DNA of 64,000 nt, from assembly GCA_949775045.1 (NCBI GenBank), contig OX459097.1, positions 11,936,695 to 12,000,694 of the forward strand. The letters run 5' to 3'. The translations under genes and the position numbers were made by a program. This DNA comes from Metridium senile (taxonomy: Eukaryota; Cnidaria; Anthozoa; Actiniaria; Metridiidae). Position 1 is the stretch's first letter, and each line of letters begins with the position of its first letter. Of this stretch, positions 1 through 64,000 are shown piece after piece. The notes under the pieces are model-generated. The model was not told the origin of the DNA, ran no database searches, and saw nothing but the letters and a program-made list of their open reading frames with translations.

Positions 1-2520
1 CGGTGTTTCTTGAAAAGAAAAGATTCTCAGTTAGTGTTAGCTAAAATCGTTAGTAGGAAAACAGATCTAGATTCAATGAAATAAATTAAACAAAAGATTA
101 TAAATAAATAGTCACTTATGTGCATTGGAAAAAGGAATGTTAGTTAGTTAAATTATTAGTATGAAAACAGAGTAAAATGTTAAATGACTAAAACGAAAGA
201 GTTGTATAAATTGTCATCTATTGACCGTGGAAAAAGGAGTGTCAGTGTCAGTAAAAATTGTTGGTAAAAAACCCCAGTCAATTTATGAAATGATAATAAA
301 ATGAAAGAGCAAAATGGTAACTTCTGCACCGTTGAAAAATACTTGCTGTTACTGTTAGTTAAATTATAACAGAGTCAATGGAATGTTAAATAGATGAAAC
401 GAGGGTTAAAAAGGGTTATAATGGTCACTTGTTTACTTTGGAAAAAAGAGTGCTAGTGTTAGTTAAAACTGCAGTGGTAAGAGAAGGGAGTGCTAGTTAC
501 TAATTAATTGAAAAACATTGCTAGAAAATCAGTAAATTAAATTTTTACTGTGAAATAGTTTTTATTTAGTAACAAAGAGTTACAGTGGTAAGAAAACAGA
601 TGAAAAAGGAAGTGCTATAGTTACTAATTAATTGACAAACATAGAAAAGAGAGTAAATTAAATTGCTACTGTGAAATAGTTTTTATTCAGTAACAAAGAG
701 TTACTATATCACAAACAAGTTTTAACGAGATATTGTTTTATTTGGTTTTGATATTATTATATATATGTAAAACTCTTCAAAATTTCAAAGTTAAACCAAA
801 CGATCTTTGTTATTTAAAAGCTTCGTTGAAATGTTTACGTTTTTGATATCGAGATTCCAAACTGAACTCAAACCGCCAAGCCCTAATATTCCTTTGTTCT
901 TTCACGACGTTTTTATCTAAACAAAATTCCAACTAAACTAACCAAATCCCCAATATATCTCCTGTTTTAGTTATGTAATGCCTTTATTGATATGTTTAGT
1001 TTTTATACAGAATAACAGTGTCAAAATAAGTGATTTTATCAGTGAATACTTCACATTGCTCGCAGCTATTCCGCCAGTTAGGACAACAAGCGGGCCCAAC
1101 CTGGCTGCGCGGGCGCGTCAAAAGCGCGCCAAAACGCGATCGACTGTTTCCGTGCATTGTTTAGAGCATAACTATTAGGAAATGCGCTTAGGATTGAGCG
1201 TAAATGGATAGGAAAGGCAATCTAATCAAATAGACAACTTTGAGATAAAGTATGACGGGTTTTGGGAGTTACACAATTATTAAGGGGGAAATACCCACAG
1301 TAAATGGTTTTAGCTTGTTTCAAGTTCGATAGCGTAATTTTTTTCGGAATTCAAACTCGGAAAAAAGCAAAATTGTATTGCTAATTTAAGTTGTTGAAAA
1401 ATTAAAAAAATTAAACGTAGAAACACGAAAATTTGTTGAAAAATTTGATAGTTTTAAAGTGAATTAAATGTGAATTAACTGAAGTTAAATTTTAAAGCGA
1501 TCTGAGTTCAATTTCATCAACACGCGACAAAAAGACGCGGTAAAAACTCACACATCTGTATTTTACTATTTTCTGTAATCACAAAGTAGTCATTAAAAAC
1601 AAAACTAGCTAGTAATTCCTGTTTATAATATAAGATTTCAACTCTTGTGGATCGTTACTAAAAAAAACACACATAATTTAGTATCAGTAAAAATGCGCAA
1701 AAAAGGATTGTAAATAACTAAATACTAAATCCTGTTTTATGATTATTTTAGGTAATTCTAAAAATATTAAAAGTAGAATTATGAAATTTCTTTTTAAGTC
1801 GATAAGTTTTGTTGCCGTTTATCAGATTGTGATTCCACTTCTGTCTGCGTAGGCGAGCGTCGTGCTAGAGCGAAAATATTTTGTCCTGATCTATATATAC
1901 ATATAATCCAGTTAAAATACACTTCAAAAGATATAGTTTTAACCGTGATTTCAGAAATTAAAGGCTAAAATTTGCCGAGTGGAATTGAATATCTACGTAA
2001 GCTGTAATGGGGTGTTTGTACTTTGAGCAGTAAACAAATTCATCAACTATATTTATCCGCCTTTTCAATGAAAATTTGTTTACATTTTATTTGTTTTAAG
2101 TCGGCAAAACAGTTCTAGAACATTACATTTTACAACTCACATTTATCAACACATCTTTGTTAAATTCATTATTACTATTGTTATTTTAACTATTAATTGA
2201 TATTCTTATCAATAAAGTGCTGTTTTTGTAGAAATGATTGATTGGTATTTTAAAAGCCATTTCTATTAATTAATGTTTTACTATTGTTATTGTTGGTGTT
2301 ATTATTCGCAATCTGCGCAATTAATGGTGTATCACGTTTTGTATAAACAAATAAATGCAACACAATGAATGAATGAATAAATAGTAATATCTAAATGAGT
2401 AATAATAAGTATTGAAATGATAAATGAATGAATGAATAAATAGTAATATCTAAATGAGTAATAATAAGTCATGAAATGAAAATGAATGAATAAATAAATA
2501 GCACTATCTGAATAAATGTT
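1..2520. other. Gene-free AT-rich region with diverged tandem repeats
   Basis: I see no supported gene. The first 700 bases contain imperfect repeats. For example, about 485-595 and 605-705 share a unit with GTTACTAATTAATTGA and TAACAAAGAGTTAC. Around 1080-1150 there is a short CpG-rich patch (GCGCGGGCGCG) inside otherwise AT-rich DNA, with no coding exon I can support. 2355-2500 holds two copies of a GAATGAATAAATAGTAATATC unit of about 60 bp. Confidence 0.6.
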
Positions 2521-2602
2521 AGTTCCAAGTCGAGGTTGGCGTTTTGCGCATGATAAATTATTGTTTTGCTATGCACAACAACGCGAACCTCGACTTGGAA
2601 CT
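2521..2602. repeat. Short palindromic repeat (hairpin)
   Basis: AGTTCCAAGTCGAGGTT at the left end is matched by its reverse complement AACCTCGACTTGGAACT at the right end, around a loop of about 45 bases. It looks like a very short MITE or foldback element. The family is not recognised. Confidence 0.7.
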
Positions 2603-3464
2603 ATTATTCGTGGTCAATGAACGACACTGTGAAAACGACTATTAATAATAAGTCAAGGAATGATAAATAAATGAAGGACTAGTACAAGAATGCATAATGG
2701 ATAGGTAACTAGTTGGATAAATAAACGAAAAAATCAATTGATAAATGGAAATAAAACAAAATAGATCAAAAGATCTAGGAATAAATTGATTAAATTAAAT
2801 AGACAAATAAATAAATAAGTCATCGGACAAATAAAAGATGAATGAATAAACAATGTATGAGCAAATAAACGAATAGAACAAGATCCACGAAAGCATTCAC
2901 CACACAGGGAACCCAAACACCAATAATTTCTACTCCAACAACTTTTATCTTAGGACTAGTTCAATGATCACATCTTACATGTGCCTAATTTAATCTTAAC
3001 CTAATGCAATTGAATTCAAACAACAGGGTTTGCCCATGGTGGAGTTTGAGGCTCTTACAGTTTGAGTACAATTACACATTCACATACACCAAGGTAGTAA
3101 CTAGTTTGGTTTTATTTCATATCTGTTTCATTTGAAGTATTTCAACTCTAGTTCAAATATCACAATCTATCTATCAAATAGAACCAAGCACCAGGCTTTT
3201 TTGTTTCAAAAGTTGAGTACGAACACTCTTACTCATGATATATACATTTATACGGACAGTTATTGCAAAAGTGTCATTTCTCACAAATTAAGTTATGCAT
3301 ACTGGCAAAAATCCAGCTACACTTTTTACTAGCCACAATGCACTTTGATCTGAAAATGCAATATAATAAACCTTGGACTGATAGGCTTTATGTGCCACTT
3401 AGGTGAGAGGATGATAGGTAGCAGGTAAAAGCTTTATATAAGAATGTCTGTGGTGTGTTCATCG

Positions 3465-3814
3465 TTACTGATAGAGTTGCTGTCTTACAACATTAGCGAT
3501 TTCTTCCTTGACTTCAGGTTTTAAAAGATCTTTCACCTACAGTACATGAAAGAAAATAGAAAAAGTTTACGAGTTTGATCATTTTTTTGAAATCCAATAA
3601 AAAAAATATTGTATAATGCATGTTTTTGTCTTACCGAATATTTGATGGATTCTTCATAAGCGTACATTAAACTTGTATCAAACAGCAAGATAGACTGTTC
3701 AGCTAGTGCTAGTACACAGTTACACAATCTAGCAATTGTATCCCTGTCTGCAGGAGTTACCTAACAAATACAATAATTTTAAACAAATATGTTATGGTAA
3801 CAAACACAATACTG

Positions 3815-3845
<31 letters not shown>

Positions 3846-6800
3846 GTTATTGTTATTGTTATTGTTATTGTTATTATTATTATTATTAATATTATTATTA
3901 TTATTATTATGGTGATAACCCAATATTTAACCATTCATTCAACCACCCATGTCATTTGTCCACTTTTTCCAACCCCACCTTTTGGGGTTGTTGTTGATGA
4001 TACATGTAGGTTTGGAAGATTATTAATTCAACTACTCATGTCATTTGTGACATACTACATAAGTTTGCATTTACATGCGTTTACATTAAGTGTGTTGTCG
4101 ATGGTAGATTACAAAAGTTTATTCAACTACCCATGTCATTTCGGATGTACATGTATTACATAAGTTTACAGGTGTGTTGTTGATAGTAGATTACAAAAGT
4201 TTATTCATTCAAACACCCATGCCATTTGCAACATACAACTTACTTTTTGTGGTGTATTGTCAACAATAGCCTGCTCTGGCTGGTTGTCCATAGTAACTGA
4301 CTGTTCTTTAATGAGAGGGCTGATCCAGATGTAGCCATTATTACCCATAATGACTGTGGCACCGCACTGTAGGTTATGGAAATGAGTCTTGCAGCGCTTG
4401 ACCATTGTGGGAGGGATTTGAACAAGGGTACCTTCACGTAGCTACAAAAACAAAACAAAAACAGAAAAACATATTGAATGGGTAGGTAGATAAATGAATG
4501 AAATGAAGATGGAAACTAGAGAGTAAACTAGTATAGGCTGCGTCGGTGTTTGATATAAACGATGGGTAATATAATGAAATTTGTAACACCGTAAAAATTG
4601 TTGACTTAATGTAACTTTACTGATGTTTTGAGCTTTGGCCCTTCGTCGGAGGAAAAGAGTAGTAAGTGAAATGAAAGATAAACAAATAGTTGGGTGGATG
4701 AGTAAAAAATATAGATGAATGAATGGATGAACAAATGAATGGATGGTTGAATGGATGAAAATATGATTGGAGGATATTGTACATAAATGAATGAATATTT
4801 GAATGAATGAACAGATAGATTAATGTATGCATAAACAGATGGATGAAAAAAATAGAAATACCAATGACATAGTAAAGAAAGACTCCAATATTGCTCACCT
4901 TTCCATATTTCAAGCTTCTTGCATGGAGGGACAATGACCCATCTGCAAATAAAGACTGCACTTCTGCCTTAATAAAGTCAAGGACTATTTTGTACAAGAT
5001 CTACTACTCAAAAAGTACTCAGACTACAGCCTGGTTCACATGAGCGTCCTAATCATAAGCAAGAAAACAAAAGATTTATTATCCCTTGGGGAATTAGAAA
5101 ACAAAGACCAAAGTGATTCTTTTTCTAATTTCTTTTATTTTGCTTATGATTATGATTACAATTATGACACAGTGTGAACCAGGCTTAAGATGTATGGTGT
5201 ATTATTATTTTGTTTAGTACTGAATACAAAGGATACACTTATAAGATCTCCTTCTGTAAAGTATTCTCTCATCAGCAGCTCATCTTTGCTGGATCTTCTT
5301 CTCTGAAGAGAAATGCAAATGTGTGCTTCAAGAGCCAAAAAGCGGATTGAAAAAGAGAGGAAAAAGATGGGGGTGGCAGGACTGGAAAGAAGCTGAACAG
5401 GAGTTGTTTCTTAACTCATGCTCTGCAAGGAGCTAGGAGAAAAAGAAGAATATATAGATAGCACTGTTCACATACCAATTCCCCACCAGGGAGATTGACG
5501 GACGACAGCAAAAGAACTGAATCAAGTCTTGAAAATGTTTCAACTTTCCATCTCTTTTGACCAACCTGGGTTAAAAATTTATAAATAATATACATTGGAA
5601 TGTCAAATAATGAGATACTAATATTCTTTACTGTACATACATGTAGGGCCAGTTTGCATTAGGCTGACAAAAGTATTTGGCTTGACATGCAAGTCAACTT
5701 TGCTTCAACCAATAACTGGTTTGCATAATATGTAAATGCCTAAAAATGGCAGATATTTTGAAAAGCAAACCAAGATTTGGACATACGTGAACAGACCCAT
5801 ACTGCAGCCCAATAATTTTTGTTAACAGGATATACAATGTAACATATACATTGTAGATTGTCAGAATAAACAGGCGCATGTATGAAAATACTGGTATATA
5901 CCTCTGTGATTCTTCCGACAACAACATCTCCAATTTCACCATTGTACCTGCAAACAGGAATTCATCTTAGATTAATTGATGTGATTGTGTCAATTCATAA
6001 TGACAATTGTAGTCACCAATAATAAGCAGTATACAGGCTTGTGACATGGGATCAGGGATCAAGCCCAACAATTAGGCCCGGATCAGGGATCAGAGGCCAG
6101 GGCTCAGGGATCGAAGGACTGAAATCAAGGATCAAAACTTGTGATGGGATCAAATTTTTAAAATGGGGATCAAGGATCAAAATTTTGGAAAAAATTGGGC
6201 TCAGAGATCAAAAATTCCAAAATAATCCAGGATCAATAGGTTCAAAATATACCATGTTATGAGCCTGAGTATAGTATAAACAATGTTGGTAACAGAATGA
6301 ACGATCATCATGATAACTGTGAATGGTACATGTTGATGGTGGTTGAAACGTGCCAATGGCGTCAGTACTAAATGAGCACAGATGAAATCCTAGTAAAACA
6401 CAACAATAGTATTGTTTAATCTGCCATTTTTCACTCCCTGAGTTTACTGCTGACCATAATAATATTAACAGGTTCCCATTTGAATCTGTACTTTCCCATT
6501 TAAATCTGTCCTTATGCAAATTTTGTTGATGTGTGCTAAACACACAGATCAACCAATCAGAGAAGTTCACTTCAGAAATAATATACTCTGATTGGTTGAT
6601 CTGTGTGTTTAGCACACATCAACACAATTTGCATAAGTACAGATTTAAATGGGAAAGTACAGATTTAAATGGGACCCTGTTTATTATATTGTCACACTGA
6701 TATGCTACAGTGGTTATACAATTGATGATGGTGATTGCAATATTGGTGATGTATTATGATTAAGACAGAGAATATTCCAGTTAACCTGGCATGCATGATA

Positions 6801-7142
6801 AAGTCAGAAAACATTCCAACAAACCTGGTATTAAAAGGCCTGACGCAAATAAGTTTGTTTACTCTTTCAACAATCCCAGAAACAGTAGCAATAAGTTTTT
6901 CATCTTGTACATATGTACCATGACCTCTGAGAAAAAAAAAACAACCGAAACATTGCTCTATGTAAATGTATCAAGACAATTTTTGAGCGTGCATGCTTGC
7001 TTGAATAATAATTTTAGACCAACCTCATGTAGCCAATGTCTTCAGTAATCACATCTCCAGGGGACACAATATGCTTTGGCTCTGCATCAATCTGCTTGGG
7101 AAGTTTTCTCCTTTTACTCGGCAATCTCACATCGACAGACAT
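3465..7142 (-). CDS. EXOSC2: Exosome complex component RRP4 (EXOSC2), 9 coding exons
   Basis: EXOSC2/RRP4 is an S1/KH cap subunit of the RNA exosome, which processes and degrades RNA 3' to 5' in nucleus and cytoplasm. Coding exons in order: 7142-7024, 6926-6825, 5947-5902, 5565-5476, 5302-5237, 4967-4899, 4441-4244, 3760-3635, 3536-3465. All junctions are GT-AG with consistent phase, and 888 nt give 295 aa (human about 293). The N-terminal RRP4 domain contains PGDVITEDIGYMRGHGTY. The S1 domain contains GEIGDVVVGRITE, QKRWKVET and SRLDSVLLLSSVNLPGGEL, followed by ADGSLSLHARSLKYGK. The KH region contains KTHFHNLQCGATVIMGNNG. The C-terminus is LLKPEVKEEIANVVRQQ. The start gives MSVDVRLPSKRRK, like the human MAMEMRLP start. 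It is divergently paired with COG7. A possible AATAAA for this strand lies at 3111-3116. Family recognised from memory by aligning all exons. Confidence 0.95.
3817..3912. repeat. (TTA/TTG)n microsatellite
   Basis: A run of ATT and GTT triplets of about 95 bp in the EXOSC2 intron between the last-but-two and last-but-one exons. Confidence 0.95.
4519..4663 (-). repeat. Penelope-like UTR fragment with degenerate hammerhead-like motif
   Basis: AGTATAGGCTGCGTCGGTGT at the left and CCTTCGTCGGAG near the right are shared with copies at 15483-15690 and 58161-58250. Read on the minus strand, 4651-4622 runs TCCGACGAAGGGCC...AAAACATC. This resembles the core of hammerhead ribozymes in Penelope-like retroelements, but GAAAC is changed to AAAAC, so this copy is probably dead. 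It lies in an EXOSC2 intron. Confidence 0.45.
5028..5185. repeat. MITE with AGCCTGGTTCACA terminal inverted repeats
   Basis: AGCCTGGTTCACA at 5028 is matched by TGTGAACCAGGCT ending at 5185. The arms continue with TAATCATAAGCA and TGCTTATGATTA. It is a foldback element in an EXOSC2 intron with no coding capacity. Confidence 0.75.
6040..6240. repeat. GGGATCA-type degenerate minisatellite
   Basis: Short units such as GGATCAGGGATCA and GGGATCAAGGATCAAA recur about 15 times over 200 bp in an EXOSC2 intron. The open frames here are by-products of the repeat. Confidence 0.75.
6467..6681. repeat. Palindromic MITE, AACAGG...CCTGTT family (copy 1)
   Basis: The ends are AACAGGTTCCCATTT and AAATGGGACCCTGTT. 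Inside, the arms GTGTGCTAAACACACAGATC and GATCTGTGTGTTTAGCACAC pair around the segment GAGAAGTTCACTTCAGAAAT. A second copy lies at 19178-19374, inside a COG7 intron, so this is a dispersed non-autonomous element. Confidence 0.85.
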
Positions 7143-7426
7143 TCCCAAATAATCAATATATTCAACGTTGTGATACAAATGTTTGAAAATCTCGTGCTAT
7201 ATATCCGCCATATTGGACGTGTGGCAAACGAAGAAAACTGGCACTACCAACCTCGTCCCAGGGTCTTCTCTGTCACTAATCGTACGCGCGCACGCGTTGA
7301 AACAATCCAGCGGTGATTTCATAAATTCAAAATGGCCGCCGGGAGAGGAAAATGAAAACTTTTGAATGGAAAACTTCAGTGGTTTTGTTAATGCTGATGT
7401 AATTGTTAAAGGCTAACTCGTGTGCA
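7143..7426. promoter_or_regulatory. Bidirectional promoter EXOSC2 / COG7
   Basis: Only 284 bp separate the two start codons, which point away from each other. CCGCCATATT at 7205-7214 is a YY1-type site in minus orientation, about 65 bp upstream of the EXOSC2 start. CAAAATGGCCGCC at 7328-7340 is a strong YY1-type site in plus orientation, about 87 bp upstream of the COG7 start. Between them ACGCGCGCACGCG (about 7284-7296) is CpG-rich and loosely NRF1-like. There is no TATA box at the usual distance. This layout is typical of TATA-less housekeeping gene pairs. Transcription start sites are not visible from sequence alone. Confidence 0.7.
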
Positions 7427-10400
7427 ATGGATTTCTCCAAGTTCTCTGACCAGAATTTTGACGTTAAAGAGTGGGTGAATGTGGCTTTGAAGTCTAGAGA
7501 TGACAAAACTCCAATCGATGTAAGTGTTGTTGACACGTAGACCATGTCTTTATATCGGTAACCGGTCAAACCGCCCGGTAGTCAAACCGCCCGGGTCACA
7601 CCGCCCGGACTCAGAAGTCACATTGCCCGGACTCAGAAGTCACATCGCCCGGTGTCTGAAAGTGTCTTATAAATGTTATATTATATTATTTAAAGCTTAT
7701 ATATCAAAGTAAATATTTATATTCAATAATTCATTAAAAGAAAGTCTGTGATCTAATGATAGTTCATGCATCGAAGTGCCGCGTACGAAGTGTCGTTCTA
7801 GTCTGATCTTTACGATCGTGCTCCTGCAAAGTGTCTTTAAGCGTAGAATAATCAATATCAAATATATTTTGTAAGGTTTCATAAGTTAATCTGGTTTGAA
7901 AACTTTATTTTTACGATTTAAACGTAAAAAAAAAAACCTTTATTTTTACGATTTAGACGTAAAAAAAGTCGATTCGCCGTTTACACAAAACACACATTAA
8001 ACACTTTATAAAGTAAATATTATGTTATATTATATTAATTAAAGCTTATCGTATCGAAGTAAATATTTCTATTCAATAATTCATTAAAAGAAAGTGTGTG
8101 ATCTATTAAATGATAGTTACATCGAAGTGCCGCGTACGAAGTGATCGAGTGACCATCGGTATCATGTGATCATATCTAAATGCCACCAAAAGAAAACAAG
8201 AAATAACTTTGGCTTCATAAAAACATTTATATCTAGATATTATATTATACATTAAATCTATAATAGTACCAATAAAAAAAGAACTGAGCAGCTTGCGCCT
8301 GTAAATCGAAAATAAATGAACTGACTTTCAACGTTATATGTTTACTTTTGTCGCGTAGCAACATTTGTGAAACTGACAACAAAATTTTTAAAACATGTTT
8401 ATCGGAGGGTCTACACTGTGTATCTAAACAAGCTAGGACCCAAACATAAGTCCTTTTCGCAATCTAAACATATTAAACATAACGAGATAACTGTGTCTTA
8501 TGATTTGATATCCATGATTTAAGGGATTTAAATACGGAACGTTACGTAAACATCGAGCAGTTCGCCAACGGATACTTGATAAGTCGACATTTGTTGGTTG
8601 CTGTTTGCTTTCTCTAGCCTTTTAACCTTTTCTCCAAAATTATAAAAACTTACACACATTAGTCACACTTCTTTATTAAAATAAGTTTGAAAAATGTAAG
8701 TTTTTGCCGAGTTACGAAGGTTTATGTCGAAAGGAAGAAAAACGCTTAGCAACGAAACACAAACAAATCACTTTGATTCAAATCAAATAGTAAAACACAT
8801 GTTTTTCTGTGTAAATTAAACCTAAACACTCCAATAATGATAATAAACATTTAACTAATGTATTAGTGTTATAATAATTTTTAAAAATGTAAGTTTTTGC
8901 CGAGTTTATTGCTAACAAGCGATCAGTTTTGAAAGCGCTTTAAGTAATAACCGGCCCGCCGGCCCGAAAGACAACAGAACACTTCGATTCAAATCAAGTA
9001 ATAAAACACATGTTTATTTGCTTATGATGAAACCTAACACTCCAATAATGATAAGAAACCTTTATTTAATGTATTAGTTTACAATAAGTTTTAAAAGTGT
9101 AAGTTTTTGCTACATGTGTAACAGTATACTTACCTAAAAGGAAACATATTTTTTTTTCATGATTTAGGAACTAATCTTCAATTGTTCCAATTTAATCGAT
9201 CCGATCAATTGATTGGTGGGAATAATATGCAAATTACTTCTATTATTCCCATTTTGTTGTTAAAAAAGTAAACATGAACAGTAATCTTATCAGTCTCATT
9301 GAGAATACAGAAAGAGCTACAACTATTATCAATTATCAAGTCCATCATCAATTATCAAGTCAATTTTCATTCATCAAGTCCATCATCAATTATCAAGTCA
9401 ATTTTCATTCATCAAGTCCATCATCAATTATCAAGTCAATTAATCATGGAATCTGCTGTTAAATGTTTAAATTGTTCAAAAAATGTGTCATGGTGTCATC
9501 TGGCACTTGAGTGTGATGGATGTGGGGGATGGCAACATCTTCGATGTCAAACTGATATATCCAAGGAAGAATACAAAAAGGCTTCAGAGACAGATAAGGA
9601 AATTGCATTTCAATGCAATGATTGTAAGGTATGTAATGTGATAATTTAGATTTACAGATTATTAGATTGATTAGTTGGTTACTAATAAATCTAGCCAATT
9701 ATTATAAATGTTAGAGCGAGAGCATGTTAAATCCAAATAAAATCACTAAATTAATATGATAAAATAGTTACATTATCAATTTGATAGAGGATATCACTAT
9801 GTATTCATGTTATTAAATTTTTATGTTCTTGATATTATTGAAGGTCTCTGAAATTAACACCCAGCCCTTGATTACAACACCAAATGAGAACATTCCCAGT
9901 GAACTCATAAACTTACATGGTAAGTTTTAATATAATTATTATGTTTTCTTTACACACACATGCACCCTTGATAATTAGAGTGAAGTCATTTAACCCGTGA
10001 CATAGATATTAGACTAATACACCTTAGCAGTCTTTAATTCCATTGTTTTCTTTGGTCCATTTGACTATTACACTTTAGCAAGCAATTTTTATTTCACGGG
10101 TTAAATGCCTTCACTCTAATATATATATACTAGACAGTATGTTACAACTATATACAATGTATAAATGTAATGTATATATGGATATGGATATATATGGATA
10201 TATGTTTGTGTTTAGTCAAATGAATAGAGTGAAGACATTTAACCCGGCCGTGAAATAGAAATTGCTTGCTAAAGTATAATAGTCAAATAGATACAAAAGA
10301 ACATCTATTTCACGGGTTAAATGTCTTCACTTGTAATTATTATTTTGGCCTACTATTATATTTGCTTCATACCTATATAATTAATAACAACATCTTTTGA

Positions 10401-13194
10401 TTACAGGGTGTGGTCCTGTTTCAATATCAGCAAACGAATTAGAAGACTCCGTTATTACTTGTAAGTACCATTAAGAAAATTATATTAGTGCGGTTTTCAT
10501 TAACCCATGAAACAAAGTGTAATAGTCATGAAAAGACAATAAACTACAAAAAATTATTTGATTGAAAAATTGGCTAAATAGAGGTTTTATAGTATGACAA
10601 GTGCAAAGATATATTGTAAGCATTACTATATATCCTAATAAAATGTCTTTTGTCGTTTCAGGGTTAATTGAAAGATATGGCCAGGGTGAAGTTTGGGAAG
10701 AACCTTGTCCCCAATGTGGCAAAGATATTGAAATATACTCTGCTGGAGTCCATGTGTGTAAAAGTGGCGTGATAAGAGTGTACAGTGAGGATGATGTGCT
10801 CTTTTGTTCAAGATGTTTCTACAAAGACCCTTTGCCATCTGGTGAGTGCATATATGTTTTGTCCTTTGATCAACCAGTAAACGGTGGTGTCGGTATTCCT
10901 AAAGAAGCGGTAATGGTAAAAAAAAACTTGCACACCATATAAATAGATATCAAGAAATTAATCACATGCAATTCTGTGTATGTAATGTGACACATGTCAA
11001 ATCCATGTTATATAATTTAAACATTCCATATGTATGATATATCTTTCATTTTTTAATTCATAGATGATTATGGTTTTGACATAGAAGAAATGGACCAAGG
11101 AAAGATGTCACCTGACATTCCTACCAATGACAGTAAGTATAATTTACTCAATAACTGTTATAATGGAAAGTAGAGTACAAACACTAAAAGAGTGTGCAAC
11201 ACAAATAGCACAAAATAATGCTAATGTTTATTGCAACGGCAATTTCACACTTTTAGTGTCTGTACTCCATGAAATGAATTTTTTTATGCTGTGCAACTAT
11301 TTATCTCAAATGTGTTTTGATGAGGTTTGTTCTAATATCTAATGCTAGTTAAAATAAAACAATTTATAAGTTTCATTTTTTATGAATCTTTCCATTTATA
11401 GATTGTGATCAAGAAGAAATTTCTACCCTTAACGAATCTGCCTCCAGTGACAACATGGATAGTAAGTAAATTTTTTTTTTTTAATGATTGTGACTGAAAA
11501 AGGCATTCTGTATTGAATTCTTACAATTATATGTAATGATAATTGGTTTGAAAGCTAAATAATATTAATAATTATCAATAATTTCATTAATTATTATTTT
11601 TTTGCTTCAGTACTTGAGCCAGTTCCACTCCCACCTATCTCTGATGAGCCTTCTATTAATGAGCCTACCATCAATGAAATATCTGGTAAGTGTCTTTTTT
11701 TGCTTTTGTTAATATGTATTTTTCCCTTGTAAAAATAAAGGTAACAAATACAATGGATCCAAATGTATTTTCCCAAAGAATACCTATTTTATGATATTTC
11801 ATGATAAACAATTCAGAATTATTAACTTTTTTAATATTTCCATTTGTAGATAGTCCAGAACCATCCGAAACACAATATACCATCGTCTTGAATGGGACCA
11901 GAACAGGAAAAAAGAAGTTAGTGGATCCGATGGGCTACACATATACTGTTAAAGAGGCCGGGATCACTTACATCTCATGGCAGTGCACAGTAAGAAGGAA
12001 GGGCCTCTACTGCAAGGCCACTGTGACCCAAAGGGGAGATGCATTTTCTCCTGGGTTAAGAAAACATGAACATCCAGCAGAGGTAGAGAATATTTTAATG
12101 TGTTATACTTTGTACTTAATATGAAATTCATTTTGGTACTAACATACTTTATTACTTGACGTATAGTGTACTTATATGTTTTAAAATGCAAACTTGCTAG
12201 TCATTGTCAAGCATACATTTGTTGATGTTGTTTTCATTTATATTATGCTAATTATATTGTTTTCAATTGTTTAATTATAATTAATATAACTTTTTTATAG
12301 GTTGGAGCTCTAGCAGCAACTAAAATAGTGGCAGCCGTAAAAAGAAAAGCAAAGGATGATCTTTTTAGACCTGCCTCTGCCATTGTAGATGAGGTAATTC
12401 ATAACACTTTCAAAATGGCTGATTTTTGAACAATTTTTAATCAAAATCTATATAATAAAATAAATACATAATAAAAAAACAGCTATGAAAGTGTATATAC
12501 TGATAAAAAAAATTTTTTTTCCAGGTTTTGACAGAAGAACTTGATCCAACCAAACCATGTCCAGCATTACCACAACCATCGTTTATCGCCCGAACAGCAA
12601 ATAGAACCAGACAAAAGAGCAGACCAAAAGACCCTAAAAGCTTAGACTTTGAACTGGAAGAAGACTGTGTCCCTGAAGGATTCCTTAAGGTATTATGGAG
12701 GGTTTTTCTTCGGGTACTCCAGTTTTTGTCCCTCAGTAAAAATCAACATGCAAGGAGTGTTGTGTGTTAAAATAGTTAATATATACCTGCAAATTAGCAA
12801 TGTGCACTACTGAGCTAAGTGTTTGATCATGTTAAAATAAGTTATTTACTTATTTGTTATTCATATATTATTTGCTTATATTTTTAGGCTGACATCACTG
12901 TTAAAGATAGACGCCACTTAATCTTTGCTGATGACAAACAACTAGAGCAGCTATGCATGGCCAAGACTTGGTACATGGATGGAACATTCAAACTGGTATC
13001 GAAGCCATTTACCCAACTCCTTACCATTAATGCGTTTGTAAGGTCCGGCGAGTTTGTAAAACAGGTGCCTCTTCTGTTTGTTGTCATGTCTGGTAAAAAC
13101 AAAAATGATTATAAGAAGGTAAAGTGATAGTTTATTAATTGTTATTGTATTTGTAAGTGGCTGTATAAGTAATAAATTATCATTATTATTATTA

Positions 13195-13280
<86 letters not shown>

Positions 13281-16200
13281 TATTTTTATTGAATCACAGG
13301 ATAGTTTCTATTTACATAGTTTCCTGGTTATATACTAGTCAAGCTATTGCCTATAGCCTCAGACTTCACTTAAAACTTACATGTATACATTTATGTCACT
13401 CTTCTTATTTATAGTCCTCTAACAGTCTTTAATGTCCATAACTTTCCTTAAAATTCTGGCTGTTCCTAACAAAGCAGCTTTTTGTAAAATGAAAAATGTA
13501 CTAAAATGCTCATGCTCATGTTTCAGGTCCTTAAGAAAGTAATAGAGCTGATGCCCTATCAACCAAAAGTCAGCAAGGTGGTGTTAGATTTTGAGAAGGC
13601 AATGTGGTCAGCCGTCAGAAGTGTTGTGGGGGTGGCGGTGCAGGGCTGTGTCTTCCACTGGACCCAAGCAGTTTGGAGAAAGGTATGTATAGGAGACATT
13701 ACGTTTCAAAATATCTAGTTTGTCTAAAACAATCCAAATCAAATGTGGACAAAGCTACTTTGAAACTCAAAAGTAAAGACAATGTTTGTAATCATAAGCT
13801 GAGCACAGCATATAATAAATGTTACAGGATTTCATCTAATTATGGCCTTTTTGCTTACTTTAAGGTGCAGGAACAAGGACTTGCAAGGGCTTATCAAGAG
13901 GACAATGGTACACATCGGTACGTTAGAAGGCTGTTGGCACTACCCTTCCTGCCAGACAGAGAAATTCCAAATGCATTTAGAAGGTAATTAATTACAATGA
14001 AATGCAATACTGAACGAGGCTAAGCCCATCTGTACTGGAGTTTTAAGAACGGTCTATGATAAAATGACAGTAAAAGTGCAACCTAGCTAGCTAATAAAAT
14101 AGTTTTAATCTAAATAAGCTAATAGTGTTATTTTTGCTTACTTGATCATAGTTTGCTCCCAGAAGCCACGACTGAACCTGTGAAGGCATTGACCACCTAC
14201 ATCAAAGACAACTGGGTGGAAAGTCAGACCTTCCCTCCCCACAATTGGAGCGTATATGGACAAGCCATAAGAACAAACAATGATGTCGAAGGGTTCCACA
14301 ATGCCCTTAATCGACGAGCTTGTGGAAAGGTTCACCTACCCTTCTACCTTCTTGTCAATTTTTTACACAAAGAATGCCAGTTCACTGAAATGACCATAAA
14401 GCTGGTCAGTGAAAGAAAGTTAAGAAGATGCCAAAGAAAAAAATATAGAGATCTTCAAGCCAAAGTCTTCAGCCATTGGGAGGAATATGCCTCAAAAAAG
14501 AAATCGGCCAGTCAGCTCCTAAAAGCATGCTCCTACTTAAATGGCCCAACTCGTGATATTTAAACTATGTTAAGACTTATGATATTATTGCAATTTTTTA
14601 ATTATAATTACACACTTTTTGTAAATAAGTTTATTAAAGATTAGAATTATATACTAAGTTATTGTAAATAGCATGACTTTTCATACTCGTAATAATTAAT
14701 TTGTGTAAGCTTATAAAATAAAATAAATGAGATTGATATACTGATGTTGTTTATTGACTAGTAGATCCTACTTAGAATGTTTACCATATCCATGAAAAAA
14801 TTTGTAATCAAATTGGTAGAAATTTGCACAAAATAGTTTTAAAAACATTTCTGCAGACCTGGAGATTTAAGACAGACATTAATTTTCCTCAATTATTTCA
14901 TTAAATATTTTGATTACCAGTTTTTGATAAGTACTTTGCATTCTTGAATCATCTATTTCCAACATTCTGTAAATGAAAAACCTTGAAGAAATACACAATC
15001 GGTTTGATTGAACGTAGAAGCCCCAACGTCAAGACTAGACCCCAGTCCCCGCGCTTTGCAAGCAAAATCAAACATGGCGGCTATTTGATATATATGGCTG
15101 TTTGCTCTACTTTAACGATGACTCGAGACCGAAATGGTAACTTCTTTAAAACATGTTTAGCTCTCATGAAAATATCATTCTTTTTAAGCATTCGAATAGA
15201 TTTTCAGATGCTCGAGAGTTGAAGAAGACGCAATAAATCACGAATCGTATCTTACGATCGATCGACTTTTCGAAGCTATTAAATCGTAGATATAAATCGT
15301 AAAAATATAGTTTTCAACCTCGATTAACTTATGAAACCTTACAAAATATATTTGATATTGGTTATTCCACGTTTAGAGACACTTTGCAGACACCGGGCAA
15401 TGTGACTTCTGAGTCCGGGCGATGTGACCCGGGCGGTTTGACTACCGGGCGGTTTGACCGTAATTCCTTTATATCATACATGGAATCTAGCGAGTAAACT
15501 AGTATAGGCTGCGTCGGTGTTTGATATAAATGATAGGTAATCTAATGAAATTTGTAACACCGTGAAAAAAGTTGGCTTGACTTTACTGACGTTTCGAGCT
15601 TTAGCCCTTCGTCGGAGTAAATCTCTTTTACTCCGACGAAGGGCTAAGCTTGAAACGTCAGTAAAGTTAGGTCAACATTTTCTATGGTTTGTTATATTCG
15701 AGAGTTTTAGTAATGCTGAATGCATTTTTTTAATCGAAATAAAAGCAATGCCTTAAATTTATGAAATGTTTATCAATGCCATAAATATTCCACTTTAATG
15801 AATATTATTGTATCATTATATTAATAACTATCGATATCGTTTTTATACATGTATGTCGTTACTATAATCGTTTTTTTATTATAACTAATATTACTGTTCT
15901 TATATAAGGAAACAACAATTATAGAGCGAAAGCACTAGAACCATGAAATAAAAACAAAATAGTTACTAACTAATAGTTCTTATTTAGCGACTGTTAGTTA
16001 TTATAAAAGAAGTGAAGTGAAGTTGTTAGTAATTATAATGAGGTATTGTTTCCTTTTGTATTTGATGTTTCTGGTTGAGTGATACTGACTAAATAGTCAC
16101 TAAATAGAAACTATTAGTTAGTAACTATTTTGTTTTTATTTCATGGTTCAAGTGCTTTGGCTCTAGTTCGATAATTATATGATAGTGATAATTTATGATG

Positions 16201-19200
16201 ATCTAATGACAACAATGGTGATGATGATTATCGTCAATCTTATCCATTTTTTTCATTATCAGGCACATGCCTCAACTCTTGTCATGAAACTTCAGCTTTT
16301 TATCCAGGTAAGGCTTACATAACATGACACTTGGTACAAAAAGAAATTTCCACACTTCATTGAGTAAAGCAAACAAAAAACAGTAATTTTAATTGTCTTG
16401 AAGAAGTAGTTCTAAAAAAATAATGATAATAACAATTCAGGCTTCTCTGTTGCAATTGACCTTTTTGTGGTTCACATCTAACAACCTCGACCATGTATTT
16501 AGAATTTGACTACAGCCCATTGAGTTTATATAAGTGTTTCAATTGTTATATAATGTGTACATTCCTCAAATTATCATGGGCTGTAGTCAAATTCTCAAGA
16601 ATATATTACTCCCTAAATTAAGGTTAATCAGCAAGAACTGTTAAAGGTCTATTAATAAATTGGTAAAAAGAAATCAATTCTAAAGAATTAAGCTTCGATC
16701 TTCAAGTGAAAAAGAAGTGAGTCTCTCTCACCCAAAAAGAAAACAACTCATACTTTCTTAATTGCTTAAATTATGGCACATTTTGTCATTTATAATTAAG
16801 CACAATACAAATTTCTAATATAATTATAAAATGATGATGATCTTTATCGTAAAGAAAGCAATTTAATCAAAATTTTACATTATTAAAATAAAACTGAAAA
16901 CAATTTATGGGCTTTAACGGGATTCAAACCCATGATTATTAATTTAACATGTTTTCATTTGACCAGGAAGTTAATAATTCATTAGAAGACACTAGTATAC
17001 AAAGTGTGAATAGTATTCCTAGGTGAGTAATAAACAGATTGATTTACTCATACTGAGCCCAATGACAGCTATGATGATAAAGTTTATTGATTTTAATTTA
17101 TGACTTCCTCTTGTGTTTTGACTGATCTTCTGTCAAATTCAACAACAGTATTTTATATTCAAATGCATGATGGTTCCATACGAGTGAAAACACAAATACA
17201 AATTTCTCAAATCCTAAAAAATGTTCATGTTATTATTTTCCAGGGTTTCAAGGGAAATTGAAAACCTCAGACATGAAGCATCACTTTTGAAGGAACAGAT
17301 GCAGTTGGTTAAAGAAGATATTAAAAAGGTTGGTTTCAAAGCGCAGTATACTAAATGTACAAGAGATACAATTGTAATGCTATAAGTGGTTAGTAGATGA
17401 TCAGTTTTGATATTTCGGAGTTTGATTTCTGGCTTGAGTCTGATATTGTTGTGCCGATAACGGCCCATAGACAAGACACTGTAATCACTTAGTGCCAGTG
17501 TACGGAAAAGCCCAAGTCTAAACATGCAAATGGTTCTATTTCTTGTCTTCGTCTTGGTCCTCAAATTGGAGGGTCAGGTCCTAGGCGTTCATAGGAACAT
17601 GTGATCACGTGATGACATGTCACAATTTAAATAGAATGACATCATGTCTCATTTGAAGCCCGAGTGATCGCCTAGATGCCGTCTAGTCTTCATATATTTT
17701 ACATGTAATATCTAATTGAGATTATCTTGGTACATGTATTGTTAGTAGTAAAATCACTTACAATTCAAAAAAATAGGTTGAAGAAAACACAGCCCAGTCA
17801 ATGAAACTGTTGATGGAACTGGATGCTGTCAAGTCAAGAATGCAGTCTGCTTCACAAGGACTACAAGTAAGTTGAGTCAATATTTAGGGGTTAGAGACAG
17901 AAGTGAGTTACCTTATTTGTACTAATTTTCGCAAATCTTTCTTTTCGTGATTTGTAAAAAAAATTTGCGCAGAAAAATAAAACAATTTAATGCCTGCCTG
18001 CAGAAATATGCCTGTTCCGATTTTGCGCAATTAAGTGCCCATGAAAATTAGTGGGAATAAGGTACAGGCAAGCGCTGTACTATGAACTAGAAATTATGTC
18101 CAATGAACTAGAAATCATTAAAAAATACTGCATGAGGCTGTAGGCTGAGTGCAGTATGAAGACATTTCGAGTTCATTGAACAGTCAGCAAGTGACTGTAT
18201 TTGATGATAAAGAACAAACAAAAAGTCTCTAACTCTCTTAAAAATATTAAAATTGAGTTCGCTGAGTGTGCATTATCGACAAATAACAGCACTCCATGTG
18301 ATCGATTTGAGCCAATGGGGAACTCAGATTTTGTACAGTGCACAGAATTTTAATACTAAATCTGATATAGATTTAGACTGAGGGACTCTTTGAGCATGCA
18401 ATCATTGAGTGTCCTCGCTATGTGAACAATACTGGCGTTTGCATCTAAGCATGAACACTTGACTCTAAAACATTTTCTATAATTATTGGTTGCTGAAACG
18501 TAGGAGTTAGTTAAATGGAACATTCATGTTTGGCGTGCATATTTCACTAAATCCATATCTATATAGTTTAGAAAGTCTGCTATTTCAATTCTCGCCTTGA
18601 CAATGACAATGACAATGACAATGATTTATTTAGTACTAATTTTGTACAAACTAATTAACATAAAATATTAAAGAACTTAATTTAGTACACGCTAACTGAA
18701 ATAACCGTAAGGCTAAACAAGTCAGTTAGCTAGTTTTAAATGAATTACAAATTTTTGTCCAAAAAAGCCAGTGAGGAAGAAACGAGAAAAAAATTACAAT
18801 AAATGTAGATAAATTACAATAAATATAGATAAATTACAATAAATATAGATAAATTACAATAAATATAGATAAATTACAATAAATATAGATAAATTACAAT
18901 AAATATAGATAAATTACAATAAATATAGATAAATTACAATAAATGTAGATAAATTACAATAAATGTAGATAAATTACAATAAATATAGATAAATTACAAT
19001 AAATATAGATAAATTACAATAAATATAGATAAATTACAATAAATATAGATAAATTACAATAAATATAGATAAATTACAATAAATATAGATAAATTACAAT
19101 AAATATAGATAAATTACAATAAATATAGATAAATTACAATAAATATAGATGAATTACAATAAATATAGATAAATTACAAACAGGTTCCCATTTAAACCTG

Positions 19201-22200
19201 TACTTTCCCATTTAAATCTGTACTTATGCAAATTTTGTTGATGTATGCTAAACACACAGATCAGCCAATCAGAGAAGTTCACTTCAGAAATAATATACTC
19301 TGATTGGTTGATCTGTGTGTTTAGCACACATAAACACAATTTGCATAAATACAGATTTAAATGGGAACCTGTTTACAATAAATATACAGTCGAAGCTCCA
19401 TTAGCGGACGCTCCACTAAGCGGACAGTTCTAGTTAGGGACAGCTTTCCAAAACCCCGTTTTTTCTTCCATACAAACACTGTATTCACACTTTCCATTTA
19501 GCGGACATTCTCTTAAGCGGACGCGGACACCTTTTTCACTTAAAAGCGAATCCAAATTGACCTTTTCTATTGTTTTCAAGCTCCCTTAAGCGGACACTCA
19601 AAATAGAAATATAGAATAAAGTTAATTCAACAACGAAATATTATAAGTTTTCACATAATGCCTCACATAGTCGTTCTAAAGCTGAAAACGATATGAATTT
19701 CCTTATTGATGCAAAAAGACGTTATAGTTATATAGTTATAGACGTTATATTATTTATTATAGTTTTTTTATATTATAGTTTTATTAAAGATTATTTAAGA
19801 GTTCTTATCTCATGTTAGACTTGTGTTACACCAGATCATAATTATTTACTAGAACAGTTGTTAAAATATTGATTATTTTGTGATAAATCGCTTAATCATT
19901 TAGCCAGACTATTCTTTGTCTTTAATTGCTATTATTGATCTTTAGAAATGCTTTTGTAAGCGCAAAACGAGACTATTTAACGTTATTTACCCGTTTTAAG
20001 AACCCTTCCTATTAGGCGGACAGCTCTACTTACGGACACTTTTTTCGTTTCCCAAAGGTGTCCGCTTAATAGAGCTTCGACTGTAGATAGATTACAATAT
20101 ATATAGATAAATTATAATAAATATAGATAAATTACAATATATATAGATAAATTACAATAAATATGAAGGAGTTATTGGTGCAATAGTAAATTCATTATGA
20201 TTACTCGTGAAAAAAATTAACTTGCTTCAAATGAGTAGGGCCTGGAGCTTCGACGGCTTATTTCAAAGAGCTAGGCACAAACTCCCAACATGAACATTCC
20301 GGTTGACAAACTCCGGTTAACTGCAATCAATTAGAGCATGTTTTACATGTTTTAATTTTTAGGTCTACCCAATTAGCAAAGCACTTGTACTACACTTATT
20401 GAGACTTTAATAAAGTTATTCTTATTATTATCATTCACCTTGCTGACTATTTATAAGTAACATTATATTTTATCAACAGGAAGCAGATAACTGGACAACT
20501 CTGTCGTCAGATGTTGAGAAGGTTTTTGAATCAGGAGATATAAAAGCAGTAAGTACATGCACCTCTAGATGTTGGGAAGTAGATTTTAATGCAAAATTTA
20601 AACCAAAAAAAGAAGAGAATGAATAGAAGGAATTTAAAGAACAACAGTTAGTGAAAGGAAAGATATCCTGACAGAGAAATGACACTCTTACACAATTAAT
20701 GACACTCTTACACAATTGATATCTTAAACGTTTATCATTTATTTTGTACTATAATTGTGATTGTTAATTCTATTTTTCAGATTTCTGCCAAGCTTGTTGG
20801 GATGCACAAGAGCCTGGTATGTCATTAAATTTAAAATAATATATTTATTATTAAAATTTTAATATTTATATCTATATCTTAATTATACATTAATATTTGA
20901 TCAGATTTGATTGGACCAGAAAATTTTGATATCATACTGGCTTGTGTAGTACTCTATTGACAATTGTTTACACGAAGTTTGTCATAAACACTAAAACAGT
21001 TATTAGGATGCAGAATCATGGCTTTTGCAGGGCTCGAAATAGGAAAATAATTTCTAGATAAATCAACAGTGACAGATGATTTCCAGTAAATTTTGACTGC
21101 AATTTTATTATCTATTTGGCAGTTCATAATGATTTTTGCCTCCAAACCTAAACTTTGGTCTGACATTGGGCCATTGGCAGGCAGCTATTTTGAGCCCTGT
21201 TTTTATTTCATTACAGACTGTTCTTCAAGATGTGCCAGATTATGCAGAAAGAAGAAGACTGCTAGAAGGATTAAAGAACAAACTAGAAGCTTTATTGAGT
21301 CCTAAAATAGTGTCAGCATTTAACAATCATTCTCTTGGTATGGTACTTGATTCATGAACAGTACAAACTATTGTCATTGATAAACACACTTGATTATGAT
21401 GATGATGGTGGTGATACTGGTGGTTTGATTATGATGGTGATTATAATGATGATGATAGTAATGGTGATTATAATTATGATAATGGTGGTGATGGTGATTG
21501 TCAGTTAAGATGGTGGTGACAATGATGATGGTGGTAGTGGTGGTGGTGGTAGTAATTACATTTATCATATGGCCCATATTTTGCTCGGCGTGTGCTCTTA
21601 ACTAGAAAACCTATGGAAAAAGTCACATGATTGGGTCCGTATGGACCATATGGCTACTCAAAACATCTAAAAAAAAATGGCCTTTAAATTAAAAAGAGTG
21701 GGTCATATGCGATTGATAAAAAACTTATATGGGAAAATGGAAACATATGGGGAAATATTTGGCTCTTGGTTATTTGTAAGGACCTCGCTGGGCTCAGTCC
21801 GTACATCATGACCGCAAGCCAAATATTTTCCCGTACAGCCCTCCCATTCAGTCAATAAGTACTTAGTATGGTGATGATGAAGATGGTGGTGGTGGTGGTG
21901 GTGGTAATGATGATGAGGATGATGGGGATAGTGTTATTGTTGGTATAGGTGGTAATGATGATTATGATGGTGTTGTTGTTGCTTGTGGTGTCAGTAATGA
22001 TGATAAATATGGCTCTAAAGATGATGGTGATTCTAATGAATGTTGATGTTGATTCATGACACATTTAGATGTAGTAATTTTTGATGTTGGTAGTAGTGAT
22101 CAGAATTTGTATCACACAATGATTTAAATTTTTCATTCAACAGACGAAACAAAAGAATATGTCAAGATATTTACAGACATTGATCGTCTGGATCAACTGC

Positions 22201-25200
22201 AAAATTACTATATAAGATGTCATAAGGTACAAAATAATGATTTTGTGTCCATATTGCATTTGTAACAATAATAATACAATTGCTCCACTCATCAAAATTA
22301 AACACTTGCAAGATATTTTCATAACAGGAAGATTTTTTATTGCAGACTAAACTCCAAAAGACTTGGTTTGATATGCGTACAGAAGATCCTAATAAGACAA
22401 TGCTTGATTGGCTGGCTACTTTCTATGATGTAATGCTGTCTACTTGGCATACAGAAGTAAGCAAAGTATCCAACTGTTATAATTATTTCTCTTATTTATT
22501 TAAAGAGATTTTTAAGTGTCATTATGTCATTGTAATTATGACGATGGTGATTATGGACATTATGACGATGACAATGATGATGTTATCATTTTCTTTAAGG
22601 TACGGTAATACAAGCAACAAAAACATTAGTCTTGTTTTGCAACATTGTTGCGTTGCAAGTTGCGACGCCATGTTGCTTGGTTTACTACCCACAAACACAA
22701 CCTCTCACGCAACAAAACTCTTTGCTGCAAGTTGAGTGAGTCTGTTGCAGATAGTAAAAGAGCATTCTACTTTTTGCAACAAAACCTCCAGATGTTGCAC
22801 GTTTTCCACTCCAAAGCAAACTTGTTTTGAGGCAAAATTATGGCTTCCAGGCCCTTCAGGGACTTGTGATTGGCTACTAGGGGTACTATGTTCATGGGTA
22901 GTAAAGACGAGTTGTACATTTGTGTTGCTTGTATTACCGTACCTTTAGTGTTGTGGTGTTGGTAATGAAAATAATGATGACTATATATATTAGTTGTGGT
23001 AATGCTGATAGAGTACAAACACTAAAAGTGTGCAACATAAATACCACTAAATATTGCTAAATTATGCAAATTCTTTTGTTCTCTATTGTTTAATCAACAC
23101 TATTTAGTGGTAAATAGTACAAAGTATTGCACACTTTTAGTGTTAAATACTCTAGTGATAATTAAAATAAATATTTATATTGTGCTGATATATACATTAT
23201 TCAGTAAATGTTTGTAGGTTTGTTGATATTCATTTTAAACATGTATTTTATTAAAAAACAAGCTTTCGGGCTTCTAGCCCATCATCAGGGGCCGGTTGTA
23301 CGAATGGTGAATAGCGCTATCCACCGGATAAATCTTTATCCAATGGATAAAATCTATAGAAAATCTATGCAGTGGATAACTTTTTTCCACGGATAATTTT
23401 ATGCACCCTTCGTACAACTGGCCCCAGGGTAATAAATATGAAGGTTTAGTCATAATTACAGCGCTCATGCATTAAGCGTATGTAAAGAGCGCATGCACAT
23501 GCAACGCTGCTCACATGTGCAGAACTAGCCAAACTAGGCAAAGAGAAAGACTTTTCTTTTTCTTGCCTAACTAGCGCCTAGTCCCTCTCTTGTAGCAGCA
23601 AAGGAAACCCAAATCCAAATTAGATCACAGAGATGCCTGTGGAGGAGGCTAGTGCAGAACAAAGATAACAACAAAGTTGATAAGTCTAATAGTGCTGTCT
23701 CATCTATTTCAGATTAGTTGGTGTAGTCAAGTATTCCCAGAGCCAGGTACTGTACTTTGTGTACTGCTGACCCAGACACTAACCCACCTGGATCCATCAC
23801 TGCCACAGTCCATTGCTGAGTATACCAAGGAACAGCACAATCTTTTACAAAGACTGATAGACTTACGACAGGTATTATACAAAATGGACATTCTTATCTG
23901 ACATCATTGACATAATATATAACCAGACTACCATGATCATAGGCTATACTCATTAGTTAACGCAAGCATTCATGATCATTATCCCAATGATTATTTTTTG
24001 TCTTCATTGTTTTAACAACAACATCATCGTTATCATCATAATTACCATCATCGTTGCCTATTCATCATAATCATTATTGTCATCATCATCTTCTTCACTG
24101 TTTATCTTTCTCCAGGTAACAATGAGATATGCACATGGACTAGAAACTGCTTTGGGTCAACAGGAAGGTAGGAATCACTTCATCTATTATTTCATTTAAC
24201 TCATAATTATTCTTTCTGTTGTCGCTAGCTTTCTCACCTTAACTCAATAACTCATTCATGCAAATGCTCATTTGTTCATTCATTTATTCATTCATTCATT
24301 CATTCATTCATTCATTCATTCATTCATTCATCCATTCATTCATTCATTCATCCATTCATTCATTTATTCATCCATTCATTCATTTATTCATCCATTCATT
24401 CATTTATTCATTCATTCATTCATTCATCCATTCATTCATCCATTCATATATTCATTCATTCATCCATTCATTCATTCATACATTCTTTCATTCAGTCGTT
24501 CATTCATACAATCATTCATTCAATAGTCAATTCATGCATTCTTTTAACCTTTTTTCCCCATCATCCGTTAAAATTGCTCATTTATTTACATAATTATAAT
24601 TTCACTTATTCACCAAATTCATTGAACATTTAAATTCATGCAGGAAAGTGCAGTCCCAATTCAATGTCACTTCTGGTAGATGCAGTATTTTCACCATACA
24701 CTCACTACATGTTGGAATATCCCATGCTGCAACAAGAATACATGACAAGACAACTAGAAGACATTACTTTGGTAAGGAGAGTACAAATAATATATCAAAA
24801 GCGAATGGTTTGAACCAAGGTTGATTTGTGATTGTCCAGGTTGGTGAAGCCTGGAGAATGATTGTTGGTGTTTTAGTCTGAAATTTTGACAACCGAGCAG
24901 GAGTCATCTTCAAAGCAAATGAGTTGTAAAATTGTGTTGATGATTTCGACCCTGTCTACTCTTAAGGCCCGGGCAAACGGTTTCAACATTTGCTTCAACA
25001 TCCGTTCGATTTTGTTGAATGGTAATGTTTAAATTGTTGACTCGGAAACGTGTTGAATCGATGTTGAATTTACAAGTTTCTTAACTTTGCTAACGTGTGG
25101 TAAACTCCCGGGGGGGGGGGGGGGGGGGGGTACTCCCTTTGTCCAAGTGGTAGGGGTGATCGGCGGAGATTTTGAAAATGACACCTAAAAGTTACGCTCA

Positions 25201-28200
25201 GATACAAATAAAGCAGAGTAAAAACGACTCTTCAAAATCTCTAAATGGACCCTAAAAGGTACGCACTGGAAATATTTTAACCCTAAAAGGTACGCCCCCG
25301 GGGGTAAACTTTTGTATGTTTCGCTATTGGGTTGATAAAAGGAATTAGCTTTAGATGTTTTAAGGACAATTTTTGCTTTGTATATTTGTGCAGAAATCAG
25401 ATGGTTTTCTTGAGATGGCAGGGCTTATGTCAGAGTCAGTCGACCAAGTGTTTCGTTTAGCAGATCAGGTTGGTATAATTACAAATACAAAATAAACAAA
25501 CGAAAAAAACTCCGAAAAGATAAGGACAAAATGGAAAGAAAACAAAAGGGAGGGAAAGAAAAAGAAAAAAATGGAAATAAAGAGGAAAGATAGGAAAAGA
25601 AAAGGGATGGGAAAGTAAAGTAAAGGGAAGGGAAGGAAAGAAAACAATGTCATGGAAAAGAGAAGAAATAAAGATATAGTAGAAAAAGGAGAGGCAAGGG
25701 AAAGAAAAGAATGGTAAGGAGAAAGAAATATAAGAAAAGGAAAGGAGCGGAAAGGCAAGGCAAGGGAAGGGAAAGAAAAGAATGGAATGGAAAGAAGAAG
25801 GAATTAAGATAAGAATAGGAAAAAGAGAGGAAAGGCAATGAAAGGAAAACAACAGATAAAAGAACATTTTATCACCAAACCTTTTTACAAATTGTTTTTT
25901 TTCTCAGGCCATTGATCAGTGTGTCAAGCTAACTGATGGCTATGCTGTGTGTGGACTATGCATGGTGTTAGAGGTAGGGCCATAATCATGACATGCATTA
26001 TTTTAACTATTAAATAGACATTCTCAGCTCAGAGCTTATACTCGATTGGTTATATGTGCATTTCCATGGACACTGACTAAAGCCAACAGAGCATAAATAA
26101 GAGAGGGAAACGCCATGTGAATTCCCGATTGTGCATGTTTAGTATCCCAAAGCAGTTTAATCGTTGTCTTACCCTAGCTACTACCTTTTTACCCTAACTA
26201 CAATAATAGATAATTTCACTAAAACAAGCGTTACAATACGATTTACCAATATATTTTCTCATACGACTTCTTAGCCTTGCATCCGTGTAGACGAGAAGCC
26301 CTGTAGTTTCTTAGCCCTGTAGTTTCTTAGCCCTGTAGCATTTATCCCTGTCGTAGCCAATTTGTAGCTACTTTGTAGCCGTTACGTTGCCACTTCGTAG
26401 CCTGGTCATATATAGAATCGTACGCCTTTGTATCCCATCGTATCTCGTCGTATTGAAATAATAGCCACTGATCGTTATTATCATAATAAATATCGCTATA
26501 ATCATAACATCATCATCGTCATCATCATCATCACCACCATTAACCACACTTTTTTGCTTGATTTTCTTTCAGGAGTTTTTCAGTGAATATGCTGGTCGTC
26601 TTGACGAGTGCATTACGTCATTACGAAAACAATGCCAGCTAGACCGAGACCTCTCACCAACTACAGAGGACGAGTTTCACGAAGACTGGACTCTATTTCA
26701 AAATGCTTTTCGTATCATCCAAATATGTGGTAAGCTTGCATATGATACACACAAGTCAACATATATTTACATATTATATTTTTATTATTAATATTTATAT
26801 TATTAATATTAATATTTATTTATTTATATTTACCATGGATTCAATGTTCTTTCATCATTTCCATTCAATTTCTATTTATAATAACATTCATTTCCCAACA
26901 TGTGATCTCATTATTTGAGTACTATTATCCTAAGTATATAGTTACAGTCTATCCCACATTCTCTCCCATTAAATTCCCATTTTACTTCCCATTCAATTCT
27001 CATTCATTTTCTTTGAATTATGCTATTCATTTCCCAACAGGTGATGTCATTTTTTGATTACGAGCATGTGATAAATATTATCCTAAGTATATTATCATTA
27101 TCTTTTACAGTCTATTCCACATACCCCCCTCCATTCAATTCCCATTTTACTTCCCATTCAATTCCCATCTTACTTCCCATTCAATTCCCATTCATTTTCC
27201 TTCAGGTGATCTCATTCTTCGAGTACGTTCACATGACAAGAACCTATATGATATATTAATGGTCTGCGGTCGTGAGATTGGAGGCAAGTCAAGAGACGAA
27301 GAGACTGTCAAACTGTCCTCGCGACCCTTCAGATGGTACAACTACCTACAGAAAGAACGACCCAATGATTTTAATACACTACTGGAGTTTATACAAAAGC
27401 TTCAATCAGGTAAGACTACTACTGCTGCTTTTAGTGTCATTGTCGGGTTTCCAAGTCATAGAGTATAGACACTAAGACCGCAAGGATATATGGGAAATTT
27501 CACAGTTGATTTTAATACACTACTGGAGTTTATACAAAAGTTTCAATCAGGTTAGACTACTACTGCTGCTTTTAGTGTCATTGTCGGGTTCCAACTTGGC
27601 AGTCATAGAGCGTAGACGCTAAGACCGCAAGGTTATCTGGGAATTGGAAAGAGTTACAATTTCACGGTTCTTGTCGATCAACCTCAGCCTCGATAGCATG
27701 TAATATATCCTTTAGAAATTGACTAAAACCCGTGGAACTTTTAAGTATGTCAAATATTCTTTAGAATTAACTTGACTACAGCCCATGGAATTTGTAAGTG
27801 TTTCAATTGTTTGGTAATGTGTACATTCCTTAAATTACCACAGGCTGTAGTCAAATTCTAAAGAATATATTACACGCTATCGAGGCTGAGGTTCATCGAC
27901 GGGAACTATGAAAAGGACTCTTAGTAAAATAACATTGCTTATTTGTAGTATATTTCCTGGAAATGTTTACCCTGGTTCCAGAGGGGCTTACGAGTCGCTT
28001 AGCGAAGAGCTATTTTAAACAAACAAAATACATACAAAATAGTCCTTGAAACTACTTTAACTCGTAAAAAATCCTCAAACCTCTGGCATCCAGAGTAGAA
28101 TATGTTGAGAGTTACAGTGTGACTACTAAAACCGGGGCCACCAAAACATGATTATCCAATCACGATCGAGAATATGAACAATAGAATCTCTACAAATGTT

Positions 28201-31200
28201 TGACTTTTTTGCTTAAAATGCTAATAATTTTCATTATTTGTGAACGGAATATATAAAGATTGAATAAGAAACATCTTAGCCTGTGAGAACCCTCTACAAG
28301 TTTTTTATTTGATCTCAAAAACTATTTATTTTGACATTTGTTTGGGTGACCCCGGTGTTAGTAGTAGCATGGTAATAATTGTTTTATAAACATCTTTTTC
28401 GGTTTCAGACAATTCTATGAGGTCGATGTCTAGATTTAATTGGTGTTTTGTGTTGTTTTACAGGCGATTCAGAAAGCTCAGCTGTGCTGCCCACTGTATC
28501 TGAACAAATCCAGGCCTTGAATGAGCGAGCACACAGACTGGCATTTGATGTCGCTTTTATACAAATAAAACAACAACTGTCATTCGTGCCCAGCCTACAG
28601 GTAGATGATGATGAAGATCATGAAGATGTTAACCGTGGAAATTGTGTTGATGATGATGATTATGATGTTGATGAAGATGATGAGAATTGCGATGATGATG
28701 ATGATGGCGATGATGATAATGATAATGATGGAAGATGGTGATGGATGATGATAAATATGATAATGATGAATAATGATGATGATAATGATTTTGGCAGATG
28801 ATGGTGATGATGGCAATGATTATGACCGATGATGATGACAACGATCGTGACTGATGATGATGATGATGAAAATAATGGGAGATCGTGATGGATGCATCCT
28901 CGGGAACCCAGGGGTATTCTTCTGTCGCTCGTTTCTCGCTTCCACAACATATACCCCTGGGAACGTAGTCTGTTGGAGCTTGTTCCGGAAGTCAAAATTC
29001 AAACTTATTTAACGACTTTCTTTGAATGGTTATCTTGATTTTCATTGGTCGACCTAATAAGGTCGACCAATCAGGAAAGAGCTGAATTTTGACTTCCGGA
29101 ACAAGCTCCAACAGACTACGTTCCCAGGGGTATATGTTGTGGAAGTGAGAAACAAGCGACAGAAGAATACCCCTGGGTTCCCGAGGATGTGATGGATGAT
29201 GATAAATTTGATAATGATGGTAATAATGATTATGGCTGACGATGATGATGATGGCAATGATTTTGAATGAAGATGATGACAATGATCGTGACTGATGATG
29301 ATTATGATGATAAATATGATAATAATGGTAATGATGATGATAAATATTATGGCTGATGATGATGATGATGAATATGATTGAAGATGATCATGGATGATGA
29401 TAAATACGATAATAATGGTGATGATGATGATGATGATTGTTATGTTTATCTCTAAGATGATTATAATCAAGGTGGCGGCGATAATGATGATGGAGATAAT
29501 ATAACTCGATAATGATAATAAGTATATGATGGTGGTTTTATCCAGGCATGGAGTGCTTCGTCTGCTGAATCAGGATCAGCACTAAGCAGTGAACTACCCA
29601 CATTCAGCTTCTCGCCACAGGGTTATATAACACATGTAAGTCGAAAAACTCTTAATAAGTCTCCCCCACAGCCGTTTTTTGTCTCGTGGACCGTAGGGGA
29701 GTTAAACTAGACTAAAAACGGCTGCGGGGGAGAGTGCTCTTCTATATTCATTATTTGAGCTGTCTTAGTTCTTTGATAATGAGCAGCAAGTGCGATTTGT
29801 TTTTATATATAACAACTTGTAAATGACAATAATATAAGAATAAGAATAATTACCATGGGTCTTGAACACTCGGTTAGTGGTTATCCGTCTTAGAACAACT
29901 GGAACCAGTTGGATATGCCATAAAGCAGCTATAATATGATAGACTTCTGAGGTCTAATGAATGTATTTCTTGTTTGTTTTGTAGATAGGAGATCATTTAC
30001 TGACATTGCCACAGCAACTTGAACCGTTTATTACACAAGACAACCCAGCACTAGAGGCAGCCATGAAGACTGGAAAATTACCTTTCCCCGATGAACAAGG
30101 TAGAGCCGTTTTCATTAGAGTGGTTTTCATTAAGCCGTGAAGCAAAATGTATTACTAATAGTCAAAGTGTAATAGTCAAATAATAACAAACAAGCACAAT
30201 GGAATTAGAGTGTATTAAAGAGTGATACACTAAAGAGTATTTCATGGGTTAATGAAAACCACTCTTACCTATGAAACACTCTTTAGTGTATCACTCTTTA
30301 ATGCACCTTAATTCCATTGTGCTATTTTGTTCTTGTTATTTGACTATCACACTTTAGCTAATACACTTTATATCAAGGGATAATAAAAACCACTTTTATA
30401 CATAAATACAAGAAGAATATACAAAACGACTAAACAACATACCAAACGCAGAATGACAGAAGCCATGAATGAATAAATGAACGAATGAATAAAGAAACAG
30501 ATGAATACAATAAGCAGACAAACACAATATCTTACAACAGGGTTCGTACGGGTTTTGGAAAGTCTTGGAAAGTTTTGGAAATTGGTAATGCATTTTTCCA
30601 GGACCTGGAAAGTTTTGGAAAATTCCTTTTTCACCTGCCGGGCTATGGAAAAGTTATGAATTTTTTGTCGGTTGCCCAGCTCCTACCTTGCAAAGAACTG
30701 TTTTCGTTGTAATTAAAAAACGGCTGATGAGTTTTTTGCCTGCCGCAATCAATGCCCGTTGGCAATTTTCGCTTGTGTGGTTTTGGAATTTTGAGTAATA
30801 GGCTTTGAAAAAGTTTTGGAAAAGTTTTGGAAATTTTCTCTGAGGATTCTGTACGAACCCTGTTACAAGGAATGAGTTATTTGAATACAGTAACTAACTG
30901 CATGACTGAAGGAATGAACGATTAAATGAATGAATGAACAAATGAATAAAATAAGCAAACAAACAATATCTTATAAGGGAATGATATTACTTGAATAAAG
31001 TAATTGACTGCCTGACTGAAGGAATGAATGATTAAATGAATGAATAAACAAATGAATAAAATAAGCAAACAAACAATATCTTATAAGGAAATGATATTAC
31101 TTGAATAAAGTAATTGACTGACTGAAGGAATAAATGAATGAATGAACGGTTAATGAATGCATGAATGAATAAACGAACGAATGAATGCACGAATGAAGTA

Positions 31201-34200
31201 AAGAAACAAAAAGTAATTGGTATAGAATATTAGAATAGAATGAGAGAAATACTGCCTGACTAACTGACCGCCTAAGTTGATGATTGAGTTAATACATAAA
31301 AACACTGCACTCAGTACAACCTAGTCTCCACCACAGAATACGGCTGCGGGGGAGACTAAGTACAACCTTTCAACAATTGTCGTTGTTTGTTCTAGATGAA
31401 GGCGTACACCCTGCTTCTCACTGGCTTGGTTCGATAGCAAGAGGGACCCTGCATACATACACTGAATGTATCTTACGTATCCATGAACTAACTCCGTACT
31501 CTACTAAACAATTATTAGCTGATATAGGTAAGCAAAAAACGTATAACGTATATTTACAACCATCACTCCTCGTCGGGGCTCTTCCGTGAGGTTCGCTCAC
31601 ACTCACTGACCACTACATTCAATATTTACAACACACAACTCTGCTCAAATGTTCATATTGTGGAGTGAGGAAAACCGGATAAACCCGGGCAAAAACCCTC
31701 GTGGCATGAGAGAGAACAACACATGAAACAAACTCTATTCACTTGTCGCCCGAGCCGGGAATCAAACCCAGGTTACAGTGGTGAAAGGCCAGCGCTCTCA
31801 CCGCTAGGCCACTCATGCCACCCATTGAAGTAGCAATTTGAGGATTGCAAAACTGCAAAACAGTTTCTACTTTCACTTGCAAAACAGGACGGAATTAACT
31901 CAAGTTCGACCAAATTTGACGACTGCAATGTAATTTTTTTGGAGCCGTTTTATTCTTTTTTAATATTTTCACTACACTCACTTGCTTTACGTCTTCGTCC
32001 AATGCTTGGACGCTACTAAATTGATAATTGACGCATTTCACACTGTTTGCCATTTAGTTGAATGTATGATTAAAAATTAGCCTAACAGATTGCGAGGGAA
32101 CATTAACTATATATTAATTCTATCTAGGTAGCTGTCGTTGGCACACCATTATATTTGGCCTTAAATGTAGCCAAATTGGTCACTCTAAAAGGAAAGCCAA
32201 ATAGACCTCAGAGGGCTAATTTGGCACATCAAATGTTAGATTCGGCCCTAAATGTAGCCAAATTGGCCATTCTAAGAGGAGAGGCCAAAATAGACTCAGA
32301 GGGCGACTATGAAGTTTTGAGGAAAATCCAGTTTCCAAGGGCAACTATCACAGCATTATGCCCGAGTTTTTAACTGCTCTATTGTTTTTATTATTCAACA
32401 ACAAAATTTTCCGAAGCGGACGAAAAGCTCAGCTCATGCGCTGATAGTATCCCTCCGCGGCGGGCACTATCGCGTCACGTGATCGCCCCTCGACCAATGA
32501 GAGCGGAGAAAAATTTGTTTTTGAATTATAATGCGTGATAGTTTATACTTCTCCATATTATTTCGTCTCATTTTTTTCAAATCTCCTAACTAATAAATAA
32601 TTGTTCTTTTAGAATATTTCTGTAATGTGTTAGAAGCCTTAGAAGTAGAACCCGGTACCTCTCTAAATGGCATTGTGACACTATTAAAAGCAAGCCAAGA
32701 TGAGTAAGTAAGGGGAGGGGATGGTCGGCAAAAGGCCCAACTTTTGCTTCAACAACCGTTCGATTTTGTTGAATGGCAAAGTTTAAACGCTTTTTAAAAA
32801 CTCTTCCAGCATTGTTGAAACGTGTTGAATCGATGTTGAATTGATGTTGAAAGAGTTTAAGGTTACGGTCCACGTTCGCGGTGTGCTTTCACCTGCTCTC
32901 AGTTAAAAGTTTGTTTACCGCGTCATTTTACAATAATAATAGACATATTATATATCATTTTAAAGCTTATATAACAGAGAATAAGACTGAATATGTTTTG
33001 TTATATACAACAATTTTCTGTAAGATATGCTCTTCGAAAAACCTCAAAATTAACAGCCTTCAGTGCGAGTTGTTTAAAAAAGTATAAGTCAAAAAGTTCA
33101 TACTGCTTTGCCGTCATTTCTTCGTTATGTCAATCAACACATATTGGTCTTCCAAACCGTGTCCAGTTTTTTTGATAAAATGTTTAGTTTTAGAGTTATG
33201 GCCCGTTTTGTTATTTAACTTGAAGTTTTAACAATAAGTCGACTTTGAAACACATTTATTCAAGAACGAAGCATTTTATCGAAAAAACTGGACACGGTTT
33301 TGAACACATGTATGTGCTGATTGACATAATGCAGAAATGACGGCGAAGTAGTAAGAACTTTTGGACTTATACTTTTTTTAATGAAAGCGCTCGATTTTGA
33401 GGTTTTATGTGAAGCATTGGTTAAATATATTATTTTTCTTAAAAAAACTTACATAGTCTTATTCTCTGTTATATAAGCTTTAAAATGATATATACTTTGT
33501 CTATCTTTATTGTTAAGTGACGCGCTAAACAATTTTTAACTGAGTGCACCCCGCGAACGTGGACGGTAACCTTAAGAGCGTTTAACAAAATCGAACGGAT
33601 GTTGAAGCAAATTTTGAAACCGTTTGCCCGAGCTTTATTGAAGTCATTGTTTTTAAAGATTCCGAGCGAGGCTGGTCGGGCTGCTTCGTGAGAAATTTGA
33701 TACTCTGAACATTTGAAATTGTTCACTATTTATTCATATTCATATATTATATTTTCGTCTCAAAAGATTGAGAGGATTGATGTGATGACGTCATTGAATG
33801 CCATCATGCCATTTACCATTTCACAGTTCTTTTCCATCAACCTCAACCTCGATAGCGTGTAATATACACCTAATTCAAAAAAGGTTGAAGCGGCGACGGC
33901 GATTGCACGACCGAAAGGAACTGTGGGTAATACGAATTTCTTCTTATTCCTTTCTAATTTACCCAAACAATGCCTTCACCGTTCAGTGATGACCTTAGAT
34001 GGGTGTTTCGAAGGTTTCGCTGAACGGTGGAGGCATTGTTTGGGTAATTTAGAAAGGAATAAGAAGTAAAATTCTCATTACCCACAGTTAATTTCGGCCG
34101 TGAAATCGCCAGTCGCCTTTCGCCCATTCAACCCTTTTTGAATTAGGTGTATTCTTTAGAATTTGACTACCGCCCTTGGTAATTAAAGTAATTTATACAT

Positions 34201-34438
34201 TATCAAACAATTGAAATACTTCAAAATTCAACGGGCTGTAGTCAAATTCTAAAGAATATATTACGCACTATCGAGGCTGAGGTTGATCGAGGAGAACTGT
34301 GAAAATGACTATTAAAATCCAAATACTTATTATTTTTTGGCTTGTTTCCCTTTTTACTGCAGGTTTCATGAAATTGCAGCCGAGAATAACATCGAAGAAA
34401 GAATACACCTCGCTATAGCCGGAATTAGAAAAATGTAA
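7427..34438 (+). CDS. COG7: Conserved oligomeric Golgi complex subunit 7 (COG7), 23 coding exons
   Basis: COG7 belongs to lobe B of the COG tether that recycles glycosylation enzymes within the Golgi. Exons: 7427-7519, 16263-16307, 16967-17022, 17244-17328, 17777-17866, 20480-20548, 20781-20816, 21217-21337, 22144-22226, 22346-22456, 23713-23871, 24116-24167, 24644-24771, 25394-25468, 25908-25973, 26573-26729, 27206-27409, 28464-28600, 29546-29635, 29985-30099, 31396-31527, 32613-32703, 34363-34438. All junctions are GT-AG with matching phase. The total is 2,271 nt, giving 756 aa (human 770), with no stop or frameshift. The start MDFSKFSDQNFDVKEWVN matches human MDFSKFLADDFDVKEWIN. Coiled-coil-forming N-terminal segments include LRHEASLLKEQMQLVKEDIK. 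Later landmarks are FHEDWTLFQNAFRII, RWYNYLQKERP, HRLAFDVAFIQIKQQL, KLPFPDEQ and HWLGSIARGTLHTY. Intron 1 (8.7 kb) carries a Mutator-like element. Possible AATAAA signals lie at about 34813 and 34881. Confidence 0.96.
7548..7556. repeat. 9-bp target site duplication, left (CTTTATATC)
   Basis: CTTTATATC at 7548-7556 is repeated exactly at 15467-15475, directly outside the two ends of the Mutator-like element. A 9-bp duplication is the usual size for Mutator-superfamily insertions. Confidence 0.85.
7557..7960 (+). repeat. Left terminal inverted repeat of the MULE, expanded
   Basis: 7557-7660 matches the right end in inverted orientation, as does 7828-7915 (CAAAGTGTCT..., then TAAGGTTTCATAAGTTAATC). 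Between these blocks the left end has about 170 bp missing from the right end. That extra block resembles 8020-8140: both contain CAATAATTCATTAAAAGAAA and CATCGAAGTGCCGCGTACGA. The left end therefore seems to have gained a copy of its own subterminal sequence. Confidence 0.75.
7961..9445. other. MULE 5' non-coding region
   Basis: About 1.5 kb of AT-rich sequence between the left terminal repeat and the transposase start. No gene is seen. The phrase AAAATGTAAGTTTTTGCCGAG recurs at about 8692 and 8883, with a similar block near 9098. Each is followed within about 200 bp by related text containing AAACACATGTTT and CCTAACACTCCAATAATGAT. This indicates internal tandem duplication of roughly 190 bp. 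Confidence 0.6.
9446..14563 (+). CDS. PHD + FLYWCH + MULE transposase, 14 exons, apparently intact
   Basis: Exons: 9446-9628, 9844-9919, 10407-10460, 10662-10841, 11064-11132, 11402-11461, 11611-11685, 11850-12082, 12301-12393, 12525-12689, 12888-13118, 13527-13682, 13865-13983, 14152-14563. They sum to 2,106 nt (701 aa) with consistent phases and no internal stop. Residues 7-60 form a PHD-like C4HC3 pattern: CLNC, CDGC, WQHLRC, CNDC. Exon 4 has two further CxxC pairs (CPQC, CSRC). Exons 5-7 encode a short acidic linker. Exon 8 is a FLYWCH zinc finger (YISWQCTVRR, YCKATV, KHEHPAEV). Exons 11-14 form the MULE catalytic domain: Asp in WYMDGTFK, Asp in VVLDFEKA, the family CxxH motif in GCVFHW, and Glu in NNDVEGFHNAL. 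A possible polyA signal AATAAA lies near 14720. The product would cut and join its own terminal repeats. Activity is inferred, not shown. Confidence 0.88.
9976..10119. repeat. MITE with TAGAGTGAAG ends (copy 1, inside MULE gene)
   Basis: TAGAGTGAAGTCATTTAACC is paired with GGTTAAATGCCTTCACTCTA. It lies in an intron of the transposase gene. A relative is at 10225-10330, and related arms occur at 30108-30395. Confidence 0.8.
10225..10330. repeat. MITE with TAGAGTGAAG ends (copy 2)
   Basis: TAGAGTGAAGACATTTAACC is paired with GGTTAAATGTCTTCA. It is in the same transposase intron as the previous copy, about 100 bp away. Confidence 0.75.
11171..11269. repeat. MITE with GAGTACAAACACTAAAA ends
   Basis: TAGAGTACAAACACTAAAAG at the left is matched by CTTTTAGTGTCTGTACTCC-type sequence at the right, in an intron of the MULE transposase. 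A second copy of the family is at 23009-23153. Confidence 0.75.
13180..13282. repeat. (TTA)n microsatellite
   Basis: About 100 bp of ATT triplets in a transposase intron. Confidence 0.95.
15190..15466 (-). repeat. Right terminal inverted repeat of the MULE
   Basis: Reverse-complement match to the left end. It carries the CCGGGCGGTTTGAC blocks at 15407-15460 and ATGAAACCTTACAAAATATA at 15330-15349, which pairs with the left end at about 7863-7882. It lacks the 170-bp block found in the left repeat. Confidence 0.8.
15483..15690. repeat. Penelope-like UTR fragment with two inverted hammerhead-like motifs
   Basis: It shares AGTATAGGCTGCGTCGGTGT with 4527 onward. The motif TCCGACGAAGGGCT...GAAACGTC occurs on the minus strand at 15617-15588 and on the plus strand at 15631-15659. 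The two face each other around a spacer of about 14 bases, making a strong hairpin. It lies about 10 bp outside the right MULE target duplication. Confidence 0.5.
15922..16165. repeat. Palindromic MITE, TAGAGC...GCTCTA
   Basis: Arms of about 55 bp: AGAACCATGAAATAAAAACA at the left pairs with TGTTTTTATTTCATGGTTC at the right, followed by AAATAGTTACTAACTAATAG and its complement. Located in COG7 intron 1. Confidence 0.85.
17909..18064. repeat. MITE with TACCTTATT...AATAAGGTA ends
   Basis: The left arm TACCTTATTTGTACTAATTT pairs imperfectly with AAATTAGTGGGAATAAGGTA at the right. Located in COG7 intron 5. Confidence 0.7.
19178..19374. repeat. Palindromic MITE, AACAGG...CCTGTT family (copy 2)
   Basis: It is nearly the same sequence as 6467-6681, including the central GAGAAGTTCACTTCAGAAAT. 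It is inserted in the 20-bp minisatellite. Confidence 0.85.
19387..20083. mobile_element. 697-bp non-autonomous Tc1/mariner-pogo type element
   Basis: The ends CAGTCGAAGCTC and GAGCTTCGACTG are flanked by TA on both sides (19385-19386 and 20084-20085). Subterminal repeats of the type AGCGGACA and TTAAGCGGAC occur at both ends. There is no open reading frame. CAG ends, a TA duplication and repeated subterminal sites fit pogo/Tigger-like elements. Confidence 0.8.
21395..22045. repeat. GAT/GGT trinucleotide repeats around a MITE-like unit
   Basis: 21395-21560 and 21868-22040 are degenerate GAT, GGT and AAT arrays. Between them, about 21568-21840 has end-sequence similarity (GGCCCATATTTTGCTCGG against GCCAAATATTTTCCCGTAC), suggesting an inserted foldback unit. 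All lies in COG7 intron 8. The open frames here are repeat artefacts. Confidence 0.7.
22597..22946. repeat. MITE with AAGGTACGGTAATACAAGCA ends
   Basis: AAGGTACGGTAATACAAGCA at the left is matched by TGCTTGTATTACCGTACCTT at the right, about 20 bp perfect. The interior is rich in TTGC and GCAA words (GTTGCGTTGCAAGTTGCGAC). COG7 intron 10. Confidence 0.88.
23009..23153. repeat. MITE with GAGTACAAACACTAAAA ends (copy 2)
   Basis: GAGTACAAACACTAAAAGTG at the left and CACTTTTAGTGTTAAATACTC at the right. Same family as 11171-11269. COG7 intron 10. Confidence 0.75.
23288..23425. repeat. MITE with GGGGCCGGTTGTACGAA ends
   Basis: GGGGCCGGTTGTACGAA is matched by TTCGTACAACTGGCCCC. Internal words TTATCCAATGGATAAA and GTGGATAAC make several small hairpins. 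A relative is at 55037-55178. COG7 intron 10. Confidence 0.85.
24262..24530. repeat. (CATT)n tetranucleotide microsatellite
   Basis: About 270 bp of CATT with CATC variants in COG7 intron 12. It produces spurious Phe-Ile-His-Ser-rich open frames, which are not genes. Confidence 0.97.
24964..25330. repeat. Nested repeats with a 22-G run
   Basis: A TTGTTGAATGG / CGTGTTGAATCGATGTTGAA repeat (about 24964-25095) is interrupted by a unit whose ends are CTCCCGGGGG and CCCCCGGGGGTAAAC (about 25104-25308). GTAAACT stands on both sides of this unit, consistent with a short target duplication. It contains an uninterrupted G run of about 22 bases and repeated CCTAAAAGGTACGC. COG7 intron 13. Confidence 0.7.
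25495..25870 (+). repeat. 370-bp polypurine tract
   Basis: Almost every base from 25495 to 25870 on the plus strand is A or G, built from GGAAAAGAAA and GGAAAGG words, with few pyrimidines. It ends about 35 bp before the acceptor of COG7 exon 15. The opposite strand gives the spurious Phe/Ser/Leu-rich open frames. Confidence 0.92.
27367..27650 (+). repeat. Tandem duplication of the COG7 exon 17 end with its splice donor
   Basis: 27367-27507 is repeated at 27508-27650. The first copy contains the end of exon 17 and the donor CAATCAGGTAAGACT. The second copy repeats GATTTTAATACACTACTGGA and reads CAATCAGGTTAGACT, so the donor consensus is weakened from GTAAGA to GTTAGA. Downstream CTACTGCTGCTTTTAGTGTC and GTCATAGAG are also in both copies. 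Confidence 0.92.
27670..27905. repeat. Palindromic repeat, CCTCGATAGC...GCTATCGAGG family
   Basis: AACCTCAGCCTCGATAGC at the left and GCTATCGAGGCTGAGGTT at the right, with inner arms carrying TTGACTACAGCCC and TGTAGTCAAATTCTAAAGAA. Related copies are at about 16490-16610 (inner arms only) and 33830-34310. COG7 intron 17. Confidence 0.85.
28603..29510. repeat. GAT-rich microsatellite with nested 295-bp palindrome
   Basis: A degenerate GAT array starting directly after exon 18 of COG7. It is interrupted at 28895-29189 by a near-perfect palindrome with ends CATCCTCGGGAACCCAGGGG and CCCCTGGGTTCCCGAGGATG. GTGATGGATG lies on both sides of it, compatible with a 9-10 bp target duplication, although the GAT context makes this uncertain. 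Arms are about 130 bp. Confidence 0.88.
30108..30395. repeat. Inverted repeats of the TAGAGTG...CACTCTA type
   Basis: AGAGTGGTTTTCATTAAGCC (about 30117) and GGTTAATGAAAACCACTCTT (about 30247) form arms. A further part-palindrome follows to 30395 with TAGTGTATCACTCTTTAAT. Related to the elements at 9976 and 10225. COG7 intron 20. Confidence 0.7.
30538..30862. mobile_element. Non-autonomous element with CAGGGTTCGTAC ends
   Basis: CAGGGTTCGTACGG at the left and GTACGAACCCTG at the right, flanked by TTACAA on both sides (target duplication of at least 6 bp). Near both ends the word TTTTGGAAAGT or TTTTGGAAAAG is repeated several times, like transposase-binding subterminal repeats. No ORF. COG7 intron 20. 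Confidence 0.8.
30870..31190. repeat. About 117-bp minisatellite
   Basis: The unit contains AAATGAATAAAATAAGCAAACAAACAATATCTTATAAG and ATTACTTGAATAAAGTAATTGACTG, and is repeated nearly three times. A related AATATCTTACAAC block precedes the element at 30538. COG7 intron 20. Confidence 0.85.
31655..31830 (-). repeat. tRNA-derived SINE
   Basis: Read on the minus strand, TGGCCTAGCGG (31811-31801) matches the RNA polymerase III A box. GGTTTGATTCC (31768-31758) matches the B box with one change. The spacing fits a tRNA-like head starting near 31822 (GGTGGCATGAG). The tail continues through CATGCCACGAGGG to about 31655. It cannot be a working tRNA because the acceptor arm does not pair well. COG7 intron 21. 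Confidence 0.75.
32145..32310. repeat. Direct repeat of about 100 bp
   Basis: GGCC(T/C)TAAATGTAGCCAAATTGG occurs at 32158 and again near 32246. Each is followed by a related segment ending in CAGAGGGC. COG7 intron 21. Confidence 0.75.
32861..33571. mobile_element. 711-bp palindromic element with TTAA target duplication
   Basis: GGTTACGGTCCACGTTCGCG at the left and CGCGAACGTGGACGGTAACC at the right are flanked by TTAA on both sides (32857-32860, 33572-33575), as in piggyBac-type insertion. The inside is largely palindromic: AATATATGTC-like arms and AAAACTGGACACGGTTT with its complement. It splits a TTGTTGAA-type repeat (32725-32860 and 33576-33640). No ORF. COG7 intron 22. Confidence 0.88.
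33830..34310. repeat. CTCGATAGC palindrome split by a nested TA-flanked MITE (33867-34149)
   Basis: The outer element has CCTCAACCTCGATAGCGTGT at the left and GCACTATCGAGGCTGAGG at the right. It is interrupted by a 283-bp MITE, CACCTAATTCAAAAAAGGTT ... AACCCTTTTTGAATTAGGTG, flanked by TA (33865-33866, 34150-34151). Removing the MITE with one TA restores TAATATATTCTTTAGAAT, as in the copy at 27670-27905. COG7 intron 22. Confidence 0.9.
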
Positions 34439-35419
34439 TTTAAAAAGATAATCTTGTTCCACTCCTGGTCATCGCGGTTACTCCACCATAAGGGTTAAAC
34501 ATTGTAGTTGATCTTAACATGTTGCTATTGTGTCTATAAAAGGGGTTTACATGCGAAGTAATAATAATAATAATAATATTAAATATAATAAACCTTCATG
34601 TTGACCACTCTACCGGACAATCCCCTAGTGACGCAATAATCCTATTCTATTTAAGACATTTAGGGACCGGACACCTAACACCACAAGAGCCATTCATTTG
34701 CAATTGGGACACCCCTTGACAAATTTCTGGATCCGCTCCTTCTATAAGAAAAATGTTTAATATATTCAAAATATCAATACATTTGCCCTACCCCTTCGGA
34801 TATAATCAGATTAATAAATAAATCGAAAACTATCGGGTTTGCGATTCGGTTTAGTGTGGAAGGCAGTTGTAACAAAATCAATAAAGTGTTGCCCATTTGA
34901 AACCCTCGTCGTCTCCAGTCCCTATACATTGATGGCCTGTTGGCAGTGTGGAAACCCGCGATCACCAATTTTATACTAGAACGTTTCATTAACAAATAAT
35001 TTTGGCAATAGTATAAACCACCCCGACACCACACACACACACAAACACACAAACCTGTCATTCCCAGAAGAACTACTCGTGCAAAAATAGTGGACAGTAA
35101 TATAGTTCGTCCACATGTGTCATTCCCTTGGATAAAACTGCACGCTCACATAATATAGTTTGGGCAGTAGTATAACCCCTCCACATCTGTCAATCCTAAA
35201 TATAATGTTTACTAAGAATAATTTGTTTTAAAATACCAAGAAAGACATTGAAAGTGTCGTTTTCTAATAGACATAAAAATTGAAGACAGCTTTTTAAGTC
35301 AGTCACAGTTTGTCGAAAGCTTTTTTTTTTTATTATGCCTTTAGGATACATTTTAAGCTCAGATAAAGCAAACCTCGTTTTCTAATATACAAGGTTTTAA
35401 AATTAATTAAAGACAACCT
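34439..35419. other. Convergent intergenic region COG7 / acyl-CoA synthetase copy 3
   Basis: Gene-free spacer with the two genes' 3' ends facing each other. From 34897 to 35419 it is closely matched to 48960-49478, the region after copy 2: both have GAAACCCTCGTCGTCTCC and CCCAGAAGAACTACTCGTGC. The duplicated block therefore reaches about 520 bp past the stop codon. A minus-strand AATAAA at about 35334-35329 is a likely polyA signal for copy 3. Confidence 0.75.
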
Positions 35420-37531
35420 TTAAGCCAGTCCCAGTTCTTTGATGGCCAACTCTTTGGTCTGCCTACGACACAGTTTCCCTGTTCGCGTTAGAGGTAGACT
35501 ATCCAAGAACAAATAGTAATGTGGTTTTCTCGTCAAACCCAACGACGTCTCGACAAAATGTTCTTCGCTCCATTCTTCAAATACGGACTGGTCACCTTTC
35601 TTCCCTGCCTTCAGTACTATGCACGCACATATCTTGTTGTACAACCGCTGATGAGGAACACCACAGACGCATACTTTCGCCACATCCTGGTGTTTGTACA
35701 AGACTTGCTCGACTTCATTTGGTTGAATGGATTCGCAAGCACACTTGATTAGATGGTCAATTCTACCAAATAGCTTGAGCTGGCCTTGGTTGGTGAATGA
35801 GCAGAGATCGCTGAGATGATGCCAGTTATTTGTTTGTGGCTTGGTGATGTTTTGGGAAGAAAGCTGTATGTCGTAGTTAGGGAAGGCTACCCAGGGTGCC
35901 CTCACAGACAGTTCACCTAAAAGAAAATTGAAAAATAAGTAACCTTTTCAGGCCCAGTTGTGGCCCATATAAAGATCCCGTGGAGTGTTTGAGTTAATTT
36001 ACTCCCATATACACCCTTTCCGATCCGAGAAACGTGACCCGCGAAGTGAAAAGCCTATAAACTAGTAGCGCAGGGGATTATGGGTTACCTATGTATACTT
36101 TATTAGAACGCAGGGATTTTATGGCCACATTGCTACACTTGTCAATATGTTATTGAGAAATGTCCATTTTGACATATCAAACAAGGAAGGCGTTCCGAAC
36201 ATAATTTAGTTTCTGAACTGATCCATGATCCTTTGTGCTTTTCACGGGTGACAAACTTTCTCGAAAAGGTTGTATTTGATTTATGGTTATGTGCCGCAGG
36301 TCAGGTATGGTTTTATAGGACTTGCTGTCGTGAACAGGGTACACTTTTTACCCCAAATTGTCTAAAACAACATGTAGATTATTGATATAGAATAAGAGAG
36401 GGTTTCATGTTTTGAGCGCTTGGATAGGGTACCGAATTTTTAAGCAACGTGTCAGCATAACGCCTCAATATGCGAAAGGGCCACTAAAATAGGGCTCGAA
36501 TTCCGATTTCTATAGAAAATATCTTTTTCACCGAGGAGCTTTTATAACTCTGAAGGCACATTCCTACCCAAATCCAGGTCGATCCCCCACCATCCCCGGG
36601 CATGGCAAAGAACTCTCTTCGGCTCCCTTATCGCTCGCTTCCTAATGCGGTCGGCAACATTGCTATTTATCAGGGTTGGTACAATCCACCCCTACCTTTT
36701 TCTCCTATCGGTACTAGTTGCCCATCTTTATCAATGATCTTTATTTCATAACCATTGACTATATCCATCAGACCAACTTCTATTTCATCAAGGTTATTTC
36801 TATTGACCACCTGCTTGGCCATGCAGTCAGTTTCAGTCGATCCGTAGCCTATCACTATATTCGCTTCTGAAGACATAATGTTCAGCAGTTTTCCAAGAAG
36901 TGGTATGCTCAGTGGCTGCCCGCCAGTACACCAGTACTTCATCGTACTCAGGTCTACACCAGGAGAGTCGTGTAGTACCATGTCGTGTAAGAAGAATGGC
37001 ACTACGAAACAGTGAGTGCATCGCTCTTCTGCCATGATTTCTAAAATAACCGAGGTGAAACTTCCTTTAAAGCCAACTTTAGGCGGAAAGGCAACCAAAG
37101 TACAACCTCGTGAGATCACGCTGCCAATTCCAATGTTGATGCCGGGTACCCAGTCAAACGGACAGTCATTAAATAGCCTTGTATCTTGGGTTACATCAAT
37201 ATCCAGTCCGTTTGTAAAGTTGTCATTTACATAGGCATGGTTAGAGTATTCTATTGGCTTAGGAGAACCTGTACTACCTGAAGTGAATATAATCATAAAT
37301 GGGTCATCCAGTAAGACTTGTTTCTCGGCCTGTTCTAGCCGTGCTTGACTGTCAGGGTTCTTCTTGGCCAAATCAAACAAGTCGTTATACATGAATACGC
37401 GCTTGTGTTGGATGAGATCAGCCTAGATAGACATTATAAACAACATGAATAATTAGAACTACCGTGGATAATAGAAATAACTAAAAGTGAACGAAAGTGA
37501 ATAGTCCAGTCCATGCAAAGCGGTACGCATT

Positions 37532-38027
37532 GACACGGGTGAAAAACGCACTGCGCATGTTCGGGTTTTCTTTTGAACAAAAGACTAACTAAAGATTTTA
37601 CGAATGGATTTATTTATTTATTTATTTTTATTTACAAAATTCGCCAAACTACGTTAGGCAGGGCAAACCCACAGAGAGGATCTCCAGTAACGGGTTCCCA
37701 AAAATACAAGATACAAGAAAACAAATATTTTTTTCATTTTTGATATTTTTATTGTAAAATTATAATTGAATGATTGAATATTGTAAAAATACGATAGACT
37801 AAGAGCATATGGTTTCATGTTATGTATTATGCGAATTTATCTTGTATCATTTGACCAGGGAAAGAAAACAACTAATGTATTACAGTAATGTGTAAAATAT
37901 AAGCACTAACTTTCCACGAACGTTCTTAATTAAGTTTAAAGATTTACCAAACGCCGGTAAATCTCCAATGGTTTATTTTAAACACGACCGTCTTCCAAGC
38001 GTGCGCAGTGCGTTTTTCACCCGTGTC
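37532..38027. repeat. MITE with GACACGGGTGAAAAACGC ends
   Basis: GACACGGGTGAAAAACGCAC at the left and GTGCGTTTTTCACCCGTGTC at the right, about 26 bp of perfect arms. The matching intron of copy 1 (about 60917-60955) reads through this point without it, so the insertion happened after duplication. Confidence 0.88.
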
Positions 38028-38339
38028 GTATGCATCTTTTAGAGCGAACTCATTTCATAAACGCTCATTATAAAGCTGCAGGAAATAGTTATTTTCATTA
38101 CACATAAGATACCAGCCTATTTTAAACTTACGATTTCGTGTCGCATTTTCTAAGAATGGATGAAGGAATAGTTTGTTTTTTTTAGTTCAATTTGATTGAT
38201 ACTTTTGACAAAATATCATATAAAACGAAGCATTCTTTTATATTCTACGAAAGCGTGAGTACATATATGAAATCTAAAGTGAGCCACCATAAATAGTTTA
38301 CACTATTCCACTAAATACGCATCACTTGGATATTTGTGT

Positions 38340-38500
38340 AGGAAATCGCACCGCTGCGATCTTGAGTACAATTTGTAATTAATAGGTATGTTATGAGTGA
38401 TGTTTTAAAAGTTTTCAAAATTTGATACCTTTCAAAACATCACGAGTATCTTATGATTAATTACAAATTGTACTAGAAGATCGTGCGATTTTCTATTTAT
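38340..38500. repeat. Foldback repeat in copy 3 intron 1
   Basis: GTACAATTTGTAATTAATAG and the reverse complement ATTAATTACAAATTGTAC form arms, with GTGATGTTTT and AAAACATCAC further in. Confidence 0.75.
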
Positions 38501-38951
38501 AATATATTGAAAGACTAATTGGTACTCTGCAGAGTGCAATTTACGATTTAATTGTACTCCTCTCGTCCAATCAGAATCGAGTAATTTTGAACAGTATATT
38601 ATAAGTAAAAAAAAATAAATATATTTTTAATATAAAATATATCAAAATACCTCGCATCCAATCAAAACCGCTCTTGCGCTTTGTTGTTCCTCAAGCCTGG
38701 CCTGTATTTCTTGGAGCAACTGCTGACCAAAAGAACTGCGGAAGTCAGACTTGGCTATGACGCAAGCGGGGTTTTTGATATTTTTGACATCAGAAAGACG
38801 ATGTTCCTCACTTACTACAACAACAGCACCAATTCTGTTCAAGGCCATGTGAATGTAGACAAATTCAGGACAAGAATCCACTTTCAACACTACTCTATCT
38901 CCTCTCTTTAGGCCTAGCTCCAAAAAACCCGTCGCGATGGACTGAGATCTA

Positions 38952-39205
38952 CAATCATGGACATAAATATTGGGACACAGCAGGTTATTAGTGGTTTTTC
39001 ACATATAATTGTTCATTTTTCATCATATCCTCCCCCTCCCCCCCTATCTCAATGTTGATTTGACCAAGGAATGCCTACCAATGACCCATGTAACTCATGA
39101 ACGGTCAACATTGAATGGAGGGGGGAGGGGAGGGCTAAAAATGATGAAGGGTAACGTTTTTATTCGAATTGTTAATGTTGTCCCAAACAATATTGTCCGT
39201 GATTG
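38952..39205 (+). repeat. 254-bp terminal direct repeat, left (itself a near-palindromic MITE)
   Basis: It reads the same as 43139-43392; I found no difference by eye. Within it CAATCATGGACATAAATATT is mirrored by AATATTGTCCGTGATTG, and CCCCCTCCCCCCC...CAATGTTGA by TCAACATTG...GGGGGGAGGGGAGG. The repeat is thus a complete foldback element. Confidence 0.93.
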
Positions 39206-39449
39206 TCTTGTACAAGTAATTCATTAGAAAGTGTGATAATATCAGGTTTCGTCAATGTATATATTATTATAAATTACGGACAATGCAAGATAATGAATCA
39301 TTTCAGTATACATGTTATTTTGTACATTTTTTGTGGTTGATTGGGTTAATTTTGTGTTTTTCATATGCTCGCGGACTGACGGGATTCCTGTGTAAACGTA
39401 ATTATTATGTCATAGACTGCAAAATTTCATTTTTCTTGCACAATCAGAC

Positions 39450-40560
39450 ATGGTGGCAAAACTTAAGCCAACAAAAGTAGCGTATGCTATTCTGTTACGC
39501 GAGAAAGAACGTTATTCATTCCGTATTATCGCAAAAAAGTGTAACATTTCCAAATCGTCGGCACATCGAATATGGAAGTATCGTCAAAACTACCTTCGAA
39601 GTGAATGTAAAGAAAAGGCAATTGTGCATAGAAATAAGGGACGGAAACCTCGAATCAATGAAAGAGACAAGAGAGAAATGCTGAGAACACTCACAAGAAT
39701 GAGAAAGAAAGATGTTAATCTAACCGTCATGTCGTTAGTTAGAGAGGCGGGAATAGATCCGACATTGGTGCATCGAAGGACATTTACAAGATACCTTAAC
39801 AAATGGGGGTTTCACTTCCTTCAATCTCGAAAAAAGGGACTGTTAAGTGACAAGGACAAGGAATTGCGCGCGCTTAAAGTATGCAAAGAAGATGCGGAGT
39901 TTATTGAAGGACAATCCTACGTTTTACACTCATCACATAGCTTTCTACTTGGATGGAGTATCCTTTATACATAAGTACAACCCCAAGAATGAAGCCTGTA
40001 GACCGAAATCTCGAGTTTGGAGGAAAAAGGGTGAGGGGTTATCAATAACGGCAAGAGGAACAAAAGAGCTGGCTGGTGGACGAAGGCTTCACATTATGGT
40101 GGCCGTTGCATATGGCAAAGGCGTTGTATTATGCCAACCATATGAGAAGTTGAACGGTGAGTTCTTCGCCAACTTTATTCGGACGCATTTTAATTTAACG
40201 TTTGGAAAGGCAGGCCCGAAAGTAATGGGACAAAGACTATTTGTAATGGACAACGACCCAAGTCAAACAAGCTGTAAAGCAATGAGTGCATTAAGTGACA
40301 TTGAGGCGACATTGCATCGCATCCCCAGCCGCACACAGGACCTAAATCCTCCAGAAAATGTTTTCCATATAGTTAAAAAGAGACTCGAACAAGAAGCTAT
40401 AACTTTGAATTTGACGATGGAAACATTTGACAACTTTAAAGAACGGGTATTGAAATGCTTTCAAAGTATTGACAGTGATTTAATTGATAAAACAATTGCG
40501 AGCTTACCAAAGCGCGTAGAAAACATTATCAGTCTCTGTGGAGGACGAACAAAATACTGA
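39450..40560 (+). pseudogene. Tc1/mariner-type DDE transposase with one frameshift
   Basis: The frame 39450-39878 encodes a helix-turn-helix DNA-binding start (YSFRIIAKKCNISKSSAH) and a basic segment HRNKGRKPRINERDKREM. From 39880 the next frame continues with KYAKKMRSLL, FYLDGVSF (first Asp), FVMDNDPSQTS (second Asp) and DLNPPENVFHIVKKRL (Glu), with 34 residues between the second Asp and the Glu. One extra base near 39879 (CTTAAAGTATG) joins the frames. It is either an inactivating indel, a +1 shift or a sequence error. Length of about 370 aa is normal for Tc1/mariner. The end of the gene (GGAGGACGAACAAAATAC) is repeated about 50 bp downstream. Confidence 0.88.
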
Positions 40561-41537
40561 ATACCTATACTTAATTATTGATCATTAATTTTATCTGGAG
40601 GACGAACAAAATACTATACCGGGTGCCTATACTTATTGAACACATTCAAATGTAACCATAATCTATCATTTATTTGTCAATAGAATGTTTATTACTATCT
40701 CTAAATAAACAGTAATATTCTACAAGATTCAGGTATTTATTTAATGATAATGATCACTAGTACAATATATTATAATATAAACCATGTTTTATAATTACAA
40801 ACAATCAAGGATAATTATTATATCAAGTATCATGAACAATAGGCCGATCAGCATATTAAGTTACAATACTCCATACTACTCCACACGACCTTATGTGTTA
40901 AACAACAATATAAATCAGTATAATTTTGATAAATTATACTTGTCTTCTACGACAAATCAGTCATGTACACTTTCTAGAGCATGTACGTCTAATAATGTTC
41001 ATGGCATGTTACGTATAATATGATAATCATCATTACTCCACTGTGATCTATATAAAAGTTGATAGTCTAATAGATTTACTTAACATTCATATGGAGTAAT
41101 GTGCGTTTAAATACAATATGTCAACATTTTCTGTTGATAAGGGGACTAAACCGTAGAAGACGACTTCATAGTCTTATATAAAGCTAATTAAGATCCATAT
41201 ATTAAAATGAACAATCCTATTGTGTTATAATTATCAGTTAACATGATGGAGTATTGAGTGGAGTAATGTATAGCTTATTTCCTCGAATAAGCGCCGCGGC
41301 GCTTATTAAACTATTATCGTTTACACAGTCCCCTTCTTAATCAGAACTACGAATATCCGGTGGAGATAATTTAATGGACGAGCGGTGAAATATAATTATT
41401 TTCAACTGAAAAATAACGCTTTTGATAAAAGTTTCCTTTTAATGCTGTTATAGAGTAACATTATTGCGTTAAAATGCGGTCATTATACGAGAGTGGCGCT
41501 CATTCCAAAGCAGTGCTTATTCGAGTAAATACGGTGT
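40561..41537. other. Non-coding spacer of the composite element with a foldback repeat
   Basis: AT-rich spacer between the convergent transposase and Rep genes. 40681-40723 can fold: TAGAATGTTTATT pairs with AATAAAC and ATTCTA, leaving an ATTACT bulge. It contains GAATATTAC on the minus strand (40720-40712). 41276-41534 is a repeat with ends CTCGAATAAGC and GCTTATTCGAG, including the palindrome GCGCCGCGGCGC. No gene seen. Confidence 0.6.
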
Positions 41538-42863
41538 TTAGAATAAGTTATCGATATCTTTATAATCAAGTACGAATTTTGCAAAGCAATGTTGACAAGG
41601 TGAAAGGGATTTCTGTTTATCCTGCGGTATTTGTTTCCAAAAATTAAATGTACGCCACCTAACCTGCATCATCTGGGTATTTGCAGAATCTAATGACCCT
41701 CCTTTAACTAGGACCATAGGGGCATCGGCGGTAGCAAAGAATGGCGTATTTTTGTTGAATTCCACATCCTTGACACCAAAGTTTTTGGGCACAGGTAAAT
41801 GGACAGTATCGCCCTCTAACAACTGAAGTAAATCTCCCCAAGCAATCACAGAGGGATGCCAGCGGAAGTCGTTCAACACTACCACTTCAGCATCTTCAAC
41901 ACCAAGCCATGCAAATGTACCGGTAGCGGGGTTGGTGAAGGTTTTGTAGATGTTCTTTAAAGGAGATATGATAAAGGTTTTCCCCGTGTTAGCCGGACCG
42001 TATACATAAATGTTCCTATATTTCCCGCGTCCGTCCTTAAGCGCCTTGAAAATACCACTACAAAATGCTGACACAGACAACTCGTTCTGTGACATGAGTG
42101 TAAGTGCCATTTCAAGCCACTGGCCATTACAATCAGTTACACAGCTTGCCCCATATGCTTCATTGAGAATGTCGATGCGACTCATCTTAAGGCGTTGCAT
42201 CTGCATTGGGGCTTCTACGAATTCCTTGGCCAACTCTAAGGCCTCATTCACCACTTTGGCACCTCTATTGGCAATGAATTGGGCTAGTTGTGTTTTTCCT
42301 TCATTCTTTTGAACTACAGCTAAATTAACGAGTTCTAAACGTGTTTTGATGTTTTGTTCTTGTATGATTTGAACAACGTCAAATGTCGAATAGCGTTTTG
42401 CCTTTTTCTTATCGCCTTTATTTTTCGTAGATCTTTTTCTGTTGGCTGTTATAGCTTGCTCTGTTGAGGGTGGATCTGTTAAGATGGGATGATCTGCTGA
42501 CTTGGCAAATTCTTTATCCTCCTTAATGACATACTGGTGGGCGCTGTAGTATGTGTTGTGATTACAACTGAAATTGACTCTAATGTCGTGATGATTCTGT
42601 ATATACTGCCTAACCCTTGACCACCTTGATCTCTTGTTCAGCTTCAATGCCATGTGGTAATGTGTTGAGTTCTCTGACTCGGAGGTTTCAGCATGGCTTT
42701 CTTTACAAACAACCCAATGATTCACTTCAACTTGCGCCACTTGTTGGAATGCATTTGCAATAATCATCGCAAAAGTTTCCCTTGACGACACTTTATCTAA
42801 GTCTGCACGACTATACGTAATCAAATAGACAAGTGACTGATGCCGAGTGTTTGAAGAAGCCAT
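41538..42863 (-). CDS. HUH endonuclease / SF3 helicase Rep-like protein, intact 441 codons
   Basis: A single uninterrupted exon. Residues 11-19 (LVYLITYSR) fit Rep motif I. H68-Y-H70 in HYHMALKL is the metal-binding HUH motif. Y111 in QYVIKED is the likely nicking tyrosine with the YxxK pattern. After a Lys/Arg-rich linker (TANRKRSTKNKGDKKKAKR) a superfamily 3 helicase follows: Walker A GPANTGKT (289-296), Walker B VVVLNDF (about 327-333) and motif C NTPFFAT (about 372-378). The C-terminus has a CQHC pair. Such proteins nick and unwind DNA for rolling-circle replication in circular ssDNA viruses, parvoviruses and plasmids. The Walker A form is closer to parvovirus-like than circovirus-like versions. 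An open frame with all motifs suggests recent selection. Confidence 0.88.
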   Translation of the reverse strand: MASSNTRHQSLVYLITYSRADLDKVSSRETFAMIIANAFQQVAQVEVNHWVVCKESHAETSESENSTHYHMALKLNKRSRWSRVRQYIQNHHDIRVNFSCNHNTYYSAHQYVIKEDKEFAKSADHPILTDPPSTEQAITANRKRSTKNKGDKKKAKRYSTFDVVQIIQEQNIKTRLELVNLAVVQKNEGKTQLAQFIANRGAKVVNEALELAKEFVEAPMQMQRLKMSRIDILNEAYGASCVTDCNGQWLEMALTLMSQNELSVSAFCSGIFKALKDGRGKYRNIYVYGPANTGKTFIISPLKNIYKTFTNPATGTFAWLGVEDAEVVVLNDFRWHPSVIAWGDLLQLLEGDTVHLPVPKNFGVKDVEFNKNTPFFATADAPMVLVKGGSLDSANTQMMQVRWRTFNFWKQIPQDKQKSLSPCQHCFAKFVLDYKDIDNLF

Positions 42864-43138
42864 TGTAATACTTACTTCAGGTCTGATTACATAAAATTGT
42901 AAGAATTTGGCGTCAAATTACACTTTAATTATGCAAATACTTTGTAAAGCCATAATTTATTTTGGGCTTCCTGTGTTATCAATCAATTCAAAAATAAAAA
43001 AATAGCCACATATTATTATAAATTTTTATTAATTAGTTATGTAAATCATGACGACATACAGTTTATTTAACATTCGTGGCATTTTTGGTACGATTTACTG
43101 CGGTTTTCATGACGATTTTCATACAATCGATTTTAAGA

Positions 43139-43392
43139 CAATCATGGACATAAATATTGGGACACAGCAGGTTATTAGTGGTTTTTCACATATAATTGTT
43201 CATTTTTCATCATATCCTCCCCCTCCCCCCCTATCTCAATGTTGATTTGACCAAGGAATGCCTACCAATGACCCATGTAACTCATGAACGGTCAACATTG
43301 AATGGAGGGGGGAGGGGAGGGCTAAAAATGATGAAGGGTAACGTTTTTATTCGAATTGTTAATGTTGTCCCAAACAATATTGTCCGTGATTG
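43139..43392 (+). repeat. 254-bp terminal direct repeat, right
   Basis: Identical by eye to 38952-39205 and in the same orientation. Its right end GTCCGTGATTG abuts the TA at 43393-43394 and then resumes copy 3 exon 1. Confidence 0.93.
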
Positions 43393-43568
43393 TAGTTTCG
43401 TATTCTTGGAACGTGATGGGAATCCTGTGTTTTTGGACGTCACGGAAGACAAATGCTTCCTTATTTGGATGTGTTGTAGCATGAGCCCGCAGTAGTTGGA
43501 AAGGAGTTCTACCTTCCAGCGGTTTTAGGAGCGGCTTGTGGATGTAACTCATTTTGATTTACGATGAT

Positions 43569-46054
43569 CTGACAACAAAACAATAAATAGAGGGATTTTA
43601 TGGCAGCCACATTTTAAGTACAAACGAATGTTTTTGAATGACTAAACATTTCATGGCTGCCAAGAAATCCCTCTATAGACGAAACATGAAAGAAGACAAT
43701 TATGTCGATTGATGATTTGCAGTTGGAAGTAATCATTACCACTATTATATTGCCATTTGGTTAAATAGCCCCCCCCCCCCCCCCCCAATAAAAATAGTTA
43801 TTTCATACAGCTATATAAACAGCCAATCTCCTCCCCTATCAAATGTTCTCATTTAGTTTTGTTTCTTTAATTTTATGCAGTTTTTCTATCTTTTTGTCAA
43901 ATTAGCTTTTTAAAGGGGTGGACCATTTGACTTTTGAGGGGAAAGGGGGAGGGGTGGATGATTTTGAAAATAAGTTTCCTGCAAGCCAAAATCGCCACTC
44001 AATTTAAATCTTTGCATTTTTATCAAATTAAGTTCGTGCTCATGGAAGCGGGCAAAAAAAAATTTCCTGCACGGACCAAACCATGAAATAAAATCTAAAT
44101 AGTTACTAATATCGGAAGTTAATTCTTTATTTAATAACCCGTGAAACCGGCAGAGTTTACTTATTAAAGTGTTTGATTGAAACAATATGGAATAAACAAA
44201 CAACAACAAAAATCGTTTATTAAGTACCAATAATTAAATAAAAAAGAGTTACTGATAATATAATTAGAGAGTTAAATACAAGGTACAAGCTATCTACAAT
44301 AACCACAAGGGCTAGCCTAGGTAGATAGCTTTTTACAAGAATATATTATCATGGTTACGTGACTGACTACAACAAATTAAATGCCAATGAAAACAAAAGA
44401 CAATGAAAAGAATTAGACTGTAATAAATATAGTATTAAATATTTCACGGGTTTGTGAAAATCACTCTAATGAAATGCAATGTCGAAACAATAAAAAAATT
44501 AATTCAAACAACACGAATAATTAATTCTGAATCACGAAAAAATAATTCGTTGACTACTTATAATTATTTATTAGTTACGAAAAATTGTTTACAAGTATTT
44601 TCATTAATTCTGAACCACTAAAAAATAATTCGTTGAGTACATATAATTATTTATAAGCTACGAAAAATTATTTATATGTATTTTTTATACACTTTTTTAA
44701 AAGATCATCATTTGATATCACATAATAATGTATATATATATATATATATATATATTCCATCGAAATTGATGCCAAAAACTACATGTTATTGTGAATTGGG
44801 GGGGGGGGGGGCATGAATTGAATTTGATAGCAGTAGGGGGGGTCAGTTTTTTTTTGCAGCCACAGAGAGGGGGGGCAGTTTTTTTTAAAGGGCTACCAAG
44901 GAAAAAGCACCCCCCCCCCCCCCCCTTCCTGGTAAAAAATGAACGGTCCCTAAAATGATATTTTTACATGATTTACGAGTTTCATGTAGTATCCAATGTT
45001 AAGTTTATAGCTCTGTTTTAGTTTGTTTTGGTTTCCTGTATGCTTCATTTAGTTTTAATTCCCTAGACACATTTTGGTTATTATAATTTATTCGGTTTCT
45101 TTGTATTTTTTGTGCTTATGAATTTTTAGTTTAGTATACACTTGGACTCCGTTATAGTTAGTTGTGCTCGATCAGTTTTTTTGGAGAATTTGATACTGTT
45201 CCTTCACGCGTATACTCATCAATGAGTCGTTTGTGCATCAAGTATTTTCGTTTAATTAATTTTCTGTTTAGTATATAGTCTTAAGTTGTTCACTGTTAAC
45301 TTATAGGAACTGATGAGCTTAAATGGAATATCATGTTCAAGTAAAAATTGCAAATCTACCCGTCTTCGTTAATTTGTGGATTAAATGAATGTAAATATGG
45401 TTGGTTCATTATAGGAGGCCCTGCAAACTATATTGATTCACAATCGCCAACACAAACAGTATTAGTAGCACTTAAAGCCAATAAGCTACATAAAAAAGTA
45501 ATAAATTCGAACTTTTGCTAAAATAATTTTAGCGAGCTTAACTGCAAACGTAGTTCAGCTAGGGCTACTTTCGGATTCTCCAAAATATATTGAAGTATTG
45601 AAGTTTAGTTAAATGACAGTGTAAACGCTTGTTACATTTACTGTTGAAAGTTATTACATTTACGGTGGGTTTCAATTATTACATTTATGGCTAAATTTTA
45701 TTACATTTACGGTGGGGTCGGTTATTACATTTACGGTTGATAGTTATTACATTTACGGTGGGTATTACATTTACGGTTGATTATTTTTACATTTACGGTG
45801 GGTATTACATTTAGATTTAATTTCATGGACAATAATTGTAAGCACTAATTCAACCAAGTTTAGGTAACGTGTAATAATTCTCTAGCTTTAGACTAGAGTC
45901 TGCATGCGGTAATTCGGTACACATGAGCCAAACGTTCTATAGACTCCTATTTAAATCTAAAGAAACTTTTACACGCTATCGATGCCTACGATGTACCACA
46001 AGAACCATGAAATGGTCTAAAGACATATCATATCAATAACAAAAGGAGACTTAC
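43569..46054. other. Intron before coding exon 1 of copy 3
   Basis: The acceptor at 43571-43569 (minus, TGTCAG) joins the 5'UTR exon. Contents: a foldback unit, 43591-43675, with GAGGGATTT and AAATCCCTC ends; C runs at about 43768-43786 and 44914-44928; and a G run at about 44800. Arms ACCATGAAATAAAATCTAAA (44091) and TATTTCACGGG (44440) belong to the ACCATGAAATAAAA family. The 43800-43880 block (CTCCCCTATCAAATGTTCTC) is shared with copy 2 at 53429-53480. Confidence 0.6.
45630..45820. repeat. Array of TTATTACATTTACGGT units
   Basis: TATTACATTTACGGT or close variants occur about eight times in 190 bp, separated by 4-20 bases of differing sequence. It looks like a cluster of short binding-site-sized repeats, perhaps a transposon end. 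There is no partner array in the window. Confidence 0.75.
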
Positions 46055-46160
46055 CCAGTGATACTGATAATTGCAGTGTAGCTGAGCCGAAGTGAACTAC
46101 AAACTTCAAAGGTCATATATCAGATTTGTTTGACCTGACCAGACCTGGACCTGACCCGTA
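46055..46160 (-). other. Non-coding 5'UTR exon of acyl-CoA synthetase copy 3
   Basis: On the minus strand ATCAGTATCACTGG is followed by a good donor GTAAGTCTCC at 46054. The same exon and donor lie at 54238 for copy 2. The coding exon of each copy is preceded by a pyrimidine-rich acceptor (GTTTTCAG) 16 bases before ATG. The upstream limit is uncertain. TGATATATGACC near 46110 may be TATA-like. Confidence 0.55.
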
Positions 46161-46835
46161 GAATATTAAACGAGCCAGAACCAACGTAAGCTCATAAGCC
46201 GTTTCTGCCGATTAACTCTCATCCAATTAAAAACATGTCTACACTTAGTCCTCCTGACTTAGTCTTAAAACCTTACTTACCCCCTCTCCTGAAAGATCTT
46301 GCTATCAGCGGCTACCATTGTATTTAGATTCAAACAAAAAAAGGAAGAACATTTGGTTTTTAAAACTATAGTAAAAAGCGTCATAAAAATCGTTGATTTA
46401 ATAAGACTTGTTGCTGATTTATCAGAAAAGTGATTGATTATAAGTTTAAATGTTGACAATTTGGAATATTATAAAGTCATCGCATTTCCCTCCTACGGAC
46501 ACAGGAAGCCCAACATTGGAGAATGCAATCTCGAGTAATAGTATAGACAAAATCTAAAAGTCCCTTACTAGACACACAGGGACCGCGGAGGATAATTTGT
46601 ATTGGAGGGGTGTGTGCATGTGTGGTTTTCTGATAATGAAATCTCGGAAATGCAATTTCCAGCGTTTTGATGTGCATTTGCGACATATTTATAGCATTGA
46701 ATTACATGGTATTTTGCTCAGTGTCAATAAGAAAGAAAAAAAAATTTCTGAATCGCAACAATTAAAACAATCTTTAATGTTGGTATTTGCCAAAATATAC
46801 TGCATAATAAAGAGAGGTTCTGACATAAACATTAT

Positions 46836-48955
46836 TTATATCATACATGTGATTGCCTGTGTTCTTGAGCCAAAGTTTTCGTTGGTCAGGTGACTGGAGA
46901 TATAGTCTCGTATGTTTTCTGGGCGCCATTTTGTAAATCGATGTAGATGAGGCATGATCGTCCGGGGTGGTGTAGTCTTGAGAAAGACTGATGGTGTTGA
47001 TGTCTGACGTTTCGACAACCTGAGAGGAAATCATGCATCTTCTGAGTAAGAAAACGAAAAGACAGCGGTGTTATTTTCAGATTCTTTATGTGTCTGGTTC
47101 GTCGGTAATGTTGTTGTTGATGCGTGGGTAGGTGTGGAAAGCTTGAAGTCGTTAATGAGTCTATTGTAGGAAGCCGGTAATGTTACGAAACGGTTAAGTG
47201 GCTTTTGTTCCAAGCCGGTGTACCAGCTTTCAAGTAGTCGGCGTTGGTGATAGTTGGTGCAATGTGTATTAAAGGCGACCAGGAGTCCCAGTTAATGGTG
47301 TGGCCAGTATGTTTGTGATGTTCCGCAATGCGATTGTTAGGGTCTTTGTTTTTCATGGCACGTTTATGATTAGTTAGTCTAGTGTTCAAATTTCTGCCGG
47401 TCTCATCGATGTAAGTATAGCGTTAAAGTCGGAACAAGCTATTTTGTAAATAGCTCCTTGTTTGTTAATGGGTTTGATCGTCTTTGTCCTTAACGTTAGT
47501 CAATAAACGTCTTTTAAGACGTTAAAATGTCATAGTAGGCTTGTGAGCAACTCGAATGTTGTAGGGTTGTAATATGCGTTGAATAGTCTCAGAAGTACCT
47601 CTGATGTACGTGGCAGTGGCTGTGGGTTTATTGTCGGTTCTGTCATGATCGATCAGTAAGTGAAGTGTTTTTGTGAATCAGTGTTTCGTTCGACGAAATC
47701 TACATTGTAATTATTCAGTTATCGAACACACTTTGCAAATATTCGTACTCGTCATGAAGTTTGTCAGGTGAATCATAAACTCGTTGTGCACGTCGAGTCA
47801 AAGTCTTAATAGTGGTAGCCTTGTGTGAGGTGGGATTGTAAGATGTCTGGTAGAGCAGTTGGTCGGCGTAGTTACTAAAAGTTGGAATCACCTGAAACCA
47901 CCTGAAAGCACCTGAAACCACCTACGAAACCACCTGAAACCACCTGAAACAATCTGAAACCACCTACGAAACCATCTGAAATAACCCATTATATATAGCT
48001 AATCATATTGTTTTATTTCAAAAAATGAATATAACTTTATATTTTCCGGATACGAAAATCAGTGGATAAGAAAAAATGGCAGGTATATATGATGACTTTT
48101 CTTTTATTTCATCTCATCTTCTCTTTCATTTTATTTTATTTCAACTCATCTTCTCTTTCATTTTATTTCATTTTATTTCATCTCAGAAAATGAAAGAGAA
48201 GATGAGATGAAATAAAAGAAAAAAATGAAAGAGAAGATGAGATAAAATAAAATAAAATAAAATGAAAGATGAGATGAAATAAAATATAATAAAATGAAAG
48301 ATAAGATGAGCTGAAATAAAATAAAAAAATAAAAGATAAGATGAGATGAAATAAATTAAAATAAAAGATAAGATGAGATGAAATAAAATAAAAAAATGAA
48401 AGAGAAGATGAGATGAAATAAAATGAAAAAATGAAAGATAAAATGAGCTGAAATAAAAGAAAATGAAAGAGAAGATGAGATGAAATAAAATAAAATAAAA
48501 GATAAGATGAAATAAAAAAAAATGAAAGAGAAGATGAGATGAAATAAAATGAAAAAATGAAAGATAAGATGAGCTGAAATAAAAGAAAATGAAAGATAAG
48601 ATGAGATGAAATAAAATAAAATAAAAGAAGATGAGATGAAATAAAATAAGAAAATGAAAGAGAAGATGAGATGAAATAAAAGAAAAGTCATCATAACCGC
48701 CATTGTTTCTTATCCGCTAATTTTTGTATCCGGAAATTTCTTTTTTGAAATAAAACAATATGATTAGCTATAATAAGGTTTCGTAGGTGGTTTCAGATGG
48801 TTTCAGGTGGTTTCGTAGGTTGTTTCGAAGGTGGTTTCAGGTGGTTTCAGGTGGTTTCAGGTGATTCCAACTTTTAGTAACAACGAGTCTGTCAGTGTGA
48901 GTAGGTTTACGGTATACAGTGGTATGTAAGCGATTGTCAGAGTGAGTTACCTAAC
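46836..48955 (-). pseudogene. Decayed Penelope-like retroelement (RT end plus GIY-YIG endonuclease)
   Basis: Minus-strand fragments appear in the order of Penelope-like proteins: TVYRKPTHTDR (48950-48885), then after an inserted palindrome SHKATTIKTLTRRAQRVYDS (about 47870-47780), then YIRGTSETIQRILQPYNI (about 47600). Next come a GIY-YIG-type segment GAIYKIACSDFNA and TYIDETGRNLNTRL (about 47460-47380), then NHKRAMKNKDPNNRIAEHHK and LNRFVTLPASYNRLINDF. In-frame stops and at least one frameshift (near 47420) show it is dead. The downstream part contains GTTGTCGAAACGTCAGAC (about 47003), similar to the hammerhead-like 3' core of such elements. Confidence 0.85.
47869..48885. mobile_element. 1-kb palindromic element inserted in the Penelope remnant
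   Basis: GTTACTAAAAGTTGGAATCA at the left and TGATTCCAACTTTTAGTAAC at the right. Next to each end are ACCTGAAACC repeats (right: GGTTTCAGGTGG). Further in, matching arms contain GCTAATCATATTGTTTTATT and GGATACG. The core (48100-48690) is an array of GATGAGATGAAATAAAAT words whose left flank (48100-48180) is its complement. It separates TVYRKPTHTDR from the next Penelope motif, so it came later. Confidence 0.88.
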
Positions 48956-49478
48956 AAATTTGAAACCATTTGAAACCCTCGTCGTCTCCCGTCCCTATAC
49001 ATTGATGAGTAGAAACCCGCGATCACCAATTTTATACTAGAACGTTTCATTAACAAATATTTTTGGCAATAGTATAAATCACCCCACCATCACACACACA
49101 AACACACAAACCTGTCATTCCCAGAAGAACTACTCGTGCAAAAATAGTAGACAGTAATATAGTTCGTCCACATGTGTCATTCCCTTGGATAAAACTGCAC
49201 GCTCACATAATATAGTTTGGACAGTAGTATAACCCCTCCACATCTGTCATTCCTAAATATAATAATGTTTGTTAAGAATAGTTTGTTTAAAAATACCAAG
49301 AAAGGCATTGAAAATGTCGTTTTCTAATAGACATAAAAATTGAAGACAGCTTTTTAAGTCAGTCACAGTTTGTCGAAAGCTATTTTTTTTATGATGCTTT
49401 TAGGATACATTTTAAGCTCAGATAAAGCAAACCTCGTTTTCTAATATACAAGGTTTTAAAATTAATTAAAGACAACCT

Positions 49479-52400
49479 TTAAGCCAGTCCCAGTTTTTTG
49501 ATGGCCAACTCTTTGGTCTGCCTACGACACAGTTTCCCTGTTCGGGTTAGAGGTAGACTATCCAAGAACAAATAGTAATGTGGTTTTCTCGTCAGACCCA
49601 TGGACGTCTCGACAAAATTCTCTTCGCTCCATTCTTCAAATACGGCCTGGTCACCTTTCTTCCCTGCCTTCAGTACTATGCACGCACATATCTTGTTGTA
49701 CAACCGCTGATCAGGAACACCACAGACGCATACTTTCGCCACATCCTGGTGTTTGTACAAGACTTGCTCGACTTCATTTGGTTGAATGGATTCGCAAGCA
49801 CACTTGATTAGATCGTCCATTCTACCGAATAGCTTGAGTTGGCCTTTTTTGTTTAATGAGCAGAAATCTCCGAGACGATGCCAGTTATTTGTTTGTGTCT
49901 TGGTGATGTTTTGGGAAGAAAGCAGTATGTCGTAGTTAGGAAATGCTACCCAGGGTGCCCTCACACACAGTTCACCTAAAAGAAAATTGAAAAATTAGTA
50001 ACCTTTTCGGGCCTAGTTGTTGTCCATCTTGTCCACAGGGGATTAGAGTATGATATGTGCCGCGCTGGATAGAGTTTCTGGACTTGAACAGGCTGTACAT
50101 TTAATTTACCCAGAATTGTCTAAAACAGGATATACAATAAAAAGATCGAAAGTTTTAAGTTTCAATTTAAAAGACGTTTCTTCGACAAATTAAAACGCCT
50201 CAATATGCGAAATGGACTTAAATTGGACTCATTATCCGGTATGGAGTTTTTACTAGATCGCGTGTCTGTAATATAGGGTCAGGTCTTTAGACCTCTTGCA
50301 GCTCATCCCTATTCAAATTTAGGTCGAGTCCCCCCGAACCCAGGGCATTGTGTCCTTGCAGGGGTAAAATTGTGATATGAATAGTGTCTACCATTACCGA
50401 GTTATGGTAAACAAGAAGCATATTAGCTGCTTCCTAATGGGGTCTTCAACATTTATATTCATCAGGGTTAGTACAATCCACACCTACCTTTTTCTCCTAT
50501 CGGTACTAGTAGCCCATCTTTATCAATGATCTTCATTTCATAACCATTGATTATATCCATTAGACCAACTTCTATTTCATCAACGTTATTTCTATTGACC
50601 ACCTGCCATGCCATGGAACTTGTTTCAGTCGATCCATATGATATCACTATATTCGCCTCTGCAGACATAAGGCTCAGCACTTTCTTAAGAAGTGGTATGC
50701 TCAGTGGCTGCCCTCCAGTGACCCAGGATTTCATCGTACTCAGGTCCACACCAGGAACGTCTTGTAGGACCATGTCGTTTAAGAAAAATGGCAGCACGAG
50801 AGAGTGTATGGTACATCGCTCTTCTGCTATGATTTCTAAGATAATCGAGGTGAAACCACCATTAAAGCCAACTTTAGGCGGGAAGAGAATCAAAGTACAA
50901 CCTCGTGAGATAACGGTGCCAATTCCCCAGCTTATGCCGGGTGTCCAGTCAAACGGACAGTCATTAAATAGCCTTGTATCTTGAGTCACATCAATAGCCA
51001 GTCCGTTTGTAAAGGTGTCATTTACGTAGGCATGGTTAGAGAATTCTATTGGCTTAGGAGAACCTGTACTACCTGATGTGAACATAATCATGAATGGGTC
51101 ATCCATCAAGACTTGTTTCTCGGCCTGTTCTAGCCGTGCTTGACTGTCAGGGTTCTTCTTGGCCAAATCAAACAAGTCGTTATACATGAATACACGCTTG
51201 TGTTGGATAAGATCAGCCTAGATATACATAAAAAACATTTAGGCTATAGTCCAGTCCATGCAAAACGGTTATATATAGAATGAGCTCATATTTGATAGAA
51301 GTTCACTTTAAAGTTGCCGAAATAGTATTTTTCTATACATATGTAAAAAGCAAGATAAATAGAGGATATTACATGGGCGCGCGGAGATACGAATTTTATC
51401 TTCGAGTGTTCAATTGATATCTCACCAGTTTCAAACTTCATCCAACAACATCCAACAAGTCACAAAAACACGCAACATGGCGTGCAAACGCTCGCAACAT
51501 GTTGGGGCCCAACAATGTTGCGTGTTGTTGGCCAACAATGTTGCGTGCGTTTGCACGGGCCTTTAAGCCCCGTTTAAACGGGCCCAACATGTTGGACCAA
51601 CATTGTTGGATAATGTTGCGATACGGTTTGTTGAACACGAGAATAAAATAAATGTTGGATGATGTTTCATTTTCAAACTGGCCAAACATGTTGGACCAAT
51701 AACGTTCGTTCAGCATGTTGTAATTGGGCCTGTTTAAACGGCGCTTTATGCTGCGAAATCGTGAGGTACGTCATTTGTGAAAAATACATTGAGCCTCCAA
51801 ACATTTCTTACAATAACGTTTATACTACAGTAAACACCCGCATAATTAATAAAACAAGTCATTTTGGGGTTCAGGCTGATGTGTTTCTTATATATCAGGT
51901 GCTTAGTGAGAAATCAGGCTGAATATGTTCTTAAGAGGTTCTTAAGATTCTGGAAATGAGGTACAGTGATCAGGATTACTGAGAGTTTTAATTAATACAG
52001 CCCGTACTTGATGCCATAGAGTTCAGTATGGCCCCCTCTGGAATTAAGCCAAAAACTCTTAACAAAATTTATCCCCTCTGCAAAATACTGTGTGTTTGTA
52101 ATGGTCCAGCATACATGCTTAGATCAGCCCAACTGTTTTCTCATTTTTGATACGTTATGTTTTTATTTTACATAAGAACATGTTTCATTTGTCAGGCGGA
52201 ATTGGTTCTTATATATATGGTGCTTTTTTGACCAAATTTCAGCCTGAAGGTTCTTAACCCACTTTTTCTTTTATGCGGGTGTTTACTGTACTTCAATGAG
52301 TCTTGAGGCTTTTCAGAGAGTGAGTGCAGGCTGGGTGGGTGGGTACGGTCCCATCCGACGAATCGCATCACTTGGATATTTGTAAACAACATATATTGCT

Positions 52401-52888
52401 TATGAATTACCTCGCATCCAATTAAAACCGCTCTTGCGCTTTGCAGTTCATTAAGCCTGGCCTGTATTTCTTGGAGCATCTGCTGACCAACAGGAATGCG
52501 GAAGTCAGACTTGGCTATGACGCAAGCAAGGTTTTTGATATCTTTGAGATCACGACGACAGTTTTCCTCATGACTTACTACAACAACAGCACCAATTCTG
52601 TTCAAGGCCAGGTGAATGTAGACAAATTCAGGACAGGAACCCACCATTAAAAGTACTCTATCTCCTCTCTTTAGGCCTAGCTCCAAAAAACCCGCGGCGA
52701 GGGACTGGGATCTAGTTTCATATTCTTGGAACGTGATGGGAACCCTGTGTTTTTCAACGTCACGGAAGACAAATGCTTCCTTATTTGGATGTGTTGCGGC
52801 ATAATCCCGCAGTAGTTGGAAAGGAGTTCTTCCTTCCAGCGGCTTTAAGAGCGGCTTGTGGATGTAACTCATTTTGATTTACGATGAT
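49479..52888 (-). CDS. Acyl-CoA synthetase (ACSF2-like, ANL superfamily) copy 2
   Basis: Coding exons: 52872-52411 (154 codons, after acceptor at 52889), 51217-50488, 49975-49479, giving about 562 aa in phase. These enzymes join a carboxylic acid to ATP as an acyl-AMP and then pass it to CoA. Motifs: FTSGSTGSPKP, GGQPL, YGSTE, WHRLGD (TGD-like), GRMDDLIK at the domain hinge, and Lys in LTRTGKLCRR. N-terminus MSYIHKPLLKPLEGRTPFQL has no clear mitochondrial signal. This is the best-preserved copy at the hinge (DD kept). Its pocket region differs from copies 1 and 3: DWTPGISWG and MKSWVTGG against DWVPGINFG and MKYWCTGG. The substrate cannot be told. All three share the unusual KCACESIQP where related enzymes have a Gly-rich loop. 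Confidence 0.9.
51430..51760. repeat. CAACATGTTGG-type repeats
   Basis: Words CCAACATGTTGG, CCAACAATGTTG and GTTTAAACGGG recur in both orientations. There are two adjoining foldback units (about 51430-51565 and 51568-51745), the second beginning CCCCGTTTAAACGGGCCCAA. Located in copy 2 intron 1. Confidence 0.8.
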
Positions 52889-52914
52889 CTGAAAACAAAA
52901 CAAGTAGCTGTAGC

Positions 52915-53037
52915 TCACACGACCACATCAGCTAAGCTGCTTGTAAATCTAAAAAGCTTATGTTATTAAGTTCAAGTCTTTGAATATGGTCTTTAAAGTT
53001 TTTCGATATGGTTCCTAGCGATCCTATTACTATTGGT
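52915..53037 (-). pseudogene. 3' fragment of a non-LTR retrotransposon
   Basis: Minus-strand translation gives VVPIVIGSLGTISKNFKDHI followed by LELNNISFLDLQAA. This resembles the C-terminal segment of LINE-type reverse transcriptase proteins common in invertebrates (VVP-V-GALGTV-K). It is directly followed on the plus strand by a pure ATT array, the place where a LINE fragment often meets a microsatellite. It is absent from the same intron of copy 3. Confidence 0.6.
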
Positions 53038-53180
<143 letters not shown>

Positions 53181-54237
53181 GATTTTATGCCAGCCATGTT
53201 TGTGGTCAAGTACAAAATAATGTTTTTGAATGACAAAGGCTTTCATGGCTGCCAAGAAATCCCTATATTGTAGGAACATGAAAAACAATTATGTCAATTG
53301 ATGATTTGCAGTTGGAAATAGTCATTATTGTTATTCCCATTTGGTTAAATAAAGTCCCCTGTCCCCCGCCCCCTGATAAAATAGTTATATTCATACTATA
53401 AACAGCCAATCACAGTGTTTCTATCTCCTCCCCTATCAAATGTTCTCATTTAGTTTTGTTTCTTTAATTTTATGCAGTATTTCAGTCTTTCTGGGATTGT
53501 TGTTTAAATTAGTTTTGAATCCTGTTTTGCGAATTTTTGCAAGGAGGAAACTGAAGTCGCTTGTCCAGTCGTTTTTTTACTGTTACAAATTTACTTAGCT
53601 TTCTGAAGAGAAACGATAAACTGTATTTCCCTACAGAAAAAGTCTTCTTTTCTTCATATTTAAGATGCTCGTTTTTGCGAATTGTTTTATTTGTCGCAGC
53701 ATGAAGTGAAACTGCAGTTGAGTGTGATGCGTGACACATTCGTCATATAACAATCACATTCTGTCCATTCTGTCTATTTGACACAAAAATATTGAAAAAG
53801 TCAAACAATTCATGTCTTATTGTGGTAAAAAAAAAAATCGAAGTGTCTTTTCTATGGTCTATACTCTTATCGAACATAGAAATGACACAAGAAAATGGTA
53901 AAAACTCAAGTGGAACCACGAGCGTCGATTTGTTAACTAACTGTTTCAGTCTAATCCGGCGTCCTCTACATACATCAATTGAAAAATGTATAAAAGACTA
54001 AAGGTCTGTTAGTTCAACCTAGTGTCGGTAGCGTGTCATATTTATTTAGTTTAAGACTTGCAGTCTGCAAGCAAGTAATGTAATCATAATGCACATAATG
54101 TAAGGAATGTACACATGAGTCAAACATTCTATAGGCTCAAATTTATATCAAAGGAAAATTTTACACGTTATCGATGTGATGAACCACGAGAATCATGAAA
54201 TGGTCTAAAGACAAATCGATAACAAAAGGAGACTTAC

Positions 54238-54350
54238 CCAAGTCAGTGATAGTACTGATATGATAATTGCACAATTGTGGCTGAACTGAACTACAAACTC
54301 AAAGTATACAAATCAGTGGTATATCAGGTTTGCTTGACCTGCATGACAAG
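54238..54350 (-). other. Non-coding 5'UTR exon of acyl-CoA synthetase copy 2
   Basis: Minus strand: GTACTATCACTGACTTGG then donor GTAAGTCTCC at 54237. It is homologous to 46055-46160, and the shared sequence extends upstream to CCTCCTACGGACACAGGAA (54368 and 46490). The transcription start is not visible. Its intron runs 54237-52889. Confidence 0.55.
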
Positions 54351-54479
54351 AAGGAGTCATCACGTTCCTCCTACGGACACAGGAAACTCAATTTTCGAGA
54401 ATCCAATCTCAAAGTAGTAGTATAGTCAAAACCGAAAAAAATGGATGTACATGTACTCACACACCATCTGCCATTCCCT

Positions 54480-55030
54480 AAAATAGAACTGGAAATAGTT
54501 TGAACCGAGTACGTCAGTATAATCCCTCCACGTCATTTTCTAATGTAGATGATCGTTCACAAATAGTGGACAGTAATATAACCCCCCCACATCTGTCATT
54601 CCCTAAATTAGTATTGCTCGTTCACAAATAGTTTGGACAGTATTGTAACCCCTCCACATCTGTTATTCACTATAGTAGAACTGCTCGCTCACAAATAGTT
54701 TGGACAGTATTGTAACCCCTCCACATCTGTTATTCACTGTAGTAGAACTGCTCGTTCACAAATAGTTTGGACAGTAGTATAATCCCTCCACATCCGTCAT
54801 TCCCTAAAGTAGAACTGCTCCTTCACAAATAGTTTGGACAGTACTTAGTATAGCCCCTCCACATCCGTCATTCCCTAAAATAGAACTGCTCGTTCACTTT
54901 GGACAGTAGTGTAACCCCTCCACATCCGTCATTCCCTAAAGTAGAAGTGCTCGTTCACATATAGTGGACAGAAGTATAACCCCTACACTTCAGTCATTCA
55001 ACTGCTCGTCCACAATGCAAATGGTTTGGA
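54480..55030. repeat. About 63-bp minisatellite downstream of copy 1
   Basis: The unit contains CCCCTCCACATCYGTCATTC, GTAGAACTGCTCGTTCAC and AAATAGTTTGGACAGTA, repeated about eight or nine times. The flanks of copies 2 and 3 have only two diverged units (about 49120-49250 and 35060-35200), so the array expanded at this position. Confidence 0.9.
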
Positions 55031-55036
55031 CCGTCA

Positions 55037-55178
55037 GGAGCCGGTTCTACGAAGCCTGGATAAAGCTATACACTGGATAAGAGTGATCCAGTGTATACAA
55101 TTTGTATAGCGAATTTTATCCGTTGGACAGGGATTTATCCGGCGAAAAACGGTATTCGGGCTTCGTACAACCGCTCCC
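55037..55178. repeat. MITE with GGAGCCGGTTCTACGAAG ends
   Basis: GGAGCCGGTTCTACGAAGCC at the left and CTTCGTACAACCGCTCCC at the right, with internal ATCCAGTGTATA. Same family as 23288-23425. It sits at the edge of the 63-bp minisatellite. Confidence 0.85.
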
Positions 55179-55857
55179 AGTAGTATATCCCATCCAATGC
55201 ATCTGTCATTCCCTAAAGAACTGCATGTTCGTTCACAAATAGGTTTGACAATAAAATATGATAAAAATCACAAGAAAACATTATTAACATGAAACTAAAT
55301 TCTTCAATTTATTTCATCATACATTTTTGCCAGTAATGGTAGATACAATTCCGGCACAAATTTGATTATCGTTTTCGCTTATGCAAAATAAACACATCTA
55401 TAGTGCTTCAAAACACTCACTCGTCAGAAAAAAAAAAAAAAAAAAAAATCAAAGATACAAAACAATGCATATAATCAAATTCTAATTCACTCGAATATAC
55501 AACCTAAGGCTTATAAAATAGACCATAATAAGTCCTTCAATATATCCTATAATATACTTGTTGGTACGTGATGTTAAGCCAATAATATTCTAAAACCAAT
55601 TGAGCTTGGAGCAAACTATAGAATTAAAAGTCTATATATATAAACCAATAACCCTACAATAATAGAAAACACTTTTAAACTTTGGTACCTTACGCTTAAA
55701 AAGACTAAAATTTACAATAAGCTGATCAATAAGCTTTTAAAGCCAGTCACAGTTTTTCGATAGCTAATTCTTTATGATGCATATTAGAAAACACTTTATG
55801 TTCCTATAAGCAAACCTCGTTTTTTAATATACAAGGTGTTAAAATTAAAAACAATCT

Positions 55858-57240
55858 TTAAGCCAGTCCCAGTTTTTTGATGGCCAACTCTTTGGTCTGC
55901 CTACGACACAATTTCCCTGTTCGGGTTAGAGGTAGACTATCAAAGAACAAATAGTAATGTGGCTTGATCGTCAAACCCATGGACGTCTCGAAGAAATTCT
56001 CTTCGCTCCATTCTTCAAATACGGCTTGGTCAACTTTCTTTCCTGCCTTCAGTACTATGCACGCACATATCTTGTTGTACAACCGCTGATCAGGAACACC
56101 ACAGACGCATACTTTGTCCACATCCTGGTGTTTGTACAAGACTTGCTCGACTTCTATTGGTTGAATGGATTCGCAAGCACACTTGATTAGGTGGTCCATT
56201 CTACCGAATAGCTTGAGTTGGCGATTTTTGGTGAATGAGCAGAGATCGCCGAGATGATTCCAGTTATTTGTTTGTGGCTTGGTCATGTTTTGGGAAGAAA
56301 GCAGTATGTCATAGTTAGGAAATGCTACCCAGGGTGCCCTCACACACAGTTCACCTAAAGAAAATTGATAAATAGATTACCTTCTGGGGCCTAGTTATTA
56401 TTGTTCATAGATCCCGAGGAGGTGGGGTGTTTAGTCTGCCTCTGGTCCTAAAGTCGCCTAAAACAGCCCCAAAACTAAAATGGCATTAAATTGCCCAAAA
56501 GCGCTCCTTCTTTTTCCCGTAATTTTGCTTAAAACATCTAAAGTCTCCTTAATGCAGTGTAATTAATTATTACAATACCCAGAATAGTTTTGAAGGGGAT
56601 GATTGAGTTTCAAAGTAGTTATCTAGTCAATTTTAGAAAACGTTTTCTTCTAAAATATGAACGGTAAAGTCTCCGGCCTATAGGTCGCTTAAAATCGAAA
56701 ATCGCCCAAAATTGACTTTTGTTGTGTCCCATTTCCTCACACTTTTTCCTTAAAATCCCATAAGTCGTCTTAAGGTTAAAAAATAAAAAAATATTTTCGC
56801 ATCGTGTTAAATAATATTTTGTGATTGTAAAAGGACGTCTAGCTCAGGGATCTTTCTTGATTTTAATCAGCTTTAGCGAACTATACAAAGATTGCACTAG
56901 TTGCCACTTAATACTGTGCTCTCTCAACTGAACTAAACAAAAACTGAGCTACAGTTATACCTAGCTAGTGGGCACAACGAGGTAGATGGTTTTACATAAC
57001 AAATCTTGATAATAGAGCTATCATCACAGGGAGCCCGGCTTTTGGTTGCTTTTACTTAAGATAAAAAATCGCGTAGCTTTTTTGGGATTCCTGTGGTTTT
57101 TAGGAAATAAGCGCTACATATGTGACCTTTGTAAACAGTTTACGTAATCTATGACATCCGACCTCAGTAATGGGAGAGTCGTTGGTGTTTTAATCAGATC
57201 GGTAGTAACGCACTCGCAAAGAGTACACTATATATTTTTT

Positions 57241-57275
<35 letters not shown>

Positions 57276-60200
57276 TTTTTTTTGGTCCGCGTTTTCCCAA
57301 ATGGTCCGTCGACGGACCGGTCCGTCGGTCCGCCGGTCCGTTGGTCCGTTGGTCCGCCGACGGACGGTCCGTATCCGTATTTTCCCGACACCCGAGAGAA
57401 AAGTGTGTTTTAAGAGAGTGCGTTACTAAATTCGTTACCACCGGATCTGATTACATGCCAACGATACACATAGTATAAAATATTGGCTTTTAAATCGTGA
57501 CATCAAAATAGAAGAATGAGTGAGAACTTATTGTAACTGAATATCTGGTAGGGGTACGAATGAACCCGTACAGGGGCCATTTATGACTCGCCCTTATCCG
57601 ATATATATCTACAATCTTGGACAAAAGTAGTTGAGACAGTTCGCGCGCTTTGTACGAATAATGTAAATAACTGTCCTTCTTGCTAACTGACATTAATTTG
57701 ATCCCCCTCCCCTCCCCCCTACATTCAATGTTGGATGTTGGGATTGTCTGGACCACTGGCATTATCTATCAATACATACAACATTGATTGGATGGGGGAT
57801 GGGGAAGGAACAGCTGAGAAATGCCGACTAGGGCTATAAAAACCGAAAGTGTCTCAACACTTTTGTCCAAGATTGTAGAAAGTTCTAGAGAAATAAAGAA
57901 CACTATTTTGTATAGGTCACGTTCCAAGGTTGATCAAGGCCAAAGATCTAAAGTGTGATCTTATTTTTGTTGAAAGATATATCAAATTATTAATTGAAAA
58001 CAAATCTGAAATAATATTATCAATATTTTGTCCCTTTACATGATGTTATATCATTTTAAAGCTTAATAAACAAAGAATACGTCTATGCAGTTTTTTCTGT
58101 AGAAAATGAATTTGTAGTGGGTGAGAACGACTCTAAGTGAAATTGGGTGTCTTTGTTTTACTCCGACGAAGGGCTAAAGCTCGAAACGTCAGTAAAGTTA
58201 AATCAACATTTGTTACGGTGTTACAAATTTCATTATATTACCCTTAGTTTAAAATGATAACCTGCAAATATTGACCACTTCTTGTTTAATTCTTATAAAT
58301 AATGTTTGTCAGCATATGTTGGTCTTTCAAAACCGGTGGGAGATACCCTGCGAGCAGAGGTTCCTTTCTCTTACCTAGAACGACGAGAAAAGTAACCTCT
58401 GCCGGTACCCGATAATTACATCCAAGTTTCTGGATGTAAAACATTATGGGCTATCTAATTATAAACTGGTTTTAAACTGGTTTTTCAACCATGCGATGAC
58501 AGAAAACATCACTTTCCCAAGCGTTAATGCGTTGATGTTTACTTTTGATTTCAATCAGTCGAGGCCAGGACCAACAAGATTTAACATTAACAATCGCTTT
58601 AGCTCTACGCAACATTAGATATAAGCTACTCACTAAACAATGTCGTTCTTAAATTTCTTAACTGGAGTTTTTGACGACATTAAACGGAGAGCATTTCGCC
58701 ATCTTTGCTCATTGTACGAAATACGATATTTTAACTTGTCACGCAAAAACCTAATCAGTTGACCTTTGGAAAACGCGCATGCTCAACAGGAATAACAACC
58801 GGTTGCCGGCAGAGGTTTCTTTTCTCGTCGTTCTAGGTAAGAGAAAGGAACCTCTGCTCGCAGGGTAGGTGGGAGAGTAACGAGTTATAATCAACGTAAT
58901 AAATAAAAAACACGCTATCAATCAATATATAAACGCTCACACAGTTTTAATGTTGATGAGTTGGGTAGTATTTGTGCTGATTTCGAAGATTTTCAGACCG
59001 TAAGTTTTGCAGGTTATCCTTTTAAATTTCACTAGTATGCTCAATTAATATAGAAAGCTAGAAATCGTGCTTCTAAACGGTTTTGTAAACACTGCATGAC
59101 TCACAATTCATATATCTGTCAGCGAGGTCACTTAAAGGTCATGCACAAATCAACCAATAGAGATCGTGGTTTTCTGCATGTGATGTTCTGGTAATACTCT
59201 GCGGGAAGTTTTTATAAATCAGATAACAAACTCTCACAAAATACCTTTTAGAGCATGAAGCGGTAAACATGGCCGACAAAAATAAGATTAAATCAAATAG
59301 TAAAGCAAGTAAAATAAGAAACATTAAAAATTATGAAGAAATTTAGAAAAAGGAAGACAACATAAACGAACCACGCAATAATAGGATTATAGGATTATTA
59401 TGTCACTTTTCGATTTAAATTTGTTTTCTATAATAATGAATTTATTTTAATATCTCTGGAAGTATGTTACATTATTATTTTTTTGTTTCTTTAATTAAAA
59501 GTTTATGTTTTAAGTGTTATAATATTTAAATAAAAAACAATCAGCCAAGGACCCGAGGTAGGCCTAGTGCTTGCTTACTCCCATATATTTGCTTTATGCC
59601 GGTATAGTATGTGCCGCGCTGGACCATGCACCTCCGATGGACAGGGTTTTTGGACTTGCTGTCTTCAACTGGGTGTATATTTTACCCCAAATGTCCAAAA
59701 CAGTATTTAGAATAAAAGGTCGTAGGGTTTATTATTTTTTTTTTAAAGAAACGTTAATTTATTTCGACAAAACGCCTCAGTATGCGAATGCGAAAGGACC
59801 ACTAAAATTGGCTCATTTTCCGATTGCTCTTGAAGAGGGTATGGAGCTTTTACTCTCACGTGTCTATAATATAGGGTCAGGATTTTAGACCTCTTGTGGA
59901 ACATCGCTATCGAAATCCATGCACGTCAAGTCCCCCTAACCCCCAACCCCCGACCTCATTGTGCTTTGCCAGGAGCATGGTTATGCATGACAAGATAATC
60001 TGTTCTCGATCGCACAGGGATATATGGTAAAAGGGAGGGTAATAGTTGCTTTCTAATGGGATTGACAACATTCCTATTTAATTATCAGGGTTGGTACAAT
60101 CCACCCCTACCTTTTTCTCCTATCGGTACTAGTTGCCCATCTTTATTAATGATCTTCATTTCATAACCATTGACTATATCCATCAGACCAACTTCTATTT

Positions 60201-63200
60201 CATCAAGGTTATTTCTATTGACCACCTGTTTGGCCATGGAGTCAGTTTCGGTCGATCCATAGGTTATCACTATATTCGCCTCTGCAGACATAATGTTCAG
60301 CAGTTTTCCAAGAAGTGGTATGCTCAGTGGCTGCCCGCCAGTGCACCAGTACTTCATCGTACTCAGGTCTACACCAGGAACGTCTTGTAGTACCATGTCG
60401 TGTAAGAAGAATGGCAGCACGAAACAGTGAGTGCATCGCTCTTCTGTTATGATTTCTAAGATAACCGAGGTGAAACCTCCTTGAAAGCCAACTTTAGGCG
60501 GAAAGACAACCAAAGTACAACCTCGTGAGATCACGCTGCCAATTCCAAAGTTGATGCCGGGTACCCAGTCAAACGGGCAGTCGTTAAATATCCTTGTATC
60601 TTGGGATACATCAATAGCCAGTCCGTTTGTAGTGTTGTCATTTACATAGGCATGGTTAGAGTATTCTATTGGCTTAGGAGAACCTGTACTACCTGATGTG
60701 AACATAATCATGAATGGGTCATCCATCAAGACTTGTTTCTCGGCTTGTTCTAGCCGTGCTTGACTGTCAGGGTTCTTCTTGGCCAAATCAAACAAGTCGT
60801 TATACAGGAATACACGCTTGTGTTGGATAAGATCAGCCTAGATATACATAAAAGCAACATATTAGATCAGAACTGTTGTGGATAATAGAAATACTAAGTG
60901 AACGTTTAGGCTATAGTCCAGTCCATGCAAAACGGCTATCTGTTAGAGTGAACTCATTACTCGGGCTTTCATAGAAATGCCCGAGTTTTAAAATGAGCCT
61001 CGTTATTTTTTTCTTGTCATTCAGTCACAAATCTCCGTCTACCCTCTAGAGTGCATGCGTAGGATCAGAGCGCATGCTTAGAATGACCCATAGTTGCACA
61101 TGGTTTTATCGAAGGACTCGTCGTCATTTCTCGTGGGTGGAAATATTTTAAAAGTATGAATAATATTAAATAATGTTTTACGCTCAAGCCACATACAATC
61201 GCACACGCCGTTAGCGGTAAAACTAGTACTAAAGCTACAAGATGTCGGGCGTTTTGGGGAACGGGTCAGTCCTTTAAATAAACTTTGAACATAAAGAGAA
61301 TCATACTATGTCAAATGAGCTAGAATTGGTATTATAATTTTGTCTTTGATTTACATGAGTAAATTAAGTAATCTACAAAAAAAGCAGGCAACCTCCCAGA
61401 GTAAAAGTCATATATAGACAATGCAGTTTTCACGACACGAAATTTCAAATTTACGCCGCCGTAAAGCTAACTTAAAGGTAACGTAAAGCCCATCTTTAAG
61501 AAACTTTACGCTCCTTTACGAAAGTGTAAAGATCAGCTTTACGACATCTTTACGCTCGAGCGTAATGCGACTTAAACGAACACTTTACGCTCAATTTAAA
61601 GGAGCGTAAAGATATCATTACGCTCGCGAAAAGCCATGTAAAGATGTCATTACGTTCTCCTTAAAGCCGTGTAAAGGTGCGTAAAGATATCATTACGCTT
61701 GCGTAAAGCCGTGTAAAGGTGCGTAAAGATATCATTACGTTCTCCTTAAAGCTGTGTAAAGGAGCGTAAAGATATCATTACGCTCGCGGAAAGCCATATA
61801 AAGGCGCGTAAAGATGCCGTTAAAGCTGTGTTATTAATGAGTGTTCTATCAGATATAAAACACTAATGTTTTATGCATAGAGTGCACAACACCATCAAAG
61901 GTCTCAGTTTTAATACCTCATCATTGACCTTTGCTAGGTTCTATTTTTCAATATTATTTGCGTTCATCTGTTACTATTATTCATGATCGCTTTCGCATGT
62001 GGGAAGCAAAAGGGGCGTATTGCGCATGATCGTGTTACGGAAATAATACGATCATGCGCAGCATTATTTTATAGCCAGAAAATTCCAATTTTTGACAAGA
62101 ATCTTTTATAAAAGAACGTTTCATAAGTGTTGGACTTTGCTAAGATGTTTAAAAAACTCGAGACCGTACGCGTACGTGTTTTATCGGCTATAAAACACGT
62201 TCTCTCTTTTTCTAAACATCACTTAAACTAATAGCGTAAAGATAGCGTAAAGATAGCTTTAAGCAACTACGCTAAAGCGTAAAGATATGTAATGATACCT
62301 TTAAGCTTCTTTAATCATAGCGTAAAGATAGCGTAAAGATAGCTTTACGTTCCCTTACACTGAGTGTAAAGATGAGTAAAGATATCTTTACGCTTATCAT
62401 CTTTACGCTCCTTTACGTCGCTTTAAATTTTTAGCGTAAAGATTGTCAAAGATCTTTACGCTCCTTTACACTTAGCGTAAAGATGCGTAAATTTGAAATT
62501 TCGTGTCGTGTTTGAGAAAGATACCTTCTGGTAGTTTCAGTATTATTAATGAGAAATATCTTATTTGTGTGTTCATTGTATCGGCTAAAGGTCATTATGC
62601 TTCGTATCAAAGATACCGTATGCAATCTTGAAAACAATGGTATTACCGGATATGGTAATAATATAATAGGTAAGAAGCACCAAAAGACTAATATATGCAT
62701 ATCTTTGATACGTACTAATTTTTTCTGTAAAATCAAAAGGGGCTTTAGTGTGGATCGATTCAAAGGTGTTCCCTCACACCATTATGCCGTATACTCGGTG
62801 CGGATAGACTAAATTTGACTTTTCTATATATTGAGGGAAAGCTTATTTGCGCAGAACCAAAAGTGGATGTGTGTTAACTGCTCGTTGATGGTTAGCTCTA
62901 GGGACTCCAAATTTTTTCCTTTGCAAAATAAATTTGATTCTTTAGCAAAAAGAGGTTTTTTTTAGCAAAAAGAGTTCTAAAATTCATTTATGCACAATAA
63001 AAATAACAGGGGCCTCAAACAGATCCTTGTAGAACGCCACAAGTAAGCGGAAGTATATTAGACTCGGCACAGCCAAACGAAATCTAGGTATGATTTAAAC
63101 CATCTAGAGTAAGGCCGCGAATACCATAGTGCTCTAGCTTTTGTATTTTAATACAAAAGCTAGAGCACTATGGTATTCGCAAAATATATTGCTTATGAAT

Positions 63201-63680
63201 TACCTCGCATCCAATCAAAACCGCTCTTGCGCTTTGCAGTTCCTCAAGTCTGGCCTGTATTTCTTGGAGCAACTGCTGACCAAAAGGACTACGGAAGTTA
63301 GACTTGGCTATGACGCAAGCGGGGTTTTTGATATCTTTGACATCAGAAAGACAGTCTTCCTCACTTACTACAACAACAGCACCAATTCTGTTCAAGGCCA
63401 TGTGAATGTAGACAAATTCCGGACAGGAATTCACCATCAAAAGTACTCTATCTCCTTTCTTTAGGCCTAGCTCCAAAAAACCAGCTGCGAGGGACTGAGA
63501 TCTAGTTTCATATTCTTGGAAGGTGATGGGAACCCTGTGTTTCTGAACGTCACGGAAGACAAATGCTTCCTTATTTGGATGTGTTGTAGCATGAGCTCGC
63601 AGTAGTTGGAAAGGAGTTCTACCTTCCAGCGGTTTTAGGAGCGGTTTGTGGGTGTAACTCATTTCGATTGACGACGATAT
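55858..63680 (-). CDS. Acyl-CoA synthetase (ACSF2-like, ANL superfamily) copy 1
   Basis: Coding exons: 63662-63204 (153 codons, after acceptor at 63683-63681), 60837-60111, 56354-55858, giving 560 aa in phase with no stop. Motifs: FTSGSTGSPKP about residues 199-209, GGQPL about 320, YGSTE 346-350, WNHLGD, GR about 446 and catalytic Lys about 543. The start at MSYTHKPLLK is preferred because homologous ATGs follow a conserved acceptor in all copies. The first, non-coding exon should lie beyond 64000. Oddities: GRMDHLIK has His where Asp is usual, and SIQPIEVEQ and GLTIKPHYY carry changes not seen in copies 2 and 3. Function may be altered. Intron 2 is long (3.8 kb) and repeat-filled. Confidence 0.9.
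57180..57466. repeat. Inverted-repeat element with GGTCCGTC core
   Basis: GTCGTTGGTGTTTTAATCAG at the left and CTGATTACATGCCAACGATA at the right. Inside are a (TTTA)n stretch (57236-57283) and a GC-rich core of GGTCCGTCGGTCCGCC words (57294-57372), very unlike the AT-rich surroundings. Confidence 0.8.
57612..57875. repeat. Palindromic MITE with TA duplication, CAATCTTGGACA ends
   Basis: CAATCTTGGACAAAAGT and its complement ACTTTTGTCCAAGATTG, with TA on both sides (57610-57611, 57876-57877). The core has CCCCCTCCCCTCCCCCC and CATTCAATGTTG. Ends and core both resemble the 254-bp repeats at 38952 and 43139, so this is a related MITE that the same transposase family may have moved. Confidence 0.88.
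58161..58190 (+). ncRNA. Hammerhead-ribozyme-like motif
   Basis: The sequence runs CTCCGACGAAGGGCT, AAAGCTC, GAAACGTC. GGGCT and AGCTC can pair as stem II around AA, followed by the core GAAAC and a GTC cleavage-site triplet. The usual CTGANGA core is CCGACGA here (one change at the conserved U). Such motifs sit in the terminal repeats of Penelope-like elements, and ACGU self-pairing allows dimers. Activity is uncertain. Confidence 0.4.
58346..58865. mobile_element. 520-bp non-autonomous element with long perfect TIRs
   Basis: CCCTGCGAGCAGAGGTTCCT at the left is mirrored by AGGAACCTCTGCTCGCAGGG at the right, and the identity continues for about 50 bp (TTACCTAGAACGACGAGAAA). It is flanked by TA (58344-58345, 58866-58867). 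No ORF. Confidence 0.9.
61431..62510. mobile_element. 1.08-kb element densely packed with GCGTAAAG
   Basis: The ends CACGACACGAAATTTCAAAT and ATTTGAAATTTCGTGTCGTG are perfect inverted repeats. About 61455-61820 and 62225-62490 contain dozens of GCGTAAAG, CTTTACGC and close variants on both strands, often as hairpins. The centre (61830-62220) is unrelated and holds GCGCATGATCGTGTTACGGA with an inverted partner GATCATGCGC. No ORF. Confidence 0.85.
63117..63180. repeat. Perfect 31-bp-arm hairpin next to a splice donor
   Basis: GCGAATACCATAGTGCTCTA with GCTTTTGTATT at the left is followed after only TT by the exact reverse complement. The arms are 31 nt without mismatch. It ends 23 bp from the exon 1 donor of copy 1 (63203), and the other copies lack it. 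Confidence 0.95.
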
Positions 63681-64000
63681 CTGAAAACAAAACAAGCAAT
63701 TTAAGGGAAAAAAATAAAGAATTATCATTCGGACAAAGTATGATCCTCCCCTTTCCACCCCTGGTGAAATAATTATGCCATGTAGCTATAAATGACCAAT
63801 CACAGTTTTTCTATCTTTGTTATATCGTTTTGACTGTAAGTAATATAAGGCACACATATCCTTCCCTATAAAGCTTACTTTTAATAGTGAAAATCAGTAT
63901 TAAATAAATACCGCTTTCCGTGATTGTTTTTTTTTGCATTTTTAGCTCCTCGTATATTTGGTATTATATTAGTGATACATTCTATTAATTTGGTTCTTAA
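63681..64000. other. Upstream intron of copy 1 (partial)
   Basis: From the acceptor at 63681-63683 to the window edge. GACCAATCACAGTTTTTCTA (63797) matches the 5' intron of copy 2 (AGCCAATCACAGTGTTTCTA, 53404), so the region is homologous. The first exon lies outside the window. Confidence 0.65.

Follow-up and report, generated by a model that had tools for sequence, protein, structure and literature searches.

A Tc1/mariner transposon of Metridium senile with long direct repeats and a HUH-SF3 Rep gene, and its proposed replicative cycle

The 4,441-bp insertion at positions 38952-43392 of the DNA analysed (64,000 nucleotides of Metridium senile, here called the window) is probably a composite-like Tc1/mariner transposon with a CRESS/parvovirus-type replication initiator (Rep) as a fixed second gene, in which Rep would make circles with one direct repeat (L) as well as multimers, and the transposase would carry out their insertion. 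The insertion is laid out as L-INT-L, with the direct repeats enclosing the transposase gene and the convergent HUH-SF3 Rep gene, and comprises the following features (strand in brackets where applicable).

38950..38951: left target-site duplication TA (TA flanks on both sides in 17/17 complete single copies of the family; empty sites)
38952..39205 (+): left copy of the 254-bp direct repeat (L), which forms a mini-transposon bounded by inverted ends of its own, CAATCATGGACA..TGTCCGTGATTG, and has a foldback inside
39206..43138: internal region INT, 3,933 bp, starting with TCTT and ending with AAGA
39450..40560 (+): Tc1/mariner DD34E transposase gene, frame-broken here (open pieces 39450-39974 and 39847-40560)
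41538..42863 (-): HUH endonuclease and SF3 helicase Rep, 441 aa, open frame
43139..43392 (+): right copy of the direct repeat L, 254 bp, with the same sequence as the left copy
43393..43394: right target-site duplication TA (TA-flanked copies; empty sites)

The boundaries given by the sequence-only reading, which had defined the insertion by exact empty sites, were correct to the base. TA ends the left flank and starts the right flank, and the flanks joined with one TA matched the sister gene copy at 63204-63669 across the junction at 93% without gaps (0) and the sister gene copy at 52411-52880 at 90%, with a single 3-nt gap away from the junction; the empty sites are the TA dinucleotides at 63503-63504 and 52713-52714.

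The transposase matched the Pfam profiles DDE_3 (E 5e-12) and HTH_Tnp_Tc3_2 (E 3e-4, below the cut-off of the latter profile); a fold search returned Mos1 (E 2e-12), and the catalytic residues D167, D266 and E301 correspond to DD34E. The earlier description of the two genes held for these residues and for an intact Rep with its named motifs, the exception being the transposase of the window copy, whose frame is broken by a short insertion that is absent from the 16 other complete single copies (INT 3,927-3,929 bp in these copies). A transposase of 368 aa is open in 15/17 and broken in 2/17 of the complete single copies. The 441-aa frame of Rep contains the HxH nuclease motif (H68-x-H70), one catalytic Tyr (Y111xxK114, YxxK) and an SF3 helicase with GPANTGKT, VVVLND and FFATAD. 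SF3 motif C usually ends in N, and here it ends in D. When Rep was aligned with 25 relatives (26 sequences, 47-66% identity), the residues of the nuclease and helicase motifs were invariant or nearly so, and 14 of the 26 sequences matched the Pfam profile PPV_E1_C. A sequence search of solved structures with Rep gave no clear match (best E 0.027); a fold search of solved structures gave a clear one, of viral type, with an SF3 helicase of the AAV/E1 type.

Copies of the element were collected from the same genome. Among the matches listed, at least 60 transposase copies at 25 loci belong to the family of the window element (family 1), and a second family follows the same plan, with a Rep and a transposase that are each 52% identical to those of family 1. 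The ends are the same in all 17 complete single copies, INT is collinear and the two genes are present together; family-1 single copies differ from each other by only 0.05%. Left out of the 17 was an older, truncated relative (L025, C4) in which one L has diverged (91%), Rep persists as pieces at 96-99% and the transposase searches gave no match. Beyond this genome, Rep and transposase matches on contigs of equal length, taken as a stand-in for the same contig, were found in 8 further cases among the matches listed (9 including the window family), against a mean of 1.6 and a maximum of 6 in a shift control, and the divergence of Rep was correlated with that of the transposase (10 pairs, Mantel r 0.80, p 1e-4). 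The two genes thus appear, as judged from these matches, to travel together in further contigs; those listed with a named organism are from anthozoans (Porites, Oculina, Exaiptasia, Dendronephthya).

The proposal that the two genes form one hybrid element is therefore well supported, both genes being carried by 17/17 single copies and by a second, deeply diverged family. Chance nesting of a Tc1 element and an endogenous viral Rep, in either order, draws some plausibility from endogenous RepE1 cressvirus sequences described from sea anemones (PMC11071296), but is refuted, and left with practically no probability, by the joint presence of both genes in the 17 copies, the second family and the 8 outside pairs of equal length, together with their correlated divergence. 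Homologous transposons devoid of Rep elsewhere, or an insertion boundary of Rep's own, had been named as observations that would speak for separate elements; the relatives carry Rep, and no such boundary was found, INT being collinear in the 17 complete single copies. Hardly more probable is a capsid-bearing circular DNA virus that integrates by a Tc1-type transposase and whose proviruses would be the present copies. The viral type of Rep would agree with it, as would the RepE1 cressviruses with capsid genes described from an anemone in the same paper. Against it, and against placement among the CRESS DNA viruses, only two genes and no capsid gene lie in the one sister copy examined; inside that copy no third open frame of at least 80 aa was present, barring two exceptions (one antisense to Rep, one running from the right L into the flank). 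Moreover, none of the 26 IMG/VR stretches retrieved with two patterns, which divergent relatives could escape, was confirmed to encode a relative.

The terminal repeats are themselves mobile. The two L of the window copy (38952-39205 and 43139-43392), which the sequence-only reading had overlooked, are 100% identical over 254 bp, and the size of L in these elements is 254-272 bp. Each L has Tc1-type inverted ends of its own, making it a complete mini-transposon, and folds as DNA with a z of -4.1. With up to 1 mismatch, CAATCAYGGACA occurs 7 times in the window (0.61 expected): 4 times in this element, 2 times in another MITE and once elsewhere. Solo copies of L flanked by TA are present in the genome, in numbers that are lower bounds since the search patterns required exact ends; in a DNA search with L, 40 of 115 candidates were scored, all of them exact copies. 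A third type of L was also seen among the solo copies. Tc1/mariner elements leave a short excision footprint that results from a 2-3-nt staggered cut. Correspondingly, L has been removed by itself with CA/TG footprints at 6 + 43 junctions: 47/49 junctions lacking L read CATG or keep 2-3 nt of it, and the remaining 2/49 (CACTG and CACATC) both start with CA. A Tc1-type cut thus excises L and leaves CA/TG. These footprints and the TA duplications support the suggestion that a Tc1-like transposase inserted the element, which shows the DD34E transposase, the TA duplication and the short excision footprints of Tc1/mariner.

Because the element starts and ends with the direct repeat L, its genomic forms can be written as (L-INT)n-L, with n = 0, 1, 2 or higher; wherever their ends were read, TA bounds them. 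Arrays, mostly head-to-tail and with up to 16 units among those listed, make up 8/25 and 15/32 listed loci, the first figure being that of family 1. In 5/8 family-1 arrays a single TA-flanked right end was found, with no such end between the units; an exact TA-flanked right end was not found in 2/8 (C6 and C7:12.6 Mb) and two unclear ones are present in the C8 array, so that not every array is shown as one clean insertion.

The main rival to circle formation, which we rate as somewhat unlikely, holds that Rep only nicks or breaks chromosomal L and that this triggers unequal exchange or gene conversion among copies of L, so that arrays grow in place, solo L is the reciprocal product and a free circle is irrelevant. 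The model is the one that the authors of KolobokP proposed for that element, whose (LTDR-INT)n-LTDR forms are of the same kind (PMC9587614), except that Rep here takes over from the homing endonuclease. The single right ends of the five arrays are compatible with it, as are the C14:6.43-Mb array, whose three transposase rows have the same 73% match and the same stops and look like copies of one another, and the 3-unit higher-order pattern of the C7 array, whose spacings (4183-3933-3933) fit local duplication. However, the share of loci with arrays despite a divergence of 0.05% would demand frequent exchange soon after insertion, a nick does not require an SF3 replicative helicase, and the model assigns no role to the INT ends pairing with each other around one L.

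Still less probable is that Rep is a passenger or a regulator, for instance a DNA binder controlling the transposase, with arrays and solo L arising from ordinary recombination and MITE activity. It would be compatible with the persistence of the six-unit array at C9:7252108 (units counted as transposase copies), in which one fetched unit is without most of Rep; this Rep-less form, known from that unit, is a deletion within family 2, and the array indicates that Rep in cis is not needed. A passenger would not, however, be expected to stay open in 17/17 complete single copies, of which 2/17 have a broken transposase, nor to retain an open 447-aa frame beside a broken transposase in two family-2 copies (L029, L032), nor to keep its nuclease and helicase motif residues (nearly) invariant in 26 aligned sequences.

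Replication of a circle by Rep would fit both the arrays and the identical pairs of L, arrays and circles being indistinguishable once assembled. Rep would nick in or beside the foldback L, and the stretch from one L to the next, one L-INT unit, would be copied out of chromosomal DNA to give a circle with one L, a step paralleled by circular ssDNA viruses, which escape from tandem clones. Rolling-circle copying of this circle would then yield head-to-tail multimers; the transposase would make two cuts, each at the outer end of an L and the second at an L further along, and the piece, inserted at TA (C-TA-G preferred), would give an array, a single copy or a solo L. Passage through the one-L stage would keep the pair of L identical, in the way that LTRs are kept identical by reverse transcription, and would restore copies whose L was lost by excision. 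The CRESS nonanucleotide pattern NANTATTAC was absent from either L, and the two INTs contained it at three dispersed positions; an origin of a known kind was thus not recognised. This counts against the cycle, as do the KolobokP arrays formed without any Rep, the C9 array, the family-1 arrays in which one clean right end was not found, and the short contigs of unit size (3.3-4.8 kb), which hold 37 of 120 listed Rep matches and may be collapsed arrays. The chances appear to us evenly balanced that the element is a replicative Tc1/mariner transposon that passes through an extrachromosomal one-L circle by means of its own AAV/geminivirus-type Rep and re-enters the chromosome as concatemers through its transposase, with a plasmid-like stage in animal nuclei that involves neither capsid nor reverse transcriptase, and with L serving as origin, transposon end and template that restores the terminal repeats.

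The element shares DD34E, a Mos1-like fold, TA duplication, inverted ends and short footprints with the IS630-Tc1-mariner group, from which it differs in its direct-repeat architecture, replication gene and tandem arrays. Helitrons combine a HUH Rep in a eukaryotic transposon with an SF1 helicase and have neither target duplication nor inverted ends; this class was rejected on the TA duplication, the inverted ends and the SF3 helicase of AAV/E1 type. The closest known system is KolobokP, which has the same architecture with another transposase superfamily and nuclease. As described in PMC9587614 (Kojima and Bao 2022), its INT likewise encodes two DNA-cutting enzymes, one of them a DDD/E transposase, and is enclosed by two long terminal direct repeats. 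These repeats carry inverted ends of their own, occur solo and in (LTDR-INT)n-LTDR arrays and are excised alone. KolobokP differs in belonging to the Kolobok superfamily with a His-Me homing endonuclease, whereas the present element combines Tc1/mariner and an HUH-SF3 Rep with TA duplication, and in the length of its repeats (about 450 or 660 bp, here 254-272 bp). In that report its arrays arise without any Rep and its repeats are called unlike those of any other DNA transposon; the present element thus has the KolobokP-type composite architecture and falls outside the KolobokP lineage. RepE1 cressviruses resemble it, by description, in a Rep with HUH and papillomavirus E1-like SF3 domains, in anemone hosts and in reported high-copy integration, but the examples in the main text of PMC11071296 pair Rep with capsid genes, and that text nowhere uses the words transposase, Tc1 or mariner. 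Teratorn also joins a transposase to a viral replicon and differs in its size (about 180 kb), herpesvirus genome and piggyBac transposase; rolling-circle concatemers with two transposon copies let one unit integrate, as a review argues (PMC10175614).

A search of titles and abstracts, with most subscription journals and Repbase reports outside its coverage, returned no element that combines a Tc1/mariner transposase with a HUH Rep. If the proposed cycle is correct, it would constitute a new mode of eukaryotic DNA transposition and link DNA transposons to CRESS/parvovirus-type replicons. Host repair and S-phase timing are, to our knowledge, the only recognised means by which cut-and-paste transposons gain copies, and a replication initiator of its own would let a Tc1/mariner element multiply directly. 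Together with KolobokP the element would make two independent cases of one architecture (transposase, nicking or cutting enzyme and long direct repeats), which points to a general design. It could, furthermore, account for tandem arrays of near-identical DNA in animal genomes.

The element lies at 38952-43392 of the window (G000:C3:11936695-12000694 of the source genome, which comprises 389 Mb in 169 contigs) in one of several sister acyl-CoA-synthetase-like gene copies, and is bordered on both sides by TA dinucleotides. The AMP-binding match of this host gene (E 3.6e-6, 26.4 bits) is under the cut-off of that profile. An empty-site comparison had been used to delimit the insertion, and its outcome was confirmed, with the flanks and a single TA matching two other gene copies of the window across the junction. 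The plus-strand transposase and minus-strand Rep genes converge, as the sequence-only reading had noted, between two directly oriented, 100% identical copies of a 254-bp repeat (L) that has inverted ends of its own as well as a long foldback (fold z -4.1). The internal region between them is termed INT. Features of the window are as follows:

38952-43392: element, L-INT-L
38651-38951 with 43393-43560, 52411-52880 and 63204-63669: exon of at least three tandem acyl-CoA-synthetase-like gene copies, which are 90-93% alike over this exon
40539-40558 and 40596-40615: exact 20-bp direct repeat, with one copy where the transposase gene ends and the other just beyond it
57610-57877: solo MITE of another L-like family, about 264 bp long, flanked by TA and with CAATCTTGGACA..TGTCCAAGATTG as its ends

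A genome search with Rep yielded at least 96 matches (95 of 391 candidates scored); among those listed, 60 showed 96-100% identity (some partial), 35 showed 52%, and one was a fragment. A piece of the transposase yielded at least 150 (150 of 344 candidates scored), those listed comprising 60 of the window's family (family 1), three of them with a 73% match and internal stops, and 90 at 51-52%. After merging of listed neighbours less than 11 kb apart, the 60 listed family-1 transposase copies fell into 25 loci, namely 17 single copies and 8 arrays (2, 3, 3, 3, 3, 4, 9 and 16 listed units). The window copy and all 16 other single loci, which were fetched, formed the single-copy set, leaving out an older truncated copy on contig C4 (L025). 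All 17 are L-INT-L elements of 4435-4441 bp with TA on either side, preceded by CTA in 16 and followed by TAG in 15 cases, and their mean pairwise divergence is 0.05%. Two of them (L021 and L022; G000:C11:7812000-7836000) are located 15 kb apart and were counted as one insertion event; because their immediate flanking sequence is common to both, one probably arose by segmental duplication. Rep is open in 17/17 and the transposase in 15/17 copies. For the window element, the reported integrity of Rep held, but its transposase gene is among the two broken ones. The sister copy L010 contains no further open reading frame of at least 80 aa inside the element except two, one antisense to Rep and one straddling the boundary between the right L and the flank.

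The same plan recurs in a diverged family of this genome (family 2, repeat L2), with at least 90 copies at no fewer than 32 loci (17 single, 15 arrays) among the matches listed; these are lower bounds, as several Rep loci (C11, C15, C16, C151) are absent from the transposase list. One copy (L030) is a 4.9-kb L2-INT-L2 element with an identical 272-bp repeat pair, genes for a 364-aa transposase and a 447-aa Rep (58-60% DNA identity to family 1), and CC-TA upstream and TA-GG downstream. Another copy, on C10, has this TA-bounded structure at its two ends (L039, L040). A MAFFT alignment shows L1 (the family-1 L) and L2 to be 50% alike. Both have a C-rich tract, CAATCAT at the terminus and, within the foldback, CAATGTTG/CAACATTG; the foldback has a fold z of -5.9 in family 2 (input one base out of register). 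A family-2 derivative (L031; G000:C9:7251800-7255300) has six tandem transposase copies with periods of 2816-3254, and its fetched unit combines an open transposase with a deletion of most of Rep. About 147 kb of C2 (37345533-37492220) hold 28 listed family-2 units, the sole unit fetched (L032; G000:C2:37345200-37350100) having an open Rep and a broken transposase frame.

Searches for relatives outside this genome returned 372 Rep and 283 transposase sequences (E up to 1e-3), with the window's own family counted in both; an alignment search enlarged the Rep set to 567. Within the top 120 listed for each gene, Rep and transposase contigs had exactly the same length in nine pairs, one of them the window's own (shift control over 400 shifts: mean 1.6, maximum 6), which is indirect evidence that both genes share one contig. 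Across these nine pairs and family 2, Rep and transposase distances are correlated (r 0.80, p 1e-4, 10 pairs). Hosts named in these lists are anthozoans. A composite Tc1/mariner element with Rep as a constant second gene is well shown. Literature searches, with subscription journals and Repbase reports mostly outside their range, found no report of this combination, and the accessible part of a study on the origin of CRESS Reps (PMC6668415) names no such element. RepE1 cressviruses are described in anemones (PMC11071296), which suggests them as a source of Rep.

Left and right L are exactly identical in 14/17 family-1 copies and in L030, while the L of the two families differ by half. Under mere cut-and-paste from the outer ends, left and right L would diverge, and one would expect the left L to be similar between the two families; the pair is therefore likely to be regenerated from a single copy, through either a circle or conversion. 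The INT ends are mutually complementary (4 bp in family 1 and 12 of 14 in family 2). In a circle or array they constitute the base of the foldback of L; in a single insertion they adjoin separate L copies at a distance of nearly 4 kb. This pairing around one L suggests that a circular or single-stranded form may be a working form. Rep may copy the element as circles. Alternatively, it may induce exchange, as modelled for KolobokP (PMC9587614, as far as available), whose architecture is the same although its superfamily differs and its enzyme is a homing endonuclease; its authors describe it as unlike any other DNA transposon. For copying as circles, the argument made for Teratorn in the accessible text of PMC10175614 is relevant, namely that replication concatemers allow the transposase to integrate one unit. 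Most of Rep is missing from the fetched unit of the C9:7252108 array, so an array does not require Rep in cis; Rep may be supplied in trans or be dispensable.

Neighbouring listed array units have the same orientation in 33/35 and 56/58 cases. The usual family-1 period is L+INT (4183) or INT plus a footprint (3932-3934); the C7 array has irregular spacings. Genome-wide, the exact right end with TA directly after it was detected 36 times: once at each of the 17 family-1 single copies, once in 5/8 family-1 arrays (including the 9-unit array) with none between their units, and twice near the C8 array; the remainder are solo L or fragments. This genome-wide pattern search found none in the C6 and C7:12.6-Mb arrays. 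With one such end each and none between units, at least five family-1 arrays behave as a single insertion, (L-INT)n-L. The 16-unit array contains one inverted L-INT-L segment (L037, L038; G000:C7:12668800-12673500), whose breakpoints coincide precisely with the outer ends of its two L; the AAGA/TCTT flanks are retained and TA is absent. In a family-2 array (L033; G000:C2:7814300-7815500), two L2 are fused end to end across the terminal 9 bp, which may explain the 4839-bp spacings. Coral tandem MITE arrays with TTAA sites, as described in the available text of PMC2872659, belong to a different superfamily.

L also moves on its own. A pattern search (control patterns: 0) detected at least five TA-flanked solo L of the family-1 type and at least 21 of family-2 and similar types. 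L-less junctions read AAGA-x-TCTT in family-1 arrays (n=6; pattern admitting 2-8 bases) and CTCAGA-x-TCTGAG in family-2 arrays (n=43). At 47/49 of them x is CATG, ATG, CTG, CAG, CAT, CA or TG, the other two being CACTG and CACATC; a Tc1-type cut with a 2-nt overhang on ends CA..TG leaves such footprints. None of the 43 family-2 junctions is blunt in a pattern allowing 0-10 bases, so L was once present there and then lost. In one further family-2 copy (L029), the right L2 is gone, with a footprint left next to TA.
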